A stretch of DNA of 64,000 nt, taken from assembly GCF_028890115.1 (NCBI RefSeq), contig NZ_JARCJD010000005.1:62001-126000 (forward strand), written 5' to 3'. This stretch comes from Phaeobacter sp. QD34_24 (GTDB lineage: Bacteria; Pseudomonadota; Alphaproteobacteria; Rhodobacterales; Rhodobacteraceae). Made by a program: the position numbers and the translations under genes. Positions within the stretch are counted from its first letter, which is position 1. The number at the start of each line of letters is the position of its first letter. Below, piece after piece: positions 1 through 64,000 of this stretch. A model generated the notes under the pieces. It had not been told where the DNA came from and searched no databases. It saw only the letters and a program-made list of their open reading frames with translations.

Positions 1-1503
1 TACCGCCCTGCCCGCCTTTGCAGATGGGGGCACGCTTGTGATCGCCTCCACCCAGGTGCCGCGCCATCTGAACGGAGCCGTGCAATCGGGGATCGCAACC
101 GCCGTTCCCTCGACACAGATCTTTGCCTCGCCGCTGCGCTATGACGAAAACTGGGAGCCGCAGCCGTACCTGGCAAAAAGCTGGGAGATCTCCGAAGACG
201 GGCTCAAGGTGACGCTGAACCTGGTGGAGAATGCCACCTTCCACGACGGCAAGCCGGTCACCTCGGAAGACGTGGCCTATTCGATCCTGACCACCAAGGC
301 GAACCATCCCTTCAAATCCATGTTCGCACCGGTCGAAAGCATCGACACCCCCGATGCCCAGACGGTGGTGATCAACCTCAGCAACCCGCACCCGGCCTTG
401 CTGTTGGCCCTGTCGCCCGCGCTGGCGCCGGTTCTGCCGAAACATGTCTTCGACGATGGGCAGGACATCAAATCCCACCCGATGAACGCCAAGCCCGTGG
501 GCTCTGGCCCCTTCATGCTGGAAGAGTTCAAGCCGGGTGAGGCCATCGTGCTGAAGAAGAACCCGAATTTCTTCCTTGAGGGACGCCCCAAGCTGGATGA
601 GATCATCGTCCGCATCATCAAGGACCCGTCTGCCCTGTTGATCGCAATGGAGAATGGCGAGGCGGACATGTATCCCTTTATGGCCGGCAGCCAGGAGATC
701 CGCCGTCTTGAAAGGCAGAGCACCTGACTGTCACCGCCGAAGGCTATGCCGCCGTTGGGCCGATCAACTGGCTGGCGTTCAACACCGCTTCTCCGAAACT
801 CAGCGATGTGCGCGTGCGCCAGGCCATTGCCTATGCGGTGGATCGCGATTTCATCACCAAGGCGCTGCACCGGGGCGTTTCCGCGCCGCAGCGCGGGCCG
901 ATCATCGAAGGCTCGCCCTTCTTTGATGCCAGCATCCCCGCCTATGACACCGATCTGGACAAGGCGAAGGCCCTGATGGCCGAAGCGGGCTTTGCCGATG
1001 GCATGGAGCTGACCATCGACTACATCCCCGGCCCCAAGGAGCAGCAGCAGTCGATTGCGGAGTACATGAAATCGCAGCTGAAGAAGATCGGTATCGATGT
1101 GACCGTGCGCGCCGCACCCGATTTCCCGACCTGGGCGGGCCGCGTTGGCGGACATGACTTCGAACTCTCCATGGATGTCGTCTTCAACTGGGGCGATCCG
1201 GTCATCGGCGTGCACCGTACCTATCTTAGCGACAACATCCGCCAGGGGGTGATCTGGTCCAACACCCAGCAATACGCCAATGACAAGGTGGACTCGCTGT
1301 TGAATGCCGCAGCCATCGAAAGCGATCCGGAAAAACGCAAAGCGCTTTACTCGGAATTCCAGCAGATCGTGGCGACAGACCTGCCCGTCTACTGGATCAA
1401 CGCGCTGCCCTATCACACGGCCTATGACGCAAAGCTGCAGAACGTGCCCACCGGCATCTGGGGCACCATGCATCCGATGGACATGGTCTCCTGGGGCGAG
1501 TGA
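1..1503 (+). pseudogene. ABC peptide-type solute-binding protein (SBP_bac_5), 5'-partial and frameshifted
   Basis: Periplasmic binding protein of the DppA/OppA family, which would deliver a peptide-like ligand to the permease encoded next. The reading frame is already open at base 2 with the tail of a signal peptide (TALPAFADGG), so the true start lies outside the window. That frame stops at 727 (ends RLERQST). The homologous continuation runs in the next frame and ends at 1503, with typical family segments such as GPINWLAFNT and DVRVRQAIAYAVDRD. Around 709-713 the text reads cttgaaaggcagag; one more A would give RLEKAEHLTVT and restore one frame. A one-base loss in an A-run is therefore the likely lesion. 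It could be a real pseudogene or a sequencing error; the intact downstream genes favour error or a very recent mutation. Confidence 0.85.
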
Positions 1504-1581
1504 TCCTCCCTCCACGACACTAAGCACGACGGGCGCCGCACCCATGGCGCCCGCCGCATCCCTTTTGACCTGGACGACTTT

Positions 1582-2559
1582 ATGACGGCTTCTTTTCTAT
1601 TGCGCCGGATTGGCTACGGGCTGCTCCTGATGCTGGGCGTCGTGGTGCTGAACTTCCTGCTGATCCGGCTGGCGCCGGGAGACCCAGCCGTGGTCATCGC
1701 CGGGGAAATGGGCGGCGCCACCGAGGAAATGCTGGAAAGCATCCGCGAGGAATACGGGCTCAACAAGCCCCTGGTGGTGCAGCTTGGCATCTATGTGGGC
1801 AATGTGCTGACCGGGAACCTGGGCGAAAGCTTCTTCTTCAATCAGCCTGTCGCCACATTGATCGCCCAGCGCATCCTGCCCACCATCCTGCTGGTGGTTA
1901 CCGCGCAGGTGCTGTCGATCCTGATCGGCGTCTTCCTGGGGGTCCTTGCCGCGCGCAAGCCCAATGGGGTGATGAGCGCGTTCGTCTCGGTCTTTGCCAC
2001 CATCGGCTATGCGGTGCCGGTGTTCTGGACGGGGATCATGCTGATCATCCTCTTTGCCAGCGTGCTGCCGATCTTTCCGGTGGAGGGCATGCAATCGGTG
2101 AAGCTGCGCGATGCCAACCTGTTTGTTCAGATGCTGGATATCCTGCATCACCTGGCACTTCCTGCCTTCACCTTGGCGATCATCTATCTTGCGCAATACG
2201 CCCGCCTGTCACGCGCCTCGATGCTGGAGGTCTTAGGCTCCGACTACATCCGCACCGCCAAGGCCAAGGGCGCCTCGCAGCGCACGATCCTGTTCAAACA
2301 CGCGCTGCGCAATGCGGCGCTGCCGATCCTGACCGTGGCGGGGCTGCAATTCGGCAACCTGATTTCCGGCGCGCTGCTGGTGGAAACGGTGTTCAACTGG
2401 CCCGGCATGGGACGGCTTGCCTTCGATTCCATCCTGCGACGGGACTATCCCACCATCATGGGCGTGCTGTTCTTTGCCAGCGCCATGGTGGTGATCGCCA
2501 ATATCCTGACCGACATGAGCTACCGGCTCGCCGATCCGCGACTACGGGGGAAAGGCTGA
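1582..2559 (+). CDS. ABC transporter permease, DppB/OppB family
   Basis: Inner-membrane permease of 325 aa, the usual length for the DppB family. It begins with the typical first membrane helix after LLRRIGYG and LAPGDPA. The cytoplasmic EAA loop, which contacts the ATPases, is visible near residues 215-245 (RTAKAKGASQRTILFKHAL). It ends in a TGATG overlap with the DppC-like gene. It pairs with that protein to form the channel of a dipeptide, oligopeptide or related importer. The substrate cannot be read from the sequence. Confidence 0.93.
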   Translation: MTASFLLRRIGYGLLLMLGVVVLNFLLIRLAPGDPAVVIAGEMGGATEEMLESIREEYGLNKPLVVQLGIYVGNVLTGNLGESFFFNQPVATLIAQRILPTILLVVTAQVLSILIGVFLGVLAARKPNGVMSAFVSVFATIGYAVPVFWTGIMLIILFASVLPIFPVEGMQSVKLRDANLFVQMLDILHHLALPAFTLAIIYLAQYARLSRASMLEVLGSDYIRTAKAKGASQRTILFKHALRNAALPILTVAGLQFGNLISGALLVETVFNWPGMGRLAFDSILRRDYPTIMGVLFFASAMVVIANILTDMSYRLADPRLRGKG

Positions 2560-3434
2560 TGTCAGACGAAACCCGCACCACATACAAGGCCGAAAGCCCC
2601 GCGCTGGAAGCCTGGCGCATGTTCCGCCGCAATATCCCGGCCCTGGTCGGGGTGGTGCTGCTGACCGTGATCATCCTGGCGACGCTCTACGGCACCTTCT
2701 TCTATACCGGCGACCCGTTCGAGATCGTCTGGGCCCCGCATGAACCACCGGGCGTGACGCCGGAGTTCCCGCTTGGCACCGATTACCTGGGGCGCGATAT
2801 CATCGCGGGCATGCTGACCGGTGGAGGCCCGACGCTGGCCGTGGGCGCGGTCGCCGCCGCGATCACCATGGGGATCGGCATCGCCATGGGGGCGCTTGCC
2901 GGCTATTACGGCGGCTGGGTCGACAACCTGTTGATGCGGGTGACCGAATTCTTCCAGGTGCTGCCTGCGCTTCTGTTTGCCATGGTGCTGGTGACGCTCT
3001 TGTCGCCAAGCCTGTTCACCATCGCCTTTGCCATCGGCGTGGTCAGCTGGCCGCAGACCGCGCGCCTGACGCGGGCCGAATTCCTGAAGATCAAGAACCT
3101 TGAGTACGTGACCGCCGCCCGCGCCATCGGCGCCCGCGACAAGCGCATCATCTGGACAGTGATCCTGCCCAACGCGCTGCCCCCGCTGATCGTATCGGCC
3201 ACGCTGACCGTCGGCGTCGCCATCCTGTTCGAGGCAGGCCTCAGCTTCCTTGGTCTTGGCGATCCCAACGTGATGAGCTGGGGTCTGATGATCGGCGCCA
3301 ACCGCGAATACATCCTCGATGCCTGGTGGCCGGTGACCTTTCCAGGCCTTGCCATCTTCTTCACCGTCTTTGCCGTCAGCCTGATCGGAGACGGGCTGAA
3401 CGATGCCTTCAACCCGAAACTGAGGGAACGATGA
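2559..3434 (+). CDS. ABC transporter permease, DppC/OppC family
   Basis: Second membrane subunit of the importer, 291 aa. It has the DppC-type N-terminus (ALEAWRMFRRN before the first helix), the family segment FPLGTDYLGRDI, and an EAA loop around residues 180-210 (EYVTAARAIGARDKRIIW). The start overlaps the stop of the preceding permease (TGATG). The stop overlaps the start of the first ATPase gene (ATGA), so the genes are probably translationally coupled. Confidence 0.93.
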   Translation: MSDETRTTYKAESPALEAWRMFRRNIPALVGVVLLTVIILATLYGTFFYTGDPFEIVWAPHEPPGVTPEFPLGTDYLGRDIIAGMLTGGGPTLAVGAVAAAITMGIGIAMGALAGYYGGWVDNLLMRVTEFFQVLPALLFAMVLVTLLSPSLFTIAFAIGVVSWPQTARLTRAEFLKIKNLEYVTAARAIGARDKRIIWTVILPNALPPLIVSATLTVGVAILFEAGLSFLGLGDPNVMSWGLMIGANREYILDAWWPVTFPGLAIFFTVFAVSLIGDGLNDAFNPKLRER

Positions 3435-4411
3435 CCCATCTCTTGCAGATCGAAGACCTGCGGGTCACCTTCAACACCCGCTATGGCGAGGTGACCGCGC
3501 TGGATGGCATTTCGATGCATGTCAGCGAGGGTGAAACGCTTGGCGTGGTCGGCGAAAGCGGCTGCGGCAAATCCATCACCGCCCTGTCCGTCATGGGGCT
3601 GATCCCCTCTCCGCCTGGCCGCATGGCCGGTGGCTCCATCCGGTTGAATGGCGAGGATCTGACCCAGGCCAGCGAGGCGCGCATGCGCGAATTGCGCGGC
3701 GCAGAGATGGCGATGATCTTCCAGGAGCCGATGACCTCGCTCAACCCGGTGTTCACCGTCGGCGACCAGATCGCCGAAGCCATCATGCTGCACCAGAATG
3801 TCAGCCGCGATCAGGCCTTCCGCGATGCCATTGCCCTGCTGGATCGCGTTGGCATCCCCTCACCCGATGTCCGTGCGCGGGACTATCCGCACCAGCTGTC
3901 GGGTGGGATGCGCCAGCGGGTGATGATCGCCATGGCTGTCAGCTGCCGCCCCAAGGTGCTGATCGCGGATGAACCCACCACGGCACTGGATGTGACGGTG
4001 CAGGCGCAGATCTTTGACCTCTTGTATGAGATCCAGCGCGATTTCGGCTCTGCCATCATCCTGATCACCCATGACATGGGCGCCATCAGTGAAATGGCGG
4101 ACCGGGTGGCGGTGATGTACGCGGGCCGCGTGATCGAGGAAGCCCGCGCCGACGATGTGCTGGACCATCCGCAACACCCCTATGCCCGCGGGCTGATTTC
4201 CTGCATTCCCGCCCTTGGAAAGGGGGATCTGCCGGATACGCTGGCGGAGATCCCCGGCGTCGTACCGCCCTTGCATCTGCTCGGCGCGGGCTGTGCCTTT
4301 GCCGACCGCTGCAGCCATCGCTTGGCACGCTGTGACAGCGAACAGCCGCGATTGATCGCCCATGGACACCACCCGGCGGCCTGTCACGCGGTTGAGGAGG
4401 GCCGGATATGA
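3431..4411 (+). CDS. ABC transporter ATP-binding protein, DppD/OppD family
   Basis: First ATPase of the importer, 326 aa from the ATG at 3431, which overlaps the dppC-like stop. An upstream in-frame start at 3326 would lie inside the permease gene and is rejected. Walker A is GESGCGKS (about residues 41-48), the signature is LSGGMRQR, and Walker B is [12 protein letters not shown]. The C-terminal oligo/dipeptide-type extension with paired cysteines ([15 protein letters not shown]) is present, as in the family members that carry an Fe-S site. It ends in an ATGA overlap with the next ATPase gene. Confidence 0.92.
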
Positions 4412-5379
4412 GCGCGCTTCTGGATGTACGCGACCTGAAGGTCCGCTTTGCCCTGCCCAAACCCTCGCTCTTTGCACCACAGCCCTTCCTTGAGGCGGTA
4501 CGCGGCGTCTCCTTCACGCTGGAGAAGGGCCGCGCCCTGGGCATTGTCGGCGAAAGCGGGTCGGGAAAGACCACCGCGGCCATGGCAACGATCCGGCTGG
4601 TTCCTGCTGCGGGTGGTGAGATCCTGTTCGAAGGCGAAGACCTTCTGCCGCTGGATGATGAGGCGATGCGGGCGCGGCGGCGGGATATCCAGCTGATCTT
4701 TCAGGATCCCTATTCCTCGCTCAATCCCCGCGCACGGGTGGTGGACATTGTGCGCGAGCCGATGGACCTGATGGGAATCGGCGACGCCGCCAGCCGCCTT
4801 CAGCGCGTGAAGGAGCTGTTTGATCTGGTGGGCCTGCGCCCCGATCAGCTGAACCTGTTTCCGCATCAATTCTCGGGCGGGCAGCGACAAAGGATCTCCA
4901 TCGCGCGCGCGCTGACCACCAATCCCAAGCTTTTGGTCTGTGACGAGCCAGTCAGCGCGCTGGATGTGGCCATTCAGGCGCAGATCCTGAACTTGCTTGC
5001 GCGGCTGAAACGAGAGCTGGGCCTCTCCTACCTCTTCATCAGCCACGACCTTGGCGTGGTGCGGCACCTTTGCGACGATGTGGCGGTGATGTATCTGGGC
5101 CAGATCGTCGAGCAGGCCAGTCGCGAGGATCTGTTCAACACACCGAAACACCCCTACACGCAGGCCCTGCTGGCAGCGGCGCCATCACTGGCGCGGCGAA
5201 AATCAAAGGGCTATGTGCGCCCCTTGAAACTGTCCGGTGATCCGCCCAGCCCCATCAACCCGCCCAAGGGCTGCGCCTTCGTGGAGCGCTGCCCCATGGC
5301 GCAGGAGATCTGCCGACAGGAGCAACCGGTCTTAAAACCCTGCGGGGCCAGCCAGGTCGCTTGTCACTTTGCGACCTGA
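4408..5379 (+). CDS. ABC transporter ATP-binding protein, DppF/OppF family
   Basis: Second ATPase of the importer, 323 aa. Walker A is GESGSGKTT, the signature [15 protein letters not shown], and Walker B LLVCDEPVSALD. The C-terminus carries the family cysteines (GCAFVERCPMAQEIC). It is the last gene of the five-gene operon and ends 13 bases before the convergent mobA stop, so there is no room for a separate terminator between them. Confidence 0.92.
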   Translation: MSALLDVRDLKVRFALPKPSLFAPQPFLEAVRGVSFTLEKGRALGIVGESGSGKTTAAMATIRLVPAAGGEILFEGEDLLPLDDEAMRARRRDIQLIFQDPYSSLNPRARVVDIVREPMDLMGIGDAASRLQRVKELFDLVGLRPDQLNLFPHQFSGGQRQRISIARALTTNPKLLVCDEPVSALDVAIQAQILNLLARLKRELGLSYLFISHDLGVVRHLCDDVAVMYLGQIVEQASREDLFNTPKHPYTQALLAAAPSLARRKSKGYVRPLKLSGDPPSPINPPKGCAFVERCPMAQEICRQEQPVLKPCGASQVACHFAT

Positions 5380-5392
5380 CGGATCCCTGACC

Positions 5393-7306
5393 TCAGACCA
5401 CTGAGATCATGAAGGCGTCAAAGAACTGGCAGAGCGCCGCATGGGCATCCAGCGGCAGCACCTGGGCCACATGCTGGTCCGGGCGCACCAGCACCATGCA
5501 ACCGCGCTTGCGGTCGATGCCGCGCATGTCGAAGATGTCCTGTCCCGATTTCAGATCCGGGCAAAAGACCTTTTCATAATCGCGCAAGCCATACTGACCT
5601 TTGAGCGGGCGCAAGAGCTCCGGCATGTCGCCCGGCGTCAGGCTGCGGAAGTCCTGCTGCAGCACAGCCCGAACATCGAGCACCGAGTCGATATCGGCGC
5701 CCTCGGGCGTGTAGCGGCGTAGCGGCGATGCGGCATCGGTTTCCAGGAACTGGCACAGGGCATGAATATCGCCCCCTTCGCCGCCCCGGTCCTCCACGCC
5801 CGCAAAGGCAAACAGCCGCCAGCGCCCGTCGGCCCGCACCACATGGCCCAGATGGATGGGGCGCGCATCAGACAGCCGGATGACCGGCGCCGAATGGAAG
5901 CGCATGCCCAGCGGGAAGCCGGTCGCCAGCGCCTGATGGCTGTCGGCTCCGGTCAGAACCGAGGGCGCGTATTGGATGGCCGTGCCTGCGGTGAAACGCC
6001 CATGCTGCACAAAATACTTCTGGAACTCCTCCGGATCTACGCCATCCTCATTGTCGTCGGATTTCGGCTTGGCGCTGAACATGCGGGCGAACTCGCGGTC
6101 GAAATCGATCAGCATCTTGGCCACGCCCTGTCGCTCGGCAGAGTAGCTGTGCAGGATGTCCGGCACCATCTGCCCGCGCAGCACGGCAGCCAGCTTCCAG
6201 CCCAGATTGAAGCCATCGCGCATGGAGACATTCATGCCCTGCCCCGCCTTGGGGCTGTGGGTGTGACAGGCGTCTCCGGCGATGAACACATGCGGCAATT
6301 GATGGTCGATATTCTCGACCGGGACGTCATCGAACTTGTCACACAGCCGCTGGCCGATCTCGTAGACAGACCACCAGGCGGTTTCCTTCACCTCCAACGT
6401 GTAGGGGTGCAGGATCCGCTGCGCCGCCGCGACCAGTTTATCGAGCGTGATATTGCGGTTGGCGACCCGCTCATCTGCCTTCAGCTTGTCCAGTTCAATA
6501 TAGAGCCGGACCATGTAGCCGCCCTCGCGCGGGATCACCAGAAGGTTGCCTTCTTCCGCCGAATGCACGGTGGCCTTCATACGGATATCGGGGAAGTCGG
6601 TGACCGCAAGCACATCCATCACGCCCCAGGCCTGATTGGCGGAATCCCCGGTCAGCTTGCGCCCGATCGCCTCGCGCACGCGGCTGCGTGCACCATCGCA
6701 GCCCACCACATATTTGGCACGCAGCACGTGGGTTTCGCCCTCGTGGCCCTCATCGGTGCGCTCCAGGGTCACGGTCACAGGGTAGTCCGCGCCCTGCTCC
6801 ACCGTTAGGTCCTTGATCCGGTGATTGTACCAGGGTTCCAGCGCGGTGGGCGCATTGCGCATTGTTTCCAGGAAGAAATCATGCACCCGCGCCTGGTTCA
6901 GGATCACATGGGGAAACTCCGACAGCCCGTCCTCTGTGTCCTGGATGCGACCGCTGCGGGTGATCTTGGCCGGGTCCTCTGCATCCGGGCGCCAGAAGGT
7001 GGTTTCATTGACCCAGTAGGACTCCTTCAGGATCTTTTCGCTGAAGCCGAAGGCCTCGAACATCTCCATCGAGCGGCAGGCAATCCCATCCGCCTGACCG
7101 ATCTCGATGGGACTGGATTTCTGCTCGACAATACCGGTACGGATATCGGGGAACACCGCCAACTGGCTGGCCAGGACCAGCCCCGTGGGCCCCGTGCCCA
7201 CGATCAGGACATCCAGTTCCGCGGGCAGCTCCCCTGCCCCGGGGCGACCTACCTTTTCCGATACGGCCGGGTCGCCGGGACGAAATCCATTCAGATGATA
7301 TTGCAT
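5393..7306 (-). CDS. mobA: 3-hydroxybenzoate 4-monooxygenase (flavoprotein)
   Basis: FAD- and NAD(P)H-dependent aromatic hydroxylase, 637 aa, expected to convert 3-hydroxybenzoate to protocatechuate in the cytoplasm. The start at 7306 follows a GGAGG ribosome site and gives the family N-terminus MQYHLNGFRPGDP; a longer in-frame start at 7369 would cross an operator. Motifs: GxGxxG dinucleotide fold (VGTGPTGLVLA, about residue 37), DG motif (VVGCDGARSRVREA), GD motif (IAGDACHTHSPKAGQGMN). The C-terminal part is the thioredoxin-like dimerisation domain of the phenol hydroxylase class. The sequence agrees along its length with what I recall of Comamonas MobA. Two palindromes upstream suggest control by a MarR-type protein not encoded nearby. 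Confidence 0.86.
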   Translation of the reverse strand: MQYHLNGFRPGDPAVSEKVGRPGAGELPAELDVLIVGTGPTGLVLASQLAVFPDIRTGIVEQKSSPIEIGQADGIACRSMEMFEAFGFSEKILKESYWVNETTFWRPDAEDPAKITRSGRIQDTEDGLSEFPHVILNQARVHDFFLETMRNAPTALEPWYNHRIKDLTVEQGADYPVTVTLERTDEGHEGETHVLRAKYVVGCDGARSRVREAIGRKLTGDSANQAWGVMDVLAVTDFPDIRMKATVHSAEEGNLLVIPREGGYMVRLYIELDKLKADERVANRNITLDKLVAAAQRILHPYTLEVKETAWWSVYEIGQRLCDKFDDVPVENIDHQLPHVFIAGDACHTHSPKAGQGMNVSMRDGFNLGWKLAAVLRGQMVPDILHSYSAERQGVAKMLIDFDREFARMFSAKPKSDDNEDGVDPEEFQKYFVQHGRFTAGTAIQYAPSVLTGADSHQALATGFPLGMRFHSAPVIRLSDARPIHLGHVVRADGRWRLFAFAGVEDRGGEGGDIHALCQFLETDAASPLRRYTPEGADIDSVLDVRAVLQQDFRSLTPGDMPELLRPLKGQYGLRDYEKVFCPDLKSGQDIFDMRGIDRKRGCMVLVRPDQHVAQVLPLDAHAALCQFFDAFMISVV

Positions 7307-7332
7307 GCGTTTTCCTCCATGGCGCGCCATTT

Positions 7333-7348
7333 GGTAAGCATGCTTACC
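7333..7348. promoter_or_regulatory. Perfect 16-bp palindrome upstream of mobA (operator 1)
   Basis: GGTAAGCATGCTTACC is a perfect palindrome 27 bases upstream of the mobA start codon. A near copy lies 43 bp farther upstream. Size and symmetry fit a dimeric MarR- or TetR-type repressor. The regulator itself is inferred, not seen. Confidence 0.7.
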
Positions 7349-7375
7349 TATCGATAGCGCCTCGGTCAATCATTT

Positions 7376-7391
7376 TATAAGCATACTTACC
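7376..7391. promoter_or_regulatory. Imperfect copy of the mobA palindrome (operator 2)
   Basis: TATAAGCATACTTACC matches the perfect palindrome at 7333 in 13 of 16 positions. It is 43 bp, about four helical turns, from the first copy, so two dimers could bind on the same face of the DNA. Confidence 0.6.
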
Positions 7392-7481
7392 TTTGAGTTA
7401 ATGTAGCGCAGTCCTTTCGAAACTGAAAAGAGTCAGCGTCAGGCTCTCAGTAATAGGGAAAAAGGCAATGCCGACAGAGAA

Positions 7482-7928
7482 TTACCAGCGCTTCAACGCA
7501 TCTTCATCCGCGTCCTTGGCGGCCACCCATTCGGCCTCTCCCCCCGACAGGATTTCCTTCTTCCAGAAGGGGGCGCGGGACTTCAGGTAATCCATCAGAT
7601 ATTCGGCGGCCTCAAAGGCATCCTTGCGATGGCGCGACGCGGTGGCGACCATCATGATCCGATCGCCGGGTTCCAGCCGCCCGTGACGGTGGATCACCAG
7701 GGCATCGGCCAGATCCCAGCGGGTCATCGCCTCGGAGGCGATCTTTTCCAGCGCCTTCTGGGTCATGCCGGGGTAATGCTCGATCTCCATCGCGGTCATC
7801 TCGCCAGTGTCCGCCTCGCGCACGACGCCGGTGAAGGTCACCACGGCCCCTGCCCCATCAACCGCATCGGCAAAGGCTTCGGTCTCTGCCCCCAGATCGA
7901 ACGGCGCCTGCTGAACCCGGATCTGCAT
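7482..7928 (-). CDS. moaE: Molybdopterin synthase catalytic subunit
   Basis: Large subunit of molybdopterin synthase, 148 aa. It transfers sulfur from the MoaD thiocarboxylate to precursor Z (cPMP) in molybdenum cofactor synthesis. Family features: AVVTFTGVVR near the N-terminus, EHYPGM, RHGRLEPGD, and the C-terminal RAPFWKKE segment with active-site lysines. It lies directly downstream of moaD with a gap of only a few bases, so the two subunits are made together. Confidence 0.93.
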   Translation of the reverse strand: MQIRVQQAPFDLGAETEAFADAVDGAGAVVTFTGVVREADTGEMTAMEIEHYPGMTQKALEKIASEAMTRWDLADALVIHRHGRLEPGDRIMMVATASRHRKDAFEAAEYLMDYLKSRAPFWKKEILSGGEAEWVAAKDADEDALKRW

Positions 7929-7932
7929 CGCC

Positions 7933-8178
7933 TCAGCCCCCGGTCATAGGCGGGAAGAAGGCAACTTCACGCACACCCTCAAGGGAGGCATCGAAATCCG
8001 ACAACTCCTGATCCAGCGCCACCCGCAGGGCCGACAGATCAGCAAAGGCCGCCTCATAGCGCTGCTCACGCGCGCGCAGCTCCTCGACCAGATCGGCAAC
8101 GGTCGCGGCAGAGCTCTCAATGCTCTCGCGCGGCAGACCGATCCGCTCACGCACCCAGGCGAAATACAGAATGTCCAT
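7933..8178 (-). CDS. moaD: Molybdopterin synthase sulfur-carrier subunit
   Basis: Small ubiquitin-like sulfur carrier, 81 aa from the ATG at 8178. It ends in the required Gly-Gly (FFPPMTGG), whose C-terminus is adenylated and thiocarboxylated. The start overlaps the pgsA stop (ATGA). Longer in-frame starts fall inside pgsA and are rejected. It forms the heterotetrameric synthase with MoaE. Confidence 0.92.
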   Translation of the reverse strand: MDILYFAWVRERIGLPRESIESSAATVADLVEELRAREQRYEAAFADLSALRVALDQELSDFDASLEGVREVAFFPPMTGG

Positions 8179-8849
8179 CAGCGGGTCTCCTTCAGGTGCG
8201 GCAGGGCTTTTTTCAGATAATCCACGCCGGTGATCAGGGTCAGCGCCGCGGCAATCCACAACAGCCACAAGCCGATCCGCCCGGTCCAGACCATGCCATC
8301 GTATTTCCAGTTCAACCCGACCGTATCCTCCACCGCGCCCGAGAGCACCCCTTCGATCAGCGCATCATCCATCCCGAAGGAGGACATCACCAGATAGTGT
8401 TCAAAAACCCCCTGGCAGAACAGCGCGGCAATGGCGGTCATCTGCGCCGTGGTCTTCCACTTGGCCAGCTGCGTGACCTTCAGCGTGCCCGCGGTATCGC
8501 CAAGGTATTCGCGCAGACCCGACACGAACACCTCGCGGAACAGGATCACCGTTGCGGGCAGCACCAGCCAGGGCGCCCAGTGCTCTGCCGCGTAGCCCAC
8601 CAGGATCATCAGGGCGATCACAACCATGGCCTTGTCGGCGATCGGATCCAGCATGGCCCCCATCTTGGTTTCCTGTTTCCAGGCCCGCGCAAGGTAGCCG
8701 TCGAACCAGTCTGTCACCGCCGCGCCAACGAATAGGAGCAGCGCAAACCAGTCCGCCAGAGGGCGATTGAAATAGAGGAACATGATGGCGAGACCGGGTG
8801 CAGCAAGCAGCCGCACGACAGTCAGGATATTCGGCAAGGTCCATATCAT
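8178..8849 (-). CDS. pgsA: CDP-diacylglycerol-glycerol-3-phosphate 3-phosphatidyltransferase
   Basis: Membrane enzyme of 223 aa making phosphatidylglycerol phosphate, the committed step to phosphatidylglycerol. The CDP-alcohol phosphotransferase signature DG-x2-AR-x8-G-x3-D-x3-D is complete around residues 48-72 (FDGYLAR ... MGAMLDPIAD). Several hydrophobic helices surround it. It heads the pgsA-moaD-moaE unit. In related bacteria uvrC usually sits directly upstream; here a 5.7-kb islet separates them. Confidence 0.92.
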   Translation of the reverse strand: MIWTLPNILTVVRLLAAPGLAIMFLYFNRPLADWFALLLFVGAAVTDWFDGYLARAWKQETKMGAMLDPIADKAMVVIALMILVGYAAEHWAPWLVLPATVILFREVFVSGLREYLGDTAGTLKVTQLAKWKTTAQMTAIAALFCQGVFEHYLVMSSFGMDDALIEGVLSGAVEDTVGLNWKYDGMVWTGRIGLWLLWIAAALTLITGVDYLKKALPHLKETR

Positions 8850-8862
8850 GGCCGCACATTAT

Positions 8863-8889
8863 CCCGCTGTTTCACAAGTGGAAAGCGGG
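8863..8889. terminator. Hairpin between the TRAP gene and pgsA
   Basis: Bases 8863-8889 form an imperfect stem (CCCGCT...AGCGGG with an inner CAC/GTG, loop AA). It lies 3' of the TRAP transporter gene and just 5' of pgsA, both on the minus strand. There is no T-run after it, so termination is only a possibility. Confidence 0.3.
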
Positions 8890-8960
8890 GCAATGCAAAA
8901 TTCCCCTTTTCCGCGATTGCAGGACCCGCGTGGTGCGCAGCTGGATCATGCCGCTTGCCC

Positions 8961-11261
8961 CTAGGCTGGCGCAGGTTTGCGTTGAGACCGGACAAGGAGC
9001 ACATGCGCACCAATCAGCGCCAGCGCCAGCGCAACGCCAAACCACAGCACAAGGGCAGTCTTCCACAGCACCAGAACGGCGGCCAGCAGGCGCAGCGCCA
9101 CTTCCCAGCGGGCAAGCCGCCCCTGGTCGAACCGCGCCAGGGCCGAGGCCATGAGATACAGCGCCAGCACCAGACGCAGGCCCAGCATGGCCAGCGGCAT
9201 AAGTTCGACTTCGCCGCTGTAGCCCACGATCAGGGTTCGGCGGCCCATGTCATCGGTGATGGTCACCGCCTCTTCGATCAGCAACAATTCGGGATACCAG
9301 GCAAAGACGAAGGGAATGGTGAACATCACGATCCCCACCCGGACGGCGGCAATGCCGGTGCGCATCGGCTCGGTCCGGGTGATCGAGGCGGCGGCAAAGG
9401 CGGCAATCGCCACCGGCGGCGTGATGGCCGAGGCAACCGCGAAGTAGAAAACGAACATATGCGCGGTGAAGAAACTCACCCCCAGATTGGCCAGAAGCGG
9501 CCCCAGCAAGAGAGCCACATTCACATAGGCCGGTACCGTGGGCATCCCCATCCCCAGGATGATAGCGCAGACCATGGCGCAGGTGAGCGCCAGCATCAGG
9601 TAGACGCCGCCGACGATCGGGATCTCGAAGCCAAAGAGACGCAGGACCCGCGCCTGCTCCAGCCAGGAGGTGACGGCACGGGTCAGCTCTCCGGTCAGTC
9701 CGCTTTCGTTGAGAAAGGCCGAGATGATCGAGACCGCAAACAGGAGCAGGAACAGGCGCGACAGAAGGATGCCGCCATCGGCCAGCGACATGAGGATCTT
9801 CGCGGGCCGCGCGCGGGTTTCGGGATCCAGGAACAAGAGCGGCAGCAGCACCGCAACGGCCCACCACCCGGCAGAGACCGCATCGCCCGTGGCATTGACC
9901 ACGATCTGGGTCGCAAAGCCGGGCATCAGACCGGCGAACAGGCCCGATCCAACCGCATCCTTGTTGCCCAGAAGCAGGAACAGGATGGTCAGGATCGGCA
10001 GAAAGATGATCACGAGGTTCAGCCAGTCCTGGCGGTGCATCACGAGATCTTCGGGGATTTCGCGCATGGCCTCCACCCGGTCGCGCCGGGCCTGGAACAT
10101 CACCGCGAGAAAGATCGAGAAGAAGAACGCCATGGCCGGGAGGAAGGCCGCCGTGATCACCTTGGTGTAGGGAACCGCCGTCAGGGCCACCAGCACAAAG
10201 GCCGCCACCCCCATGACAGGCGGCATGATCTGCCCGCCAGAGGAGGCCGCCGCCTCCACCCCGCCCGCAAACTGTGGTGAAAACCCGTTGCGCCGCATCA
10301 TTGGGATGGTCAGCCGCCCTGTCGATAGCACGTTGGTCACAGGCCCGCCGGTGATAGTGCCGAACATGGCAGACGATACGATGGCGGCATGGGCTGGCCC
10401 ACCGCGTAAGTGCCGCGTCATCCGCACCGCCAGCTTGATCAGCGAGGTGCCACCGGCCGAGGTGCCAAACAACGCGCCGAGGATCACGTAAGGGAAGACC
10501 TGGTTGACCACGATGTCCATGAACCGCCCCATGATGCCATCCGGGGTGATGAAGACATTGGCGGCCTTCTGGATCGCCGCTGCGCTGACGTCGCCGCCAT
10601 CGGCGCCCAGCTTGGTCAGAAGGAAGTTGTTGCCGCTGAGGTCAAACATCCAGATCAGCGCCGTGCCCACGGTGTATATCACCACGACGCTGGCCACCGC
10701 CACCAGCGGCAGCCCCCAGACCCGCACGTTATAGAGGAAGAACAGCGTGATGATGGTGAACAAAAGCGGGATGATCCAGATCCCGAAGCGCGCCTGACAG
10801 GCGGGCACCTCGGCCTCGAACGAGATCCCCGGGATGACCCCGACCGACCGTTCGGCAGCCTCCTTGATTAGGCGGGCCCGTTCGCCGGTGATCTGGTCTA
10901 TGAGGCAGACCGAGTCGATCTCCACCAGGAACCCCAAGGCCGCCAGAAAGGCCGCAAGGATCAGCCCCGCATCCAAGAGCAGCCCCAGCCAGGCCAGATG
11001 CGGCTTGCTCCCCTTCCACGCCCTGTAGACGCTGGCATCCAGTGCCACGATGACCATCATCAACAGGAAGACCGGCGGGTAGAAGAATTCGGGCGGGAAG
11101 CCGGAGACGCGGAAGAAGGGGCGCCCGGTGATCTCGCGCGCCCAATCCTGCAGACCGGGGATTTCCGGCATGGTGTTGACCATGCCGACAAGCACGAGAA
11201 CAAGCGCAAGCCCCACGGCGATGCGCTGACCGATGGGCCGGGAAGGAGCGATATCTGTCAT
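8961..11261 (-). CDS. TRAP transporter permease, fused small and large subunits (TAXI type)
   Basis: Membrane protein of 766 aa with the 4TM/12TM fusion arrangement typical of TAXI-TRAP systems. An N-terminal DctQ-like part and a periplasmic loop with cysteines (about residues 120-165) are followed by the large DctM-like transport domain (GTSAGGTSLIKLAVR, ATGDAVSAG, MGMPTVPAYV). Uptake would be driven by an ion gradient. The gene is downstream of and co-directional with the TAXI binding-protein gene, with a gap of 57 bases. Substrate unknown; the divergent sulfatase suggests a sulfated or related organic anion. Confidence 0.9.
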   Translation of the reverse strand: MTDIAPSRPIGQRIAVGLALVLVLVGMVNTMPEIPGLQDWAREITGRPFFRVSGFPPEFFYPPVFLLMMVIVALDASVYRAWKGSKPHLAWLGLLLDAGLILAAFLAALGFLVEIDSVCLIDQITGERARLIKEAAERSVGVIPGISFEAEVPACQARFGIWIIPLLFTIITLFFLYNVRVWGLPLVAVASVVVIYTVGTALIWMFDLSGNNFLLTKLGADGGDVSAAAIQKAANVFITPDGIMGRFMDIVVNQVFPYVILGALFGTSAGGTSLIKLAVRMTRHLRGGPAHAAIVSSAMFGTITGGPVTNVLSTGRLTIPMMRRNGFSPQFAGGVEAAASSGGQIMPPVMGVAAFVLVALTAVPYTKVITAAFLPAMAFFFSIFLAVMFQARRDRVEAMREIPEDLVMHRQDWLNLVIIFLPILTILFLLLGNKDAVGSGLFAGLMPGFATQIVVNATGDAVSAGWWAVAVLLPLLFLDPETRARPAKILMSLADGGILLSRLFLLLFAVSIISAFLNESGLTGELTRAVTSWLEQARVLRLFGFEIPIVGGVYLMLALTCAMVCAIILGMGMPTVPAYVNVALLLGPLLANLGVSFFTAHMFVFYFAVASAITPPVAIAAFAAASITRTEPMRTGIAAVRVGIVMFTIPFVFAWYPELLLIEEAVTITDDMGRRTLIVGYSGEVELMPLAMLGLRLVLALYLMASALARFDQGRLARWEVALRLLAAVLVLWKTALVLWFGVALALALIGAHVLLVRSQRKPAPA

Positions 11262-11318
11262 GTCACCGGAGCCTAGAAATGGGCAAGGCCGCAGCTGCGG
11301 CCCTGCGGAAATGTCCGA

Positions 11319-12374
11319 TCAGGGGCGCAGGCAGTCGGCAATCATGTGACCGGCATCCTCAAAGGCGCGGATTGCACCGGGGTGCATCTTGATCTGCACC
11401 GCGCCGCAGGCACCCTGGCTGACACCATCGATGTCACCAAAGCTGAGCCGCGTGTAAGGCCCGCGTGGAGAGCCTTTCAGGAAACGCTCCTCACCCTCCA
11501 GATAGGCCTTGGTCACCGCATAGACGAGGTCTTCATCCAGCCCGGCTGGCACGATCTGGCCAAAGGCGGTGGCGAAACTGTCGAAACTGTCATCGTCCGT
11601 GACGATGGTGATGTCATTGCCTCCATAGGCCGCGCGGAATTCCTCGACCGGGACCGAATAGAGCGCATGGCCCGGTGCCGCCAGGATCTGCTGACCCAGC
11701 TTGCTCGCCAACAGGTCGGACGGCACGTCGTGGATGGTGATCCCGCCCGCAGCCGCGATGGCGATCTGACGCCCCGAGGGCAGACCTTCGGGGATCGTCC
11801 AGGCATCGGCGCCACCTCCGGTGATGGTGGACACCGTATCGGGCCAGGGCGTCTGGATCCCCTCGTAGCCTTCGCCGTCCTTGATGCCGGACAAAAGCTG
11901 GATCATCGCCCTTCCTGAGGTCAGCGCTGCACCGCGCGGCGGACCGTTCCAGATCCGCTTTCCGGCAAGGTCACGAATATCTTCGACTGGATTGCTGTTG
12001 TAATAGCCCAGCATCTGCGCCGAGCCTGCGTTGAAGAAGATCACCCGGATATTGGCCGCCAGTTCGGCGCCCTTTTCAGGCCCGATGCCGCTGTAGGGAC
12101 CGATACCGCGCGCCAGCAGGAAGGGCAGGATCAACGGCGCGGGCGCCATGTCCAGCCGCCCCTCGGCCACCGCCTGCACCGAATTGGTCAGCGTGGCGCC
12201 TTCGGTGATCTGCATCGTGGCAACACCGGCACTGTCGAGCACCGCCGCAAGCGTCGAATCGATGTAATGCGGCGTTGAACCCGGCGTCGTGGTCTCGGCG
12301 GTCAGCGTGGCCTGGGCCGCGGCCGCCATGGGCGCCAGCGCCAGCACGCCTGCAAGAAGCGTCTGTTTGATCAT
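11319..12374 (-). CDS. TAXI-family TRAP transporter solute-binding protein
   Basis: Periplasmic binding protein, 351 aa from the ATG at 12374, preceded by GGGAGGA. A signal peptide is clear (MIKQTLLAGVLALAPMAAAAQA). Family segments include TPHYIDSTLAAVLDS, IRVIFFNAGSAQML, GKRIWNGPPRGAA and KMHPGAIRAFEDAG. It is the first gene of the transporter operon and is divergent from a MarR regulator gene, with which it shares a 137-bp control region. Confidence 0.9.
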   Translation of the reverse strand: MIKQTLLAGVLALAPMAAAAQATLTAETTTPGSTPHYIDSTLAAVLDSAGVATMQITEGATLTNSVQAVAEGRLDMAPAPLILPFLLARGIGPYSGIGPEKGAELAANIRVIFFNAGSAQMLGYYNSNPVEDIRDLAGKRIWNGPPRGAALTSGRAMIQLLSGIKDGEGYEGIQTPWPDTVSTITGGGADAWTIPEGLPSGRQIAIAAAGGITIHDVPSDLLASKLGQQILAAPGHALYSVPVEEFRAAYGGNDITIVTDDDSFDSFATAFGQIVPAGLDEDLVYAVTKAYLEGEERFLKGSPRGPYTRLSFGDIDGVSQGACGAVQIKMHPGAIRAFEDAGHMIADCLRP

Positions 12375-12452
12375 GAGTTCCTCCCTAAGGTGCCCGCCCT
12401 CCTCCAAAGGCGGATGCCCCCTGTTCCGGGGGTCATGTTTTCAGGCTTGCAG

Positions 12453-12480
12453 AAATTATATGACTTGTCACGAATTATTT
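12453..12480. promoter_or_regulatory. Dyad in the TAXI / marR control region
   Basis: The stretch 12453-12480 is a symmetrical AT-rich dyad with outer AAAT/ATTT and a core of TGAC-TT-GTCA. It sits between the two divergent starts, where the MarR protein of 12512 would be expected to bind. Assignment to that regulator is inference. Confidence 0.5.
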
Positions 12481-12511
12481 TTTCGGGCTTTATCAGGGCA
12501 ATGGGAGGAAC

Positions 12512-13024
12512 ATGATGAGCAAGCCCACCGAAAGGGACATCGCGGGGATTCGCGCACGTCAGGCACGGGAGGATTACAACCTCTTCTCGCGGCTCCCGGC
12601 GGTCTATGCCGCCTCGCGCAGCCAGGGGCAGAAGTTCCTGCAGAAAGGCGGCGGGCTGTCGATCGTGGAATGGCGCACCCTTTGGGATCTGCACGAGGTC
12701 GGCCCGATGACGATCCGCGATCTGGCGACGATCCAGCGCGCCGATCATTCCCTCCTGAGCCGCGCCCTGCCCGAGATGCGCCGCAAGGGGTTCGTCACCA
12801 TGCGCCGCGATGTGCAGGACGGGCGGCAAACCATCGTGGAGATCGCCGAGGCCGGGCGCGCCGCCTATGAGCGCGCAGCCCCGGTGATGGCCCGTCGCCG
12901 TGCCGCCCTGCACGGGGTCTTCTCGGAAGAGGAAATCGCGGCCTTTGTCGGCTATCTTGACCGGATGGAAGAGTTCCTGCGAATCCCCATCGAAGAATTC
13001 CTGAAAGAGGACACCGTGGAATGA
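12512..13024 (+). CDS. MarR-family transcriptional regulator
   Basis: DNA-binding regulator of 170 aa with a winged helix in the middle: the segment TIRDLATIQRADHSLLSRAL is the helix-turn-helix, and a wing follows (RDVQDGRQTIVEI). A GGGAGGA ribosome site lies before the ATG. The stop overlaps the sulfatase start (ATGA). Being divergent from the TAXI operon and coupled to the sulfatase, it probably controls both units in response to the imported compound. Confidence 0.9.
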   Translation: MMSKPTERDIAGIRARQAREDYNLFSRLPAVYAASRSQGQKFLQKGGGLSIVEWRTLWDLHEVGPMTIRDLATIQRADHSLLSRALPEMRRKGFVTMRRDVQDGRQTIVEIAEAGRAAYERAAPVMARRRAALHGVFSEEEIAAFVGYLDRMEEFLRIPIEEFLKEDTVE

Positions 13025-14667
13025 CAGACCGCCCCAACGTGCTTTGGATCATGGCTGACCAGCTGCGGTTCGACTACCTCAGTTGCTATGGCCATCCGCA
13101 TCTGCACACGCCCCATATCGATGCGCTGGCGGCGCGCGGCGTGCGCTTCACAAACGCTTATGTGCAATCCCCTGTCTGCGGGCCGTCGCGGATGTCGGCC
13201 TATACCGGGCGATATGTGCGCAGCCATGGTTCGACCTGGAACGGCATGCCACTGCGCGTGGGCGAGCCAACCTTGGGCGACCATCTGCGCGAGGTGGACG
13301 CCCGCGCGGTGCTGGTGGGAAAGACCCACATGACCGCCGATGCCGAAGGCATGGCCTGGCTCGGCATCGATCCCGCCAGCGAAATCGGCGTGCGCGTATC
13401 CGAATGCGGGTTCGAACCCTTCGAACGAGACGATGGGCTCCACCCCGACAGCCCACGGCAGAACTGGTCCGCCTATGACGACTACCTCGTGGCGCATGGA
13501 TTTTCCTCTGACAACCCGTGGGAGGATTTTGCCAATTCCGGTTTGGATGACGATGGCGAGCTGCTATCGGCCTGGCTCTTGAAGAACTCGCGCCTTGCCG
13601 CCAACGTGCCCGAGGAACACTCGGAAACCGCCTATATGACCGACCGCGCCATGGCCTTCATGGAAAAGGCGAGCGAAGACGGGCGCCCCTGGGTCTGTCA
13701 CCTCTCCTATATCAAGCCGCACTGGCCCTATATCGTGCCCGCGCCCTATCACGACATGTATGACGAGCGGCACATCGTCGATCCCGTGCGATCCGAGGCC
13801 GAGCGGCAGACGGATCATCCCCTGATGCAGGCCTATCTCGATGCGCGGGTCTGCCGCAGCTTTGCCCGTGATCATGTGCGCGAACATGTGATCCCGGCCT
13901 ATATGGGGCTGATCAAGCAGCTGGATGACAACCTTGGCCGCCTGTTCGCCTGGATGGATGAGACGGGCCTCAGCGACAACACCATCGTCGCCTTCACTTC
14001 GGACCATGGTGATTACATGGGCGACCACTGGATGGGCGACAAGGATTTCTATCACGAGATGGCGGTGAAGGTGCCGCTGATCATCGCCGACCCCCGCAAG
14101 GATGCCGATGGCACCCGCGGCTTGGTCACGGATGAACTGGTCGAAATGATCGACCTTGCCCCCACCTTCATGAAGGCTGTCGGCTGCCCCGCCAAACCCC
14201 ATGTGATTGAAGGGCGTGATCTCACGCCGATCCTGCATGGCACGGACGGGTTCTCGCGCCGTTATGTTATCAGCGAACACGATTACCACTGGTCCGACAT
14301 GGCCCGCACGCTGGAGCAGCCTCAGGAAGATGCCCATACCACGATGATCTTTGACGGGCGCTGGAAGTACATCCGCTGCGAAGGCTTCCGCCCGGTGCTG
14401 TTCGATCTTGAGACAGACGCGCAGGAGATCACGGATATCGGCGGCTCGGATCTGCCCGAACATGTCGCGGTGCGCGCTCGGATGGAGGCGGCCCTCTTGG
14501 ATTGGGCGACGCGCCATCACACGCGGATCACCGCAACCCAGACCGTGCTGGCACGACAGAAACTGGCGGCCGAAACCGGCATCCTGATCGGGTTCTGGGA
14601 TGAGGCCGAATACAAGGAGGTGACCGGCAAGGCCTTTGAGGATCTCACCCCGCAGGGCCGCCCCTGA
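13021..14667 (+). CDS. Sulfatase / phosphonate monoester hydrolase-like enzyme
   Basis: Alkaline-phosphatase superfamily hydrolase, 548 aa. Cys53 lies in SPVCGPSRMSAYTGR, matching the C-x-P-S-R site where the cysteine becomes formylglycine in type I sulfatases and some phosphonate monoester hydrolases. Metal-site segments are visible (VLWIMADQLRFD near the N-terminus; TSDHGDYMGDH near residue 325). No signal peptide is seen, so it probably acts in the cytoplasm after TRAP uptake. The usual DDQ is ADQ here. Substrate class (sulfate ester or phosphonate/phosphate ester) is open. Confidence 0.85.
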   Translation: MTDRPNVLWIMADQLRFDYLSCYGHPHLHTPHIDALAARGVRFTNAYVQSPVCGPSRMSAYTGRYVRSHGSTWNGMPLRVGEPTLGDHLREVDARAVLVGKTHMTADAEGMAWLGIDPASEIGVRVSECGFEPFERDDGLHPDSPRQNWSAYDDYLVAHGFSSDNPWEDFANSGLDDDGELLSAWLLKNSRLAANVPEEHSETAYMTDRAMAFMEKASEDGRPWVCHLSYIKPHWPYIVPAPYHDMYDERHIVDPVRSEAERQTDHPLMQAYLDARVCRSFARDHVREHVIPAYMGLIKQLDDNLGRLFAWMDETGLSDNTIVAFTSDHGDYMGDHWMGDKDFYHEMAVKVPLIIADPRKDADGTRGLVTDELVEMIDLAPTFMKAVGCPAKPHVIEGRDLTPILHGTDGFSRRYVISEHDYHWSDMARTLEQPQEDAHTTMIFDGRWKYIRCEGFRPVLFDLETDAQEITDIGGSDLPEHVAVRARMEAALLDWATRHHTRITATQTVLARQKLAAETGILIGFWDEAEYKEVTGKAFEDLTPQGRP

Positions 14668-14675
14668 CGCGGCCC
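14655..14675. terminator. GC hairpin across the sulfatase/uvrC convergence
   Basis: GGGCCGC (14655-14661) pairs with GCGGCCC (14669-14675), a perfect 7-bp stem spanning the sulfatase stop codon and reaching the uvrC 3' end. It has no T-run. It may act as a weak terminator for both convergent genes. Confidence 0.35.
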
Positions 14676-16541
14676 CTAGCCCTGGCCGTGGAAGTGATCG
14701 TAGATCCGCTCGGCCAGGGCGGCTGAGATACCCTCGACAGCTTTGAGGTCCGACAGGTCGGCACGGCTCACCGCCTTGGCGCTGCCGAAATGCGCCAGCA
14801 GGGCCCGCTTGCGGCTGGCGCCGACCCCTGAGATTTCATCAAGCGGCGTTGCCCCCATCGCCTTGGCCCGCTTGGCCCGGTGGGTGCCGATGGCGAACCT
14901 ATGCGCCTCGTCCCGCAGGCGCTGGATGAAATAGAGCACCGGATCGTTGCGCTGCAGGGCAAAGGCATTCTCGCCGGGGCGGTAGAACTCTTCTTTGCCG
15001 TGATCGCGGTCGACGCCCTTGGCGACACCCACCATGGGAATGTCCTGCACGCCGTGTTCTTCCATGATTTCTGCCACCGCCGAGACCTGCCCTGCGCCAC
15101 CATCGATCAGCAGAAGATCCGGCCACATGCCCTTTTCGCGGTCGGGATCCTCTTTCAGCAGGCGCGAGAAGCGGCGGTTCAACACCTCTTTCATCATCCC
15201 GAAGTCATCGCCAGGGGTCAGGTCATCGCCCCTGATGTTGAACTTGCGATAGGCGTTCTTCATTAGACCTTCGGGGCCTGCCACAATCATTCCCCCCACC
15301 GCATTGCTGCCCTGAATGTGGGAGTTGTCGTAGACCTCGATCCGCTGCGGCGGGCCATCCAGGCCAAAGGCATCGGCAAGACCTTTCAACAGTTTGGCCT
15401 GGGTCGCGCTTTCGGCCATGCGCCGGGCCAGGCTTTCGCGGGCATTGCGCACGGCACCTGCCACGAGTTCGGTCTTTTCGCCGCGCTGGGGCACCAGGAT
15501 TTCAACCTTGTGGTCCGCCTTCTCGCTCAGCGCTTCTTGCATCAGATCGCCATTCTCGATGTCGTCCGACAGGATCAGCTGACGCGGCGGCTGCTTGTTG
15601 CTGTAGAACTGACCCAGGAAGGCCTCCATCACCTCGGCCGGGCTATTGTCCGCATCCACGCGTGGGTAGAAATCCTGGTTGCCCCAGTTCTGGTTGGCCC
15701 GGATGAAGAAGACCTGCACGCAGGCCTGCCCCCCCTCCATGTGAAGGCCGATGATATCTGCCTCGGCCACGCCGCGCGGGTTGATCCCTTGCGAAGACTG
15801 CACCTGCGTCAGCGCCTTGATCCGGTCCCGCAGGGCGGCTGCGCGCTCGAACTCCATCGCCTCGGAGGCCGCCATCATCTGCTCGGCCAGTTCCTCCTGG
15901 ATCTTGGTGGAGCGCCCCGAAAGGAACCGTTCCGCATCGCGGACCGAGGCGGCGTAGTCCTCGGCGCTGATTTCACCCGTGCAGGGGGCCGAGCAACGCT
16001 TGATCTGGTATTGCAGGCAGGGGCGCGTGCGGCTTTCAAACATCGCATCCGAACAGTTGCGCAACAGGAACGCCTTTTGCAGCTGATTGAGCGTCCGGTT
16101 CACCGCCCCCGCGCTGGCGAAGGGGCCGAAATAGCTACCCTTCTCCTTGCGGGCGCCGCGGTGTTTCTTGATCTGCGCAAAGGCGTGATCCTTGGAGACC
16201 AGGATATTGGGAAAACTTTTGTCATCGCGCAGCAGCACGTTGTACTTGGGCTTGAGCTGCTTGATCAGGTTCTGCTCCAGAAGCAGCGCCTCGGTTTCCG
16301 TCCGCGTGGTCAGAAACATCATCGAGGTGGTAAGCGCGATCATCCGCTCGATCCGGGGGCTGTTTCCCGGCCGTGTGTAGTTCGAAACCCGTGCTTTCAG
16401 GTTTCGCGCCTTGCCCACGTATAGAACCCGGCTTTCCGCATCCAGCATCCGGTAAACGCCCGGAGAGGCATCCAGCGTCTTCACATAATCCTGGATCACG
16501 GCATAGCCGCTGCGGGGCGTTTCGGAGATCTGATCGCTCAT
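14676..16541 (-). CDS. uvrC: Excinuclease ABC subunit C
   Basis: Nucleotide-excision-repair nuclease that makes both incisions in the UvrBC-DNA complex; 621 aa from the chosen start. Domains in order: GIY-YIG nuclease ([20 protein letters not shown], near residue 30), UVR domain ([18 protein letters not shown]), RNase H-like nuclease region ([21 protein letters not shown]), and C-terminal helix-hairpin-helix ([19 protein letters not shown]). The open frame extends to a GTG at 16613, but ATG 16541 ([12 protein letters not shown]) matches the length seen in relatives; neither start has a strong ribosome site. Confidence 0.93.
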
Positions 16542-16613
16542 GTCGTCACACATATGATTCTCTGCATGTCGCTGCAATGTTTGCGCTTCGGGTTCAAGAG
16601 CGGACAAATCCAC

Positions 16614-16843
16614 GACTCCTGTGGATAACTATGGAGATATCTTCAGGCTATCCCATCATTTCCCTTGTTTTCAGGCGATTTTGGAAAGTTGCATAAAAAT
16701 TAAGCAACTTATTAAGATATTGTTTTCAAACATCATTTTTTTCATCACCTGACAAGTTTTTGAAAACAAAGACACTTTTGTAACGGGTTTGTGAAGCACG
16801 CCCTCCACGTGCACAACTTTCCCCTAGGGAACAGCGCGATGGG
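16614..16843. other. AT-rich gene-free stretch upstream of uvrC with two inverted repeats
   Basis: No gene is seen here. Bases 16675-16775 are much richer in A and T than the surroundings. Two inverted repeats are present: AAGTTGC/GCAACTT around 16686-16710, and TTGTTTTCAAA (16720-16730) with TTTGAAAACAA (16759-16769). The stretch must hold the end of the upstream minus-strand operon and the uvrC promoter. Confidence 0.6.
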
Positions 16844-17620
16844 CTACTCCGTGCCAACCACATCCGGAGTTTCCCAGGCCAGATGTTGACCGCCATCGAC
16901 GCAAATCAACTGCCCGGTGACCGCCGGAGCGGCCAGAAGATAGCCAAGCGCAGCGGTAATGTCCTCGAGGTTTGCCCCCCGGCGAAGAACCGTGCTGGCG
17001 CGCTGGCGGGCAAACTGCTCGGCGCTTTGCCTCGGGCCCTGCAGGGTGGGTCCAGGGCCGATGGCATTGACCCGGATGCCCGGCGCCAGGGCCTGTGCCG
17101 CCGTCTGCGTCAGGGTCCAAAGCGCCGATTTGGCCAGGGTGTAGCTCACGAACTCGGGCGTCAGCCGCCGCACCCGCTGATCGATCATGTTGACCACCAG
17201 CCCCCAGGCCTGCGGTTCCGCCTGCGCATCGACCGGCTGCGCGATCCCCTGCGCCGCCATGGCCTGGATCAGCAGGAAGGGTGCGCGCAGGTTGCTGCCG
17301 AAATGGCGGTCCCAGCTTTCCCGGGTCGCGGTCTCGATGCTGTCATGCTCGAAGATCGAGGCATTGTTGACCAGGCAGGTGACCGGCCCGCCCAGCGCCG
17401 TGGCCGCGGCAGGCAGCAGGGCTGCGGCGCCTTCCTCATCCAGCAGATCGGCCTGCAGCAATTCCGCCCGCCGCCCCAACGCCCGGATCGCCGCTGCCGT
17501 CTCTTCTGCCTCGCTGCGGGATGTGGCGTAGTGGACGCCGACATCATAGCCGTGCCGGGCCAGTTCGATGGCCATCGCCCGCCCCAGACGCTTGCCTGCT
17601 CCTGTCACCAAAGCCCGCAT
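16844..17620 (-). CDS. SDR-family oxidoreductase, pteridine-reductase-like
   Basis: NADPH-type short-chain reductase, 258 aa from the ATG at 17620 (GGAGGAAACC before it). The nucleotide motif is TGAGKRLGRA, with Arg in place of the usual Ser/Gly; the NNAS motif (LVNNASIFEHD) and catalytic Tyr-x3-Lys (FVSYTLAKSAL) are intact. TGx3R and NNAS are typical of FolM/PTR1 pteridine reductases, so dihydromonapterin or dihydrofolate reduction is plausible. It follows the antiporter gene by 34 bases and ends the sppA operon. Confidence 0.8.
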   Translation of the reverse strand: MRALVTGAGKRLGRAMAIELARHGYDVGVHYATSRSEAEETAAAIRALGRRAELLQADLLDEEGAAALLPAAATALGGPVTCLVNNASIFEHDSIETATRESWDRHFGSNLRAPFLLIQAMAAQGIAQPVDAQAEPQAWGLVVNMIDQRVRRLTPEFVSYTLAKSALWTLTQTAAQALAPGIRVNAIGPGPTLQGPRQSAEQFARQRASTVLRRGANLEDITAALGYLLAAPAVTGQLICVDGGQHLAWETPDVVGTE

Positions 17621-17654
17621 GGTTTCCTCCCCGACTATCTGCCTGCCTGGTGAG

Positions 17655-18605
17655 CTAGAGCAGGACCCACAGGTAGGCAACATATAGTCCGGTCAGCAAG
17701 GCCCCCCAACGGCGGGTGATGTCCATCTTGAAAAAGACAAAAGGAACAATGATCACCGAGGCCGCCAGCATCACCCACAGGTCAAACCGCAGGAACTCCG
17801 GTGCGACCGAGATCGGACCAAAGAAGGTAGCGACCCCGATGATGGCCAGCAGGTTGAACATGTTCGAACCGATCACATTGCCCAGCGCCACATCGGCCTG
17901 GCGCCGCAAGGCCGCCATCACGGTGGTCGCCAGTTCCGGCAGAGAGGTGCCAATGGCAACCAGGGTCAGACCGATCACCGTTTCATCGATACCATACATG
18001 CGGGCAATGATCGTCGCATTGTCCACCAGCAGATCCGCCCCCAGAGGCAGGCCGATCAGCCCCAACAGAAGATAGACCCCGATGCGCCAGAACGGCATGT
18101 CCGGGTCGGCTTCCTCGATCTCCTCCAGATCCTCGTCCACCTCTGCGCCACTGCGCCTATGAGCACGGGCCTCGCGGAAGGCGCCGCCCAGAACCACGGC
18201 CAGTGCCGCCAGCAGGATCAAACCCGACCAGACCGTAAAGACCCCGACAAAGGCCAGCGCGATGAACAGGAGTGAGGCAACCAGCATATAGATGTAGTTC
18301 TTGCGCGTCTCGCATTCGCTGGTGTGCAGCCGCGACAGGATCGCAGGAACGCCAAGAACCAGCAGGATATTGGCGGTATTCGACCCCACCACATTGCCAA
18401 GCGCGATACCGTCGGCCCCATCCGTCACCGCATTGATCGCAATCAGAAGTTCCGGCGCAGAGGTGCCAAAGGCCACGATGGTCAGGCTGACGATCAGGGC
18501 GGGCACGCCAAGACGCAGCGACAGGTTCACCGCACCGCGCACAAGAGCGTCTCCCGCCAGAAGCAGGATCACCAGTCCCAGCCCGCACAACAGCCATGGC
18601 ATCAT
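17655..18605 (-). CDS. Calcium/sodium antiporter (CaCA family, YrbG-like)
   Basis: Membrane exchanger of 316 aa with the two inverted alpha repeats of the family: GNVVGSNTANILLVLG in the first half and GNVIGSNMFNLLAIIG in the second, each with GTSAPEL / GTSLPEL. About ten hydrophobic helices and a central acidic cytoplasmic loop (residues about 148-170) are visible. Its start overlaps the stop of the 60-aa zinc-ribbon gene (ATGA). Confidence 0.9.
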   Translation of the reverse strand: MMPWLLCGLGLVILLLAGDALVRGAVNLSLRLGVPALIVSLTIVAFGTSAPELLIAINAVTDGADGIALGNVVGSNTANILLVLGVPAILSRLHTSECETRKNYIYMLVASLLFIALAFVGVFTVWSGLILLAALAVVLGGAFREARAHRRSGAEVDEDLEEIEEADPDMPFWRIGVYLLLGLIGLPLGADLLVDNATIIARMYGIDETVIGLTLVAIGTSLPELATTVMAALRRQADVALGNVIGSNMFNLLAIIGVATFFGPISVAPEFLRFDLWVMLAASVIIVPFVFFKMDITRRWGALLTGLYVAYLWVLL

Positions 18606-18784
18606 CGCTGCGACCCTCCTTTTCCGCCCTTGCCGCAGGCACAGGGACCCTTGCCGATCCTAAATCGCCCACAGGATGAACAGCGGGCGGATTTCAGCCG
18701 CTTCTGTCCAGGCATCCGGAGCTTTCCGAACATGGCCAGAACCGCCATCGCCACCAGGAAAAGGGAAACAATCTTCAGTATCAC
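18602..18784 (-). CDS. Small membrane protein with a zinc-ribbon-like tail
   Basis: A 60-aa protein starting at GTG 18784, one base after the sppA stop codon, and overlapping the antiporter start (ATGA). It has one N-terminal membrane helix (IVSLFLVAMAVLAMFG) followed by a cytoplasmic segment with four cysteines (CSSC and CAC) in a glycine/lysine-rich tail, which could bind zinc. I recognise no named family. The tight coupling on both sides argues that it is a real gene. Confidence 0.75.
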   Translation of the reverse strand: MILKIVSLFLVAMAVLAMFGKLRMPGQKRLKSARCSSCGRFRIGKGPCACGKGGKGGSQR

Positions 18785-18785
18785 G

Positions 18786-19583
18786 TCAGAGGCCAAACCG
18801 CGCAAACTCGGCGCGTTCCTCGATGCTGTTCAAAGCGTCCTGCGCCAGGTGCATGCCAAACCGGCTCAGGAAGGGGCGTTTCATGCCATAACGGCGGATC
18901 CGCACCTTGTCGCCGTAGCGCTCTTTCAGCTTGGGCATGAGATGGGCGATCCCGTCGATCAGCCCCAGTTCCTGCGCGCGCCGGGCCAGCCAGACCTCGC
19001 CGGTGAACAGCTCTGTTTCAGTGCTCAGCGCATCGCCGCGCCACGCCGTCACATGGTCGATGAAATTGTCGTGAATATCGTTCAGCAACCGCTTGAGCCG
19101 CTCCACGTCCTCGGGATTTTCCGGGCGAAAGGGGTCCAGCATGGATTTGCTTTTGCCTGCGGTATAGACACGCCGCTCCACTCCCTGACGGGCCAGCAGC
19201 ACATGGGCGCCGAAACCGGCGGATATCACCCCGATGGAGCCGATCACCGAACTGGCATCCGCCCAGATCTCATCCGCCGAAGCCGCCAGCCAGTAGCCGC
19301 CCGAGGCCGCGACATCCTCGACAAACGCGATGACCGGGATCTCCTTTTCCTCCGCCAGCTGGCGGATCCGCGCGCCGATCAGGGAGCTTTGCACCGGAGA
19401 ACCGCCGGGTGAGTTGATCTCCAGCGCAACGGCGCTCGGCTTTCCCTTGCTGAAGGCGCGTTCCAGCACCGGGGTCAGCGCGGCATCGCTCAGGCTGCCT
19501 CTTCCGGCCATGCCGATTGCGCCGGACAGGCGCACGACAGAGACGAGGGGCGGCTTATTGAGAAAGGGTATGCGCAACTTCAT
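18786..19583 (-). CDS. sppA: S49-family signal peptide peptidase (SppA-like)
   Basis: Serine protease of 265 aa from ATG 19583 (MKLRIPFLNKPP). A long upstream open-frame extension is repeat DNA and is rejected. The catalytic Ser is in EDVAASGGYWLAA and the general-base Lys in YTAGKSKSMLDPF, the Ser-Lys dyad of short S49 enzymes. GSIGVISAGF and the PGG motif (EINSPGGSP) are also present. Only a weak N-terminal hydrophobic segment is visible. It would degrade leftover signal peptides or membrane proteins. Confidence 0.88.
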   Translation of the reverse strand: MKLRIPFLNKPPLVSVVRLSGAIGMAGRGSLSDAALTPVLERAFSKGKPSAVALEINSPGGSPVQSSLIGARIRQLAEEKEIPVIAFVEDVAASGGYWLAASADEIWADASSVIGSIGVISAGFGAHVLLARQGVERRVYTAGKSKSMLDPFRPENPEDVERLKRLLNDIHDNFIDHVTAWRGDALSTETELFTGEVWLARRAQELGLIDGIAHLMPKLKERYGDKVRIRRYGMKRPFLSRFGMHLAQDALNSIEERAEFARFGL

Positions 19584-19708
19584 GGCGCCGATGTAGAATG
19601 CCGCCCGCCCCGAAACAAGGTCCGCAAGCGGTGGAAACCGAACTGAGCGGAAAAAGCCCGGTGTCTCCGGCAATTTTGCAACGCACCTGCCTGCAATATG
19701 TTCGCGGT

Positions 19709-19812
19709 ATGCAGGGTCCGCGCCGCAGGCGCACGGCGCGCCCCTGCGCGCCGCCGGGCCCAAGGCCGCCAGTGCGTTTCGGCGCAGCCGAAGCGCACGC
19801 GGGCGCGGGAGC
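19709..19812 (-). repeat. Composite palindromic repeat, copy A (truncated)
   Basis: Read on the minus strand this starts 26 bases after the ABC-2 permease stop with GCTCCCGCGCCCGC (19799-19812). A 12-bp hairpin follows (arms 19772-19783 and 19787-19798), then a 17-base box shared exactly with copy B (GCGGCCTTGGGCCCGGC, 19753-19769) and a GC-rich, partly palindromic tail. The second half seen in copies B and C is missing or unrecognisable. Confidence 0.75.
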
Positions 19813-19837
19813 CCTTGCCTGTTACCTGCCACCGCCC

Positions 19838-20599
19838 TCAGGAGCGAATGCGCCAGCCCGTCTTGAAGATCCACCAGATCACCGCCAGGCACAGGCAGGT
19901 AAACCCGCCAATCGCCAGAAGACTGGTCACGACGGGCACATCCGAGGTGCCAAAGAACGACCAGCGAAAGCCAGAGATCAGATAGACCACCGGGTTGAAC
20001 AGGGTGATCTTCTGCCAGATCGGCGGCAGCATCGAGATCGAGTAGAAAGATCCGCCCAGAAACACCAATGGCGTCACGATCAATAGCGGCACCAGTTGCA
20101 ACTGCTCGAAATTTCTTGCCCAGATCCCGATGATGAACCCCAATAGCGAAAAGCTCAGGCAGGTCAGCACCAGGAACAGCACCATCGCGCCGGGATGGGC
20201 GATGCTCAGATCCACAAACAGCGAGGCCGTACCCAGGATCACCAACCCGATGAACAGGGCCTTGGTTGCCGCCGCGCCCACATATCCCAGCACGATCTCA
20301 AGGAAGTTCACCGGCGCCGACAAGAGTTCGTAGACGGTGCCGATGAACTTGGGGAAATAGATCCCGAAGGACGCATTCGATATGCTCTGGGTCATCACAC
20401 TCAGCATGATCAGCCCCGGCACGATAAAGGCACCGTAGGCGATCCCCTCCACCTGGTCGATACGGCTGCCGATGGCGGCACCAAAGACCACGAAGTAAAG
20501 CGAAGTCGACAGGACCGGCGACAGGAAGCTCTGCAACAGGGTGCGAAAGAAACGCCCCATTTCAGAACGATAGATCGATGCAACCGCCATCCAGTTCAT
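19838..20599 (-). CDS. ABC-2 type transporter permease
   Basis: Membrane subunit of 253 aa with six hydrophobic segments and the ABC-2 layout ([21 protein letters not shown] at the N-terminus, then the helices). The long segment [20 protein letters not shown] and the following [17 protein letters not shown] loop are typical of DrrB/NodJ-like exporters. Its start overlaps the ATPase stop (ATGA), so the two form one exporter. Substrate unknown. Confidence 0.88.
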
Positions 20600-21525
20600 G
20601 CCTGTTCTCCCGCGACAAGACCCACGAATATGTCTTCAAGGCTGGATTGGCGCGTCACAACATCCGCCAGCACAAGACCCGCGCCCGCAACATCGTTCAA
20701 AAGCGCCGTGATGCCGGTGCGTTCGGCGCGGATGTCGTAGCTGTAGATCAGCGACCGCCCCTCCCGCGCCAGCACCAGCCCATAGGATGACAGGGCCTGC
20801 GGGATCGCTTCGATCGGCTCGCTCAGCTGTACTTCCAACTGTTTCTGTCCCATCCGCGCCATCAGAGCGACCTTGTCTTCCACCAGTAGGATCTGCCCCT
20901 TGGTGATCACCCCCACCCGGTCGGCAATGGCTTCGGCCTCTTCGATGTAATGGGTGGTCAGGATGATGGTGACGCCCGCCGCCTTCAGCTCGCGCACCAC
21001 CTCCCACATGTCCTTGCGCAACTCCACATCGACCCCGGCAGTGGGCTCGTCCAGGAACAGGATGCGCGGCTCGTGGCTCAGCGCCTTGGCGATCAGCACC
21101 CGCCGCTTCATGCCGCCCGAAAGCTCCTTGATCTGGCTCCTGCGCTTATCCCAGAGCGAGAGCTTTTTCAGGATATCCTCCAGCAGCGCGTCATTGCGGG
21201 GCTTGCCGAACAGCCCCCGGGAAAACCGCACCGAATTCCAGACGGTCTCGAAAGGCTCCAGGTTGATCTCCTGCGGCACCAGACCGATCAGGCGGCGGGC
21301 CGCGCGAAACTCCTGCGCGATGTCATGCCCGCCCACAGTGACGCTGCCAGAGGTCGGCGTGGTGATGCCGCAAACGGTCGAGATCAGCGTCGTCTTGCCC
21401 GCTCCATTTGGTCCCAGAAGGGCCAGGATCTCCCCCTCTTCAATCTCCAGAGAGGCGCCCTTCAAGGCCTCAAAGCCGCCCTCGTAGGTCTTGCGCAGAT
21501 CGCGGATAGACAGGATCGCTGACAT
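20596..21525 (-). CDS. ABC-2 type transporter ATP-binding protein
   Basis: ATPase of 309 aa from ATG 21525. Walker A is [10 protein letters not shown]-loop [12 protein letters not shown], signature [15 protein letters not shown], Walker [14 protein letters not shown], followed by [14 protein letters not shown]. The class resembles DrrA/CcmA ATPases of drug, polysaccharide or membrane-component exporters. It is coupled to the permease gene immediately downstream. Confidence 0.9.
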
Positions 21526-21614
21526 GATATCTCCGTCACTGTGGATAGGGCGCAGGCTATAGAGCGGCGGCATTTGCCACCACTGGCGAGACGCGCAACC
21601 GCCTGTGCATGCAT

Positions 21615-21630
21615 GCAGGGAAAACCCTGC
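21615..21630. terminator. Short hairpin GCAGGG-AAAA-CCCTGC downstream of the CoxG-like gene
   Basis: A perfect 6-bp stem with an AAAA loop lies 13 bases beyond the minus-strand stop of the CoxG-like gene, next to a TGCATGCATGCA run. No T-run follows, so terminator function is uncertain. Confidence 0.35.
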
Positions 21631-21642
21631 GTCGGCCTGGGT

Positions 21643-22149
21643 TCAGGCGCCGGTGATCTTCTTGAACCAGCCCTTCTTCTCTGCGGCGGCCTCTTCATCG
21701 CCCGCGCCTTCCGGGGCCAGGTGGGTCTGCAAATTGACAAAGAACTGATCCGCCATCTTTTTGGCAAACCCGTCGATGATGCGGCTGCCAAGCTGCGCCA
21801 GCTTGCCGCCGACCTTGGCCTCCACGTCATAGGACAGGAGCGTGCCCGTTTCCGAGGGCGCCAGGGTCACCACGGCGCCGCCCTTGGCAAACCCTGCCGC
21901 CCCGCCCTTGCCTTCGCCGGTAATGGTCAGCTTTTCACCTGGCACCAGGTCCGACAGGGTCACCTGCCCCTTGAAGGTGGCCTTCACCGGCCCGACCTTC
22001 TGGGTAACACTCGCCTCGAAGCCCTCCTCGGGCGATCCGGTGACCTCGGTCGCGCCGGGCACACAGGCTTTCAGGACCTCAGGCGTCAATAGTGCCGCAT
22101 AGACCTCGGCCGGCGGGGCTGCGATTTCCTTCTGATCACTCATCTGCAT
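21643..22149 (-). CDS. CoxG-like SRPBCC-fold protein
   Basis: A 168-aa protein starting at ATG 22149, with GGAGG 8 bases ahead. It fits the carbon monoxide dehydrogenase subunit G (CoxG) family: KEIAAPPAEVYAALLTPEVL at the N-terminus, CVPGATEV, and FKGQVTLSDLVPGEKLTI. The C-terminal 30 residues are charged and end in KKGWFKKITGA, as in membrane-recruited homologues. No coxLMS genes are near, so the molybdo-enzyme it might serve is not in this window. Confidence 0.82.
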   Translation of the reverse strand: MQMSDQKEIAAPPAEVYAALLTPEVLKACVPGATEVTGSPEEGFEASVTQKVGPVKATFKGQVTLSDLVPGEKLTITGEGKGGAAGFAKGGAVVTLAPSETGTLLSYDVEAKVGGKLAQLGSRIIDGFAKKMADQFFVNLQTHLAPEGAGDEEAAAEKKGWFKKITGA

Positions 22150-22285
22150 GGCGGTATCCTCCGTATGACCTGGGTGTGGCGTTGCTGCCCTGCACCCAGA
22201 CCTAACCGAACGTTTCGACCTCTGCAAAGCCGGAAGCCGAAAGTTGACAGTGGCTCAGAGCGCTTGGCTGGCATTCCGCCCCGCG

Positions 22286-23209
22286 TCACTCCACCGGTCG
22301 GGCGTTGGCGGCGGGCATCAGATGATCGACCACTGCTGCAATGACAGTGCCGTCGCGCAGGATACGCCCATGTCCCAGACCTGCGGTCACATGCAGCCTG
22401 GCACCGGGCCAGCTCTCGGCCAGGGCGCGCCCTTCGGAGGCAGGCACCACCCGGTCGCCATTGTCATGCACGATCAGAGCGGGTTGCGACAGGCCAGGCG
22501 CAAGATCAGTTCCGCGCAGCGCCTCGAACGGGACGCCATAGCGCCGCTCCAGCCGTTTCTGTGCGCCCTTGGCCACCTTTTCGCCAAAGCCCAGCAGGCG
22601 CGCAATCTTCCCGAGGTACAGCTCCAGATCCGTTGGCGGCGCAAGCAGGGCAACCCGGTCGACCTTGAGCCCGCGCGCCAGCGCCGCAACCGTTGCCGCC
22701 GCGCCGTTGGAATGGGCGACGATCCCGGCAAGCGGCCCCAGATGGGTCGCGACCTCCTCGGTCACCCAGAGCATTTCCGGCAGGGAGCTGCGCCGCCCGG
22801 CAGCCGCACCGTGACCCGGGGCATCAAAGGCGACAACGCGAAACCCTGCCTCAACCAGCGGCGCTGCAAAACCGCCCAATTGCCCTGCCCGCCCCGACAT
22901 GCCGTGCACCAACAGGATCGTTGGCAGAACCGCCTGCCCCCGCGCACCGCAATACTGCCCAACCGGGCGCCAGTCATAAACCGGGATCTGCGCGCCCGAT
23001 TTCAGGGTCAATGGCCGCGCCGCAGAGGTGGCCAGCCAGCTCTTTTCCTGAGGCGACAGCTTGTGGCGCCGGGGCGTGGTGAACAACCGCGCCAGCACAA
23101 AGGCGGCGGCCGTCGGCGAGACGCTCCCCAACAGCCCCGAAATCCGCTGGATCAGCGCAAGGACAGGCGGGCGGCGCTTGGGTTTGATGTGCGTTGTGGC
23201 GCTGACCAT
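22286..23209 (-). CDS. Alpha/beta hydrolase fold protein
   Basis: A 307-aa alpha/beta hydrolase from ATG 23209, preceded by AGGAGGG. The oxyanion segment LLVHGMSG, the GFRVVAFDAPGHG strand, and a late Asp/His pair (VHDNGDRVVP, GLGHGRIL) are visible. The nucleophile elbow reads AHSNGA, so the first glycine of GxSxG is replaced by Ala. It is divergent from an HxlR regulator, with two HxlR-type boxes between them. Substrate unknown. Confidence 0.82.
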   Translation of the reverse strand: MVSATTHIKPKRRPPVLALIQRISGLLGSVSPTAAAFVLARLFTTPRRHKLSPQEKSWLATSAARPLTLKSGAQIPVYDWRPVGQYCGARGQAVLPTILLVHGMSGRAGQLGGFAAPLVEAGFRVVAFDAPGHGAAAGRRSSLPEMLWVTEEVATHLGPLAGIVAHSNGAAATVAALARGLKVDRVALLAPPTDLELYLGKIARLLGFGEKVAKGAQKRLERRYGVPFEALRGTDLAPGLSQPALIVHDNGDRVVPASEGRALAESWPGARLHVTAGLGHGRILRDGTVIAAVVDHLMPAANARPVE

Positions 23210-23287
23210 GGCTGGCCCTCCTGATGCTGTGCGATGCGGGAAGACACGGGAGGAGTTCATTCCGTGTTCCTGATCATCAAAATAGTA

Positions 23288-23328
23288 GGTTCTATTTAAG
23301 AACTCATTATCAGTTCCATTTGGGAACC
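23288..23328. promoter_or_regulatory. Twin HxlR-type operators
   Basis: Two similar dyads lie between the hydrolase and HxlR genes: GGTTCTATTTAAGAACT (23288-23304) and AGTTCCATTTGGGAACC (23312-23328). Both follow GTTC-N7-GAAC and are 24 bp apart. The adjacent HxlR regulator is the obvious candidate to bind them and control both divergent genes. Confidence 0.7.
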
Positions 23329-23354
23329 ATGTCAATCCATGCTATGGAGGGCCC

Positions 23355-23816
23355 ATGAAATGGCATGACATGAAAGATGCCGCCTGCCCGGTGGCCCGGG
23401 CGATGGCGGTGATAGGCGACCGCTGGACCCTGTTGATTTTAAGGGAATGTTTTCTTGGAACCCGCCGGTTCGACGGGTTTCAGCAGCGTCTTGGAATCAC
23501 CCGGCATCTGCTGGCGGAACGGTTGAAACGGCTGGAGTCTGCGGGCCTGTTGAAGCGCCACCCCTACCAGGAGCGCCCCCTGCGTCATGAATACAGGCTC
23601 ACCGATTCGGGAAAGGCCTTTGCCCCGGTCATGCTGGCGCTGCAGGATTGGTCCCGCAACAACCTGCCCTGTGACGACAGCGCTCCGATCTCTTTCGTGC
23701 TGCGCGAGAACGGCGCGGAGATCGACCCGGTTCTGACCGACCGGCGCAGCGGGCAGGAACTGAACCACCGCACGGTCTTGATGCGGCCAAACACAGAAAC
23801 ACGCGCCAAGGGCTGA
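23355..23816 (+). CDS. HxlR-family transcriptional regulator
   Basis: Regulator of 153 aa with the HxlR winged-helix domain: CPVARAMAVIGDRWTLLILR at the N-terminus, RFDGFQQRLGITRHLLAERL (recognition helix region) and YQERPLRHEYRLTDSGKA (wing). Cys11 is in the position used by redox- or electrophile-sensing members. It is divergent from the hydrolase gene and close to twin operators. Confidence 0.9.
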   Translation: MKWHDMKDAACPVARAMAVIGDRWTLLILRECFLGTRRFDGFQQRLGITRHLLAERLKRLESAGLLKRHPYQERPLRHEYRLTDSGKAFAPVMLALQDWSRNNLPCDDSAPISFVLRENGAEIDPVLTDRRSGQELNHRTVLMRPNTETRAKG

Positions 23817-23854
23817 CCGGCTGCACATGCGCTGTGCATGCATGAGCGCCCCAA

Positions 23855-23899
23855 TATCTTGATGTCGAGACACCCGCATTATATCTCGACGGCGAGATA
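23855..23899. promoter_or_regulatory. Two MarR-type boxes upstream of the NAD(P)-binding gene
   Basis: TATCTTGATGTCGAGACA (23855-23872) and TATCTCGACGGCGAGATA (23882-23899) are related dyads 27 bp apart, just before the AGGAG site of the gene at 23914. The pattern TATCTCGA...TCGAGATA is common for MarR/HxlR-type repressors. The regulator cannot be assigned. Confidence 0.55.
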
Positions 23900-23913
23900 A
23901 AAGGAGTTACCTC

Positions 23914-24588
23914 ATGAAAATCATCCTCTTTGGCGCCACCGGCGATGTGGGCCATGCCACCCTGCGCGAAGCTTTGGCCCGCGGCCATCAGGTCACGGCC
24001 GTCGCGCGCAATCCGGGACGGCTGACTGCCCTGTCCCCCAAGGTGAAAACCGTGGCGCTGGATCTGCTGACAGAGACCAATGCCGCGGCACAGGCGGCTG
24101 ACGGGCATGACATCCTGATCAGCGCCCTGCGCCCTGCAGCGGGTCGCGAAAGCGATCTGGTCCCCCTGACCCGCACCGCTCTGGCAGCCGCGCGATCTGC
24201 GGGCATCCCCGCCCTGATCACCGGCGGGGCGGCTCTGTTGAAACTGGCCGATGGCAGCGGCCACACGGTTCTGAGCGCTCCGGGTTTCCTGCCGCCCGAA
24301 ATCCGCCCCATCGCCGAGGCCTGCGCCGCGCAGGATGCGCTGCTGGAAGCGGAGCAGGAGACCTGCTGGACCTGCCTGCGCCCGCCCGCGATGCTGCTGC
24401 AGGACAGCCGCACGGGGCAGTACCAGTTGGGCACGGACACGCTGGTCACCGATGCCGAGGGGCAATCGCGGATTTCCTATGCGGATTTTGCCGTTGCGAT
24501 GATGGACCTTGCCGAGGCGCCGCAATCCCCCCGCCGTCGTCTCACCGCAGGCTGGGCGGCTCCCGCGCCCGCTCTGCAGCCCGGCTGA
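23914..24588 (+). CDS. NAD(P)-binding Rossmann protein (NmrA/SDR-a type)
   Basis: A 224-aa atypical SDR with the motif GATGDVGHATL (residues 7-17) and AVARNP after the second strand, as in NAD(P)H-binding flavin-reductase-like proteins. AGGAG lies 8 bases before the ATG. No YxxxK catalytic pair is obvious. The last codons (GWAAPAPALQPG) run into copy B of the composite repeat, so the C-terminus was probably shaped by that element. Confidence 0.85.
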   Translation: MKIILFGATGDVGHATLREALARGHQVTAVARNPGRLTALSPKVKTVALDLLTETNAAAQAADGHDILISALRPAAGRESDLVPLTRTALAAARSAGIPALITGGAALLKLADGSGHTVLSAPGFLPPEIRPIAEACAAQDALLEAEQETCWTCLRPPAMLLQDSRTGQYQLGTDTLVTDAEGQSRISYADFAVAMMDLAEAPQSPRRRLTAGWAAPAPALQPG

Positions 24589-24757
24589 CGCCGAAACTGC
24601 AGCGGCCTTGGGCCCGGCAGCGCGCTTTTGCAAGACAACAGACGAGATCGGCAGCCGCAATCCTACCCGTATCGCGCGTCCGCGCCGTGCCGTCCGGCAC
24701 GGCGCCCGGCCCAACGGCAGCAGATCATCCGGGATGATCTTCCTGTCGGCGGGAGTC
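24559..24757 (+). repeat. Composite palindromic repeat, copy B (full)
   Basis: Reads in order: box GCTCCCGCGCCCGC (24559-24572, inside the last codons of the preceding gene); hairpin 1 (CTGCAG arms at 24574-24579 and 24597-24602); box GCGGCCTTGGGCCCGGC (24602-24618); an insert; hairpin 2 (11-bp arms 24682-24692 and 24695-24705); box GGCCCAACGGCAGC (24708-24721); hairpin 3 (9-bp arms 24722-24730 and 24732-24740); GGCGGGAG (24748-24755). Boxes match copies A and C; hairpin sequences differ but still pair. Confidence 0.85.
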
Positions 24758-24773
24758 CCCCCCCCTGCCCCGA

Positions 24774-24797
24774 CCCAGGCCCAGGCCCAGGCCCAGG
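24774..24797. repeat. Tandem hexamer CCCAGG x4
   Basis: Four perfect head-to-tail CCCAGG units in the short gap between the composite repeat and the convergent enoyl-CoA hydratase gene. It is preceded by a C-run. Such tracts are prone to slippage, but no gene is affected. Confidence 0.9.
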
Positions 24798-24824
24798 CTT
24801 AGAGCATCACGGAAACCACCCGCG

Positions 24825-25685
24825 CTATCGGTTGCTCTTGGGGATTTCCTCCCTCAGCGTCCAATCGTAAGTGCCTTCGTCCCGTTCACGCACGGTCTGT
24901 TTCCAACCCATGTCCTCGGACCGGTCCTTGAAGGCGATCCCTTCCGGGGAATGCCGGGTGATCCCGTCAAAGATCGTCGCAAGGCGCTGGGTCTGCATCA
25001 GGCCGGTCTGCTCGATCGCCTGGTTGATCACTATCTTCTGCATCGCAAGCTGGTTGACCGGCACTGTCGCCATGCGCGCCGCCAGTTCCTCCACCGCGTC
25101 CTCCAACCGCTCCTGCGGCACCGCCTTCAGGACCAACCCCATGTCGGCCGCCTCCCGCCCGGAAATCTTGTCACCGGTGAACAGCATCCGCTTGGCCCGC
25201 TCCGCGCCCAGCCGGTAGACCCACATCGCCGTCGTCGGACAGCCCCAGACACGGGCGGGCATGTAGCCGATCTGGGCCTCCTCGGCCATGATCGTCATGT
25301 CGGCGCATAGCGCGATGTCCGAACCGCCCGCCACCGCAAAACCATGTACCTTGCAGACCACCGGCTTCACCGCCCGCCAGAGCGACATGAAATGCTGGGT
25401 GTTTTCCCACATGAAGCGATAATCCTTGATCGGATCCCAGGGCATGGCTTGCGTCGCCTCACCCGATCCATTGCCTTCGGCGTAATAGGCCAGGTCATAG
25501 CCCGCACAGAAGGCCTCGCCCGCGCCGGACAGGACCATCACATGCACGCCGGGATCCGCATCCGCCCGCGCCACCGCCGCCGCCAGATCCTGCGGCATGC
25601 GATCGTCGATGGCGTTCATCACATCCGGCCGGTTCAGCGTAATCCGCGCGATCCGACCGTCTTTTTCATAGGCAACCGTGGTCAT
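24825..25685 (-). CDS. Enoyl-CoA hydratase/isomerase family protein (crotonase)
   Basis: Crotonase-fold enzyme of 286 aa. The oxyanion-hole segments are AGEAFCAGYDLAYY (near residue 60) and VHGFAVAGGSDIALCAD (near residue 118). The middle segment MWENTQHFMSLWRAVKPVVCK resembles the EchA13/EchA19 group of actinobacterial hydratases, some of which act on steroid side-chain CoA thioesters. It is downstream of and co-directional with pobA, so an aromatic-acid role is also possible. The exact substrate is not determined. Confidence 0.82.
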   Translation of the reverse strand: MTTVAYEKDGRIARITLNRPDVMNAIDDRMPQDLAAAVARADADPGVHVMVLSGAGEAFCAGYDLAYYAEGNGSGEATQAMPWDPIKDYRFMWENTQHFMSLWRAVKPVVCKVHGFAVAGGSDIALCADMTIMAEEAQIGYMPARVWGCPTTAMWVYRLGAERAKRMLFTGDKISGREAADMGLVLKAVPQERLEDAVEELAARMATVPVNQLAMQKIVINQAIEQTGLMQTQRLATIFDGITRHSPEGIAFKDRSEDMGWKQTVRERDEGTYDWTLREEIPKSNR

Positions 25686-25777
25686 CTTTTCCTCCCTCTC
25701 TTGAGGTCAGAAAAGCACGCCCGGCCTTGCAGACAAAGCCGGGCGGACGTGACGTCAGTTGGATCAGTTCCGTTGGA

Positions 25778-26989
<1,212 letters not shown>

Positions 26990-27052
26990 CTATGGCGGTG
27001 ACCGCAGCTTTTGCGAATGGACCATCTGCGCAACTTCTTGTATATTTCGTAC

Positions 27053-27913
27053 ATGACCGATGCGCTTCAGATCCGCAGCTACAACCTGTTCGGGGAAACC
27101 GACGAACTGGCGGATGTGCTCCATGTGGAGACCATTCGCTCCCGCTCGGAACAACACGACTGGGAGCTTTCCCCGCATCGGCATGCGCGGCTGCATCAAA
27201 TTCTGTTCATGACCAGCGGCGGCGGCAAGGTGGACCTGGACGGCAAGCCCAATGACCTGCCAGCCCCCTGTTTCGTCAATATCCCGCGCGGCGTGGTGCA
27301 TGGGTATCAGTTTGACCCCGACACCATGGGTTGGGTCGCGACCCTACCATCGGATCTGCTGGATCACTCCATTCGCGCGGGCGAAGGGGTGCATGGTCCG
27401 CTGGATCACCCCTGCGTGCAGCCCCTACCGCAAGAGCTGCACAGCATGGCGGAAACCCTGTTTCGCGAATATCACGGTCAGAGCTTTGCGCGGGCCCAGA
27501 TGCTGCGCGCCCTGGCAGGCGCCCTGACAGCCCTGGCGGCCCGCCACATTCACGAAGCCGAAGGCAAGGGGCGTCACACCGAAGGCAGCCCAGTGTTTAC
27601 CCGCTTTGAAACCCTGGTTGAGCAGCACTTTCGCAGCCGCCGTCCTTTGGCGGATTACGCTGATGATTTGGCCGTGTCTCCCACCCACCTCAATCGCATC
27701 GTGCATCAGGCCACCGGTCAGTCGGCCTCGCATCTGGTGAACGAACGCATGCTGCGCGAGGCACGCCGGATGCTGCTTTACACCTCTCTCAGCGCGGCCC
27801 AGATCGCCTATGAACTGGGCTTCAGCGATCCGGCCCATTTCAGCAGGGTCTTTGCAAAGGGCACCGGCATGCCCCCTCGCAGATTCCGCACCCGGTTGGG
27901 TGACAACCCTTGA
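27053..27913 (+). CDS. pobR: AraC-family regulator, PobR-like
   Basis: Regulator of 286 aa from ATG 27053. The N-terminal cupin-type sensor domain (HRHARLHQILFMTSG, FVNIPRGVVHGY) is followed by two C-terminal helix-turn-helix motifs (RPLADYADDLAVSPTHLNRI; SLSAAQIAYELGFSDPAHFS). Position next to divergent pobA suggests activation of pobA by 4-hydroxybenzoate. In-frame alternatives start at 27017 (ATG) and 27011 (TTG); no clear ribosome site favours any. The dyad TGTA-N7-TACA (27040-27054) overlaps the chosen start. Confidence 0.82.
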   Translation: MTDALQIRSYNLFGETDELADVLHVETIRSRSEQHDWELSPHRHARLHQILFMTSGGGKVDLDGKPNDLPAPCFVNIPRGVVHGYQFDPDTMGWVATLPSDLLDHSIRAGEGVHGPLDHPCVQPLPQELHSMAETLFREYHGQSFARAQMLRALAGALTALAARHIHEAEGKGRHTEGSPVFTRFETLVEQHFRSRRPLADYADDLAVSPTHLNRIVHQATGQSASHLVNERMLREARRMLLYTSLSAAQIAYELGFSDPAHFSRVFAKGTGMPPRRFRTRLGDNP

Positions 27914-27915
27914 TG

Positions 27916-28563
27916 TCACATATCCGAGGGCTCACGCGGCACCGGCAATAGCCCATTGAGAAGCATCGCGAGATACTGTTCGGCGATCTCTTCATGGGGA
28001 ACCGGACGCGCGGTGCGGTTCCAGAAGGGGATCCAATTGAGCGCCCCAAAGACCCCTGCGGCCACAAGCCGTGGATCGCAGTGGCGGATCACCCCTTCGC
28101 GGATACCCTGTTCGATCAGCGTACGCAGCTGAAAATCCACGCGGGCCTTGCCCTCGTGCAGGGCCTCGCGGCGCTCGGGCGACAGGCTGTGCGGGCGCAC
28201 CATGGCAAGGCTGGCGCCCAGATCCGTCGAGACCCATTCGCAGTACCCCCGGATCAGACGCGAGATCCGCTCCTCCACCGGCAGGCTGTCATCACGGCTC
28301 AGCTCCATCACCTCGCCCAGGAACTCCAGGCTCAGCTGATGGCACCCAAACAGGATGTCCTCCTTGCTTTGCACATAATAGTAGATCGTGCGCTTGGTGA
28401 TATTGAGCGCCGCCGCGATATCCTCCAGCGAGGTCTGCTCATAGCCCTGATCGTTGAACAGGCGTGCCCCGGCCATCAGCACCGCGCGGCGCTTGATCTC
28501 GCGCTGCGCGCTGCGGCTGTCTGCCGCCTTTGTCGCCGTCTTGGCCCAGGTCTTGTTTCCCAT
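27916..28563 (-). CDS. TetR-family transcriptional regulator
   Basis: Regulator of 215 aa with an N-terminal TetR helix-turn-helix (GYEQTSLEDIAAALNITKRT, then YYYVQSKEDILFGC, residues about 40-75) and a variable ligand-binding C-terminal part. It is divergent from the six-gene acyl-CoA operon, with GTGTAA-type half-sites in the shared 172-bp region, and probably represses it until an acyl-CoA ligand appears. It is convergent with pobR and ends 2 bases from it. Confidence 0.88.
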   Translation of the reverse strand: MGNKTWAKTATKAADSRSAQREIKRRAVLMAGARLFNDQGYEQTSLEDIAAALNITKRTIYYYVQSKEDILFGCHQLSLEFLGEVMELSRDDSLPVEERISRLIRGYCEWVSTDLGASLAMVRPHSLSPERREALHEGKARVDFQLRTLIEQGIREGVIRHCDPRLVAAGVFGALNWIPFWNRTARPVPHEEIAEQYLAMLLNGLLPVPREPSDM

Positions 28564-28612
28564 CGCGAATGCCCGTCATACCCCTGCGCACACCCAAAGC
28601 CCCATCGATTGA

Positions 28613-28698
28613 CGCCCGGTAATTACACTCACCAGTTACACGGTTCTTGACAGTTTGCCCAGCCCGCATTGAAAGTAACCCGCAAGTGTAATTTCGAC
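28613..28698. promoter_or_regulatory. Control region with inverted GTGTAATT half-sites and a TTGACA element
   Basis: Between the TetR gene and the thiolase operon, AATTACACT (28621-28629) and AGTGTAATT (28685-28693) form a perfect separated inverted repeat. A further GTTACAC half-site lies near 28636, and TTGACA at 28648 is a candidate -35 for the operon. Binding by the adjacent TetR protein is inferred. Confidence 0.5.
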
Positions 28699-28735
28699 TC
28701 GCACACAGTTTTGACACGCGCAGGGGAGAGAACCA

Positions 28736-29920
28736 ATGACTGCACATGTGATGGTCGCCGGGGTGGGCATGACCAAATTCGCCAAGCCCGGCCAGAATGA
28801 CCCCTATACGGAAATGGGCGCCGCCGCCGTGCGCGATGCGCTGGCGGATGCGGGTCTGCCCTATGATGCGGTGCAACAGGCCTATGCGGGCTATGTCTAT
28901 GGCGACAGCACCTGCGGTCAGGCCGCTCTCTACAAGGTGGGCATGACCGGCATTCCGGTGATGAACGTCAACAACAATTGCTCAACCGGGTCGACCGCCC
29001 TGTTCATGGCGCGTCAGGCGGTGGAATCGGGTGCCGTCGACGTGGCGCTGGCGCTGGGGTTCGAACATATGCAACCCGGCGCGCTCACCTCGCATTGGAC
29101 CGACCGACCCAGCCCCTTTGATGCCTTTGATGCGGAAACCGACGATCTGGTTGGCAATCCCCAGATCCCGCTGGCGCTGCGCTATTTCGGCGGCGCGGGC
29201 AAATCGCATATGGAGAAATACGGCTCCACCATGCTGGATCTGGCCCGCATCCGCGCCAAGGCCAGCCGCCACGCGGTGAACAATCCGCTGGCCCTGTTCC
29301 GCAATGAGCTGACCCCCGAGGACGTGTTGGAAAGCCCCACGATCTGGGAGGGCGTGATGACCCGCCTGATGGCCTGCCCGCCCACCTGCGGCGCGGCCGC
29401 CGCGGTCGTGGTCAGCGAGGCTTACGCCAAGAAACACGGGCTGAGCGGCAATGTGCGCATCATCGGCCAGGCGATGACCACCGATTACGCCAGCACCTTT
29501 GAAGACCACGACATGATGAAGGTCGTCGGCTATGACATGACCGCCGCTGCCTCCAAACAGGTGCAGGAGCAGACCGGCATCGGCATCGACGATGTGGATG
29601 TGGTCGAGCTGCACGACTGTTTCGCCCATAACGAGATGATCACCTACGAAGGTCTTGGCCTCTGCCCCGAGGGCGGCGCGTCGAAGTTCATCGCCGATGG
29701 CGACAACACCTATGGCGGCAAATATGTGACCAACCCCTCGGGCGGTCTCTTGTCCAAAGGGCACCCGCTGGGCGCCACTGGTCTTGCGCAATGCTACGAG
29801 CTGACTCGTCAGCTGCGCGGCACCGCAGGCAGCACGCAGGTAGAAGGTGCCCGCACCGCGCTGCAGCACAACCTTGGTCTGGGCGGTGCCTGCGTCGTCA
29901 CCATGTATCAGGCGCAGTGA
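28736..29920 (+). CDS. SCP2/SCPx-type thiolase
   Basis: Thiolase of 394 aa expected to cleave a 3-ketoacyl-CoA. The acyl-accepting Cys is in NVNNNCSTGSTALFM (near residue 83) and the catalytic His in LSKGHPLGATG near residue 344; the middle VVELHDCFAHNEM segment is typical of the sterol-carrier-protein-type thiolase family, which acts on branched or steroid side chains. First gene of a six-gene operon; the next start follows after 7 bases. Confidence 0.88.
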   Translation: MTAHVMVAGVGMTKFAKPGQNDPYTEMGAAAVRDALADAGLPYDAVQQAYAGYVYGDSTCGQAALYKVGMTGIPVMNVNNNCSTGSTALFMARQAVESGAVDVALALGFEHMQPGALTSHWTDRPSPFDAFDAETDDLVGNPQIPLALRYFGGAGKSHMEKYGSTMLDLARIRAKASRHAVNNPLALFRNELTPEDVLESPTIWEGVMTRLMACPPTCGAAAAVVVSEAYAKKHGLSGNVRIIGQAMTTDYASTFEDHDMMKVVGYDMTAAASKQVQEQTGIGIDDVDVVELHDCFAHNEMITYEGLGLCPEGGASKFIADGDNTYGGKYVTNPSGGLLSKGHPLGATGLAQCYELTRQLRGTAGSTQVEGARTALQHNLGLGGACVVTMYQAQ

Positions 29921-29927
29921 GGCGGCG

Positions 29928-30374
29928 ATGATCGATACCTCATATGTCGGCCACGTGACCGATCCCTATTCGGTCACGGTCGAAAAAGGCCGGTTGCGGG
30001 ATTTTGCCCGCGCCACCGGCCAGAGCGACCGCGTCTATCTGGATGAGGCAGCCGCGCAGGCGGCAGGCTATCGCGGCCTGCTGGCGCCGCCCACCTATCT
30101 GTTCTCGCTCGATCTGGACCGGGAAGATCCCTTCTACTTCATCACCCTTCTGAAGATCGACCTTGCGCGGGTCCTGCATGGCGAGCAGGCCTTTACCTAT
30201 GGCGCGCCGATCTGCGCCGGGGACACCGTGACACTCGTCAGCGAAGTCACCGATATCTACGCCAAGAAGGGCGGCGCCATGGAGTTCGTGCATCTGAAGA
30301 CCTCGGCCACCAACCAGCTGGGCGAGGATGCCGGCAGCATGACCCGCACCGTGATCGTGAGGCATCCGCAATGA
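29928..30374 (+). CDS. MaoC-like N-terminal dehydratase-domain protein (hydratase partner 1)
   Basis: A 148-aa hot-dog-fold protein of the FAS1-like MaoC_dehydrat_N type (LLAPPTYLFSLDLD, HGEQAFTYGAPICAGDTVTL). The true start is ATG 29928; a longer frame overlaps the thiolase gene. It lacks the catalytic hydratase motif, which the next gene carries, so the two probably form a heteromeric enoyl-CoA hydratase, as known for HadAB- and ChsH1/ChsH2-type enzymes. Its stop overlaps the partner's start (ATGA). Confidence 0.85.
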   Translation: MIDTSYVGHVTDPYSVTVEKGRLRDFARATGQSDRVYLDEAAAQAAGYRGLLAPPTYLFSLDLDREDPFYFITLLKIDLARVLHGEQAFTYGAPICAGDTVTLVSEVTDIYAKKGGAMEFVHLKTSATNQLGEDAGSMTRTVIVRHPQ

Positions 30375-30781
30375 CAATGCCAACATATGCCGAGATCAAG
30401 GTGGGCGACCCGCTGCCGCCGCTGACCACCAAGGAAATCACCCGCACCACACTGGCGCTGTTTGCCGGGGCTTCGGGCGATCACAACCCGATCCATATCG
30501 ACATCGATTTCGCCAAAGCCGCTGGGATGCCCGACGTCTTTGCCCATGGCATGCTGAACATGGCCTATCTGGGCCGCCTGCTGACGGGATGGGTGCCGCA
30601 ATCGGCCTTGCGGGAATTCACCACCCGTTTCGTGGCGATCACCCAGGTGCATGCGGTGATCACCTGCACCGGCAAGGTGGTGGAAAAACGCGACGGCAAT
30701 CTGGTGGCGCTGGAAATCGAGGCTGCCGATCAGAACGGCGAGGTCAAACTGGCCGGAACCGCGCTGATCGAGCTGCCATAA
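30371..30781 (+). CDS. MaoC-like dehydratase (hydratase partner 2)
   Basis: A 136-aa hot-dog-fold protein with the hydratase-2 motif: SGDHNPIHIDIDFAKAAGMP gives the Asp-x-Asn-Pro-x-His catalytic set, followed by FAHGMLNMAYLGRLLTGW. It is expected to hydrate a trans-2-enoyl-CoA together with the preceding protein, giving the 3-hydroxyacyl-CoA that the next enzyme oxidises. Confidence 0.87.
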   Translation: MTMPTYAEIKVGDPLPPLTTKEITRTTLALFAGASGDHNPIHIDIDFAKAAGMPDVFAHGMLNMAYLGRLLTGWVPQSALREFTTRFVAITQVHAVITCTGKVVEKRDGNLVALEIEAADQNGEVKLAGTALIELP

Positions 30782-30800
30782 AGACAAAGGACGAGACTCA

Positions 30801-31628
30801 ATGAGCAAACTTGCAGGCAAGACCGCCTATGTCACCGGCGCAGGCCGTGGCATCGGCCGCTCCATCGCGCTGAAACTGGCGGAAGACGGTGCCAATGTGG
30901 TGCTGAACGATCTGGATGCCGAACCGGCGAACGAGGTAGTCGCCGAAATCGAAGCCATGGGCGGCAAGGCCCTGGCCGTTGCGGGCTCGGTCACCGCCGC
31001 CGGCTTTGCCGAGGATTTCATCCAAGGCGGGATCGACAAGTTCGGCGGCGTCGACATCATCGTCAACAACGCGGGCTACACTTGGGACAGCTTCATCGGC
31101 AAGATGAGCGACGAGCAGTTCGATGCCATGATTGATGTGCACCTGAAGGCGCCCTTCCAGATCCTGCGCGCTGCCGCCCCCTTCATTTCGCAAGCCGCCG
31201 CTCAGGAGGCCGCCGAAGGGCGCGAGGTCTTCCGCAAGGTGGTCAATATCTCGTCCATCTCGGGCACCGGCGGCAACGCCGGTCAGGCCAACTACTCGGC
31301 CGCGAAATCCGGCGTCGTCGGCCTGACCAAGACCATGGCCAAGGAGTGGGGCCGCTTCAAGGTGAACGTGAACGCCGTGGCCTTCGGCATGATCTCCACC
31401 CGCCTGACCGAAGCCACCGACGAGAAGAAATCGATCGAGGTCGAAGGCAACAAGATCGGCATCGGCATCCCCAAGAAACTGGTGCAGGGCATGGAGATGA
31501 TGATCCCCCTGGGCCGCGCAGGCACGCCGGAAGAGGCCGCGGGCGGCGTCTATCTCTTCTGCATTCCCGAAAGCAACTATGTCTCGGGCCAGACCCTGAT
31601 CGTGGGCGGCGGCCTGTCGGGCACCTGA
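30801..31628 (+). CDS. SDR-family 3-hydroxyacyl-CoA dehydrogenase / FabG-like
   Basis: Short-chain dehydrogenase of 275 aa with all classical motifs: TGAGRGIGRS, NNAGY, catalytic Ser in NISSISG, and Tyr-x3-Lys in NYSAAKSG. It sits between the MaoC hydratase pair and the CoA-transferase/racemase gene, so oxidation of a 3-hydroxyacyl-CoA to a 3-ketoacyl-CoA is the likely role. A ribosome-site-like AAAGGACGAG precedes the ATG. Confidence 0.87.
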   Translation: MSKLAGKTAYVTGAGRGIGRSIALKLAEDGANVVLNDLDAEPANEVVAEIEAMGGKALAVAGSVTAAGFAEDFIQGGIDKFGGVDIIVNNAGYTWDSFIGKMSDEQFDAMIDVHLKAPFQILRAAAPFISQAAAQEAAEGREVFRKVVNISSISGTGGNAGQANYSAAKSGVVGLTKTMAKEWGRFKVNVNAVAFGMISTRLTEATDEKKSIEVEGNKIGIGIPKKLVQGMEMMIPLGRAGTPEEAAGGVYLFCIPESNYVSGQTLIVGGGLSGT

Positions 31629-31687
31629 TGTGAAACAGGGCCTGCTCTCCCCAGGGGGCGGGCCATCAAGAGGGGGGAGACGACATC

Positions 31688-32779
31688 ATGCTGCAAGGCA
31701 CCCGCATTATCGAGGTCGAGGGTCTTGGCCCCGGCCCATTCGCTGCGATGACACTGGCCGATATGGGCGCCGATGTGATCTGCATCCACCGCAAGGGCGG
31801 CGGTGTCACCCCCGGCATGCCGGAACGTTCGGTACTGGATCGCGGCAAACGCTCGATCGCGCTGGACCTGAAGGATCCCGACGATATCGAGACCTTCATG
31901 GCCCTGGTGGAAACGGCCGACGGTCTGATCGAGGGTTTTCGCCCCGGCGTGATGGAGAAACTCGGCATCGGGCCTGAGGCCTGCCATGCCGTGAACCCGA
32001 GCCTTGTCTTTGGCCGCATGACTGGCTGGGGCCAGGACAGCGCCCTCTCTCATGCCGCCGGGCATGATCTGAACTATATCTCCCTGTCCGGCGCGCTCTG
32101 GTACGGATCGAACCCCGGCGATACGCCGCTGACGCCTGCCACGCTGGTTGGTGATATCGGCGGCGGCGCCATGTATCTGGTGGCGGGCATGTTGGCCGGG
32201 ATCCTGCGCGCCCGCACCAGCGGCGAAGGATGTGTTGTCGATGCGGCGATCTATGACGGATCGGCCCATATGATGAACCTGTTGATGAGCATCCGTCAGG
32301 CCGGAAACTTTGCTGATGCGCGGGGCCAGAACCTGCTGGATGGTCCGCACTGGAGCCGCACCTACGCCTGCGCCGATGGCGGTTTCATGTCGGTGCAATG
32401 TCTTGAGCCGAAGTTCTATGCCCAGTTCCTGGATCTGATGGGCCTTGCGGAGGATCCCGAATTCCAGCGCCAGTTCGACAAGGCGCTCTGGCCTGCCCTG
32501 ACCGGGTGCCTGGCCGGGACCTTCGCCAGCCAGCCCCGCGATCACTGGGCGGGGATCTTCGAAGGCACCGATGCCTGCGTCGCGCCTGTGCTCAGCCCCG
32601 GCGAGGCGCTGACACACCCCATGAATGCCCGCGGCACCTGGGTCGAAGCCCATGGCGCGCTGCAGGCCGCCCCGGCACCGCGATTCTCTGGCACTGGCGA
32701 CTGGACCGCGCCCGAAAGCCCCGCACGGGGGCAGCACGCAGATGAAATCCTGGCCGAACTGGGCCGCAAGAAGGACTGA
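31688..32779 (+). CDS. CaiB/BaiF family protein, alpha-methylacyl-CoA racemase-like
   Basis: A 363-aa class III CoA-transferase-fold protein. The segments IEVEGLGPGPFAAMTLADMG, DRGKRSIALDLKDP and especially AAGHDLNYISLSGALWYG with GDIGGGAMYLVAG match the alpha-methylacyl-CoA racemase branch (His and Asp of those two motifs are the racemase catalytic pair). It would invert an alpha-methyl centre so that the dehydrogenase can act; CoA transfer is the alternative. It lies 60 bases after the SDR gene. Confidence 0.85.
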   Translation: MLQGTRIIEVEGLGPGPFAAMTLADMGADVICIHRKGGGVTPGMPERSVLDRGKRSIALDLKDPDDIETFMALVETADGLIEGFRPGVMEKLGIGPEACHAVNPSLVFGRMTGWGQDSALSHAAGHDLNYISLSGALWYGSNPGDTPLTPATLVGDIGGGAMYLVAGMLAGILRARTSGEGCVVDAAIYDGSAHMMNLLMSIRQAGNFADARGQNLLDGPHWSRTYACADGGFMSVQCLEPKFYAQFLDLMGLAEDPEFQRQFDKALWPALTGCLAGTFASQPRDHWAGIFEGTDACVAPVLSPGEALTHPMNARGTWVEAHGALQAAPAPRFSGTGDWTAPESPARGQHADEILAELGRKKD

Positions 32780-32783
32780 AGCC

Positions 32784-33953
32784 ATGACAGCCCAAACGAC
32801 AGCGCATGTCTCACCCTGGATGAATGACGAGCTCACGATGCTGCAGGACAGCTGCCGCAGCTTTTTCACCGCCGAGATGACCCCGCACGAGGAACGCTGG
32901 CAGAAACAGGGCCATATCGACCGGGAGTTCTGGAACAAGGCCGGGGAGTTCGGCCTGCTCTGCGCCAGCGTCCCCGAGGAATATGGCGGCATGGGCGGCG
33001 ATTTCCGCCACGAGGCGGTGATCACCACCGAACAGTTCCGCGCCGCCGGGTTTTCCGGCTTTGGCAACTCGGTCCACAGCCAGATCTGTGCAGGCTATAT
33101 CCTCGACTACGGCACCGAGGATCAGAAGCGGCGCTGGCTGCCCAAGATGGCCAGCGGCGAAATGGTCTGCGCCATCGCCATGACCGAACCCGGCACCGGG
33201 TCGGACCTGCAGAACATCAAGACAAATGCCCTGCGGGACGGCAACGACTATGTGCTCAGCGGCTCCAAGACCTTCATCACCAATGGCCAGCAGGCCGATC
33301 TCGTCATCGTGGTCTGCAAGACCGATCCCGCGCTTGGCGCCAAGGGGATCTCGCTTCTGGTGGTGGAAACCGAGGGCGCCGACGGGTTCGCCCGTGGCCG
33401 CAACCTGGAAAAACTGGGCCTCAAGAGCCAGGACACATCGGAGCTGTTCTTTGACGATGTGCGCGTGCCGCCCGAGAACCTGCTAGGCGGGGTCGAGGGA
33501 CAGGGGTTCTACCAGCTGATGAAGGCGCTGCCGCAGGAACGGCTGGTGATCGCCCTGGGGGCTGCCGCCGTGATCGAGAGGGCGCTGGAGGACACCGTCG
33601 CCTATACCTCGGAGCGGCGCGCCTTTGGGCAAGCCCTGATCGAGATGCAGAACACCCGCTTCAAACTGGCCGAGGCCAAGACCATCGCCCATATCGCCCG
33701 GGTGTTCCTGGATGACTGCGTCACCAAGCACCTGCGCGGAGAGCTGGACGCCGCCACCGCTTCGATGGCGAAATGGTGGGTGACGCAGATGCAATGCGAC
33801 GTGGTCGACGAATGCCTGCAGCTGCATGGCGGCTACGGCTACATGCTGGAATACCCGATCGCCAATATGTACGCCGATGCCCGCGTGCAGAAGATCTACG
33901 GCGGCTCCAACGAGATCATGAAGGAACTGATCGCCCGCACCCTGACGCAATAG
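32784..33953 (+). CDS. Acyl-CoA dehydrogenase
   Basis: FAD enzyme of 389 aa for the first beta-oxidation step. Segments: PEEYGGMGGDFRHEAVITTE, AMTEPGTGSDLQNI, FITNGQQADL, and RRAFGQALIEMQNTRFKLAE. The C-terminal site reads KIYGGSNEI, so the catalytic Glu is not in the YEGT position; instead QERLVIALG near residue 250 supplies it, as in the long-chain/isovaleryl-CoA branch. The start chosen (32784) is 4 bases after the racemase-like stop. It closes the operon. Confidence 0.9.
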   Translation: MTAQTTAHVSPWMNDELTMLQDSCRSFFTAEMTPHEERWQKQGHIDREFWNKAGEFGLLCASVPEEYGGMGGDFRHEAVITTEQFRAAGFSGFGNSVHSQICAGYILDYGTEDQKRRWLPKMASGEMVCAIAMTEPGTGSDLQNIKTNALRDGNDYVLSGSKTFITNGQQADLVIVVCKTDPALGAKGISLLVVETEGADGFARGRNLEKLGLKSQDTSELFFDDVRVPPENLLGGVEGQGFYQLMKALPQERLVIALGAAAVIERALEDTVAYTSERRAFGQALIEMQNTRFKLAEAKTIAHIARVFLDDCVTKHLRGELDAATASMAKWWVTQMQCDVVDECLQLHGGYGYMLEYPIANMYADARVQKIYGGSNEIMKELIARTLTQ

Positions 33954-33969
33954 CGCCAGGGGCATCGGG

Positions 33970-34131
33970 TCAGCCGTCCTTCTGGGCGGCGGCCTTCTTC
34001 ATCCGGGCCAGCAACTCGGCCTTGCTCTCACGCTTGCTATAGGGGTTCTTCTCGGTTCCCTTGGCATTGTGCTCGCTATGCCGGGGCGCGTTGCGGCCCA
34101 GTTTTGGGCCGCCCTGTTTGCCGTAATCCAT
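33970..34131 (-). CDS. Small basic conserved-type protein (53 aa)
   Basis: A short gene of 53 codons, start ATG 34131, stop 33970. The product begins MDYGKQGGPKLGRN and ends ELLARMKKAAAQKDG. It is rich in Lys, Arg and Gly, with no membrane segment and probably a C-terminal helix. It lies between hemE and the convergent acyl-CoA dehydrogenase gene and reads in the hemE direction. I believe similar proteins occur in related bacteria, but the function is unknown. Confidence 0.65.
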   Translation of the reverse strand: MDYGKQGGPKLGRNAPRHSEHNAKGTEKNPYSKRESKAELLARMKKAAAQKDG

Positions 34132-34170
34132 TGTCCACTCACATCCTGTCTGAAATGCTGCGACGCGCGA

Positions 34171-35205
34171 TCAGCCCTCGCGGACCGTGTCGATCATCAG
34201 CTGCACGTTGTCCGGGTTTGCATCGGGTGTGATGCCGTGGCCCAGGTTGAAGATATGCGGCCCACCGCGCAAGGCGTTGACGATATGGCGGGTCTCGTCG
34301 ATCAGCTCCTGACCGCCGGTCACCATGTGGCGCGAGGCAAGGTTGCCCTGCACGCAGCCATCCACCTGCACATGTTCCGCAACCCACTCGGGCGTCACCG
34401 AGTTGTCCACTGCAACGCAATCGACACCGGTCGCCTTGGCAAAGCCGATATAGCCCTCGCCCGCCTCGCGCGGGAAACCGATGACCGGAATGCCCGGGTG
34501 GCGTTCTTTCAGCGCAGCGGTGATCTGGCGGCAGGGTTCCAGCGCGTAGTTCTGGAAGTCCTCGCCTTTCAGCGATCCCGCCCAGCTGTCAAAGATCTTG
34601 ACCACCTCGGCGCCCGCCTCGATCTGTTTTGACAGGTAATCGATGGTCGCCTCGGTGATCCGCGCCAGAAGGGATTCGAACAACGGACGGTTTTCCGCCT
34701 TCAGCGCGTGCGCTGGTCCCTGATCCGGGGTGCCGCGTCCCGCGATCATATAGGTCGCCACGGTCCAGGGCGCCCCGGCAAAACCGATCAGCGCCGTCTC
34801 GCTCGGGAGTTCCCGTTTCAGGATCTTCAGGGTCTCGTAGATCGGGTTCAGCGTCTCGTGAATGTCGCTGACCGGTCCCAGCTTGGCAAAATCCGCATCG
34901 GTGGTGATGGTGGACAGGCGCGGGCCTTCGCCGGTCACGAACCACAGATCGGCGCCCAGCGCCTGCGGCACCAGAAGGATATCGGCAAACAGGATCGCCG
35001 CATCGAACCCGTAGCGGCGGATCGGCTGCAGGGTGACCTCGGCCGCCAGTTCGGAATTGTAGCACAGCGACAGGAAATCCCCGGCCTCGGCACGTGTTGC
35101 GCGATATTCCGGCAGATAGCGACCGGCCTGGCGCATCATCCAGATCGGCGGCACATGCTGTTTTTCACCTGCCAATGCGCGCAGCAGTTTCTTCTGTTCG
35201 GCCAT
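34171..35205 (-). CDS. hemE: Uroporphyrinogen decarboxylase
   Basis: Cytoplasmic enzyme of 344 aa converting uroporphyrinogen III to coproporphyrinogen III. The N-terminal signature [17 protein letters not shown] carries the substrate-binding arginines, [16 protein letters not shown] holds the conserved Asp region, and [10 protein letters not shown] and [14 protein letters not shown] are family segments. It is divergent from hemC; the two share a short control region (35206-35316). Confidence 0.95.
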
Positions 35206-35316
35206 GGGATCCCTCGCTTGTCTCTGGCTTACTGAGGTCTAGCCAAAGCGGCAAATTGTCAAGGGCAGTGAGCCTCATGCTTGTCACGGCATAATGTCGC
35301 GAATAAAGGTTCTGAC

Positions 35317-36276
35317 ATGACACAGAACCTGCCCTCCCCCGCCTCGCCCCTGAAGATCGGCACCCGTGGATCGCCCCTGGCGCTGGCCCAGGCGCATGAG
35401 ACGCGCGATCGTCTGGCCGCCGCATTCGACCTGCCGCAGGACGCGTTCGAGATCGTGGTGATCAAGACGACCGGCGACAATCAGGCGCTGATCGCGGCGG
35501 ATCGCCCGCTGAAGGAGATCGGCAACAAGGGTCTGTTCACCAAGGAAATCGAAGAGGCCATGCTGAGTGGCGGCATCGACATTGCCGTTCACTCGATGAA
35601 GGACATGCCGGTGGCGCAGCCCGAAGGGCTGGTACTGGATTGCTACCTGCCGCGCGAGGACGTGCGCGATGCCTTTGTCTCTCCCAGCCTGTCTTCCATC
35701 GCCGATCTGGCACCGGGGGCGGTGGTGGGCACCTCCTCCCTGCGGCGGCGTGCGCAGCTGCTGAACCGGCGTCCCGACCTGCAGGTGGTCGAGTTCCGCG
35801 GCAACGTGCAGACCCGGCTGAAGAAGCTGGCCGATGGCGTGGCCGATTGCACCTTCCTTGCCATGGCGGGCCTCAACCGCCTAGGCATGAGCGATGTCCC
35901 CGCAACCGGCATCGATACGGATGACATGCTGCCCGCCGTGGCGCAGGGGGCCATCGGCATTGAACGGCGCGAAGGGGACAGCCGCGCGGCCGATATGCTG
36001 GCGGCCATCCACGACCTGGAAACCGCCCAGCGCCTGGGGGCGGAACGCGCCTTCCTGGCGGCGCTGGATGGCTCCTGCGAAACGCCGATTGCGGGACTGG
36101 CGGAACTGGACGGCAGCACCCTGCGCCTGCGCGGCGAAGTGCTGCGTCCCGATGGCTCAGAAGCCCTGCAGGATGCCCAGAGCTGCGCCATCGAGGACGG
36201 CCCAGCCCTGGGTCGCGAAATGGCTGCGAAACTGCTGGCGCAGGCCGGAACAGGCTTCTTTGACTGGCGCGGGTAA
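35317..36276 (+). CDS. hemC: Porphobilinogen deaminase (hydroxymethylbilane synthase)
   Basis: Cytoplasmic enzyme of 319 aa joining four porphobilinogens. Family segments: KIGTRGSPLALAQAHE, DIAVHSMKDMP (catalytic Asp region), GTSSLRRRAQL, EFRGNVQTRL, and the cofactor-binding cysteine in ALDGSCETPIAG. Start ATG 35317 follows AAAGG by 7 bases; an upstream in-frame ATG at 35281 is less well placed. Divergent from hemE, the later enzyme of the same pathway. Confidence 0.95.
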   Translation: MTQNLPSPASPLKIGTRGSPLALAQAHETRDRLAAAFDLPQDAFEIVVIKTTGDNQALIAADRPLKEIGNKGLFTKEIEEAMLSGGIDIAVHSMKDMPVAQPEGLVLDCYLPREDVRDAFVSPSLSSIADLAPGAVVGTSSLRRRAQLLNRRPDLQVVEFRGNVQTRLKKLADGVADCTFLAMAGLNRLGMSDVPATGIDTDDMLPAVAQGAIGIERREGDSRAADMLAAIHDLETAQRLGAERAFLAALDGSCETPIAGLAELDGSTLRLRGEVLRPDGSEALQDAQSCAIEDGPALGREMAAKLLAQAGTGFFDWRG

Positions 36277-36350
36277 CGCGTCCTGACGCCACGCCCTTCT
36301 TGACCGGAGCGCCCCTGCCCTGAACACTTCGGGGCGGGAGGACTGCGATC

Positions 36351-37295
36351 ATGACACCGGGAAAGACCTATCTCACTTCGGATGAAATCCGCCCCCTGGC
36401 CGAACGATCAGACTTGATGGGGCTGTGGCTGCTCATGCATTGCTGGGGCACCATCGCACTGGCGCTGACGCTGTTTGCGCTCTGGCCCAATCCCTTGACC
36501 TTTGTGCTGGCAATCATGGTGATCGGCTCGCGCCAGCTGGGGCTGGCGATCCTGATGCATGAGGCCGCGCATAACGCCCTGTTCAAGACCCGCCGCCTGA
36601 ACGAGATCGCCGGAGACTGGCTCTGCGGGCGGCCGATCCTGGCCGATCTTGCCGCCTATCGGCACTATCACCTGACCCACCACCGCTTTACCCAGACCGA
36701 GAAGGACCCGGATCTGGTGCTCTCGGCCAAGTTTCCCACCTCCCGCGCCTCCCTGCGGCGCAAGTTCACCCGTGATCTGACCGGGCAGACCGGGATCAAG
36801 CAGCTGGTCGGGCAAATCCTGATGTCGCTGCAACTGGCCGGGGATGAGGATGCGATCAAGGCGGCCAATTCCGATTTCGCCCAAAGCTTCAAGGCGCCGC
36901 GCCTCTGGGGGGCACTGCCAGTCTTTCTTGGCATCACCCTTCTGTTCAGCCTGATCGGAGACTGGTGGTGGGGGCTGGCCTTCTGGCTGCTGCCCTATCT
37001 GACCTGGTTCCAGTTCGTGCTGCGAGTGCGCAACATTGCCGAGCATGGCGCCACGGAACAGTCCGAGAATCCGCTGCAGAACGTGCGTACCACACGGGCC
37101 GGACCGATCGCCCGGCTGCTTGTGGCGCCCTATTGGGTGAACTACCACCTGGAGCATCACATGGTGATGCATGTGCCCTGCTGGCAGTTGAAATCCATGC
37201 ACGCCCTCCTGTTGGACAAGGGGCTGGGAGAGCAGATGCGCATTGCACGCAGCTATGGTCAGGCCCTATCAGAGGCAGGCTGGCGCCGCGCCTGA
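36351..37295 (+). CDS. Membrane fatty acid desaturase family protein
   Basis: A 314-aa membrane di-iron enzyme. The three histidine boxes are present: HEAAHN near residue 72, HYHLTHHRF near residue 105, and NYHLEHHMVMHVP near residue 265. Hydrophobic helices lie between them. GGGAGGA precedes the start. Substrate could be a fatty acyl chain, a carotenoid-like lipid or another lipid; the sequence alone does not tell. Confidence 0.87.
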   Translation: MTPGKTYLTSDEIRPLAERSDLMGLWLLMHCWGTIALALTLFALWPNPLTFVLAIMVIGSRQLGLAILMHEAAHNALFKTRRLNEIAGDWLCGRPILADLAAYRHYHLTHHRFTQTEKDPDLVLSAKFPTSRASLRRKFTRDLTGQTGIKQLVGQILMSLQLAGDEDAIKAANSDFAQSFKAPRLWGALPVFLGITLLFSLIGDWWWGLAFWLLPYLTWFQFVLRVRNIAEHGATEQSENPLQNVRTTRAGPIARLLVAPYWVNYHLEHHMVMHVPCWQLKSMHALLLDKGLGEQMRIARSYGQALSEAGWRRA

Positions 37296-37302
37296 GCGCC
37301 AA

Positions 37303-38115
37303 TCATGGCTTTAGCTGACCGGACCAGCGCAGCCAGGTTTCGGGACTGTCGTGAAAGACGTTGAGATCCACGTCTCCCTCGATACCCGACACCCGCCCCG
37401 TCCCCGAATACTGCCAGAGCCGCCAATAGGCGGCAGGGTAGGTCTTGCGTGGATGTCCTGCGACCGAACGCAGCCAAAACTCCACCCCTTTCAAGCGTCC
37501 GATCCCGGTTTCGGCAAAGAAATCCACTGTGGTGTAGATCACCGGACGGCGCCCGTAGTGGGCTTCGAGGATGTTCAGGAACTTGCGCGCTTCGGTCCGC
37601 ACCCTGGCCCCATCCGGGCGCAACCGGCAGGTCTTTGAATGGGGGTTCCATTCCATATCCAGCACATGTGGAAGCGCGCGGGCATCCTTTGGAACATTTC
37701 GAATGAACCAACGCGCTTGCTGTTCAGCGGGACGACAGAAATAGAAGTAGTGATAGGCGCCGCGTGGAAGCCCGGCCCGGCCCGCCGCACGCCAGTTTTC
37801 CCGAAACATCGGATCAACCAGATCGCCGCCCTCGGTCGCCTTGAGATAGGCAAAGGACACCCCTGCCCGTTTGGCCTTGGCCCAGTCGATCTCCCCCTGC
37901 CAGCGAGAGACATCAATGCCGTGGATGGCATAGGAATAGGGCGTTCGCCCCTCCCAGGAATGGGGATCGCTATCGCCGAACCTCGGGAAGGTCACAAGCT
38001 CAGAAAGCTGTTCAGCATCGGGGCGTTGAGTCGGCGCTGATTGCTCTGGTTCGGGCGGTTGCCCGCAGCCGGACACCCCCAGGACAAGAACCAAGGCAAG
38101 CCAAAACCGGAGCAT
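37303..38115 (-). CDS. GH25-family lysozyme, probable lipoprotein
   Basis: Glycoside hydrolase of 270 aa acting on peptidoglycan. The N-terminus has a lipoprotein-type signal (LALVLVLGVSGCGQ; Cys17 as acceptor), so it is probably anchored in the cell envelope. The catalytic domain starts at IHGIDVSRWQGEIDW and contains YLKATEGGDLVDP, GAYHYFYF and the Asp-x-Glu pair (VLDMEWN). The order and spacing match GH25. It is convergent with the desaturase gene. Confidence 0.88.
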   Translation of the reverse strand: MLRFWLALVLVLGVSGCGQPPEPEQSAPTQRPDAEQLSELVTFPRFGDSDPHSWEGRTPYSYAIHGIDVSRWQGEIDWAKAKRAGVSFAYLKATEGGDLVDPMFRENWRAAGRAGLPRGAYHYFYFCRPAEQQARWFIRNVPKDARALPHVLDMEWNPHSKTCRLRPDGARVRTEARKFLNILEAHYGRRPVIYTTVDFFAETGIGRLKGVEFWLRSVAGHPRKTYPAAYWRLWQYSGTGRVSGIEGDVDLNVFHDSPETWLRWSGQLKP

Positions 38116-38202
38116 AAGCCCCCCTCAAATAAAAACACTCAACACCGCAAGCATAGCCTCACCGCGGTGCGCAGAGAAAGCCCTGTGATGAGCGCGGCCC
38201 GG

Positions 38203-39096
38203 TCACACCCATTTTGCCATTGGCGGCAGGCTCATCAGCACCGCATTGGCATCGTGACCGGTTTCCAGGCCAAACTTGGTCCCCCGGTCATAGACCAGGT
38301 TGTATTCGGCATAGAGACCGCGATGCACCAACTGCGCGTCCTTGTCTGCCGCATCAAAGGGTTGCACCCGACGTTTTTCCACCAGGGGCAGATAGGCGGG
38401 CAGGAAGGCGCGACCGATGTCCTGGGTCAGGGCAAAATCCGCCTCCCAGTCGCCGGTGCAGCGGTCATCCATGAAGATGCCCCCCACCCCGCGCGCACGT
38501 TTGCGGTGCGGGATATAGAAATACTCGTCCGCCCATTCCTTCAGGCGCGGATAAAGATCGGCGCCATGCGGATCGAGATGCTGTTTCTGCTGGGCATGGA
38601 AATGCGCCGTGTCCTCGTCATATTCGATGCAAGGGTTCAGGTCCGAGCCGCCCCCGAACCACCAGGCATGCGGCGTCCAGAACATGCGGGTGTTCATATG
38701 GACCGCAGGCACATGGGGGTTCTGCATATGCGCCACCAGCGAAATGCCCGAGGCCCAGAAGCGCGGATCCTCTTTCATGCCGGGAATGCCCTTGCGGGCC
38801 GCCATGGCATTTTGCGCCCGTTCCCCAAGGGTGCCATAGACCTCGGAGATATTGACGCCGACCTTTTCAAAGACACGGCCGCCGCGCATCACGCTCATCA
38901 GCCCGCCACCGGCATCCGATCCGTCCTCGGAGGTGCGGGAGGTCTCGCTCACCTCGAACCGTCCGGGCGCCTGATCGGCAAAGGGGCCGGTGTCATGGCT
39001 GTCTTCCAGCGCTTCGAAGGCGGCGACGATGTCATCACGCAGGGCGCGGAACCAGGCGGCGGCACGGGATTTCTGATCTGTCATCTCAGCGGTCAT
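38203..39096 (-). CDS. hemF: Oxygen-dependent coproporphyrinogen III oxidase
   Basis: Cytoplasmic aerobic enzyme of 297 aa for the step that HemN performs without oxygen. Segments: GGLMSVMRGGRVFEKVGVN, HMNTRMFW, WWFGGGSDLNP, RGVGGIFMDD and YNLVYDRGTKFGLETG. The start at 39096 (MTAEMTDQKSRAAAW) is chosen over the longer frame to 39165. Both HemF and HemN are in this window, allowing haem synthesis in air and under low oxygen. Confidence 0.95.
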   Translation of the reverse strand: MTAEMTDQKSRAAAWFRALRDDIVAAFEALEDSHDTGPFADQAPGRFEVSETSRTSEDGSDAGGGLMSVMRGGRVFEKVGVNISEVYGTLGERAQNAMAARKGIPGMKEDPRFWASGISLVAHMQNPHVPAVHMNTRMFWTPHAWWFGGGSDLNPCIEYDEDTAHFHAQQKQHLDPHGADLYPRLKEWADEYFYIPHRKRARGVGGIFMDDRCTGDWEADFALTQDIGRAFLPAYLPLVEKRRVQPFDAADKDAQLVHRGLYAEYNLVYDRGTKFGLETGHDANAVLMSLPPMAKWV

Positions 39097-39136
39097 AAGC
39101 GGGTCTCTTTGGGTCTTGTTTCTGGGGCACGCGGGG

Positions 39137-39940
39137 TCAGTGAACCGGGGCGGCAACGGAATCAAGCAGAGTGCGCCCGCCGTCCACCGTCAGGATCTGC
39201 CCGGTCATAAAACCGGAGGCATCAGACGCCAGATACTGCGCCGTCTCGGTCAGTTCCGTCGGCGCCGCAATCCGGCCCAGCGGCGTGTGTTTTTCAATAT
39301 CCTGGCGATAAGCGCGGTTGTCTTTCAGGGTATCGCGCAGCGAAGCGCTCATCACCGAGCCAAAGGCGATCGAATTCACCCGCACCCCATGGGGGGCATA
39401 GGAGACCGACAGGGAGCGGGTCAGCTGGTCCAGCGCCGCCGAGGCGACCGAGTAGGCCATCAGATCAGGATGCGTGCGCCGAGCAGCGATGGAGGAGAGG
39501 TTGATGATCGCACCGCGCGGCGTGCCCGGCTCGCGCCCTTCGCCCTGCTTGATCATGCGCCGCGCCACCTGCTGCGACAGGCGCAGACCGGGCAGCAGGT
39601 TTTCCGTCAGCAGCAACTCGAGCGAATCGTCCTTGGGGTCCAGCGGATCGCTCGGCACCACCTGGCGGGCGCCATTGACCAGGATATCCACCTCCTCGAA
39701 GGCGTCGATGGTGGCCGACAGAAGGTTGGCGATGGTCAGCCGTTCACGCAGATCACCCGCGAAATAGCGGATATTGCCATCCTCGACCTGCTCTCCGAGC
39801 TCGGCGATCAGGGTGGCCTCACTGGTATCGGCAAACATCACGTTTGCGCCCTCATCGGCAAACCTCTTGCCAATCGCGAGCCCGATCCCGCTTGAGGCAC
39901 CGGTCACGATGGCGGTCTTGCCGGAAATCGAGAAGGACAT
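39137..39940 (-). CDS. SDR-family protein lacking the catalytic lysine
   Basis: A 267-aa Rossmann protein with an intact nucleotide motif (TGASSGIGLA) and catalytic Ser region (INLSSIAARR). However, the usual Tyr-x3-Lys reads YSVAS, with Ser in place of Lys, and NNAG is altered to NGAR. The C-terminus (GFMTGQILTVDGG) is normal. It may be a non-catalytic or altered-mechanism member. It lies upstream of hemF with a 40-base gap. Confidence 0.82.
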   Translation of the reverse strand: MSFSISGKTAIVTGASSGIGLAIGKRFADEGANVMFADTSEATLIAELGEQVEDGNIRYFAGDLRERLTIANLLSATIDAFEEVDILVNGARQVVPSDPLDPKDDSLELLLTENLLPGLRLSQQVARRMIKQGEGREPGTPRGAIINLSSIAARRTHPDLMAYSVASAALDQLTRSLSVSYAPHGVRVNSIAFGSVMSASLRDTLKDNRAYRQDIEKHTPLGRIAAPTELTETAQYLASDASGFMTGQILTVDGGRTLLDSVAAPVH

Positions 39941-40029
39941 GCGGACACTCCGAAGATTGGGGAAAGGTTGCGCAAACTGGGGCGGAGGTTAGACCGGAGC
40001 GCACCGTTTGAAAACCGGCAATAGAAGCC

Positions 40030-41022
40030 CTAACGCCGCAGCTTTTTCGGGCGGCTGGCGTGCAGGACCTTGAAACGATTGTCCCCGGCCACCTCTTCCA
40101 CATGGGCAAAGCGCTGCGACAGGGTTGTCTCATAGGGCAGATGCCGGTTGGCGACCATCCACAGGCTCCCCGAGGCGGTCAGCATCGAAGCGGCCGCGAC
40201 AATGAAGGCCTGCCCCAGCTCGGGCTCGGCGCTGCGGCCGCTGTGAAAGGGCGGGTTCATCACCACGGCATTCATCGCGCCGGGGGCCTTCCAGGCTTGC
40301 ACATCGGCCCAGTGAAACGCCGCGCGTGGATCATCGACGTTGCGGCGCGCGCACGCCAGCGCATCGTGATTGGCCTCCACCAGATGCAGCTCCTCGACCT
40401 CGGCATGGGTCAGGATCTGACGAGACAGATACCCCCAGCCCGCACCCAGATCGGCCACCGCCCGACCCGGTTTGCCAGGCAGGGCCTCGGCCAGCAGCCG
40501 GGAGGCCGGATCGATGCCATCGGCAGAAAACACCCCCGGCAGGGTCAAGAAGCCCTCGACCGTGGTCTCTGCCTCGGGCAGCCAGTCCGACAGGAGGTCT
40601 TTTTCGCCATCGAACCAGAACACCTTGCCATGCGCCTTGGAAACGGCCGCAGAAGGAGAGGTCGCCTTGCGCAACGCCTTGTAGATCGAATCGATCCCAT
40701 CCGTCTTGGCGCCATCCACCAGCACCGGACCATCCGTCGCGGTCGCGGCTTGCGCCACATTCATCCGCGCCTGCACCTTGGCCCGCGGCAGGAACACCAC
40801 CGCCGCGGCAAAGCGCATATCCGCAGGCAAATCCGGGCGGCAGTCGTACCCTTGGGCGGCAAAGGCATCATATTCGGCCCGCATCGGCTGGATCAGCAGC
40901 AGCCTGTCCTTGGGCAGCGCTGCCAGGTCATGATCCCTGCGCGGATGGAATACGGCGATGCGCCCCTCTTCGGGCAGCGCAAAGCCGCCCGTCTCAAGCG
41001 CGAGCGACAGGCGTAGGGACAT
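40030..41022 (-). CDS. Class I SAM-dependent methyltransferase, RsmC-like
   Basis: A 330-aa protein with an N-terminal RsmC-type domain and a C-terminal methyltransferase domain. GKPGRAVADLGAGWGYLSRQ is the SAM-binding motif I and VVMNPPFHSG the NPPF catalytic motif of N2-guanine methyltransferases. 16S rRNA G1207 methylation is the likely activity; RlmG-type 23S modification is the alternative. It follows clpS by 12 bases. Confidence 0.87.
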   Translation of the reverse strand: MSLRLSLALETGGFALPEEGRIAVFHPRRDHDLAALPKDRLLLIQPMRAEYDAFAAQGYDCRPDLPADMRFAAAVVFLPRAKVQARMNVAQAATATDGPVLVDGAKTDGIDSIYKALRKATSPSAAVSKAHGKVFWFDGEKDLLSDWLPEAETTVEGFLTLPGVFSADGIDPASRLLAEALPGKPGRAVADLGAGWGYLSRQILTHAEVEELHLVEANHDALACARRNVDDPRAAFHWADVQAWKAPGAMNAVVMNPPFHSGRSAEPELGQAFIVAAASMLTASGSLWMVANRHLPYETTLSQRFAHVEEVAGDNRFKVLHASRPKKLRR

Positions 41023-41034
41023 CTTGGGACCTCT

Positions 41035-41376
41035 TCAGTCTTCTTTTTCCATGGTGCATTGCAGCGGATGCTGATGCCGACGGGCGAAATCCATCACCTG
41101 GGCCACCTTGGTCTCGGCGATCTCATGGCTGAACACCCCGACCACTGCCAGGCCTTTCTTGTGCACGGTCAGCATGATCTCGAAGGCCTGCGCATGGGTC
41201 ATGCCAAAGAACCGCTCCAGCACCATCACCACGAATTCCATCGGCGTGTAGTCATCGTTCAGCAGCAGCACCTTGTAACGTGGCGGGCGCTGGGTTTTCG
41301 GCCGGGTCTTGGTCAGGACACCAAGATCGGTATCGTCATCCGAGTTGTCCGTCATCATCACTGGCTGAAGCGGCAT
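41035..41376 (-). CDS. clpS: ATP-dependent Clp protease adaptor
   Basis: ClpA adaptor that delivers N-degron proteins to ClpAP. From ATG 41376 it has 113 aa: an N-terminal charged tail, then [40 protein letters not shown] and [15 protein letters not shown], matching the ClpS core with the Asn-Asp-Asp loop that grips the N-terminal residue. Upstream in-frame starts exist up to 41484, and the choice is uncertain. Divergent from the HAD gene. Confidence 0.92.
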
Positions 41377-41462
41377 GGCGTCTGTTTTCCGGTCGTGCTT
41401 GGATTGGTATTCTCGCATATATAGCGGTTTGAGCGCGCAGGAAAAGGGAGTGTGTTGCAGCA

Positions 41463-42185
41463 ATGGGCGGCAAATTGACAACAATCGGCTTTGATGCGGA
41501 CGATACGCTCTGGCACAACGAGCGGTTCTTTCGAGTCACCCAGGAGCGATTTGCCGAATTGCTGCAGGACCACACACCGCTGGATATGGGCGCGGATGCC
41601 CTGGCCGCGCGGCTGCTGGACGCGGAGAAACGCAACCTTGGCCGCTATGGCTACGGGGTCAAGGGCTTCACCCTGTCGATGATCGAAACCGCGATCGATG
41701 TCACCGACTCGCAGGTCCCCGCCCATGTCATCAAGGAACTGATCGTGGCCGGGCAGATGATGCTCTCCTACCCGATCGAACTGCTACCCCATGCCCGCAC
41801 GGCGGTCGAACAGCTGGCGGATCGCTACCGGATCATCCTGGTGACCAAGGGCGATCTTCTGGACCAGGAGCGCAAGCTGGCGCAATCCGGCCTGGGCGAG
41901 ATGTTCGACGGGGTCGAGATCGTCTCGGAAAAGACCCCCGCCATCTACACCGAGATCTTTGAGCGCCACGGCGATGGCGCGGAACGTGCGATGATGGTGG
42001 GCAATTCCATGCGCTCGGATGTGGTGCCGATGATCGAGGCGGGCGGCTGGGGCACCTATGTGCCGCATGGGTTGGTCTGGGAGGTCGAACATGCCGAAGC
42101 CCCGGAGGGTCACGCACGGTATCACGAGATCCCAGATCTGGGCCAGCTTCAGGACCTGATCGACGTGGTGCTCTCGCATCCCTGA
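41463..42185 (+). CDS. HAD-superfamily hydrolase
   Basis: Phosphatase-like protein of 240 aa. Motif I is [14 protein letters not shown] (nucleophile Asp near residue 9, acid Asp two later), motif II the VTKGD strand near residue 121, motif III a Lys in EKTPAIY, and motif [20 protein letters not shown]. An alpha-helical cap lies between motifs I and II. Substrate not predictable. Confidence 0.88.
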
Positions 42186-42487
42186 TCCGCATCGGACAAA
42201 TCACCAAACAGCAGCCTGCGACATGTGGCAGGGCCGCATCACTTGCGCCCGCCACCGCGGCGCAATCCCGCCAAAACGCCCGAATTTACGAGTTTTTTTG
42301 TCAACACTTTCTTAACCAACGACTTATCTTGCGGCACCGGCCCCTCCTTACCACAAGATATGGGCGAAAGCGCGCTGAGCCCAAGAGATGCGGCCCAAGC
42401 AAGTTATTTATTCCGAAGGCAACACATGCTACGATTTGCTTAAAGCAGCAAAATCGTCAGCCGGAAAACCGGCGGCATGAGGCAGAA
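42186..42487. other. Gene-free stretch upstream of the D,D-carboxypeptidase gene
   Basis: No gene is seen. A run of seven T (42293-42299) lies about 110 bases after the HAD stop, without a convincing stem before it. TATCTTG (42325-42331) and CAAGATA (42354-42360) form an inverted repeat. The promoter of the downstream gene should lie in the second half. Confidence 0.5.
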
Positions 42488-44056
42488 ATGGCAGATATCG
42501 AACAGGTCAGGTTTCATCCTGTGACCTTTGCCCTGGGGGTGATGCCCCGCCAGGTGGCTTGGGTTCTGGGTGTTGTTCTCACAGTTGTGCTTGCGGGCCT
42601 TGCCCCACCCAAAGCCTTGGCCGCGCCCTATGCGGCGATGGTGATGGATGCGCGCACCGGTGAAGTGCTGCATTCGCGCAATGCCGACACCCGCCTGCAC
42701 CCGGCCTCTCTGACCAAGATGATGACGCTCTATATCGCCTTCGAGGCGGTGCGAAACGGTGAGATCACCCTGGACACCAAGGTCCGCATCAGCAGCAATG
42801 CCGCCGCCGAGCAACCGTCAAAGCTGGGGCTGAAATCGGGCCAGCGCATTGCCCTGCGCTATCTCATTCGCGCGGCGGCGGTGAAATCCGCGAATGACGC
42901 CGCAACCGCCATCGGCGAGGCGCTGTCCGGTTCCGAGGCCGCCTTTGCCCGCCGCATGACCCGCACCGCCAAGGCGCTTGGCATGTCCCGCACCACCTTC
43001 AAGAACGCCCATGGGCTGACCGAAAGCGGCCATATGTCCACGGCCCGTGACATGACCACCCTGGGGCGGCATATCCTTTACGACTATCCCGAGTACTACA
43101 ATCTCTTCTCCCGCAAGTCCGCCGATGCGGGCGTGCGCACGGTCCCCAACACCAACCGCCGCCTGCTCGCCGCCTACAAGGGCGCCGACGGCATTAAGAC
43201 GGGCTACACACGGGCTGCCGGCTTCAACCTTGTCGCCTCGGCCAAGCGCGGCAACGAGCGGATCATCGCAACCGTCTTTGGCGGCAAGTCCTCCACCTCG
43301 CGCAATGCCAAGGTGGCTGAACTCCTGGACCTCGGCTTTCGCCGGGCGCCATCGCAGGCGAAACTGCGCAAACCCGCGGTGCCGACCTATGTAGGCAATC
43401 AGAACATCACTGTGGCAGACAACGCGCCCGATGGCGCGGCAGGCAAGACCATCCGCGTCAGTGGCAGCGTGAAGACCAGCCTGCGTCCCCGCCTGCGCCC
43501 CCAGGTGCTCGAGGCACCGGTTCTTGTGGCAGAGGCGCAGACTACCAGCGAAGACACCGCAGCGACAGATATCACAGACACCATCGCCGCAACGGCACCG
43601 CAACGGCTGGACCCCGAGGTGCTGCAGGCCAGCGTTCAGGCGGCCATGGCCGAGGCCAAAGTGGTGCCCGCTTCCGCCCCGGCGCCAACCGATGTCACCA
43701 CCGTCAATACCGTCTTCAAGGGGCTGCGCCCGGTGCCCCGTCCCAGCCACCTGACCGATGCAGGCAGCGCCGCCCAGCCGGAACCGGTTGTGGTAACGCG
43801 ACTTTCAACCTCGGGCGGGCGCTACTGGGGCATCAACGTCGGCCGCTACACCAGCCGCTACAAGGCCGAGAAGGTGCTGCTGCGCACCGCCCTGTCGGAA
43901 ATGGAGACCCTGAACGGCACCCTGCGCAAGGTCGCCAAATCCAAACAGGGCTTCGAAGCCAATTTCCTCGGCATGACCAAGGAAGGAGCCGAACTGGCCT
44001 GTCGGCGGCTCAATGCCCGCAACGTGAGCTGCGAGACCCTGGGGCCTGCATCCTAA
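42488..44056 (+). CDS. D-alanyl-D-alanine carboxypeptidase with C-terminal SPOR domain
   Basis: Periplasmic penicillin-binding protein of 522 aa from ATG 42488; a longer frame to 42329 has no protein-like features. An uncleaved or signal helix is at residues about 23-45. Active-site motifs of S11 enzymes are complete: Ser-x2-Lys in HPASLTKMM, Ser-x-Asn in VKSANDAAT, Lys-Thr-Gly in GIKTGYT. After a Pro/Ala-rich linker the last 80 residues (RYWGINVGRYTSRYKAEKVL) are a SPOR domain, which binds denuded glycan at division sites. Confidence 0.92.
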   Translation: MADIEQVRFHPVTFALGVMPRQVAWVLGVVLTVVLAGLAPPKALAAPYAAMVMDARTGEVLHSRNADTRLHPASLTKMMTLYIAFEAVRNGEITLDTKVRISSNAAAEQPSKLGLKSGQRIALRYLIRAAAVKSANDAATAIGEALSGSEAAFARRMTRTAKALGMSRTTFKNAHGLTESGHMSTARDMTTLGRHILYDYPEYYNLFSRKSADAGVRTVPNTNRRLLAAYKGADGIKTGYTRAAGFNLVASAKRGNERIIATVFGGKSSTSRNAKVAELLDLGFRRAPSQAKLRKPAVPTYVGNQNITVADNAPDGAAGKTIRVSGSVKTSLRPRLRPQVLEAPVLVAEAQTTSEDTAATDITDTIAATAPQRLDPEVLQASVQAAMAEAKVVPASAPAPTDVTTVNTVFKGLRPVPRPSHLTDAGSAAQPEPVVVTRLSTSGGRYWGINVGRYTSRYKAEKVLLRTALSEMETLNGTLRKVAKSKQGFEANFLGMTKEGAELACRRLNARNVSCETLGPAS

Positions 44057-44081
44057 AGCGCTACGCCAATAACTTGAGACA

Positions 44082-44115
44082 CGAATACCCTGCCATGCCT
44101 GTGGCAGGGCATTCG
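44082..44115. terminator. Strong hairpin downstream of the carboxypeptidase gene
   Basis: CGAATACCCTGCCA (44082-44095) pairs with TGGCAGGGCATTCG (44102-44115), a 14-bp stem with a single mismatch and a 6-base loop. It is 26 bases after the stop codon and in the convergent gap with the anti-sigma gene. A T-rich stretch follows only loosely, so it could be a terminator or mRNA-stabilising stem. Confidence 0.5.
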
Positions 44116-44182
44116 TATCGCTTGTTGTTTCCGGTCAAAGACAGAGCGCTGTAGACGTGCCGCGATCAGGACAAACCCAACC

Positions 44183-44929
44183 CTAAATGAGTTGCCCATG
44201 AATTGAATGGGCAATCGCGCCCATCGGTTCGCGCGGCGCATCACCGATCAGCGAATACTGCCACGGCCCGTCCTGCCAGTAGACTATGAGAAACCCGTCC
44301 TCTTGCTGAAAGCGGAAGGATTGGCTTTGCACCGTCTCCCCATGGGTGGCGAGGAGACTGAGCCGATCCCCTTTTTCATTCTCATACATGAACAGGGCAG
44401 ATGCACGATCCCCCGCAGGCAAAAGCCGGCCGCCAATCAGAGAATAGCCGCTCTCGCCAAGCTCAGGCGCGATAATGGCAGCACCAAGCCGGTTTGAAAG
44501 CCAGGTCTGCAAGTGGTCCTTTTCAGAGGCTGCCACTTCAACCGGATGCAGCACTTCACTGACATATAGCGCATGCGCCGCCTTTGCCTGCAGGGCAAAG
44601 GCGGTCAGATCTTTTTCCTCACCGCCGGGTTTCAGCGGCAGCACGGCTCCAGCCCCAAGCCCGACAGCAAAGATCACAATGGAAGCGGCAATTCTAAAGA
44701 TGGGGCCTGGCCCGGCGCCCTTTCGCTTGCGCAAGGCCAAAAGGTGAGCAGCCGAGGGCACAGGAACCGATTGGTCGATCAGTGCCGTCTGCCGCTGCAA
44801 CCTGTCGTGCAAGGCCGCGTCGTCAGGGTGCGACATCAAATGCCGCATCAGATGATCCCGCTCGTCCTGCGAAAGCTCGCCGTCAATGCTACGCTGGATC
44901 AACTCTTCTATCGAGGTTTCCAGAGTCAT
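44183..44929 (-). CDS. Anti-sigma factor (single membrane span)
   Basis: A 248-aa protein with a cytoplasmic N-terminal domain (IEELIQRSIDGELSQDERDH, RHLMSHPDD) like the sigma-binding domain of anti-ECF factors, but no zinc HxxxCxxC. One membrane helix lies near residues 79-98 (IFRIAASIVIFAVGLGAGAV), and a periplasmic domain of about 150 residues follows. Its start overlaps the sigma-factor stop (ATGA), so the two are made together, as in ECF/anti-sigma pairs. Confidence 0.85.
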   Translation of the reverse strand: MTLETSIEELIQRSIDGELSQDERDHLMRHLMSHPDDAALHDRLQRQTALIDQSVPVPSAAHLLALRKRKGAGPGPIFRIAASIVIFAVGLGAGAVLPLKPGGEEKDLTAFALQAKAAHALYVSEVLHPVEVAASEKDHLQTWLSNRLGAAIIAPELGESGYSLIGGRLLPAGDRASALFMYENEKGDRLSLLATHGETVQSQSFRFQQEDGFLIVYWQDGPWQYSLIGDAPREPMGAIAHSIHGQLI

Positions 44930-45438
44930 TTCACGCTCCTGATCTTGGTCTTCGGCGACGTATCCATTTCGATTTTGATTTTAGCGCGGGCACGAGAAAT
45001 CCGCGACATCAACGTCCCCCTGGGAATGCCCAGTGCGGCGGCGGCTTCTTCATAGCTCAATCCACCCACGACAACGGCCAGCAAAGCCTCTTTCTGGGCC
45101 TGCGGAACCGTCTCAAGGGATTTCCAGATCGCCTTGATTTCCAGTCGTTCCTCGGGGCTGCCGGTGACTGCGGCCAGATCACCGACCTGATCGAGATCGA
45201 CCGATCTGTACCGTGTCTCGCGGCGCCATTGATCCCGGTAGATATTGAGAAGGATTTTGGTCAGCCATGGCTTCAAAGGCCGCCCCGGAAACCACAGCAG
45301 GCGCTTGCGCAGCGCCCGCTCAATGCAGTCCTGGACCAGATCATCAGCCGCGTCGCGATCCCGCGTCAGCGACCAGGCGTAGCGCCAAAGATCGGGCAGG
45401 CAGTTTTCAAGCTGTATGTCAAAAGACGAGGTCATCAT
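44926..45438 (-). CDS. ECF-type RNA polymerase sigma factor
   Basis: A 170-aa sigma-70 family factor from ATG 45438 (an upstream in-frame ATG at 45465 is possible). Region 2 is RDRDAADDLVQDCIERALRK with the PWLTKILLNIYRDQWRR part, and region 4 is LSYEEAAAALGIPRGTLMSR followed by ISRARAKI. It is co-transcribed with its anti-sigma factor and lies 42 bases after a secreted COG4315-type protein gene whose upstream region carries an ECF-like promoter. It probably regulates its own operon. Confidence 0.9.
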   Translation of the reverse strand: MMTSSFDIQLENCLPDLWRYAWSLTRDRDAADDLVQDCIERALRKRLLWFPGRPLKPWLTKILLNIYRDQWRRETRYRSVDLDQVGDLAAVTGSPEERLEIKAIWKSLETVPQAQKEALLAVVVGGLSYEEAAAALGIPRGTLMSRISRARAKIKIEMDTSPKTKIRSVK

Positions 45439-45480
45439 GAAAAGCCGGGGATGCGCGTTGCCCATCCCCGGTACCTTTGC

Positions 45481-45873
45481 TCAAGGGCGCGCGATATGCC
45501 AGACGCCTTTGACTCCATCGCCGGTCATATCGCCGGGGTTCTGGTCCTTGAACCACAGATAGAGCGGCTGCCCCTTGTAGACCACCTGCGTGGAGCCATC
45601 CTTGCGCGCGATCACGCTATAGCCTTTCGGCAGCTCCATTCCCGCCTCACCAAACAGGGGCGGCCATTTGGTTGCACAGTCGTCGTAACAGTTGGAGACG
45701 TTCTTTTGGTCCTTGTCGAACGTGTAGAGCGTCATGCTCTGCGCATCCATCAGATAGGTCTCACCGTTGAACTTTCCGGTCACGGCGGGTTGGGAAACAT
45801 GACCGTCAGCATGAGCGGAGACGGCAGTGACGACCAGCGCGATGCTGGCCAGGGCGATTGATTTCAGTGACAT
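45481..45873 (-). CDS. Secreted COG4315-type protein with YxFxxD/YxWxxD repeats
   Basis: A 130-aa protein with a signal peptide (MSLKSIALASIALVVTAVSAHA). The mature part has two Yx(FWY)xxD motifs, LYTFDKD and LYLWFKD, and one CYDDC cysteine pair. Family function is unknown; members often sit with ECF sigma genes. GGAGAG precedes ATG 45873. It is the first gene of the three-gene ECF module. Confidence 0.87.
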   Translation of the reverse strand: MSLKSIALASIALVVTAVSAHADGHVSQPAVTGKFNGETYLMDAQSMTLYTFDKDQKNVSNCYDDCATKWPPLFGEAGMELPKGYSVIARKDGSTQVVYKGQPLYLWFKDQNPGDMTGDGVKGVWHIARP

Positions 45874-45919
45874 GATCTCTCCGAGGTGTTGAAGCCTGCC
45901 AAGCTGCAGACACAACACC

Positions 45920-45945
45920 TACGGATCTGAGATGACTTTATTCCC
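45920..45945 (-). promoter_or_regulatory. Putative ECF promoter of the COG4315 / sigma operon
   Basis: On the minus strand GGGAAT (45945-45940) is followed by a 16-base spacer and CGTA (45923-45920), the general -35/-10 form of ECF promoters. It ends 47 bases before the ATG at 45873. Self-regulation by the encoded sigma factor is inferred. Confidence 0.55.
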
Positions 45946-46013
45946 GGTCACAGGAATTATTTTGAACAGGCTTCAAAATTACAGGCGACCCTGTCCCTGA
46001 CCTGCGACCCGTT

Positions 46014-46172
46014 TCAAGGTTTCGGGTGGTCATCCCATTCATCGCTCAGGATCCGGCGGGCATCGCCTTCGGGATCGTCATACTGATTTGAGCGTACCGT
46101 GTAGATGAAGGCCACAAGCGCCGCCCCGCCCAGGATCAGCGAGATCGGGATCAGGTAAGAGAGAACACTCAT
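46014..46172 (-). CDS. ccoS: cbb3 oxidase maturation protein CcoS
   Basis: A 52-aa protein with one membrane helix (LIPISLILGGAALVAFIYTV) and a short acidic tail (YDDPEGDARRILSDE), matching CcoS/FixS in size and layout. CcoS is needed for insertion of haem and copper into cbb3 oxidase. It is the last gene of ccoGHIS, 17 bases after ccoI. Confidence 0.9.
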   Translation of the reverse strand: MSVLSYLIPISLILGGAALVAFIYTVRSNQYDDPEGDARRILSDEWDDHPKP

Positions 46173-46189
46173 GCGGCGGGCCTTTCGGA

Positions 46190-48373
46190 TCAGGATTTCA
46201 GCCGCAGCGCGTTCAGCGATACGGTAATGGAAGAGCTAGACATCGCCAGTGCCGCGATCAAGGGGGTTGCCAGCCCCGCCACCGCCAGGGGCACCGCGAT
46301 TACGTTGTAAAGCGTCGCCAGGCGGAAGTTCTCGCGAATGCGGCGGATCGCCTGACCGGCAACACCGCAGGCCTCGGCAATGGGCTCCAGATCCTGCCCC
46401 AACAGAACAATGTCCGAGGCGACGCGAGCCGCATCCAGGGCCGAGGCCGGAGAGATCGACACATGCGCCGCCGCCAGGGCTGCGGTGTCGTTCAGACCGT
46501 CACCGACCATCAGCACCTTCTTGCCCTGGTCAGCCAGCATCTGAATGCGCGCAGCCTTATCCTCGGGCAGGGCTTCGGCCACCCATTTTTCAATGCCAAG
46601 ACGGTTCGCCAGGGCCTCCACCGCGCCGGTGGTGTCGCCCGAAATCAGCAGCACCTCCTTGCCCGCCGCCTGCAGCGCCCGCACGGCCTCGGCGGCACCG
46701 GGACGCAGCGCATCGGTAAAGCGGAAGCCACGCGGTTTGCTGCCCTCTCCGGTATCGAGCCAAGCCGTGGTCTGGCTGCCCTGCGCAGCCCCCACCCAGG
46801 CGGCACGCCCCAGGCGCACCCGGCGGCCCTGATACAGACCTTCGGTGCCATAGCCCGGAACCTCGCGCAGGTCTGTGACATCAGCGGGCGAAATCCCCGC
46901 CTCGCGGGCGGCACGCACCAGCGCGACCGACAAGGGGTGCGACGACGGCGTCGCCAGGGCCAGGGCGATCTCCAGATCGCTGCGGGCCATCTCATCCAGG
47001 CTGACCAGCTGTGGCGTTCCGGCAGTCAGCGTCCCGGTCTTGTCAAAGACCACGGTATCGACACCGGCCAGGCGCTCCAGCGCCGTGGAATGCTTGATCA
47101 ACATGCCCTTCTTGAACAACCGTCCCGAAGCCGCCGTGGTCACCGCCGGCACAGCCAGGCCCAGTGCACAGGGGCAGGTGATGATCAGCACCGCCGCCGC
47201 GATATTGAGCGCGGTGCGCACATCGAAGGTGTAGAGATACCAGCCCACAAAGGCGAGTGCCGACAGGATATGCACCCCCGGCGCATAAAGCTTCGCGGCG
47301 CTGTCAGCCAGCGAGGTATAACGTGAGCGGCCCGATTCCGCGATGGCCACCAGATCGGCCATACGGTGCAGCGAGGTTTCCTCTCCTACCGCTGTGGCGC
47401 GGATGGTCAGAGGGCCGGTCAGGTTCACCTCACCTGCAGACACCGCCGTACCGGGGGCTGCGAATACCGGCAGGGTCTCACCGGTCAAAAGGGAACGGTC
47501 GAGCTCGGAATGCCCCTCGGTGACCTCGCCATCCATCGGCATGCGCCCGCCGGGGCGCACCAGGATCAGATCGCCAATTGCCAGATCTGCCACCGGCACC
47601 TCATATTCCTGCCCATCCAGCAGGCGCGTGGCGCGGGGGACTTCCAACGCGGCCAGTTCCTGCGCCGCAGAGCGCGCCACCGCGCGGGTGCGGTAATCAA
47701 GGTAGCGCCCGGCCAGAAGAAAGAAGGTCAGCGTCAGCGCCGCATCGAAATAGGCGTGCTCGCCCGACAATGACGTCTCCCACAGGGAGGTCACCAGCGC
47801 CAGAACCAGCGCCAGCACGATCGGCACGTCCATGTTGAGCCGCCCGACCTTCAAGGCGCTCCAGGCGTTCTTGAAGAACGGTTGCGCGGAAAAGATGATC
47901 GCCGGGAAGGTGATCGCCGCCGAGATCCAGTGGAACATGTCCCGCGTCGCATCCGACGCCCCGGACCAGACCGAGATCGACAAGAGCATCACATTCATCG
48001 AGGCAAATCCGGCAACCGCCAGCCGCATCAACAGGTCCCGCCCCGCCTTGTCGTTATGGGTGGCCGCCAAGGCTGTCAGGTCCAGCTCATGGGCCTCATA
48101 GCCAAGGCCTTCAAGTACCGGGATCAGATCGGCGGCACGCAGATCCGGCTCGGCCTCGATCAACGCCCGTTTCAGCGTCAGGTTCACCCGCGCCGAGTGG
48201 ATTCCGGGATAGGCATTGAGCGCCCGTTCCACCGCCGAAATGCAGGCCTGACAGTGGATCGTGGGCAGGGACAGCGCCAGACGCGCCTCTGTCGGGGCCT
48301 GTTCCACAGCCTCGGATGGGGCGGCGACACAGCCCGGGCATACCGCCATCTGAGGGCGCATCTGAGCGGTCAT
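46190..48373 (-). CDS. ccoI: Copper-exporting-type P-type ATPase for cbb3 assembly
   Basis: P1B-type ATPase of 727 aa, FixI/CcoI group, which supplies copper to the oxidase. N-terminal metal-binding domain with CxxC (IHCQACISAVE, plus an earlier CPGC), membrane CPC motif (ITCPCALGLAVP), phosphorylation motif DKTGTLTAG, and MVGDGLNDTAAL. Length and order match the family. It lies 6 bases after ccoH. Confidence 0.94.
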   Translation of the reverse strand: MTAQMRPQMAVCPGCVAAPSEAVEQAPTEARLALSLPTIHCQACISAVERALNAYPGIHSARVNLTLKRALIEAEPDLRAADLIPVLEGLGYEAHELDLTALAATHNDKAGRDLLMRLAVAGFASMNVMLLSISVWSGASDATRDMFHWISAAITFPAIIFSAQPFFKNAWSALKVGRLNMDVPIVLALVLALVTSLWETSLSGEHAYFDAALTLTFFLLAGRYLDYRTRAVARSAAQELAALEVPRATRLLDGQEYEVPVADLAIGDLILVRPGGRMPMDGEVTEGHSELDRSLLTGETLPVFAAPGTAVSAGEVNLTGPLTIRATAVGEETSLHRMADLVAIAESGRSRYTSLADSAAKLYAPGVHILSALAFVGWYLYTFDVRTALNIAAAVLIITCPCALGLAVPAVTTAASGRLFKKGMLIKHSTALERLAGVDTVVFDKTGTLTAGTPQLVSLDEMARSDLEIALALATPSSHPLSVALVRAAREAGISPADVTDLREVPGYGTEGLYQGRRVRLGRAAWVGAAQGSQTTAWLDTGEGSKPRGFRFTDALRPGAAEAVRALQAAGKEVLLISGDTTGAVEALANRLGIEKWVAEALPEDKAARIQMLADQGKKVLMVGDGLNDTAALAAAHVSISPASALDAARVASDIVLLGQDLEPIAEACGVAGQAIRRIRENFRLATLYNVIAVPLAVAGLATPLIAALAMSSSSITVSLNALRLKS

Positions 48374-48379
48374 CGCCTC

Positions 48380-48853
48380 TTACCCCTTGGTTACATGCAG
48401 CAGGACCCGCTGGGTGAACTCGGTGCCGTTCTTGGCCCGCGCCACCATGCGGATATTCCAGTTACCCGCCCCCAGATCGGCAGGTGCCACATAGGCTTGC
48501 CCGTCGAACTGGAAATCGGGTTTCTGATCGTCCTTCACATGGGTTGCGCGCCCCAGGGTCGCGGTCAGCTTGGCGACCTCCACGGGCTTGCCCTCCCGGT
48601 CGGTGATCTCGAGCTTCACCACCCCCTCTTGGGCAGAGGCATAGACCGACCAGCCCAGGGCCTCTTGCGCGGCCCGGCGAATGTCGAACTCCTGGCTGGC
48701 AACATAGGAGTTCTTCACCTCCAGCCCCGGAAAGGTTTTTACCGCATTCACCGCCAGCGCGATATTGACGCTGATGATCACCGCAAAGGCGCCGACGAAG
48801 ACCATCAACGCATGGCGGCCTGTGAACTCACGCTGGGGTTTATCCGGGGCCAT
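48380..48853 (-). CDS. ccoH: cbb3 oxidase assembly protein CcoH (FixH)
   Basis: A 157-aa protein with an N-terminal membrane helix (ALMVFVGAFAVIISVNIALA) and a periplasmic beta-sandwich domain with GKPVEVAKLTATLGR and GNWNIRMVA segments, as in FixH. It is required for oxidase assembly together with CcoI. It starts 3 bases after the ccoG stop. Confidence 0.9.
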   Translation of the reverse strand: MAPDKPQREFTGRHALMVFVGAFAVIISVNIALAVNAVKTFPGLEVKNSYVASQEFDIRRAAQEALGWSVYASAQEGVVKLEITDREGKPVEVAKLTATLGRATHVKDDQKPDFQFDGQAYVAPADLGAGNWNIRMVARAKNGTEFTQRVLLHVTKG

Positions 48854-48856
48854 GGT

Positions 48857-50287
48857 TCAGTTTCCTTTCCCGTTGAAGGTGGTGTCCTTATAGGCGCGCT
48901 CGCCGTTGCCCAGGTCTTCGACCCAGATCCGGACCGGGGTGGATTCGGCTAGGGAGGACGGCGCGCCTTTCGGCGTAACGATATAGACCCGCTGCAGGAA
49001 GGCGGTATCCGCAGGCACCTCGACCGAGGCATAGGGTGTGCCTTCCAGCTGGATGCGCATTTCCGGCTCGCCCTTGATCGACAGCTGGAATTGGCGCGGC
49101 TCACCGTGTTTGTTGCGCAGACGCACATCATAGGTATTGCGGACCGACCCGTCCGACAGGGTGACAAAGGTCGGGTTGCGCACCGGCGCCACCGTCAGGT
49201 CGATGTCGGGGCGGATGAACAGCGCAAAGACCAGCGCAATGCCGACCACCGACCACAGCGCGGTATACATGATGGTGCGCGGCCGCAGGATGTGTTTCCA
49301 GACGCTGCGCGGCGGTTGCCCCGCACGTTCGCCCGCCTCGTCCGACAGGGCCATGTAATCGATCAGCCCGCGCGGCTTGCCGATCTTGGCCATCATGTCA
49401 TCGCAGGCATCGATACACAGGGCGCAGGTGATGCATTCCAGCTGCTGCCCGTCGCGGATGTCGATCCCCACGGGGCAGACGTTGACGCAGGCCATGCAAT
49501 CGATGCAATCGCCCAACTGCTCGGCCTCGGCGGATTTGCGGTGCTTGCCGCGCGGCTCTCCGCGCCATTCGCGGTAACCGACGGTCAGCGTGTCCTCATC
49601 CATCATCGCGGCCTGAATACGCGGCCAGGGGCAGGCATAGATGCAGATCTGCTCGCGCGCGAACCCGCCGAAGAAGAAGGTGGTCAGCGTCAGCACCAGC
49701 ATGGTGGTATAGGCGATCGGATGGGCGTTCAGCGTCACCAGGTCAACCAGCAGAGTCGGCGCATCGGCAAAGTAGAAAATCCAGGCACCGCCCGTGGCCA
49801 GACCGATCAGGAACCAGGAGACCCATTTGGTGACCCGCAGCCGGGCCTTGCGGAAATCCATCTTCTTCTGGCGATGCAGGCGCAGGCGCGCGTTGCGGTC
49901 GCCTTCGATCCAGCGCTCGACCAGGATGAACAGGTCGGTCCAGACCGTCTGCGGACAGGCATAGCCGCACCAGACCCGGCCCAGAGCCGAGGTAAACAGA
50001 AACAGCCCAAGGCCGGCCATGATCAGAAGGCCAGCCACAAAATAGAATTCATGAGGCCAGATCTCGATCCAGAAGAAGTAGAACCGACGGTTGGCCAGAT
50101 CCAGCAGGACCGCCTGATCCGGCAGCGATGGCCCCCGGTCCCAGCGGATCCAGGGCGTCAGGTAATAGATGCCGAGCATCACGGCCATCAGATACCATTT
50201 GAGATTTCGGAAAAAACCGGAGACGCGCCTTGGAAAAATCGGCTCCCTGGCGGCGTAAAGGCTTGGGGCGGGATCGGAATCGCTCAC
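48857..50287 (-). CDS. ccoG: cbb3 oxidase accessory Fe-S protein CcoG (FixG/RdxA)
   Basis: A 476-aa membrane protein with about five helices and two cysteine clusters of ferredoxin type, CIDCMACVNVCPVGI and CITCALCIDACDDM, near the middle, and an Ig-like periplasmic C-terminal part. FixG/RdxA proteins reduce copper for the oxidase. First gene of ccoGHIS, with an FNR box 63 bases upstream. Confidence 0.93.
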   Translation of the reverse strand: MSDSDPAPSLYAAREPIFPRRVSGFFRNLKWYLMAVMLGIYYLTPWIRWDRGPSLPDQAVLLDLANRRFYFFWIEIWPHEFYFVAGLLIMAGLGLFLFTSALGRVWCGYACPQTVWTDLFILVERWIEGDRNARLRLHRQKKMDFRKARLRVTKWVSWFLIGLATGGAWIFYFADAPTLLVDLVTLNAHPIAYTTMLVLTLTTFFFGGFAREQICIYACPWPRIQAAMMDEDTLTVGYREWRGEPRGKHRKSAEAEQLGDCIDCMACVNVCPVGIDIRDGQQLECITCALCIDACDDMMAKIGKPRGLIDYMALSDEAGERAGQPPRSVWKHILRPRTIMYTALWSVVGIALVFALFIRPDIDLTVAPVRNPTFVTLSDGSVRNTYDVRLRNKHGEPRQFQLSIKGEPEMRIQLEGTPYASVEVPADTAFLQRVYIVTPKGAPSSLAESTPVRIWVEDLGNGERAYKDTTFNGKGN

Positions 50288-50350
50288 GGACTCACTCCAC
50301 TAACTTGGATCTTATCCTTGGGGTTCTCACAGAAGCAGCATGCCACAGCC

Positions 50351-50364
50351 TTGACGTGGATCAA
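50351..50364 (-). promoter_or_regulatory. FNR box upstream of ccoG
   Basis: TTGACGTGGATCAA matches TTGAY-N4-RTCAA. Its centre is 70 bases upstream of the ccoG start; a class II promoter at -41.5 would start transcription near 50316, leaving a 29-base leader. FnrL is encoded in this window. Confidence 0.82.
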
Positions 50365-50459
50365 AAAGCGTATCGAGCAAATATCTTTTGAATGCGCAAT
50401 TTCCCTTGTTTTGCAGACCTAACCCAACGGAAGTCCCCCGTTCACACATCTGTGAAAAC

Positions 50460-51350
50460 TCAAAGCCCGCCGCCCTCGGGCAGCTGACGATGCCGTCTGA
50501 GCCAGGAAATGAACTTGCGCGCCTGCGGACGCAGGACGCCTGGCACGGTCGCAATATGATAGCCGCGCGAATCCTCTTCGGTGAACAGAGCTTCCAGCCG
50601 CCCGGCGCGCAGGTCTTCCGCGACGAAGGCCTGCACGCTGACCGCAATGCCCTGCCCGTCGCGCACCGCCTCCATCAACAGGTTTCCAGGCAGGCGGATC
50701 CGGGATCCGCGCAGAGCGTCGTCCACGCCGCGCGAGGTCAGCCATTTGGTGGCTTCCGTGGTGCCAAGCTCCTCCAGCCAGGGAAAATCCAGCAGATCCT
50801 GAGGCGATGAAACCCGCTGCCCTTCCAGCAGATGCGGAGCCGCAACCACGGTCATGGGCGACTGCAGCAGGGGCTCGGTCTCAAGCCCGGCCCACTGCCC
50901 TGCCCCGTATCGCACCGCGATATCGATCCCGCCCGGTGTCAGTTCGACCAGCTCACCCACCGGATCCAGAACCAGATCCACATCCGGATGCAGGGCGCGG
51001 AACTCGGCCAGGCGCGGCATCAGCCATTGCGCCGCAAACATCGGCGTGCAGGTGATATGAAGCGGCCGCGCCGCGCCAGAGGTGGTGAGATCCTGAACCG
51101 CGGTCTGGATCGTGCTGAAGCCCAGCTGCAGCCCGCGAGCCAGATGGGCCCCGTCCTGCGTCAAGCTGAGGCCACGCCCATTGCGTTCCAGAAGCGCCAC
51201 GCCCATGTGGCGTTCGAGCGCGCGCAACTGCTGGCTAATGGCAGCATGGCTAACATTGAGCGCCGCCCCCGCCTTCACCACATTTCCGGTTTCGGCAAAG
51301 GCTGAAAAGGCCCTGAGCGCGGCCAATGGTGGCAGAGAGATCCACTCCAT
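50460..51350 (-). CDS. LysR-family regulator, GcvA/AmpR-like
   Basis: Regulator of 296 aa from ATG 51350. N-terminal helix-turn-helix: LRAFSAFAETGNVVKAGAAL then NVSHAAISQQLRALE. The substrate-binding domain follows (PTYPE-like CTPMFAAQWLMPRLAEF, DIAVRYGAGQW), typical of the GcvA/AmpR branch. The gene lies between ccoG and a small divergent gene, with a perfect LysR dyad just upstream. Its target cannot be named. Confidence 0.88.
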   Translation of the reverse strand: MEWISLPPLAALRAFSAFAETGNVVKAGAALNVSHAAISQQLRALERHMGVALLERNGRGLSLTQDGAHLARGLQLGFSTIQTAVQDLTTSGAARPLHITCTPMFAAQWLMPRLAEFRALHPDVDLVLDPVGELVELTPGGIDIAVRYGAGQWAGLETEPLLQSPMTVVAAPHLLEGQRVSSPQDLLDFPWLEELGTTEATKWLTSRGVDDALRGSRIRLPGNLLMEAVRDGQGIAVSVQAFVAEDLRAGRLEALFTEEDSRGYHIATVPGVLRPQARKFISWLRRHRQLPEGGGL

Positions 51351-51351
51351 T

Positions 51352-51368
51352 TGTAATCTCACCTTACA
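51352..51368. promoter_or_regulatory. LysR box TGTAA-N7-TTACA
   Basis: A perfect dyad of 5-bp arms (51352-51356 and 51364-51368) starts two bases upstream of the LysR start codon and precedes the divergent small gene. It fits the T-N11-A pattern of LysR sites and suggests autoregulation plus control of the small gene. Confidence 0.7.
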
Positions 51369-51447
51369 TAATGGCTTTTTTCCTGACTCGCATGAATCCC
51401 GGTTTGGCGCAACATGGACGCCAGTACCAAACCCAGGAGACATCGCC

Positions 51448-51642
51448 ATGCTGACCGATATCTACGCCCGCGCCATGATCACTGCGACCCGCCAAAACAC
51501 CATCTGCCTGCGGGAGATGCCTGCGGCGGCACGCCCGCTGCCGGTGCCAAAGACAGGCCTGGGCAGGCTGAAAGCCCGGCTCAAACGCCTGAGCCGCCGC
51601 CCTGCCGGGCAGATCCGCTGCATCGATCCGCAAAACATTTGA
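51448..51642 (+). CDS. Small Arg-rich protein divergent from LysR
   Basis: A 64-aa protein starting at ATG 51448, 8 bases after AGGAGA. Its C-terminal half is basic (RLKARLKRLSRRPAGQ), with no membrane segment or recognised family. Position opposite the LysR gene with a shared LysR box suggests it is the regulated target. Its TGA overlaps a TTG that opens a second short frame. Confidence 0.55.
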   Translation: MLTDIYARAMITATRQNTICLREMPAAARPLPVPKTGLGRLKARLKRLSRRPAGQIRCIDPQNI

Positions 51643-51975
51643 AAAAAGAAGCGTCGGCTTTTCAGGAAACGCGCGAACAGATCGAAAAGCCGACGCTTGA
51701 ACCCGTCTTGCCAGCACGTCGGCGCGAACGGGATGAAAAAGACCCGGCAGAAGAGCAGGAACGAGGTGTTTCAGAGGCCTGCCGGATCTATCTCTGTGTT
51801 GAGATCATATAAGCACAGGCTGCCGCAGATGGATTTGACACGGATCAAATCGGCACGAAAAATGCGCGCCTTCGACCATGGGTTTGCGTGATTTTCATGC
51901 GATCCGCCGCCCCTGCCACCGGGGCTGTGCCCCCGATTTCTTGTCCGCTGAGCCATGCGGTGATATCGCCAAGAC
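51643..51975. other. Region upstream of the EamA exporter: inverted repeat, FNR box, possible short ORF
   Basis: A 15-bp perfect inverted repeat (AAGCGTCGGCTTTTC 51649-51663; GAAAAGCCGACGCTT 51684-51698, 20-base loop) sits just after the small gene. A 57-codon open frame from TTG 51639 to 51812 overlaps the previous stop and encodes a very charged peptide; it is weakly supported. An FNR box follows at 51835-51848. No well-supported gene is present. Confidence 0.5.
51835..51848 (+). promoter_or_regulatory. FNR box upstream of the EamA exporter
   Basis: TTGACACGGATCAA matches the FNR consensus as well as the ccoG site does. It is centred 134 bases upstream of the EamA start at 51976. Regulation of that exporter by oxygen is inferred. 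Confidence 0.7.
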
Positions 51976-52887
51976 ATGGGCTCCCCGTTTTCCGATCATC
52001 GTGCCGGGACACCTCCGGTTTTTCTTGCCGGACTCGGCGTGTTCTTTGCCTCCTTTTGCTTTGGCCTGCTGCCCTATTTCGCGCGCAGCCTCAGCGATCA
52101 GGGCATGCCCTCCCATGTCATCGCCTTTCACCGATTCACGCTTGCGGCCCTGATCCTGTCCCCGCTGCTGATCGCGCAACGGGCGAAGATGCGGGCAATC
52201 CTGTGGGGGATGGGGGCTGGCGCCGCGATGGGTCTGGGCTGGATCGGATATGTCACCGCCCTGCGCAGCGCGCCGGTATCGGTGGTCGGGGTGCTATATA
52301 TGACCTACCCGGTGTTCACCCTGCTCATTGCCTGGCTGCTGTTTCGCGATCGCCCCTCCTTGCGGGCGGTGGGTGCTGCTGCCCTGATCGTTGCGGCGGC
52401 GGTCTTGGCCAGCCGCCCCGGCGCAGTTCCCGTTGCGGTGATACCGCTCCTGATCCTGTCCCTTGCCGCACCTTTGGGGTTTGGTCTGGGCATCACGGTT
52501 CTGGTCTATCGCCTGACCGCCCTGCCTCCGCTGGCACGAATCGCGGCGGTGTCCCTTGGATCCGTTCTCGGGCTGCTGCCCTTGGTTCTCGGCACCGAGA
52601 GCGCCCGACTGTTCCCACAGGACGGGGCTGGCTGGATGCTGTTGCTAGGCATTGCCATTGGAACCGCCCTGGTGCCGCAACTGATCTATGCAACCTGCGC
52701 TCCACTCGTTGGCGCTGCCCGCACTGCGGTGATCGGCAGCATTGAGCTGCCCACCATGTTCGCGGTCGGTGTCCTTGCCTTCGAGGAACGGATCACTCTG
52801 CCGCAAGGCGTCGCTTGTGCGCTGATCCTCACGGCCATCCTTCTGAGCAACAAAGGTGCCGTAGCCCCCGTTAGCTGCCCCAAATAG
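51976..52887 (+). CDS. EamA/DMT-family transporter
   Basis: A 303-aa membrane protein of about ten helices in two EamA repeats (FFASFCFGLLPYFARSL in the first; LGFGLGITVLVYRLTALPP opening the second). VVGVLYMTYPVFTLLIAWLL is a typical family stretch. Function is likely export of a metabolite such as an amino acid. It lies between ccoP and the LysR block, splitting the two cco operons, with an FNR box upstream. Confidence 0.88.
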   Translation: MGSPFSDHRAGTPPVFLAGLGVFFASFCFGLLPYFARSLSDQGMPSHVIAFHRFTLAALILSPLLIAQRAKMRAILWGMGAGAAMGLGWIGYVTALRSAPVSVVGVLYMTYPVFTLLIAWLLFRDRPSLRAVGAAALIVAAAVLASRPGAVPVAVIPLLILSLAAPLGFGLGITVLVYRLTALPPLARIAAVSLGSVLGLLPLVLGTESARLFPQDGAGWMLLLGIAIGTALVPQLIYATCAPLVGAARTAVIGSIELPTMFAVGVLAFEERITLPQGVACALILTAILLSNKGAVAPVSCPK

Positions 52888-52890
52888 AAA

Positions 52891-52915
52891 GAGGGCCGCC
52901 CAGCGGGCAGCCCTC
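52891..52915. terminator. Bidirectional hairpin between EamA and ccoP
   Basis: GAGGGC-c-GCCC pairs with GGGC-a-GCCCTC around a 3-base loop (52891-52915), a strong stem 3 bases after the EamA stop and 30 bases beyond the ccoP stop. The convergent position favours a shared terminator, although the T-run is poor. Confidence 0.6.
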
Positions 52916-52945
52916 ATTGGCAATCATAAAGTGGCCAGAGGTGAT

Positions 52946-53815
52946 TTACTCACCGCCACCCAGCTGGTGCACATAGGCGGAGACGGCGCGGATTTCCGCT
53001 TCGCTCAACCGGGTGTTCCAGGCAGGCATCACGCCATAGCGCGAATTGGTGACCGTCTCGGTCAGTGCTGCGTAGTCACCACCATAGAGCCAGATCGCAT
53101 CGGCCAGGTTCGGAGCGCCCTGGGCGCGATCACCCGTGCCGTCTTCCATGTGGCAGGAGGAGCAGTTGTCCTCGAACAACACGGCACCGGCTTCGACCTT
53201 GGAGGCATCCTGCGCCTCACCCGAGAGCGACATGACGAAGTTCACGACCTGGTCGATCTCTTCGGCTTCCAGCAGCTCGTCCCGGCCAAAGGCAGGCATC
53301 TCGGAGTAGCGCGCTTCGTCGCTGTCCTCGTTGCGGATACCATGGGCGACGGTTGCGTGGATGTCCTCCACCGAACCACCCCAAAGCCAGTCATCGTCCA
53401 AGAGGTTGGGATATCCCTTGGCACCCGCCGCACCCGAACCGTGACACTGGGCGCACCAGGTCTTGAACACGGCGGAGCCCGCCGACACGGCATAGGAGTT
53501 CAGGTCCGCATCTGCCGAAATCTCGGTCAGCTCGGTCTCGACCAGCTTGGCGTTGACCGGGGCGTTTGCCTCGTCAACGGCTGCGATTTCCGCCGCGACA
53601 TCGGCGCGGGTCGACCAGCCCAGAACCCCGGCGGTGGCCGAGTTGATCATCGGCCAGGCCGGATAGGCGATGGTATAGCCGATGCCCCAGATGATGGTCA
53701 GGTAGAAGGTCCAGAGCCACCAGCGCGGCATCGGGTTGTCGAATTCCTCGATCCCGTCCCACTCGTGGCCGGTGGTGTTCGGATCGCTGTCGAACTTCTG
53801 CGATTTCTTACTCAT
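52946..53815 (-). CDS. ccoP: cbb3 oxidase subunit III (dihaem cytochrome c)
   Basis: Membrane-anchored dihaem cytochrome of 289 aa. One helix near residues 33-55 ([18 protein letters not shown]), then two haem sites: CAQCH at 121-125 and CSSCH at 218-222, each with a later Met ligand candidate ([17 protein letters not shown]). It passes electrons from the periplasm to CcoO/CcoN. Its start overlaps the ccoQ stop. Confidence 0.95.
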
Positions 53816-54009
53816 GTCCGCGCCTCCTTGGCTTGACCCTGTGCAGGGGCGGGTTTGTCATCGTGACGGAAAGGGATATCGGCCGTGTCGCGGTAGACCC
53901 GGCTGCTGCCCGGGCGAAACACCCAGACAACAACCCCAATGAAGAAGGCGAACAGCATCAGCAGCATCCAGCTGTCTGCGAACTGCCGCAGGAAAGTATA
54001 TTCTTCCAT
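53812..54009 (-). CDS. ccoQ: cbb3 oxidase subunit IV
   Basis: A 65-aa single-span membrane protein ([19 protein letters not shown]) with a charged cytoplasmic tail, matching CcoQ in size and place between ccoO and ccoP. It stabilises the oxidase and, in Rhodobacter, takes part in redox signalling. It starts 14 bases after ccoO and overlaps ccoP (ATGA). Confidence 0.93.
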
Positions 54010-54023
54010 ATCCTCCTCCGACC

Positions 54024-54752
54024 TTAGCGGCTTGCATCCGGGGTGAAGGTCGAGAAGTCGACCAAGGTCCCCAGCATCTGCAGGTAGGCGATCAGGGCAT
54101 CCGCTTCGGAAACACCCGGCTGACCATCAAAGTTGCGCACGTTGATGTCCTCGCCGTAGCGCTCCAGCAGACCGTCGTAATCGCTGTCAGGATCCGCCTG
54201 TGCGGCAAAGTCTGCCTGGGCCGCTTCGACCATCTCGTCGGTGTAGGGCACACCCAGAATGGCGTTGGTGGCCATGATATCGCCGATGTATTTGCCATCC
54301 AGCATGGTCCGCTCGAGGAAGCCATATTTGGGCATCACCGATTCCGGCACCACCGACTGCGGGTCACGCAGGTGATCCACGTGCCACTCGTCCGAGTAGC
54401 GGCCACCCACACGGGCCAGATCCGGCCCGGTGCGTTTGGACCCCCACTGGAACGGGTGGTCATACATGGACTCTGCCGCCAGCGAGTAGTGACCATAGCG
54501 TTCGACCTCGTCCCGCATGGGGCGGATCATCTGGCTGTGGCACACATAGCAGCCTTCACGGATGTAGATCTCGCGTCCGGCCATCTCCAGCGGGGTGTAG
54601 GGGCGCATGCCCTCCACCTCTTCGATGGTGTTTTCCAGCCAGAACAGCGGTGCGATCTGCACCAGACCACCGATGGTCACAACCAGGAAACTACACACCA
54701 GAAGGAGGGTCGCGTTGGTCTCGAGGATCTTATGTTTGTCGAGAATTGCCAT
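54024..54752 (-). CDS. ccoO: cbb3 oxidase subunit II (monohaem cytochrome c)
   Basis: Membrane-anchored monohaem cytochrome of 242 aa. An N-terminal helix ([20 protein letters not shown]) precedes the haem site at residues 68-72 ([14 protein letters not shown]). [14 protein letters not shown] and VMPKYGFLE are family segments. It takes electrons from CcoP to the catalytic subunit. It follows ccoN after 14 bases. Confidence 0.95.
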
Positions 54753-54766
54753 TTGTCCGGCCCTCC

Positions 54767-56377
54767 TTATTCAGCCGGGACCGAGACCGACAGGCTGGCT
54801 TCTTTAGCCGGGGCCCGACGGACGGTCATCCAAAGGTTGTAGCACATGATGACGGCACCGGTGACGTAGAGCACACCACCCAGACCACGCACCACATACA
54901 TCGGAAGCTTGGCGGCAACGGTGTCGGCAAAGGAGTTCACCAGGAACCCGTTCGCATCCACTTCACGCCACATCAGGCCTTCCATGATACCGGTCACCCA
55001 CATGGACGCGGCGTAGAGCACGATACCGATGGTGGCGAGCCAGAAGTGCCAGCTGACCATCTGCAGCGAGTAGAGACGCTCGCGCTTCCACAGTACCGGA
55101 ACCAGGAAGTAGAGCGCACCGAAGGTGATCATACCGTTCCAGCCCAGCGCACCGGAGTGCACGTGACCAATGGTCCAGTCGGTGTAGTGCGACAGGGAGT
55201 TCACGGCGCGGATCGACATCATCGGACCTTCGAAGGTGGACATGCCGTAGAAACCGACCGAGATCACCATCATGCGGATCACAGGGTCCGTGCGCAGCTT
55301 GTCCCAGGCGCCCGAAAGCGTCATCAGACCGTTGATCATACCACCCCAGGAGGGCATCCACAGCACGATCGAGAACACCATGCCAAGGGTCGAGGCCCAG
55401 TCAGGCAGCGCGGTGTAGTGCAGGTGGTGCGGACCGGCCCAGATGTAGATGAAGATCAGCGCCCAGAAGTGGATGATCGACAGCTTGTAGGAGAACACCG
55501 GGCGTTCGGCCTGTTTTGGGATGAAGTAGTACATCATGCCGAGGAAGCCCGCGGTCAGGAAGAAGCCCACGGCATTGTGGCCATACCACCATTGCACCAT
55601 CGCATCCTGCACACCCGGCCAGACGATGACCGACTTGGAACCCCAGATGGAAACCGGGATGGTCAGGTTGTTGACCACATGCAGCATGGCAACGGTGACG
55701 ATGAAGGCCAGGTAGAACCAGTTCGCCACGTAGATATGCGGCTCCTTACGCTTGATCAGCGTGCCGAGGAAGACGGCAAGATAAGCGACCCAAACGATGG
55801 TCAGCCACAGGTCGACGTACCATTCCGGCTCGGCGTATTCCTTGGACTGGGTCCCGCCCAGCAGGTAGCCGGTCGCGGCCAGAACGATGAACAGCTGATA
55901 GCCCCAGAACACGAACCAGGCGAGGTTTCCACCCCACAGCCGCGCCGCCGAGGTACGCTGCACCACGTAGAAGGATGTCGCCAGCAGCGCGTTGCCGCCA
56001 AAGGCGAAGATCACCGCCGAGGTGTGCAGCGGACGCAGGCGACCGAAGTTGGCAAAGCCCTGCGCCCAGTCGAAGTTCAGCACCGGGAAGGCCAGCTGGA
56101 AGGCAATGAACGTGCCCGCCAGAAAGCCCACGACACCCCAGAAGGCGGTGGCAATGACACCGGCGCGCACGACGCTGTCAAAATACTCGTGTTCCAGACC
56201 GCCCGCGGCCAGTGCTGGCTCGTCGGTGCGGCGAAGGGTGTAGAGGAAAAGACCGCCCGCCACGAGCATGACAATGATGGCATGCACCTGGTAAGCTAGA
56301 TCCCGCGCGAAATTGATCCCCATCATCGCAAAGAGCGTGACGAGACCAAGCGCTATCAGCTTGATATAATTAGACAT
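54767..56377 (-). CDS. ccoN: cbb3 oxidase catalytic subunit I
   Basis: Catalytic haem-copper oxidase subunit of 536 aa from ATG 56377 ([11 protein letters not shown]), preceded by AAAGGGA. Twelve or more helices. Metal-ligand regions are visible: [26 protein letters not shown] and [11 protein letters not shown]. It reduces oxygen to water with high affinity. First gene of ccoNOQP. A consensus FNR box lies about 100 bases upstream. A longer frame to 56572 has no protein-like features. Confidence 0.95.
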
Positions 56378-56470
56378 CTTGCGTCCCTTTAACATGTACC
56401 GCGCGATTCTTCCGCCACGCGGGACCTTTTTAGACCGGGTTTGTGATGCAAAACGTGCCTGATCCACGCA

Positions 56471-56484
56471 TTGATCTGCATCAA
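56471..56484. promoter_or_regulatory. Consensus FNR box between ccoN and the universal stress gene
   Basis: TTGATCTGCATCAA is a perfect FNR consensus. A -41.5 arrangement would start ccoN transcription near 56436, with a 59-base leader. In the other direction it would start near 56519, ahead of the usp gene at 56593, so one site may serve both. Confidence 0.88.
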
Positions 56485-56592
56485 GACAATCGCGAAACAA
56501 CTGTGACACATCATTTTTAGCACAACCAATGAAACGCGCGTCCGCTTGGAGTTTTTGCGCTATTTCCACCAAGCGGCGAAAAGGGGCGAAGC

Positions 56593-57432
56593 ATGACCTA
56601 TAAAACGCTATTGACCGTTCTGACCGACAAGAACACCGCCGCCGCGCCGCTGGCCCAGGCCGCGGCGCTGGCCGATCATTTCTCCGGCCATACCGAAGCC
56701 CTCTGTCTTGGCGTCGACCGGACCCAGACCGGCTATTACTATGCCGGCGCCAATGCCATGATCATCCAGGAGGCCATGGTGCGGGCACAGGAAGAAGCCG
56801 CCGAGCTTCAGTCCCATGCCACCGGCGTCCTGCAGCAACTGGGCGCGCCGTTTTCCACCGATGTCGCGATTGCCCCGATCGCCGATCTGGGCCGCCATGT
56901 GGCCCGCCACGCGCGGTTCTCGGATCTGGTGGTGCTGGGCAAACCCTATGGCGAAGGCATCGGGGCCGAAGCCGAGCCGGTGGTCGAGGCCGCCCTGTTC
57001 GAAGGCCGCACGCCGGTTCTCGTCGTCCCGGAAAAGGCCGAGCCGATCACCCAGCCCAAGACCGTTCTTCTGGCCTGGAACGAAAGCATCGAGGCGATGA
57101 CCGCAATCCGCAAGGCCCTGCCTTTCCTGACCAAGGCCGACACCGCGCGGATCATTGTCATCGACCCACCACAGCACGGCCCCGAACGCTCGGATCCCGG
57201 CGGCATGCTGGCGCAGATGCTGGCCCGCCATGGCGTCAAATGCGAAATTGACGTTCTGAGCAAGACCATGCCGCGCGTGTCGGACATCCTCAATCGTCAT
57301 GCCACGGACACCGCTGCTGACATGATCGTGATGGGCGCCTATGGCCATTCGCGCTTCCGCGAGGCGATCCTGGGCGGCGCCACCCGCAATATGCTGGAAA
57401 AGGCAACCGTACCCGTCTTCATGGCGCACTGA
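56593..57432 (+). CDS. Universal stress protein, tandem UspA domains
   Basis: A 279-aa protein with two Usp domains of about 140 residues. The second ends in the ATP-binding motif G-x2-G-x9-G ([20 protein letters not shown]). The first domain has the strand start [11 protein letters not shown]. It is divergent from ccoN and shares a perfect FNR box with it, so oxygen-limited expression is likely. A strong terminator follows. Confidence 0.88.
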
Positions 57433-57454
57433 GTGCATTGCCCATTTCCATGAC

Positions 57455-57483
57455 AAAAGGCGCCCCATATGTGGGCGCCTTTT
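57455..57483. terminator. Bidirectional rho-independent terminator
   Basis: AAAAGGCGCCC (57455-57465) pairs with GGGCGCCTTTT (57473-57483) around a 7-base loop, with A and T runs on the two flanks. It lies in the convergent gap between the universal stress gene and the GlsB-type gene and can serve both. Confidence 0.9.
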
Positions 57484-57501
57484 TCATTTGATGGAAACGG
57501 C

Positions 57502-57759
57502 TTAGCCCGCCTTGCGGATCAAGCCGATCAGGAACAGCAGGATCACGGCTCCGATGGTGGCATGCAGGATGGACGCCAAGGCGCCGCCACCGACAGAGAA
57601 GCCAAGCGCCGGGAAGATCAGCCCGGCCAGAAAAGCGCCGACGATCCCGATGATGACATTGCCGATCAGACCGAATCCGCGCCCCTGCATGATCTTTCCC
57701 GACAACCACCCCGCCAGGGCGCCGATGATCAGCATTCCCATCACGCTTTCGAACTGCAT
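57502..57759 (-). CDS. GlsB/YeaQ/YmgE-family small membrane protein
   Basis: An 85-aa protein of three hydrophobic segments with the family repeats GMLIIGALAGWLSGKIMQGRG, given here in part, and GNVIIGIVGAFLAG. It ends with a short basic tail (IRKAG). Such proteins are linked to general stress responses, but their activity is unknown. Confidence 0.87.
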   Translation of the reverse strand: MQFESVMGMLIIGALAGWLSGKIMQGRGFGLIGNVIIGIVGAFLAGLIFPALGFSVGGGALASILHATIGAVILLFLIGLIRKAG

Positions 57760-57823
57760 CGCATTCCCTCTCTTGCTCAGTGCAGCCTAGCGGGCAAAGC
57801 GCGTGCCGTCACCCTACCGGTTC

Positions 57824-59161
57824 TCAGGCGCGCACATAGTGCATCCCCTGGAACCGGGCGCGCATGGCACGGGTTCGAGTGGCCACCGCCTCGGGGTCGT
57901 TGCCGGTCAATCCTTGTGCGATCAACGCCGCCAGCTCCGGTGCATCGGCGGGGGTCACACCACGGCGCACCAGTTCCGGCGTCCCGATGCGCAACCCATT
58001 GAGATCGCCTGGAACCTCTGCAATCGGAAGGCCGATGCCGCAGGCCAGGAATCCCGCCTTGCGCAGGGTCTTGGAGGCCGCCTGACCGCCACCGAAACGC
58101 GCCGCTTCCAGCGCGAACTGATGCGATTGCGTGGCCCCTGCCGCGCCCTTGAAAACCGGCAACCCCAACCGCTCCAGCTCAACCGAAAGGCTCTGCGACA
58201 GGTCAATCATCGCCGTGGCATAATCCCGGCCATAGTCCACCCAATCGAGCAGGCTCATCGCCAGGGCCGCCGTCTTGGCCGCGTCGAAATTGGCTGTCAT
58301 CCCCGGAAAGGCGATGGCATCCAGCCGCTCGGCGATCTCGGCATCATTGCTGACGATCAACCCACCTGCGGGGCCACCGAGGCTTTTGTAGGTGCTCATG
58401 GTCATCAGATGCGCGCCTTCCTGCAGCGGGTTCGCCCAGACGCCCCCCGCGATGATTCCGCATTGATGGGCCGCGTCGAACAGCACCTTGGCGCCCACCT
58501 CATCCGCGATGGCACGGATGTCGGCGACCGGGTGCGGGAACAGATTGAGGCTGCCGCCAATGGTGATCAGCTTGGGCCTCACCTCCTGCGCCAGGGCGCG
58601 TAGGGCATCAAGGTCAACCGTATAACCATCGCCGTGCACCGGTGCCGGATGGGTAACAAGCCCATAGAGCCCGGCACAGCCTGCCTGGTGATGGGTCACA
58701 TGGCCGCCCACCGCAGCGGGCGGCGCAATGATCGCATCCCCCGGCTGCGTCAACGCCATGAATCCATAGAGGTTGGCCAGCGCCCCGGACCCCACCCGGA
58801 CTTCGGCATAGGACGCCTGAAACACCTCTGCAGCCAGTTCGGCGGCGATCACCTCGATCTCTTCAATCGCCTCCAGGCCCATCTCATACTTGTCGCCGGG
58901 GTAGCCCAGCGATGGGCGGCTGCCGAGCCCCGAGGACAGGAGCGCCTCTGCCGCCGGGTTCATCACATTGGTCGCCGGGTTGAGGTTGAAGCACTCCGCA
59001 TCGTGGATCTCGGTGTTGCGCCGGACCAGCATATCGATCCGGCTTGCCAGGGTATCCGTGGCGGTGCCGACCGTCTGACCGGCGATCTGCTGTACAAGGG
59101 TTTCACAGGCGGCTGGCACCCAGGGGCGCGGTGCAAGGGCGGCGGTGGCTCTGTCGGTCAT
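57824..59161 (-). CDS. Serine hydroxymethyltransferase-like PLP enzyme
   Basis: A 445-aa fold-type I PLP enzyme of the SHMT family, from ATG 59161. Segments: LGSRPSLGYPGDKYEMGLEA, VRVGSGALANLYGFMAL, DAAHQCGIIAGG and the lysine region MSTYKSLGGPAGG. In standard SHMT this last segment reads THKTLRGPRGG, so the active-site loop is altered and the substrate may not be plain serine/glycine. It is divergent from a LysR gene with a LysR dyad between them. Confidence 0.82.
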   Translation of the reverse strand: MTDRATAALAPRPWVPAACETLVQQIAGQTVGTATDTLASRIDMLVRRNTEIHDAECFNLNPATNVMNPAAEALLSSGLGSRPSLGYPGDKYEMGLEAIEEIEVIAAELAAEVFQASYAEVRVGSGALANLYGFMALTQPGDAIIAPPAAVGGHVTHHQAGCAGLYGLVTHPAPVHGDGYTVDLDALRALAQEVRPKLITIGGSLNLFPHPVADIRAIADEVGAKVLFDAAHQCGIIAGGVWANPLQEGAHLMTMSTYKSLGGPAGGLIVSNDAEIAERLDAIAFPGMTANFDAAKTAALAMSLLDWVDYGRDYATAMIDLSQSLSVELERLGLPVFKGAAGATQSHQFALEAARFGGGQAASKTLRKAGFLACGIGLPIAEVPGDLNGLRIGTPELVRRGVTPADAPELAALIAQGLTGNDPEAVATRTRAMRARFQGMHYVRA

Positions 59162-59227
59162 GGCAGGGATCCTTGTGCAAATGTCTGTCCCTGCAACCAA
59201 AGCCCAAGGCTCTGCTTGCGTGCAAAC

Positions 59228-59260
59228 CAGATTTTCGAAAAACTAGGGTTAGAAAATCTG
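59228..59260. promoter_or_regulatory. LysR-type dyad upstream of the LysR gene
   Basis: CAGATTTTC (59228-59236) and GAAAATCTG (59252-59260) are perfect 9-bp arms 15 bases apart, ending 10 bases before the LysR ATG. It lies between the LysR and SHMT-like genes and probably controls both. Confidence 0.7.
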
Positions 59261-59270
59261 AGCCTTTGAC

Positions 59271-60158
59271 ATGCCCGTTGCACCACCTCGCCCCAAGTCT
59301 CTTCCGCTCACGAGCCTGCGCGCCTTTGAAGCCGCCGCCCGGCTGGGCAGTTTTTCCGCCGCTGCTGAAGAGCTAGGCTTCAGTCCCGGTGCCGTCTCGG
59401 CGCATGTGAAAACCCTGGAAGAGGCCATCGGCGCACCGCTCTTTCATCGCCGCCCCAAGGCGGTGGAGCTGACCGCCCCCGGCGCCCGTGCCCTGCCCCA
59501 GTTCACCAGGGCCTTTGACCAGCTTGGCGCCGCGGTCCAGACACTGCGGGACGAGGCCGCCCCGCGCGTGGTGCATATCGCCACCCTGCCCGCCATCGCG
59601 CAATTCTGGCTCTCGCCGCGCCTGCCGCAGCTGCGCAAGGCGATGCCCAATACGGCCATATCGATCACCGCGCTGGAAACACCGCCGAACCTGAAGCGGG
59701 CACCCTACGATCTATGCCTCTTCTTTGCTGACATACACGGGCAGCCCGTGCAGCAGGACGTGATATTCCCGGTCTGCGCCCCGGAGCTGGCGAAACGGCT
59801 GACTTGCCCCGAAGACCTGAATACAATTTCCTGTCTCAGCGACAGCACCTGGGACAGGGACTGGTCACATTGGCTTGCTGCGGCCGGTCTGACCGGGCGG
59901 GTCACACCAGGTGGGCCGGTCTACTCCCTTTACGCGCTGGCAGTGGAAGAGGCGCTGAATGGCGCGGGGGTCTTGATCGGGCATGAGGCGCTTTTGGCAC
60001 CATTGCTGCGCTCCGGCCGTCTTGTTGCCCCCTTTGAAGCGCAGGTCACACTGCCGGTGCCTTTGCGCCTGTGGCACCTGCCGGGGCGCACGTCAGCGGC
60101 GGTCAAAGAGGTTGCGAACTGGCTGAGGCACAGCGCACGCGATGAGGCACCGTCGTAG
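59271..60158 (+). CDS. LysR-family regulator
   Basis: Regulator of 295 aa. N-terminal helix-turn-helix: RLGSFSAAAEELGFSPGAVS then AHVKTLEEAIG, followed by the effector domain (VVHIATLPAIAQFWLSPRLP). It belongs to the GcvA-like branch. Divergent from the SHMT-like gene; regulation of one-carbon or amino-acid metabolism is a reasonable guess only. Confidence 0.88.
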   Translation: MPVAPPRPKSLPLTSLRAFEAAARLGSFSAAAEELGFSPGAVSAHVKTLEEAIGAPLFHRRPKAVELTAPGARALPQFTRAFDQLGAAVQTLRDEAAPRVVHIATLPAIAQFWLSPRLPQLRKAMPNTAISITALETPPNLKRAPYDLCLFFADIHGQPVQQDVIFPVCAPELAKRLTCPEDLNTISCLSDSTWDRDWSHWLAAAGLTGRVTPGGPVYSLYALAVEEALNGAGVLIGHEALLAPLLRSGRLVAPFEAQVTLPVPLRLWHLPGRTSAAVKEVANWLRHSARDEAPS

Positions 60159-60186
60159 AAAGACCCAACGCCGCGAATCGAGGCGC

Positions 60187-60927
60187 TTAGCCGATCAGGC
60201 CACCGTCGCTGTCATCGCCCGCCTCTTCCATCAGGCGGCCCATGTCGGGAATCGTCACCCGCCGCTTACCTTCCAGCTCGATCACGCCGTCCTTCTTCAA
60301 GGCCGACATCTGGCGGCTCACGGTTTCCAGGGTCAGACCCAAGTAATCCGCCATCGCCTCCCGCGTCAGCGGCAGATCGAAGGACATGTTGTTGGTCGCA
60401 CCCTTGGGGGTCAGCGATGCATCGCGACGGGCGATGATCGACAACAGGCTGGCGATCTTTTCGCGGGCGGTCTTGCGCCCCAGGACCAGCATCCATTCCC
60501 GTGCGGCGTCCAGTTCATCCAGGGTCATTTCAAGAAGACGATGGGCAATATGCGGCGTGCGCACCATCAGATCCTCGAAAGGTTTCTTGCGGAAACAGCA
60601 CATGACCACCTCGGTGGTGGCCACCACATTATAGGCAGCACCATCGCGCCCCGGGCGCCCCACGAAATCGCTGGGCAGCAGCAGGCCGACCATCTGCGTA
60701 CGGCCATCTTCCATCGTCTGGGTCAGCGTCGCAATGCCTGACACGACAGAACCGACAAAGTTCATCACATCGCCCGACCAGATGATCGGCTGGCCCGCCT
60801 CATAGGTCCGGTAATACTTGATCGCGTCCAATTCGTTCAGCTCATCCGTATCGCAACGCGCACACACGGCGCGATGGCGGATAGGGCAATCACCGCAAGT
60901 AACTGCTGAAATCGTCGGAGCATTCAT
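60187..60927 (-). CDS. fnrL: FNR-type oxygen-sensing regulator
   Basis: Crp/Fnr regulator of 246 aa. Four N-terminal cysteines (C11, C14, C22, C25) and further ones in MCCFRKK near residue 110 supply ligands for an oxygen-sensitive [4Fe-4S] cluster. The DNA-recognition helix contains LTLETVSRQMSALKK, with the Glu-x3-Ser-Arg set that reads TTGAT. It is expected to activate ccoNOQP, ccoGHIS and hemN under low oxygen. An FNR box sits 13 bases before its start, suggesting self-control. Confidence 0.93.
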   Translation of the reverse strand: MNAPTISAVTCGDCPIRHRAVCARCDTDELNELDAIKYYRTYEAGQPIIWSGDVMNFVGSVVSGIATLTQTMEDGRTQMVGLLLPSDFVGRPGRDGAAYNVVATTEVVMCCFRKKPFEDLMVRTPHIAHRLLEMTLDELDAAREWMLVLGRKTAREKIASLLSIIARRDASLTPKGATNNMSFDLPLTREAMADYLGLTLETVSRQMSALKKDGVIELEGKRRVTIPDMGRLMEEAGDDSDGGLIG

Positions 60928-60939
60928 GGCGGATCTCGA

Positions 60940-60953
60940 TTGATCTGGGTCAA
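60940..60953. promoter_or_regulatory. FNR box between fnrL and hemN
   Basis: TTGATCTGGGTCAA matches the FNR consensus in all key positions. It is 13 bases from the fnrL start, where bound protein would block transcription, and centred 42.5 bases from the hemN ATG, a position suited to hemN activation. Confidence 0.85.
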
Positions 60954-60988
60954 AGTTTCTGTTCGCTACTGACAGCTAGGTTAAAGCG

Positions 60989-62344
60989 ATGGGACAGAAA
61001 TCACAATTGGCAAGCTTGGGATTATTCGATGCCAAGGTGCCACGCTATACCAGCTACCCGACTGCGCCCCATTTCAACGGGGGGATCGATGCCCCTGTGT
61101 TTGCTGACTGGATCGGCGGGATTGCCCCGAACAGTGAGATCTCCCTCTACATCCATGTGCCATTCTGCCGCAGACTGTGCTGGTTCTGCGCCTGCCGCAC
61201 CCAGGGCAGCCAATCGGATGCGCCGGTCCAGGCCTATGTGGAAACGCTCAAAACCGAACTCGCCCTGGTGAAATCCAGACTGCCGCAGGGGGTGCGCCTG
61301 TCGCAGATCCATTGGGGCGGCGGCACGCCGACGCTCTTGTCGGCGGATATGATCCGCGCCCTTGCCGAGGCGCAATTCGACCTCGCGCCGCTGATCCCCG
61401 GGGGCGAGTTCTCGGTCGAGATTGACCCCAACGAATGCGATGAAGAACGATTGGATGCATTGGCTGACGTCGGCATGAACCGGGCCTCGGTCGGGGTGCA
61501 AGACTTTGATGCCGAGGTGCAAGCAGCCATCGGTCGTCACCAGAGTTTTGAAGCGACCCATAGCTGTTTCGAGATGCTCTCTGCCCGGGGTATCCACAGC
61601 ATCAATGCCGATATCCTGTTTGGCCTGCCGCATCAGACACCGGAGCAGATGACCGAATCCGTGCAGAAACTGCTGTCGCTCTCCCCGGCTCGGATCTCGC
61701 TCTACGGATATGCCCATGTACCGTGGATGGCACGACGCCAGACCATGATTCCGTCAAAGACGCTGCCCACGCCCGAAGCACGCCTGGAGCTGTTTGACAC
61801 CGCCCGCCGCCTGTTCCTGTGGGACGGCTATCGTGGCATCGGCATCGATCATTTCGCAAGACCAGAGGACCGCTTGGTGACAGCCCAAAATCAGGGCCGT
61901 TTGCGCCGGAACTTCCAGGGCTACACAGACGATACCGCCGAGGTCCTGATCGGGATCGGAGCCTCCGCCATCTCTCGCTTTCCGCAAGGCTATGCCCAAA
62001 ACGCCATTGGCACCGCGGATCATGCCAAGGCGATCGGCACTGGGCGGTTTTCCACCCGCCGCGGACATGCATTTCAGGGAGAGGACAGGCTGCGCGGGCG
62101 GCTGATCGAAGCGCTGATGTGCGATTTTCGAATCGATGCGACAGAGATCCTGCGCCGGTTTTCCATTTCCATGGAACAGCTTCAGGAGATGCTGAAAGGA
62201 ACCCTGCGCGCCTTTCCCGGCATGGTCGACCTGTCACCCGAGGGCCTGTACATCCCCGAGCGCGCCAGACCGCTGACCCGGATGATCGCGCGCAGTCTGG
62301 ATGCCTATACCTTGAGCAAAGCAGGCCACAGCTCAGCCATCTGA
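60989..62344 (+). CDS. hemN: Oxygen-independent coproporphyrinogen III oxidase (radical SAM)
   Basis: A 451-aa radical-SAM enzyme that decarboxylates coproporphyrinogen III without oxygen. The [4Fe-4S] site is Cys60, Cys64, Cys67 (HVPFCRRLCWFCACR); the N-terminal VPRYTSYPTAPHF, QIHWGGGTPTLL and ISLYGYAHVPWM segments are HemN-specific. Divergent from fnrL with an FNR box at the expected distance. A weak AGG ribosome site precedes the ATG. Confidence 0.95.
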   Translation: MGQKSQLASLGLFDAKVPRYTSYPTAPHFNGGIDAPVFADWIGGIAPNSEISLYIHVPFCRRLCWFCACRTQGSQSDAPVQAYVETLKTELALVKSRLPQGVRLSQIHWGGGTPTLLSADMIRALAEAQFDLAPLIPGGEFSVEIDPNECDEERLDALADVGMNRASVGVQDFDAEVQAAIGRHQSFEATHSCFEMLSARGIHSINADILFGLPHQTPEQMTESVQKLLSLSPARISLYGYAHVPWMARRQTMIPSKTLPTPEARLELFDTARRLFLWDGYRGIGIDHFARPEDRLVTAQNQGRLRRNFQGYTDDTAEVLIGIGASAISRFPQGYAQNAIGTADHAKAIGTGRFSTRRGHAFQGEDRLRGRLIEALMCDFRIDATEILRRFSISMEQLQEMLKGTLRAFPGMVDLSPEGLYIPERARPLTRMIARSLDAYTLSKAGHSSAI

Positions 62345-62384
62345 TCTGTTCCGTGATCTGACCTGTCATGCGTCCCGACCGGTC

Positions 62385-62518
62385 GCGCTCCCGCCCGTCG
62401 CTGGTGCATGACATGCACCGCTCCCGTTGGGCCAGGCTCGGCGCCTTTGGCGCCGAGCCTGGCCCAAGACCGCCAAGGGGTTCCGGCCAACGGCCGGGGC
62501 ACCTGCGGGCGCGGGAGC
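62385..62518 (-). repeat. Composite palindromic repeat, copy C
   Basis: Read on the minus strand from 62518: box GCTCCCGCGCCCGC (62505-62518), hairpin 1 (imperfect), box GGCGGTCTTGGGCC, hairpin 2 with a perfect 18-bp stem (62428-62445 and 62449-62466, loop of three), box GGCCCAACGGGAGC, hairpin 3 (8-bp arms 62403-62410 and 62412-62419), and GGGCGGGAGCG. It starts 23 bases after the stop of the ABC protein gene. Same box order as copy B. Confidence 0.87.
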
Positions 62519-62540
62519 ATCCCCTTCCCTTCCGACACTC

Positions 62541-64000
62541 TCAGCGGGTCGCGGCGAGCAACTGACGGGTATACTCCTGGCGCGGTGCCTCGAACAGAGA
62601 CCTGGCCTCTCCGGCCTCCACCACATCGCCCTGTTTCATGACGATCATCTTGTGCGACATCGCCCGCACCACGTGCAGGTCGTGGGAAATGAACAGATAG
62701 GCAAGGCCATAGCGCGCCTGCAGATCGCGCAGGAGATCGACGATCTGCACCTGCACGGTCATGTCCAGCGCCGAGGTCGGCTCATCCAGAACCACCAGAC
62801 GCGGGCGCAGCACCATGACGCGGGCGATGGCGATCCGCTGGCGTTGCCCGCCGGAAAACTCATGCGGGTAGCGATCCATGGCGGCGGGGTCCAGCCCCAC
62901 CTCGGCCATGACCTCGGCCACCAGATCGCGGCTGTCGCGATGCTGATCCACCTTGTGGATCGCCAGCCCTTCGGAGATGATCTGGGCGCAGGTCATCCGC
63001 GGGCTGAGCGATCCGAAGGGATCCTGGAACACGATCTGCATATCCTTGCGCAAGCGCCGCAAATCGCGGGTGGACCATTGCCGCAGATCATCGCCGCAAA
63101 ACCGCACCTCCCCTTCGGAGGCGATCAACCGCATGATCGCCAGGGCCAATGTCGTCTTGCCGGATCCGCTTTCGCCAACGATCCCCAGGGTCTCTCCGGC
63201 ACGCACCGAAATCGAGGTCGGGTTCACCGCCTTCACATGGCCTACCGTGCGCTTCAGCAATCCCTTCTGGATCGGGAACCAGACCTTGAGGTTCGAGGTC
63301 CGCGCCAGTTCCTCCGCCCCGTCGGGCACCGGCGCGGGTTGCCCCGAGGGTTCGGCCGCCAGCAGTTTCTGCGTATAGGGATGCTGCGGGTTGGCAAAGA
63401 TCTCCTCTGCCGGGCCGCTTTCGACAATCTCGCCGCCCTTCATCACGCAGACACGGTCGGCAATGCGGCGCACGATGGCGAGGTCGTGGGTGATGAACAA
63501 CAGGCCCATGCCTTCGCTTTGCTTCAGCTCGGCCAGCAGATCAAGGATCTGCGCCTGGATCGTCACATCCAGCGCCGTGGTCGGCTCATCCGCGATCAGG
63601 ATCTCGGGCTTGTTGGCCAGCGCCATGGCGATCATCACCCGCTGCCGCTGCCCGCCGGACAGCTCATGCGGATAGGCACCAAGCCGCGTTTCTGGATCGC
63701 GAATGCCGACCTTTTCCAGCAGTTCAAGGATCCGCGCCCGCGCCGCCTGGCCCGCCAACCCCTGATGCAGCGCCAGCGATTCCGACAGCTGTTTTTCGAT
63801 CGTGTGCAGCGGGTTGAGCGAGGTCATCGGCTCTTGGAAGATAAAGCTGATGTCATTGCCGCGCAGACGCATCAGGTGCTTTTCATCGGCGCCGACCATT
63901 TCCTCGCCATTATAAAGCACCGAACCGCTGACCGTGGCACTATCCCCCAGCAAGGAAACCGTGGACAGGGCCGAGACGGATTTTCCGGAACCGGATTCGC
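62541..64000 (-). CDS. ABC transporter ATP-binding protein with two fused ATPase domains (YejF/DppDF type), partial
   Basis: A protein with two complete ABC cassettes, open at the window edge where Walker A of the first domain ([12 protein letters not shown]) is still seen. First domain: [32 protein letters not shown]. Second domain: [44 protein letters not shown]. This layout is typical of the single ATPase that powers some peptide or oligosaccharide importers. The permease genes would lie outside the window. Confidence 0.92.

Follow-up and report, generated by a model that had tools for sequence, protein, structure and literature searches.

The window considered here, a 64,000-nucleotide stretch of the genome of the marine-type bacterium Phaeobacter sp. 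QD34_24, carries a four-gene islet (8961-14667) between the housekeeping genes uvrC and pgsA, and all four genes are intact (Table 1). They encode a solute-binding protein of the TAXI type, a TRAP permease, a MarR-family regulator and a sulfatase-like hydrolase, and the domain matches and coordinates bear out the sequence-only reading, which had described a TAXI-TRAP/MarR/sulfatase islet at this place. With a GC content of 63.4% against 61.6% in the flanks the islet is ordinary in composition, no convincing repeats that could mark mobile-element borders were found at its ends, and a promoter scan of the region returned 2 matches where 1.4 were expected. A functional tie to the phenol-hydroxylase-type gene at 5393-7369 was ruled out, because this gene is kept in all four congeners compared, including the one without the islet.

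Table 1. Features of the islet and of its flanks in the window.
Feature	Position	Strand	Basis or remark
pgsA	8178..8849	-	flank, outside the cassette; kept with moaD/moaE in relatives
TRAP transporter fused permease, 766 aa	8961..11261	-	PF06808, E=7.2e-57; TIGR02123, 344.7 bits (cut-off 320.65)
TAXI-type solute-binding protein	11319..12374	-	PF16868, 54.2 bits, above cut-off; N-terminal signal peptide by inspection
Predicted MarR operator TTATATGACTTGTCACG	12456..12472	+	core palindrome ATGAC-TT-GTCAC at 12460-12471
MarR-family regulator	12512..13024	+	PF01047, 39.3 bits (cut-off 24.6); divergent from the transporter, first gene of the hydrolase operon
SpAS-type arylsulfatase (predicted)	13021..14667	+	PF00884, 155 bits; 4-bp overlap with the MarR stop
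uvrC	14676..16613	-	flank, outside the cassette

The solute-binding protein belongs to the TAXI family. Besides its PF16868 match, a profile built from its relatives matches the solved TAXI proteins 8s4j, 9ibo and 1us4 (best E=1.5e-14). Its match to TIGR02122 spans the full model length yet stays below the curated cut-off (50.1 bits, E=1.8e-13; cut-off 84.35), and the protein is therefore a divergent member. The TIGR02123 score identifies its partner as a single fused TRAP permease, and an orthologue of this permease stands beside every TAXI orthologue examined. Most TAXI ligands known so far are carboxylates, glutamate and alpha-ketoglutarate among them (PMC11574862), and the same source cites a report of o-phthalate uptake by a TAXI-TRAP. 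In a profile alignment of low identity, the window protein tentatively shows H, L, P, and S at the four positions whose side chains bind glutamate in VcGluP (Y45, S75, Q93, and E125). A structure prediction from an 11-row alignment was too poor for use (mean pLDDT 54.7).

By sequence, the hydrolase is a member of the SpAS1/SpAS2 arylsulfatase group. In phmmer searches against solved structures it matched 4upi (E=1.3e-202) and 4upl (E=7.4e-192); its identity to SpAS1 and SpAS2 is 58 and 54%, respectively, over nearly the whole chain, and in the tree it falls in the same family as these two enzymes, in a different subclade. It carries the formylglycine motif C53-G-P-S-R57, of the form C-x-P/A-x-R, and the genome holds a gene of the formylglycine-generating-enzyme family (PF03781, E=1.3e-50). 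No signal peptide is visible on the hydrolase, which is presumably cytoplasmic. The sequence-only reading had allowed for a phosphonate ester as the substrate; on this account the enzyme would act on phosphonate monoesters or phosphodiesters, and the whole cassette would serve phosphorus scavenging. The arylsulfatase and phosphonate-hydrolase branches are indeed related (best phosphonate hydrolase match 2w8s, E=5e-58), among NCBIfam models that of the phosphoric/sulfuric ester hydrolase PehA matches best, although with 282 bits far under its cut-off of 900, and SpAS enzymes are described as promiscuous (PMC12421950). For SpAS2 the same source gives a kcat/KM of 2.1e5 with p-nitrophenyl sulfate as substrate and of 4.0e2 with the phosphonate. 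Phosphonate hydrolases carry Tyr and Asp/Thr at the positions of K101 and H103 (PMC5488252), whereas in the window hydrolase and the 16 relatives compared all 11 active-site positions are invariant, K101 and H103 included. This arylsulfatase pair, with the far closer similarity to SpAS1/2 (1e-202 against 5e-58), speaks against a phosphonate monoester hydrolase, and the phosphonate option of the sequence-only reading is not supported. The neighbouring genes at related loci are, moreover, SulP-type and not phosphorus genes. A phosphonate or phosphodiester hydrolase with a role in phosphorus scavenging is very improbable.

The regulator has the winged-helix domain of the MarR family, and its divergence from the transporter operon is conserved in 14 intact cassettes. 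In 17 of 23 loci the MarR and sulfatase genes overlap by 4 bp. The palindrome RTGAC-TT-GTCAY lies in the intergenic region between the divergent operons of nearly all orthologous cassettes, and in some loci both of its outer bases are altered together (ATGAC..GTCAT in G003, L181, and L182). It is nearly single-copy, with hardly a further match in the carrier genomes away from the cassette; it is kept upstream of MarR-sulfatase where the TAXI gene or the transporter is missing, and it is absent from the islet-free congener (G002). Because it is conserved, almost unique and stays with MarR-sulfatase without the transporter, the palindrome is probably the MarR operator. The scarcity of additional copies in the carrier genomes speaks against a wider MarR regulon.

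Across the family, a TAXI orthologue was found in 19 of 395 Rhodobacteraceae genomes (18 besides the source, 62-94% identity), and in 14 of these 19 carriers MarR and sulfatase stand beside it in the same divergent layout with unrelated flanks. Roughly one genus in twenty of the family has the cassette with its own DNA control site, at unrelated places. The distance from TAXI to sulfatase in the divergent cassettes is 630-696 bp, and dN/dS is 0.03-0.04 for the sulfatase and 0.04 for TAXI. That 14 of the 395 genomes have these four genes in one and the same layout excludes a chance grouping.

The sequence-only reading took uvrC, pgsA, moaD and moaE to be usually adjacent in the family, which is partly right for uvrC and pgsA. 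Of the 30 relatives whose pgsA upstream region was inspected, 20 have uvrC upstream on the same strand, nine of them within 200 bp, and in the other ten the 1.3-13 kb covered held no recognised uvrC. Unrelated genes often intervene between the two. A synteny comparison, which had been proposed as a check, found no relatives outside this genus with the cassette between uvrC and pgsA, and the position is genus-specific. To read meaning into the placement was nevertheless to read too much: the junction is variable and the cassette has landed at many other sites as well, so the location has no functional meaning and the position of the cassette is incidental. Even within the genus the islet varies, being intact in two of four species, decayed in its transporter in one and missing in one. 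In the islet-free congener, homology ends at 8889 and restarts at 14675, with an unlike 203-aa open reading frame in the gap. The congener with the decayed transporter (G003) lacks TAXI and has a degenerate permease, with MarR and sulfatase intact and under strong purifying selection (dN/dS 0.035). The hydrolase is therefore useful without this transporter.

With 19 TAXI and 18 sulfatase genomes, about 0.9 joint genomes would be expected under independence (19 x 18 / 395), and 14 were seen. Of 105 TAXI relatives, 55 lie no more than 8 kb from a member of this sulfatase subfamily, where 0.54 would be expected (a roughly 100-fold enrichment), in divergent as well as co-directional layouts. Two side-by-side functions have to be weighed against this: the TAXI-TRAP would import an ordinary organic acid as a carbon source, and MarR-sulfatase would be a unit of its own for sulfur scavenging or detoxification, having just the intergenic region and the operator in common with the transporter. 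The persistence of MarR-sulfatase in G003 fits such an arrangement, as do the carboxylate ligands of known TAXI proteins and the occurrence of each half without the other (four of 18 sulfatase orthologues have no TAXI nearby, in G277, G068, G140, and G272, and four TAXI orthologues no sulfatase, in G389, G161, G212, and G181). It accounts poorly for the enrichment in both layouts, for four genes that stay together in 14 cassettes at unrelated loci and, tentatively, for the replaced glutamate positions, and we regard it as unlikely. Obligatory coupling of transporter and hydrolase is weakened by G003 and by sulfatases that adjoin other importers elsewhere.

Importers were found near many of the 107 sulfatase loci, namely TAXI at 33, TctC/TctA at 19, DctPQM at 8, Liv at 7 and Ssu/Tau-type ABC at 7. 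These labels come from seed searches on genes called with a home-made program, and the distant ones are loose; about a third of the loci have no recognised importer within 6 kb, and for the same reason this class is an upper bound. The picture is that of a cytoplasmic enzyme next to uptake systems. SulP sulfate-permease-family genes directly adjoin the sulfatase at three loci (L086, L170, and L183), which fits with sulfate as a product. The islet itself lacks catabolic genes from which the product could be read, and aromatic leads come from elsewhere: a sulfatase that shares its operon with a Liv-type importer and an FAD monooxygenase of the ring-hydroxylase type (L248), a TAXI-TRAP-sulfatase locus adjoining homogentisate dioxygenase (L250), and an FAD monooxygenase that stands where the sulfatase would be (L084). 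A sulfated amino sugar or other monosaccharide, freed by other organisms, imported and desulfated in the cytoplasm, is suggested by locus L186, where genes for a ROK-family sugar kinase and a NagA-like amidohydrolase come after a sulfatase orthologue (78%), next to DctPQM, and by an SGSH_C domain match in the window hydrolase. L186 is one locus only and its transporter is of a different type, the aromatic-type neighbours occur at three loci, and the characterised relatives are efficient on an aryl sulfate (PMC12421950); a sugar sulfate is thus a distinctly unlikely substrate. The ester would most likely be a phenolic sulfate and thereby aromatic, in preference to sulfates of sugars or alkyl groups.

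The explanation that we consider reasonably probable is that the islet forms a portable cassette, used in catabolism or scavenging, with import of an organic sulfate ester, cytoplasmic desulfation and local MarR control. The TAXI protein would bind an anionic sulfate ester in the periplasm and the fused permease would move it into the cytoplasm, where the arylsulfatase, its C53 turned into formylglycine by the genome's own generating enzyme, would split it into free sulfate and a phenol or alcohol; the transporter would carry the sulfatase's own substrate. MarR, bound to the palindrome, may control both divergent operons, with substrate or product relieving it, the direction of this regulation being our supposition. 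A self-contained system of import and hydrolysis under one regulator, as suggested from the window, draws support from the layout at unrelated loci, the MarR-sulfatase overlap, the palindrome, the lack of a visible signal peptide and the 100-fold enrichment. The literature searched, with most subscription journals outside it, yielded no described pathway with this combination, and the claim of novelty is provisional.

More tentatively, a large share of Rhodobacteraceae TAXI-TRAPs may be importers of organosulfate esters, each paired with a cytoplasmic sulfatase of the SpAS type. This would be an undescribed route, of which at least one version is portable and under MarR control. If true, it would give a physiological role to both orphan TAXI proteins and SpAS arylsulfatases, and the enrichment turns it into one testable proposal, namely that such TAXI proteins have sulfate esters as ligands. 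Algal material commonly contains phenolic and sugar sulfates, and the cassette could therefore be a way, so far unrecognised, in which these bacteria turn over organosulfur and carbon.

Compared with known systems, the window transporter shares with VcGluP (glutamate), TtGluBP and the o-phthalate TAXI of Azoarcus a TAXI binding protein with one fused permease. It is only distantly similar to them in sequence, the glutamate-contacting residues of VcGluP are, as far as the low-identity alignment tells, not kept, and a divergent MarR-sulfatase operon is attached. With SpAS1 and SpAS2 of Ruegeria (Silicibacter) pomeroyi (4upi and 4upl, dimeric) the hydrolase has all catalytic positions in common, K101/H103 included; the nearest SpAS1 relative in the set (L164) adjoins TctC/TctA-type genes and the nearest SpAS2 relatives no recognised importer, whereas the window sulfatase clade mostly adjoins TAXI-TRAP. 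Choline-sulfatase activity was undetectable in SpAS1 and SpAS2 (PMC5870055). Choline-sulfatase (BetC) is likewise a cytoplasmic formylglycine sulfatase of the same superfamily, but the window hydrolase scores 199.3 bits against its model TIGR03417, under the cut-off of 433.45. Distant relatives of the window sulfatase also occur in Ssu/Tau-type ABC operons (L215, L241, L242, and L247). The Ssu/Tau/Ats ABC organosulfur systems, with sulfatases or monooxygenases, import their substrates and then release the sulfur in the cytoplasm; the window cassette follows the same logic, and differs from them in combining a TRAP secondary transporter, a formylglycine sulfatase and a local MarR regulator.

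The cassette is a real, conserved and portable unit, probably of organosulfate uptake and hydrolysis, in which the genome context suggests that the transporter and the sulfatase are coupled. In a set of 395 genomes, nearly one per genus, an orthologue of TAXI, the solute-binding protein of a TRAP-type importer, was detected in 19 (62-100% identity) and an essentially complete orthologue of the sulfatase in 18 (75-100% identity), and both occurred together in 14, with about 0.9 expected if they were independent. In all 14 joint carriers the two genes are adjacent and divergent, with a MarR gene between them and unrelated flanks; Vannielia litorea, Salipiger mangrovisoli, Tropicibacter naphthalenivorans and Jannaschia sp. 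Os4 are among the carriers. A further carrier, G245 (locus L087), holds a decayed cassette in which stop codons interrupt the TAXI frame and the sulfatase is broken. A 13-kb stretch of the genome G217 contains two TAXI-TRAP-sulfatase cassettes, which belong to different clades.

The host genome is 3.9 Mb in size and of Rhodobacteraceae type, and the window corresponds to contig C45, 62001-126000. The four genes between uvrC and pgsA are all intact. The window TAXI protein scored above the Pfam cut-off, and the NCBIfam TAXI model matched it over its full length yet under the curated cut-off; a profile built from its relatives recognised the solved TAXI proteins, and by sequence it is thus classed as a divergent family member. 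A MobA-like FAD hydroxylase (phenol 2-monooxygenase) gene adjoining moaE is kept in all four congeners, whether the islet is present or not.

Features of the cassette, its surroundings and related loci
Feature	Location	Strand	Length	Remark
Fused TRAP permease		minus	766 aa	Pfam/NCBIfam profile match
TAXI binding protein		minus	351 aa	Pfam/NCBIfam profile match
MarR regulator		plus	170 aa	4-bp overlap with sulfatase gene
Sulfatase-family hydrolase		plus	548 aa	4-bp overlap with MarR gene
MobA-like FAD hydroxylase	window 5393-7369
Paired cassettes, G217	L080:1362-14017
Decayed permease, G003	L076:7979-8947
TAXI-TRAP-MarR locus	L084:10862-14332

The sequence-only reading took uvrC and pgsA to be normally adjacent, which holds in part: the junction is often tight (at most 200 bp in 9 of 30 relatives), but unrelated genes also occur there. 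Among the four species of the genus compared, G001 carries the cassette complete and at this same junction, G003 shows an intact MarR-sulfatase operon (97% identity) beside frame-broken permease fragments, the TAXI gene being deleted, and G002 has no cassette gene and an unrelated 203-aa ORF instead. No orthologous cassette from another genus adjoins uvrC or pgsA, so the expectation that relatives lack a same-place copy was borne out beyond the genus, and the position in the window is a genus-level event without functional weight.

More distant TAXI relatives (to about 24% identity) were checked against the list of sulfatase matches, and at least 55 of 105 had a sulfatase of the subfamily no more than 8 kb away (0.54 expected). 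Outside the window-type clade most pairs run in the same direction, with 65-280 bp between the two genes. Mapped onto a tree of 94 sulfatases, the TAXI label requires 15 changes versus 26 in shuffles, indicating that the pairing is clustered, yet gained and lost repeatedly. TAXI-TRAP is the commonest importer partner found beside the sulfatase, other members adjoining DctPQM TRAP, TctC/TctA-type, Liv-type or Ssu/Tau-type importers; the common denominator is an uptake system next to a sulfatase that acts in the cytoplasm. The strongest counter-observation to coupling is G003, where the sulfatase persists under constraint after transporter decay, which implies that another importer can supply the substrate or that it also arises internally.

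Repression is the usual mode of MarR-type regulators, and the cassette probably has an operator of its own, as predicted from one strongly conserved element, TTAT[AG]TGACTTGTCACG, which surrounds the palindrome RTGAC-TT-GTCAY and is common to the intergenic regions of the orthologous cassettes; the clear exception, L089, is also without MarR. A search of 20 genomes with at most two mismatches located sites at the cassette and almost none elsewhere (none in G002), the absence elsewhere being the informative part because the pattern was derived from the cassette sites themselves. At sulfatase loci without TAXI (L157, L181, L182, L185 and that of G003) the palindrome is still present upstream of either MarR or the sulfatase, so it tracks the MarR-sulfatase part of the cassette rather than the transporter. 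Outer bases in both arms are altered together in G003, L181 and L182, and the core in G003 is fully symmetric. The 4-bp overlap of the MarR and sulfatase genes recurs at 17 of 23 loci. At L084, where an alcohol dehydrogenase, an FAD monooxygenase and a MetE-like gene take the sulfatase's usual place, the operator is kept with one mismatch.

The window hydrolase has D13, Q14, C53, R57, N74, K101, H103, H234, D328, H329 and K341 invariant in 16 relatives, and its dN/dS is 0.03-0.04. A gene of the formylglycine-generating-enzyme family was found in the host genome. No signal peptide is visible on the hydrolase, which should therefore act in the cytoplasm. Of the sulfate or phosphonate ester proposed earlier, the enzyme class and the SulP-family sulfate permease genes directly next to the sulfatase in L183, L086 and L170 point to a sulfate ester; these permeases possibly handle the released sulfate. 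Neighbourhoods offer leads to aromatic esters (L248, L250, L084) and to a sugar ester (L186). Recurrent neighbours are a DUF3237 gene beside the TRAP permease (L080, L084, L085, L086, L175) and a UPF0261 (Tm-1-like) gene near the cassette or sulfatase (L093, L094, L187, L240).

In a low-identity alignment the window TAXI protein has other residues where VcGluP binds glutamate (PMC11574862), which weakly disfavours glutamate as its ligand. The closest solved structures to the hydrolase are 4upi and 4upl, SpAS1 and SpAS2 of R. pomeroyi (PMC5870055, PMC12421950). K101 and H103, numbered identically in SpAS1 and the window enzyme, occupy the pair of active-site positions at which phosphonate monoester hydrolases have other residues (PMC5488252), and the preference of SpAS2 for p-nitrophenyl sulfate over the phosphonate is about 500-fold (PMC12421950). 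The combination provisionally appears to be without prior description in the literature covered, mainly outside subscription journals, and its parts are all of known kinds.
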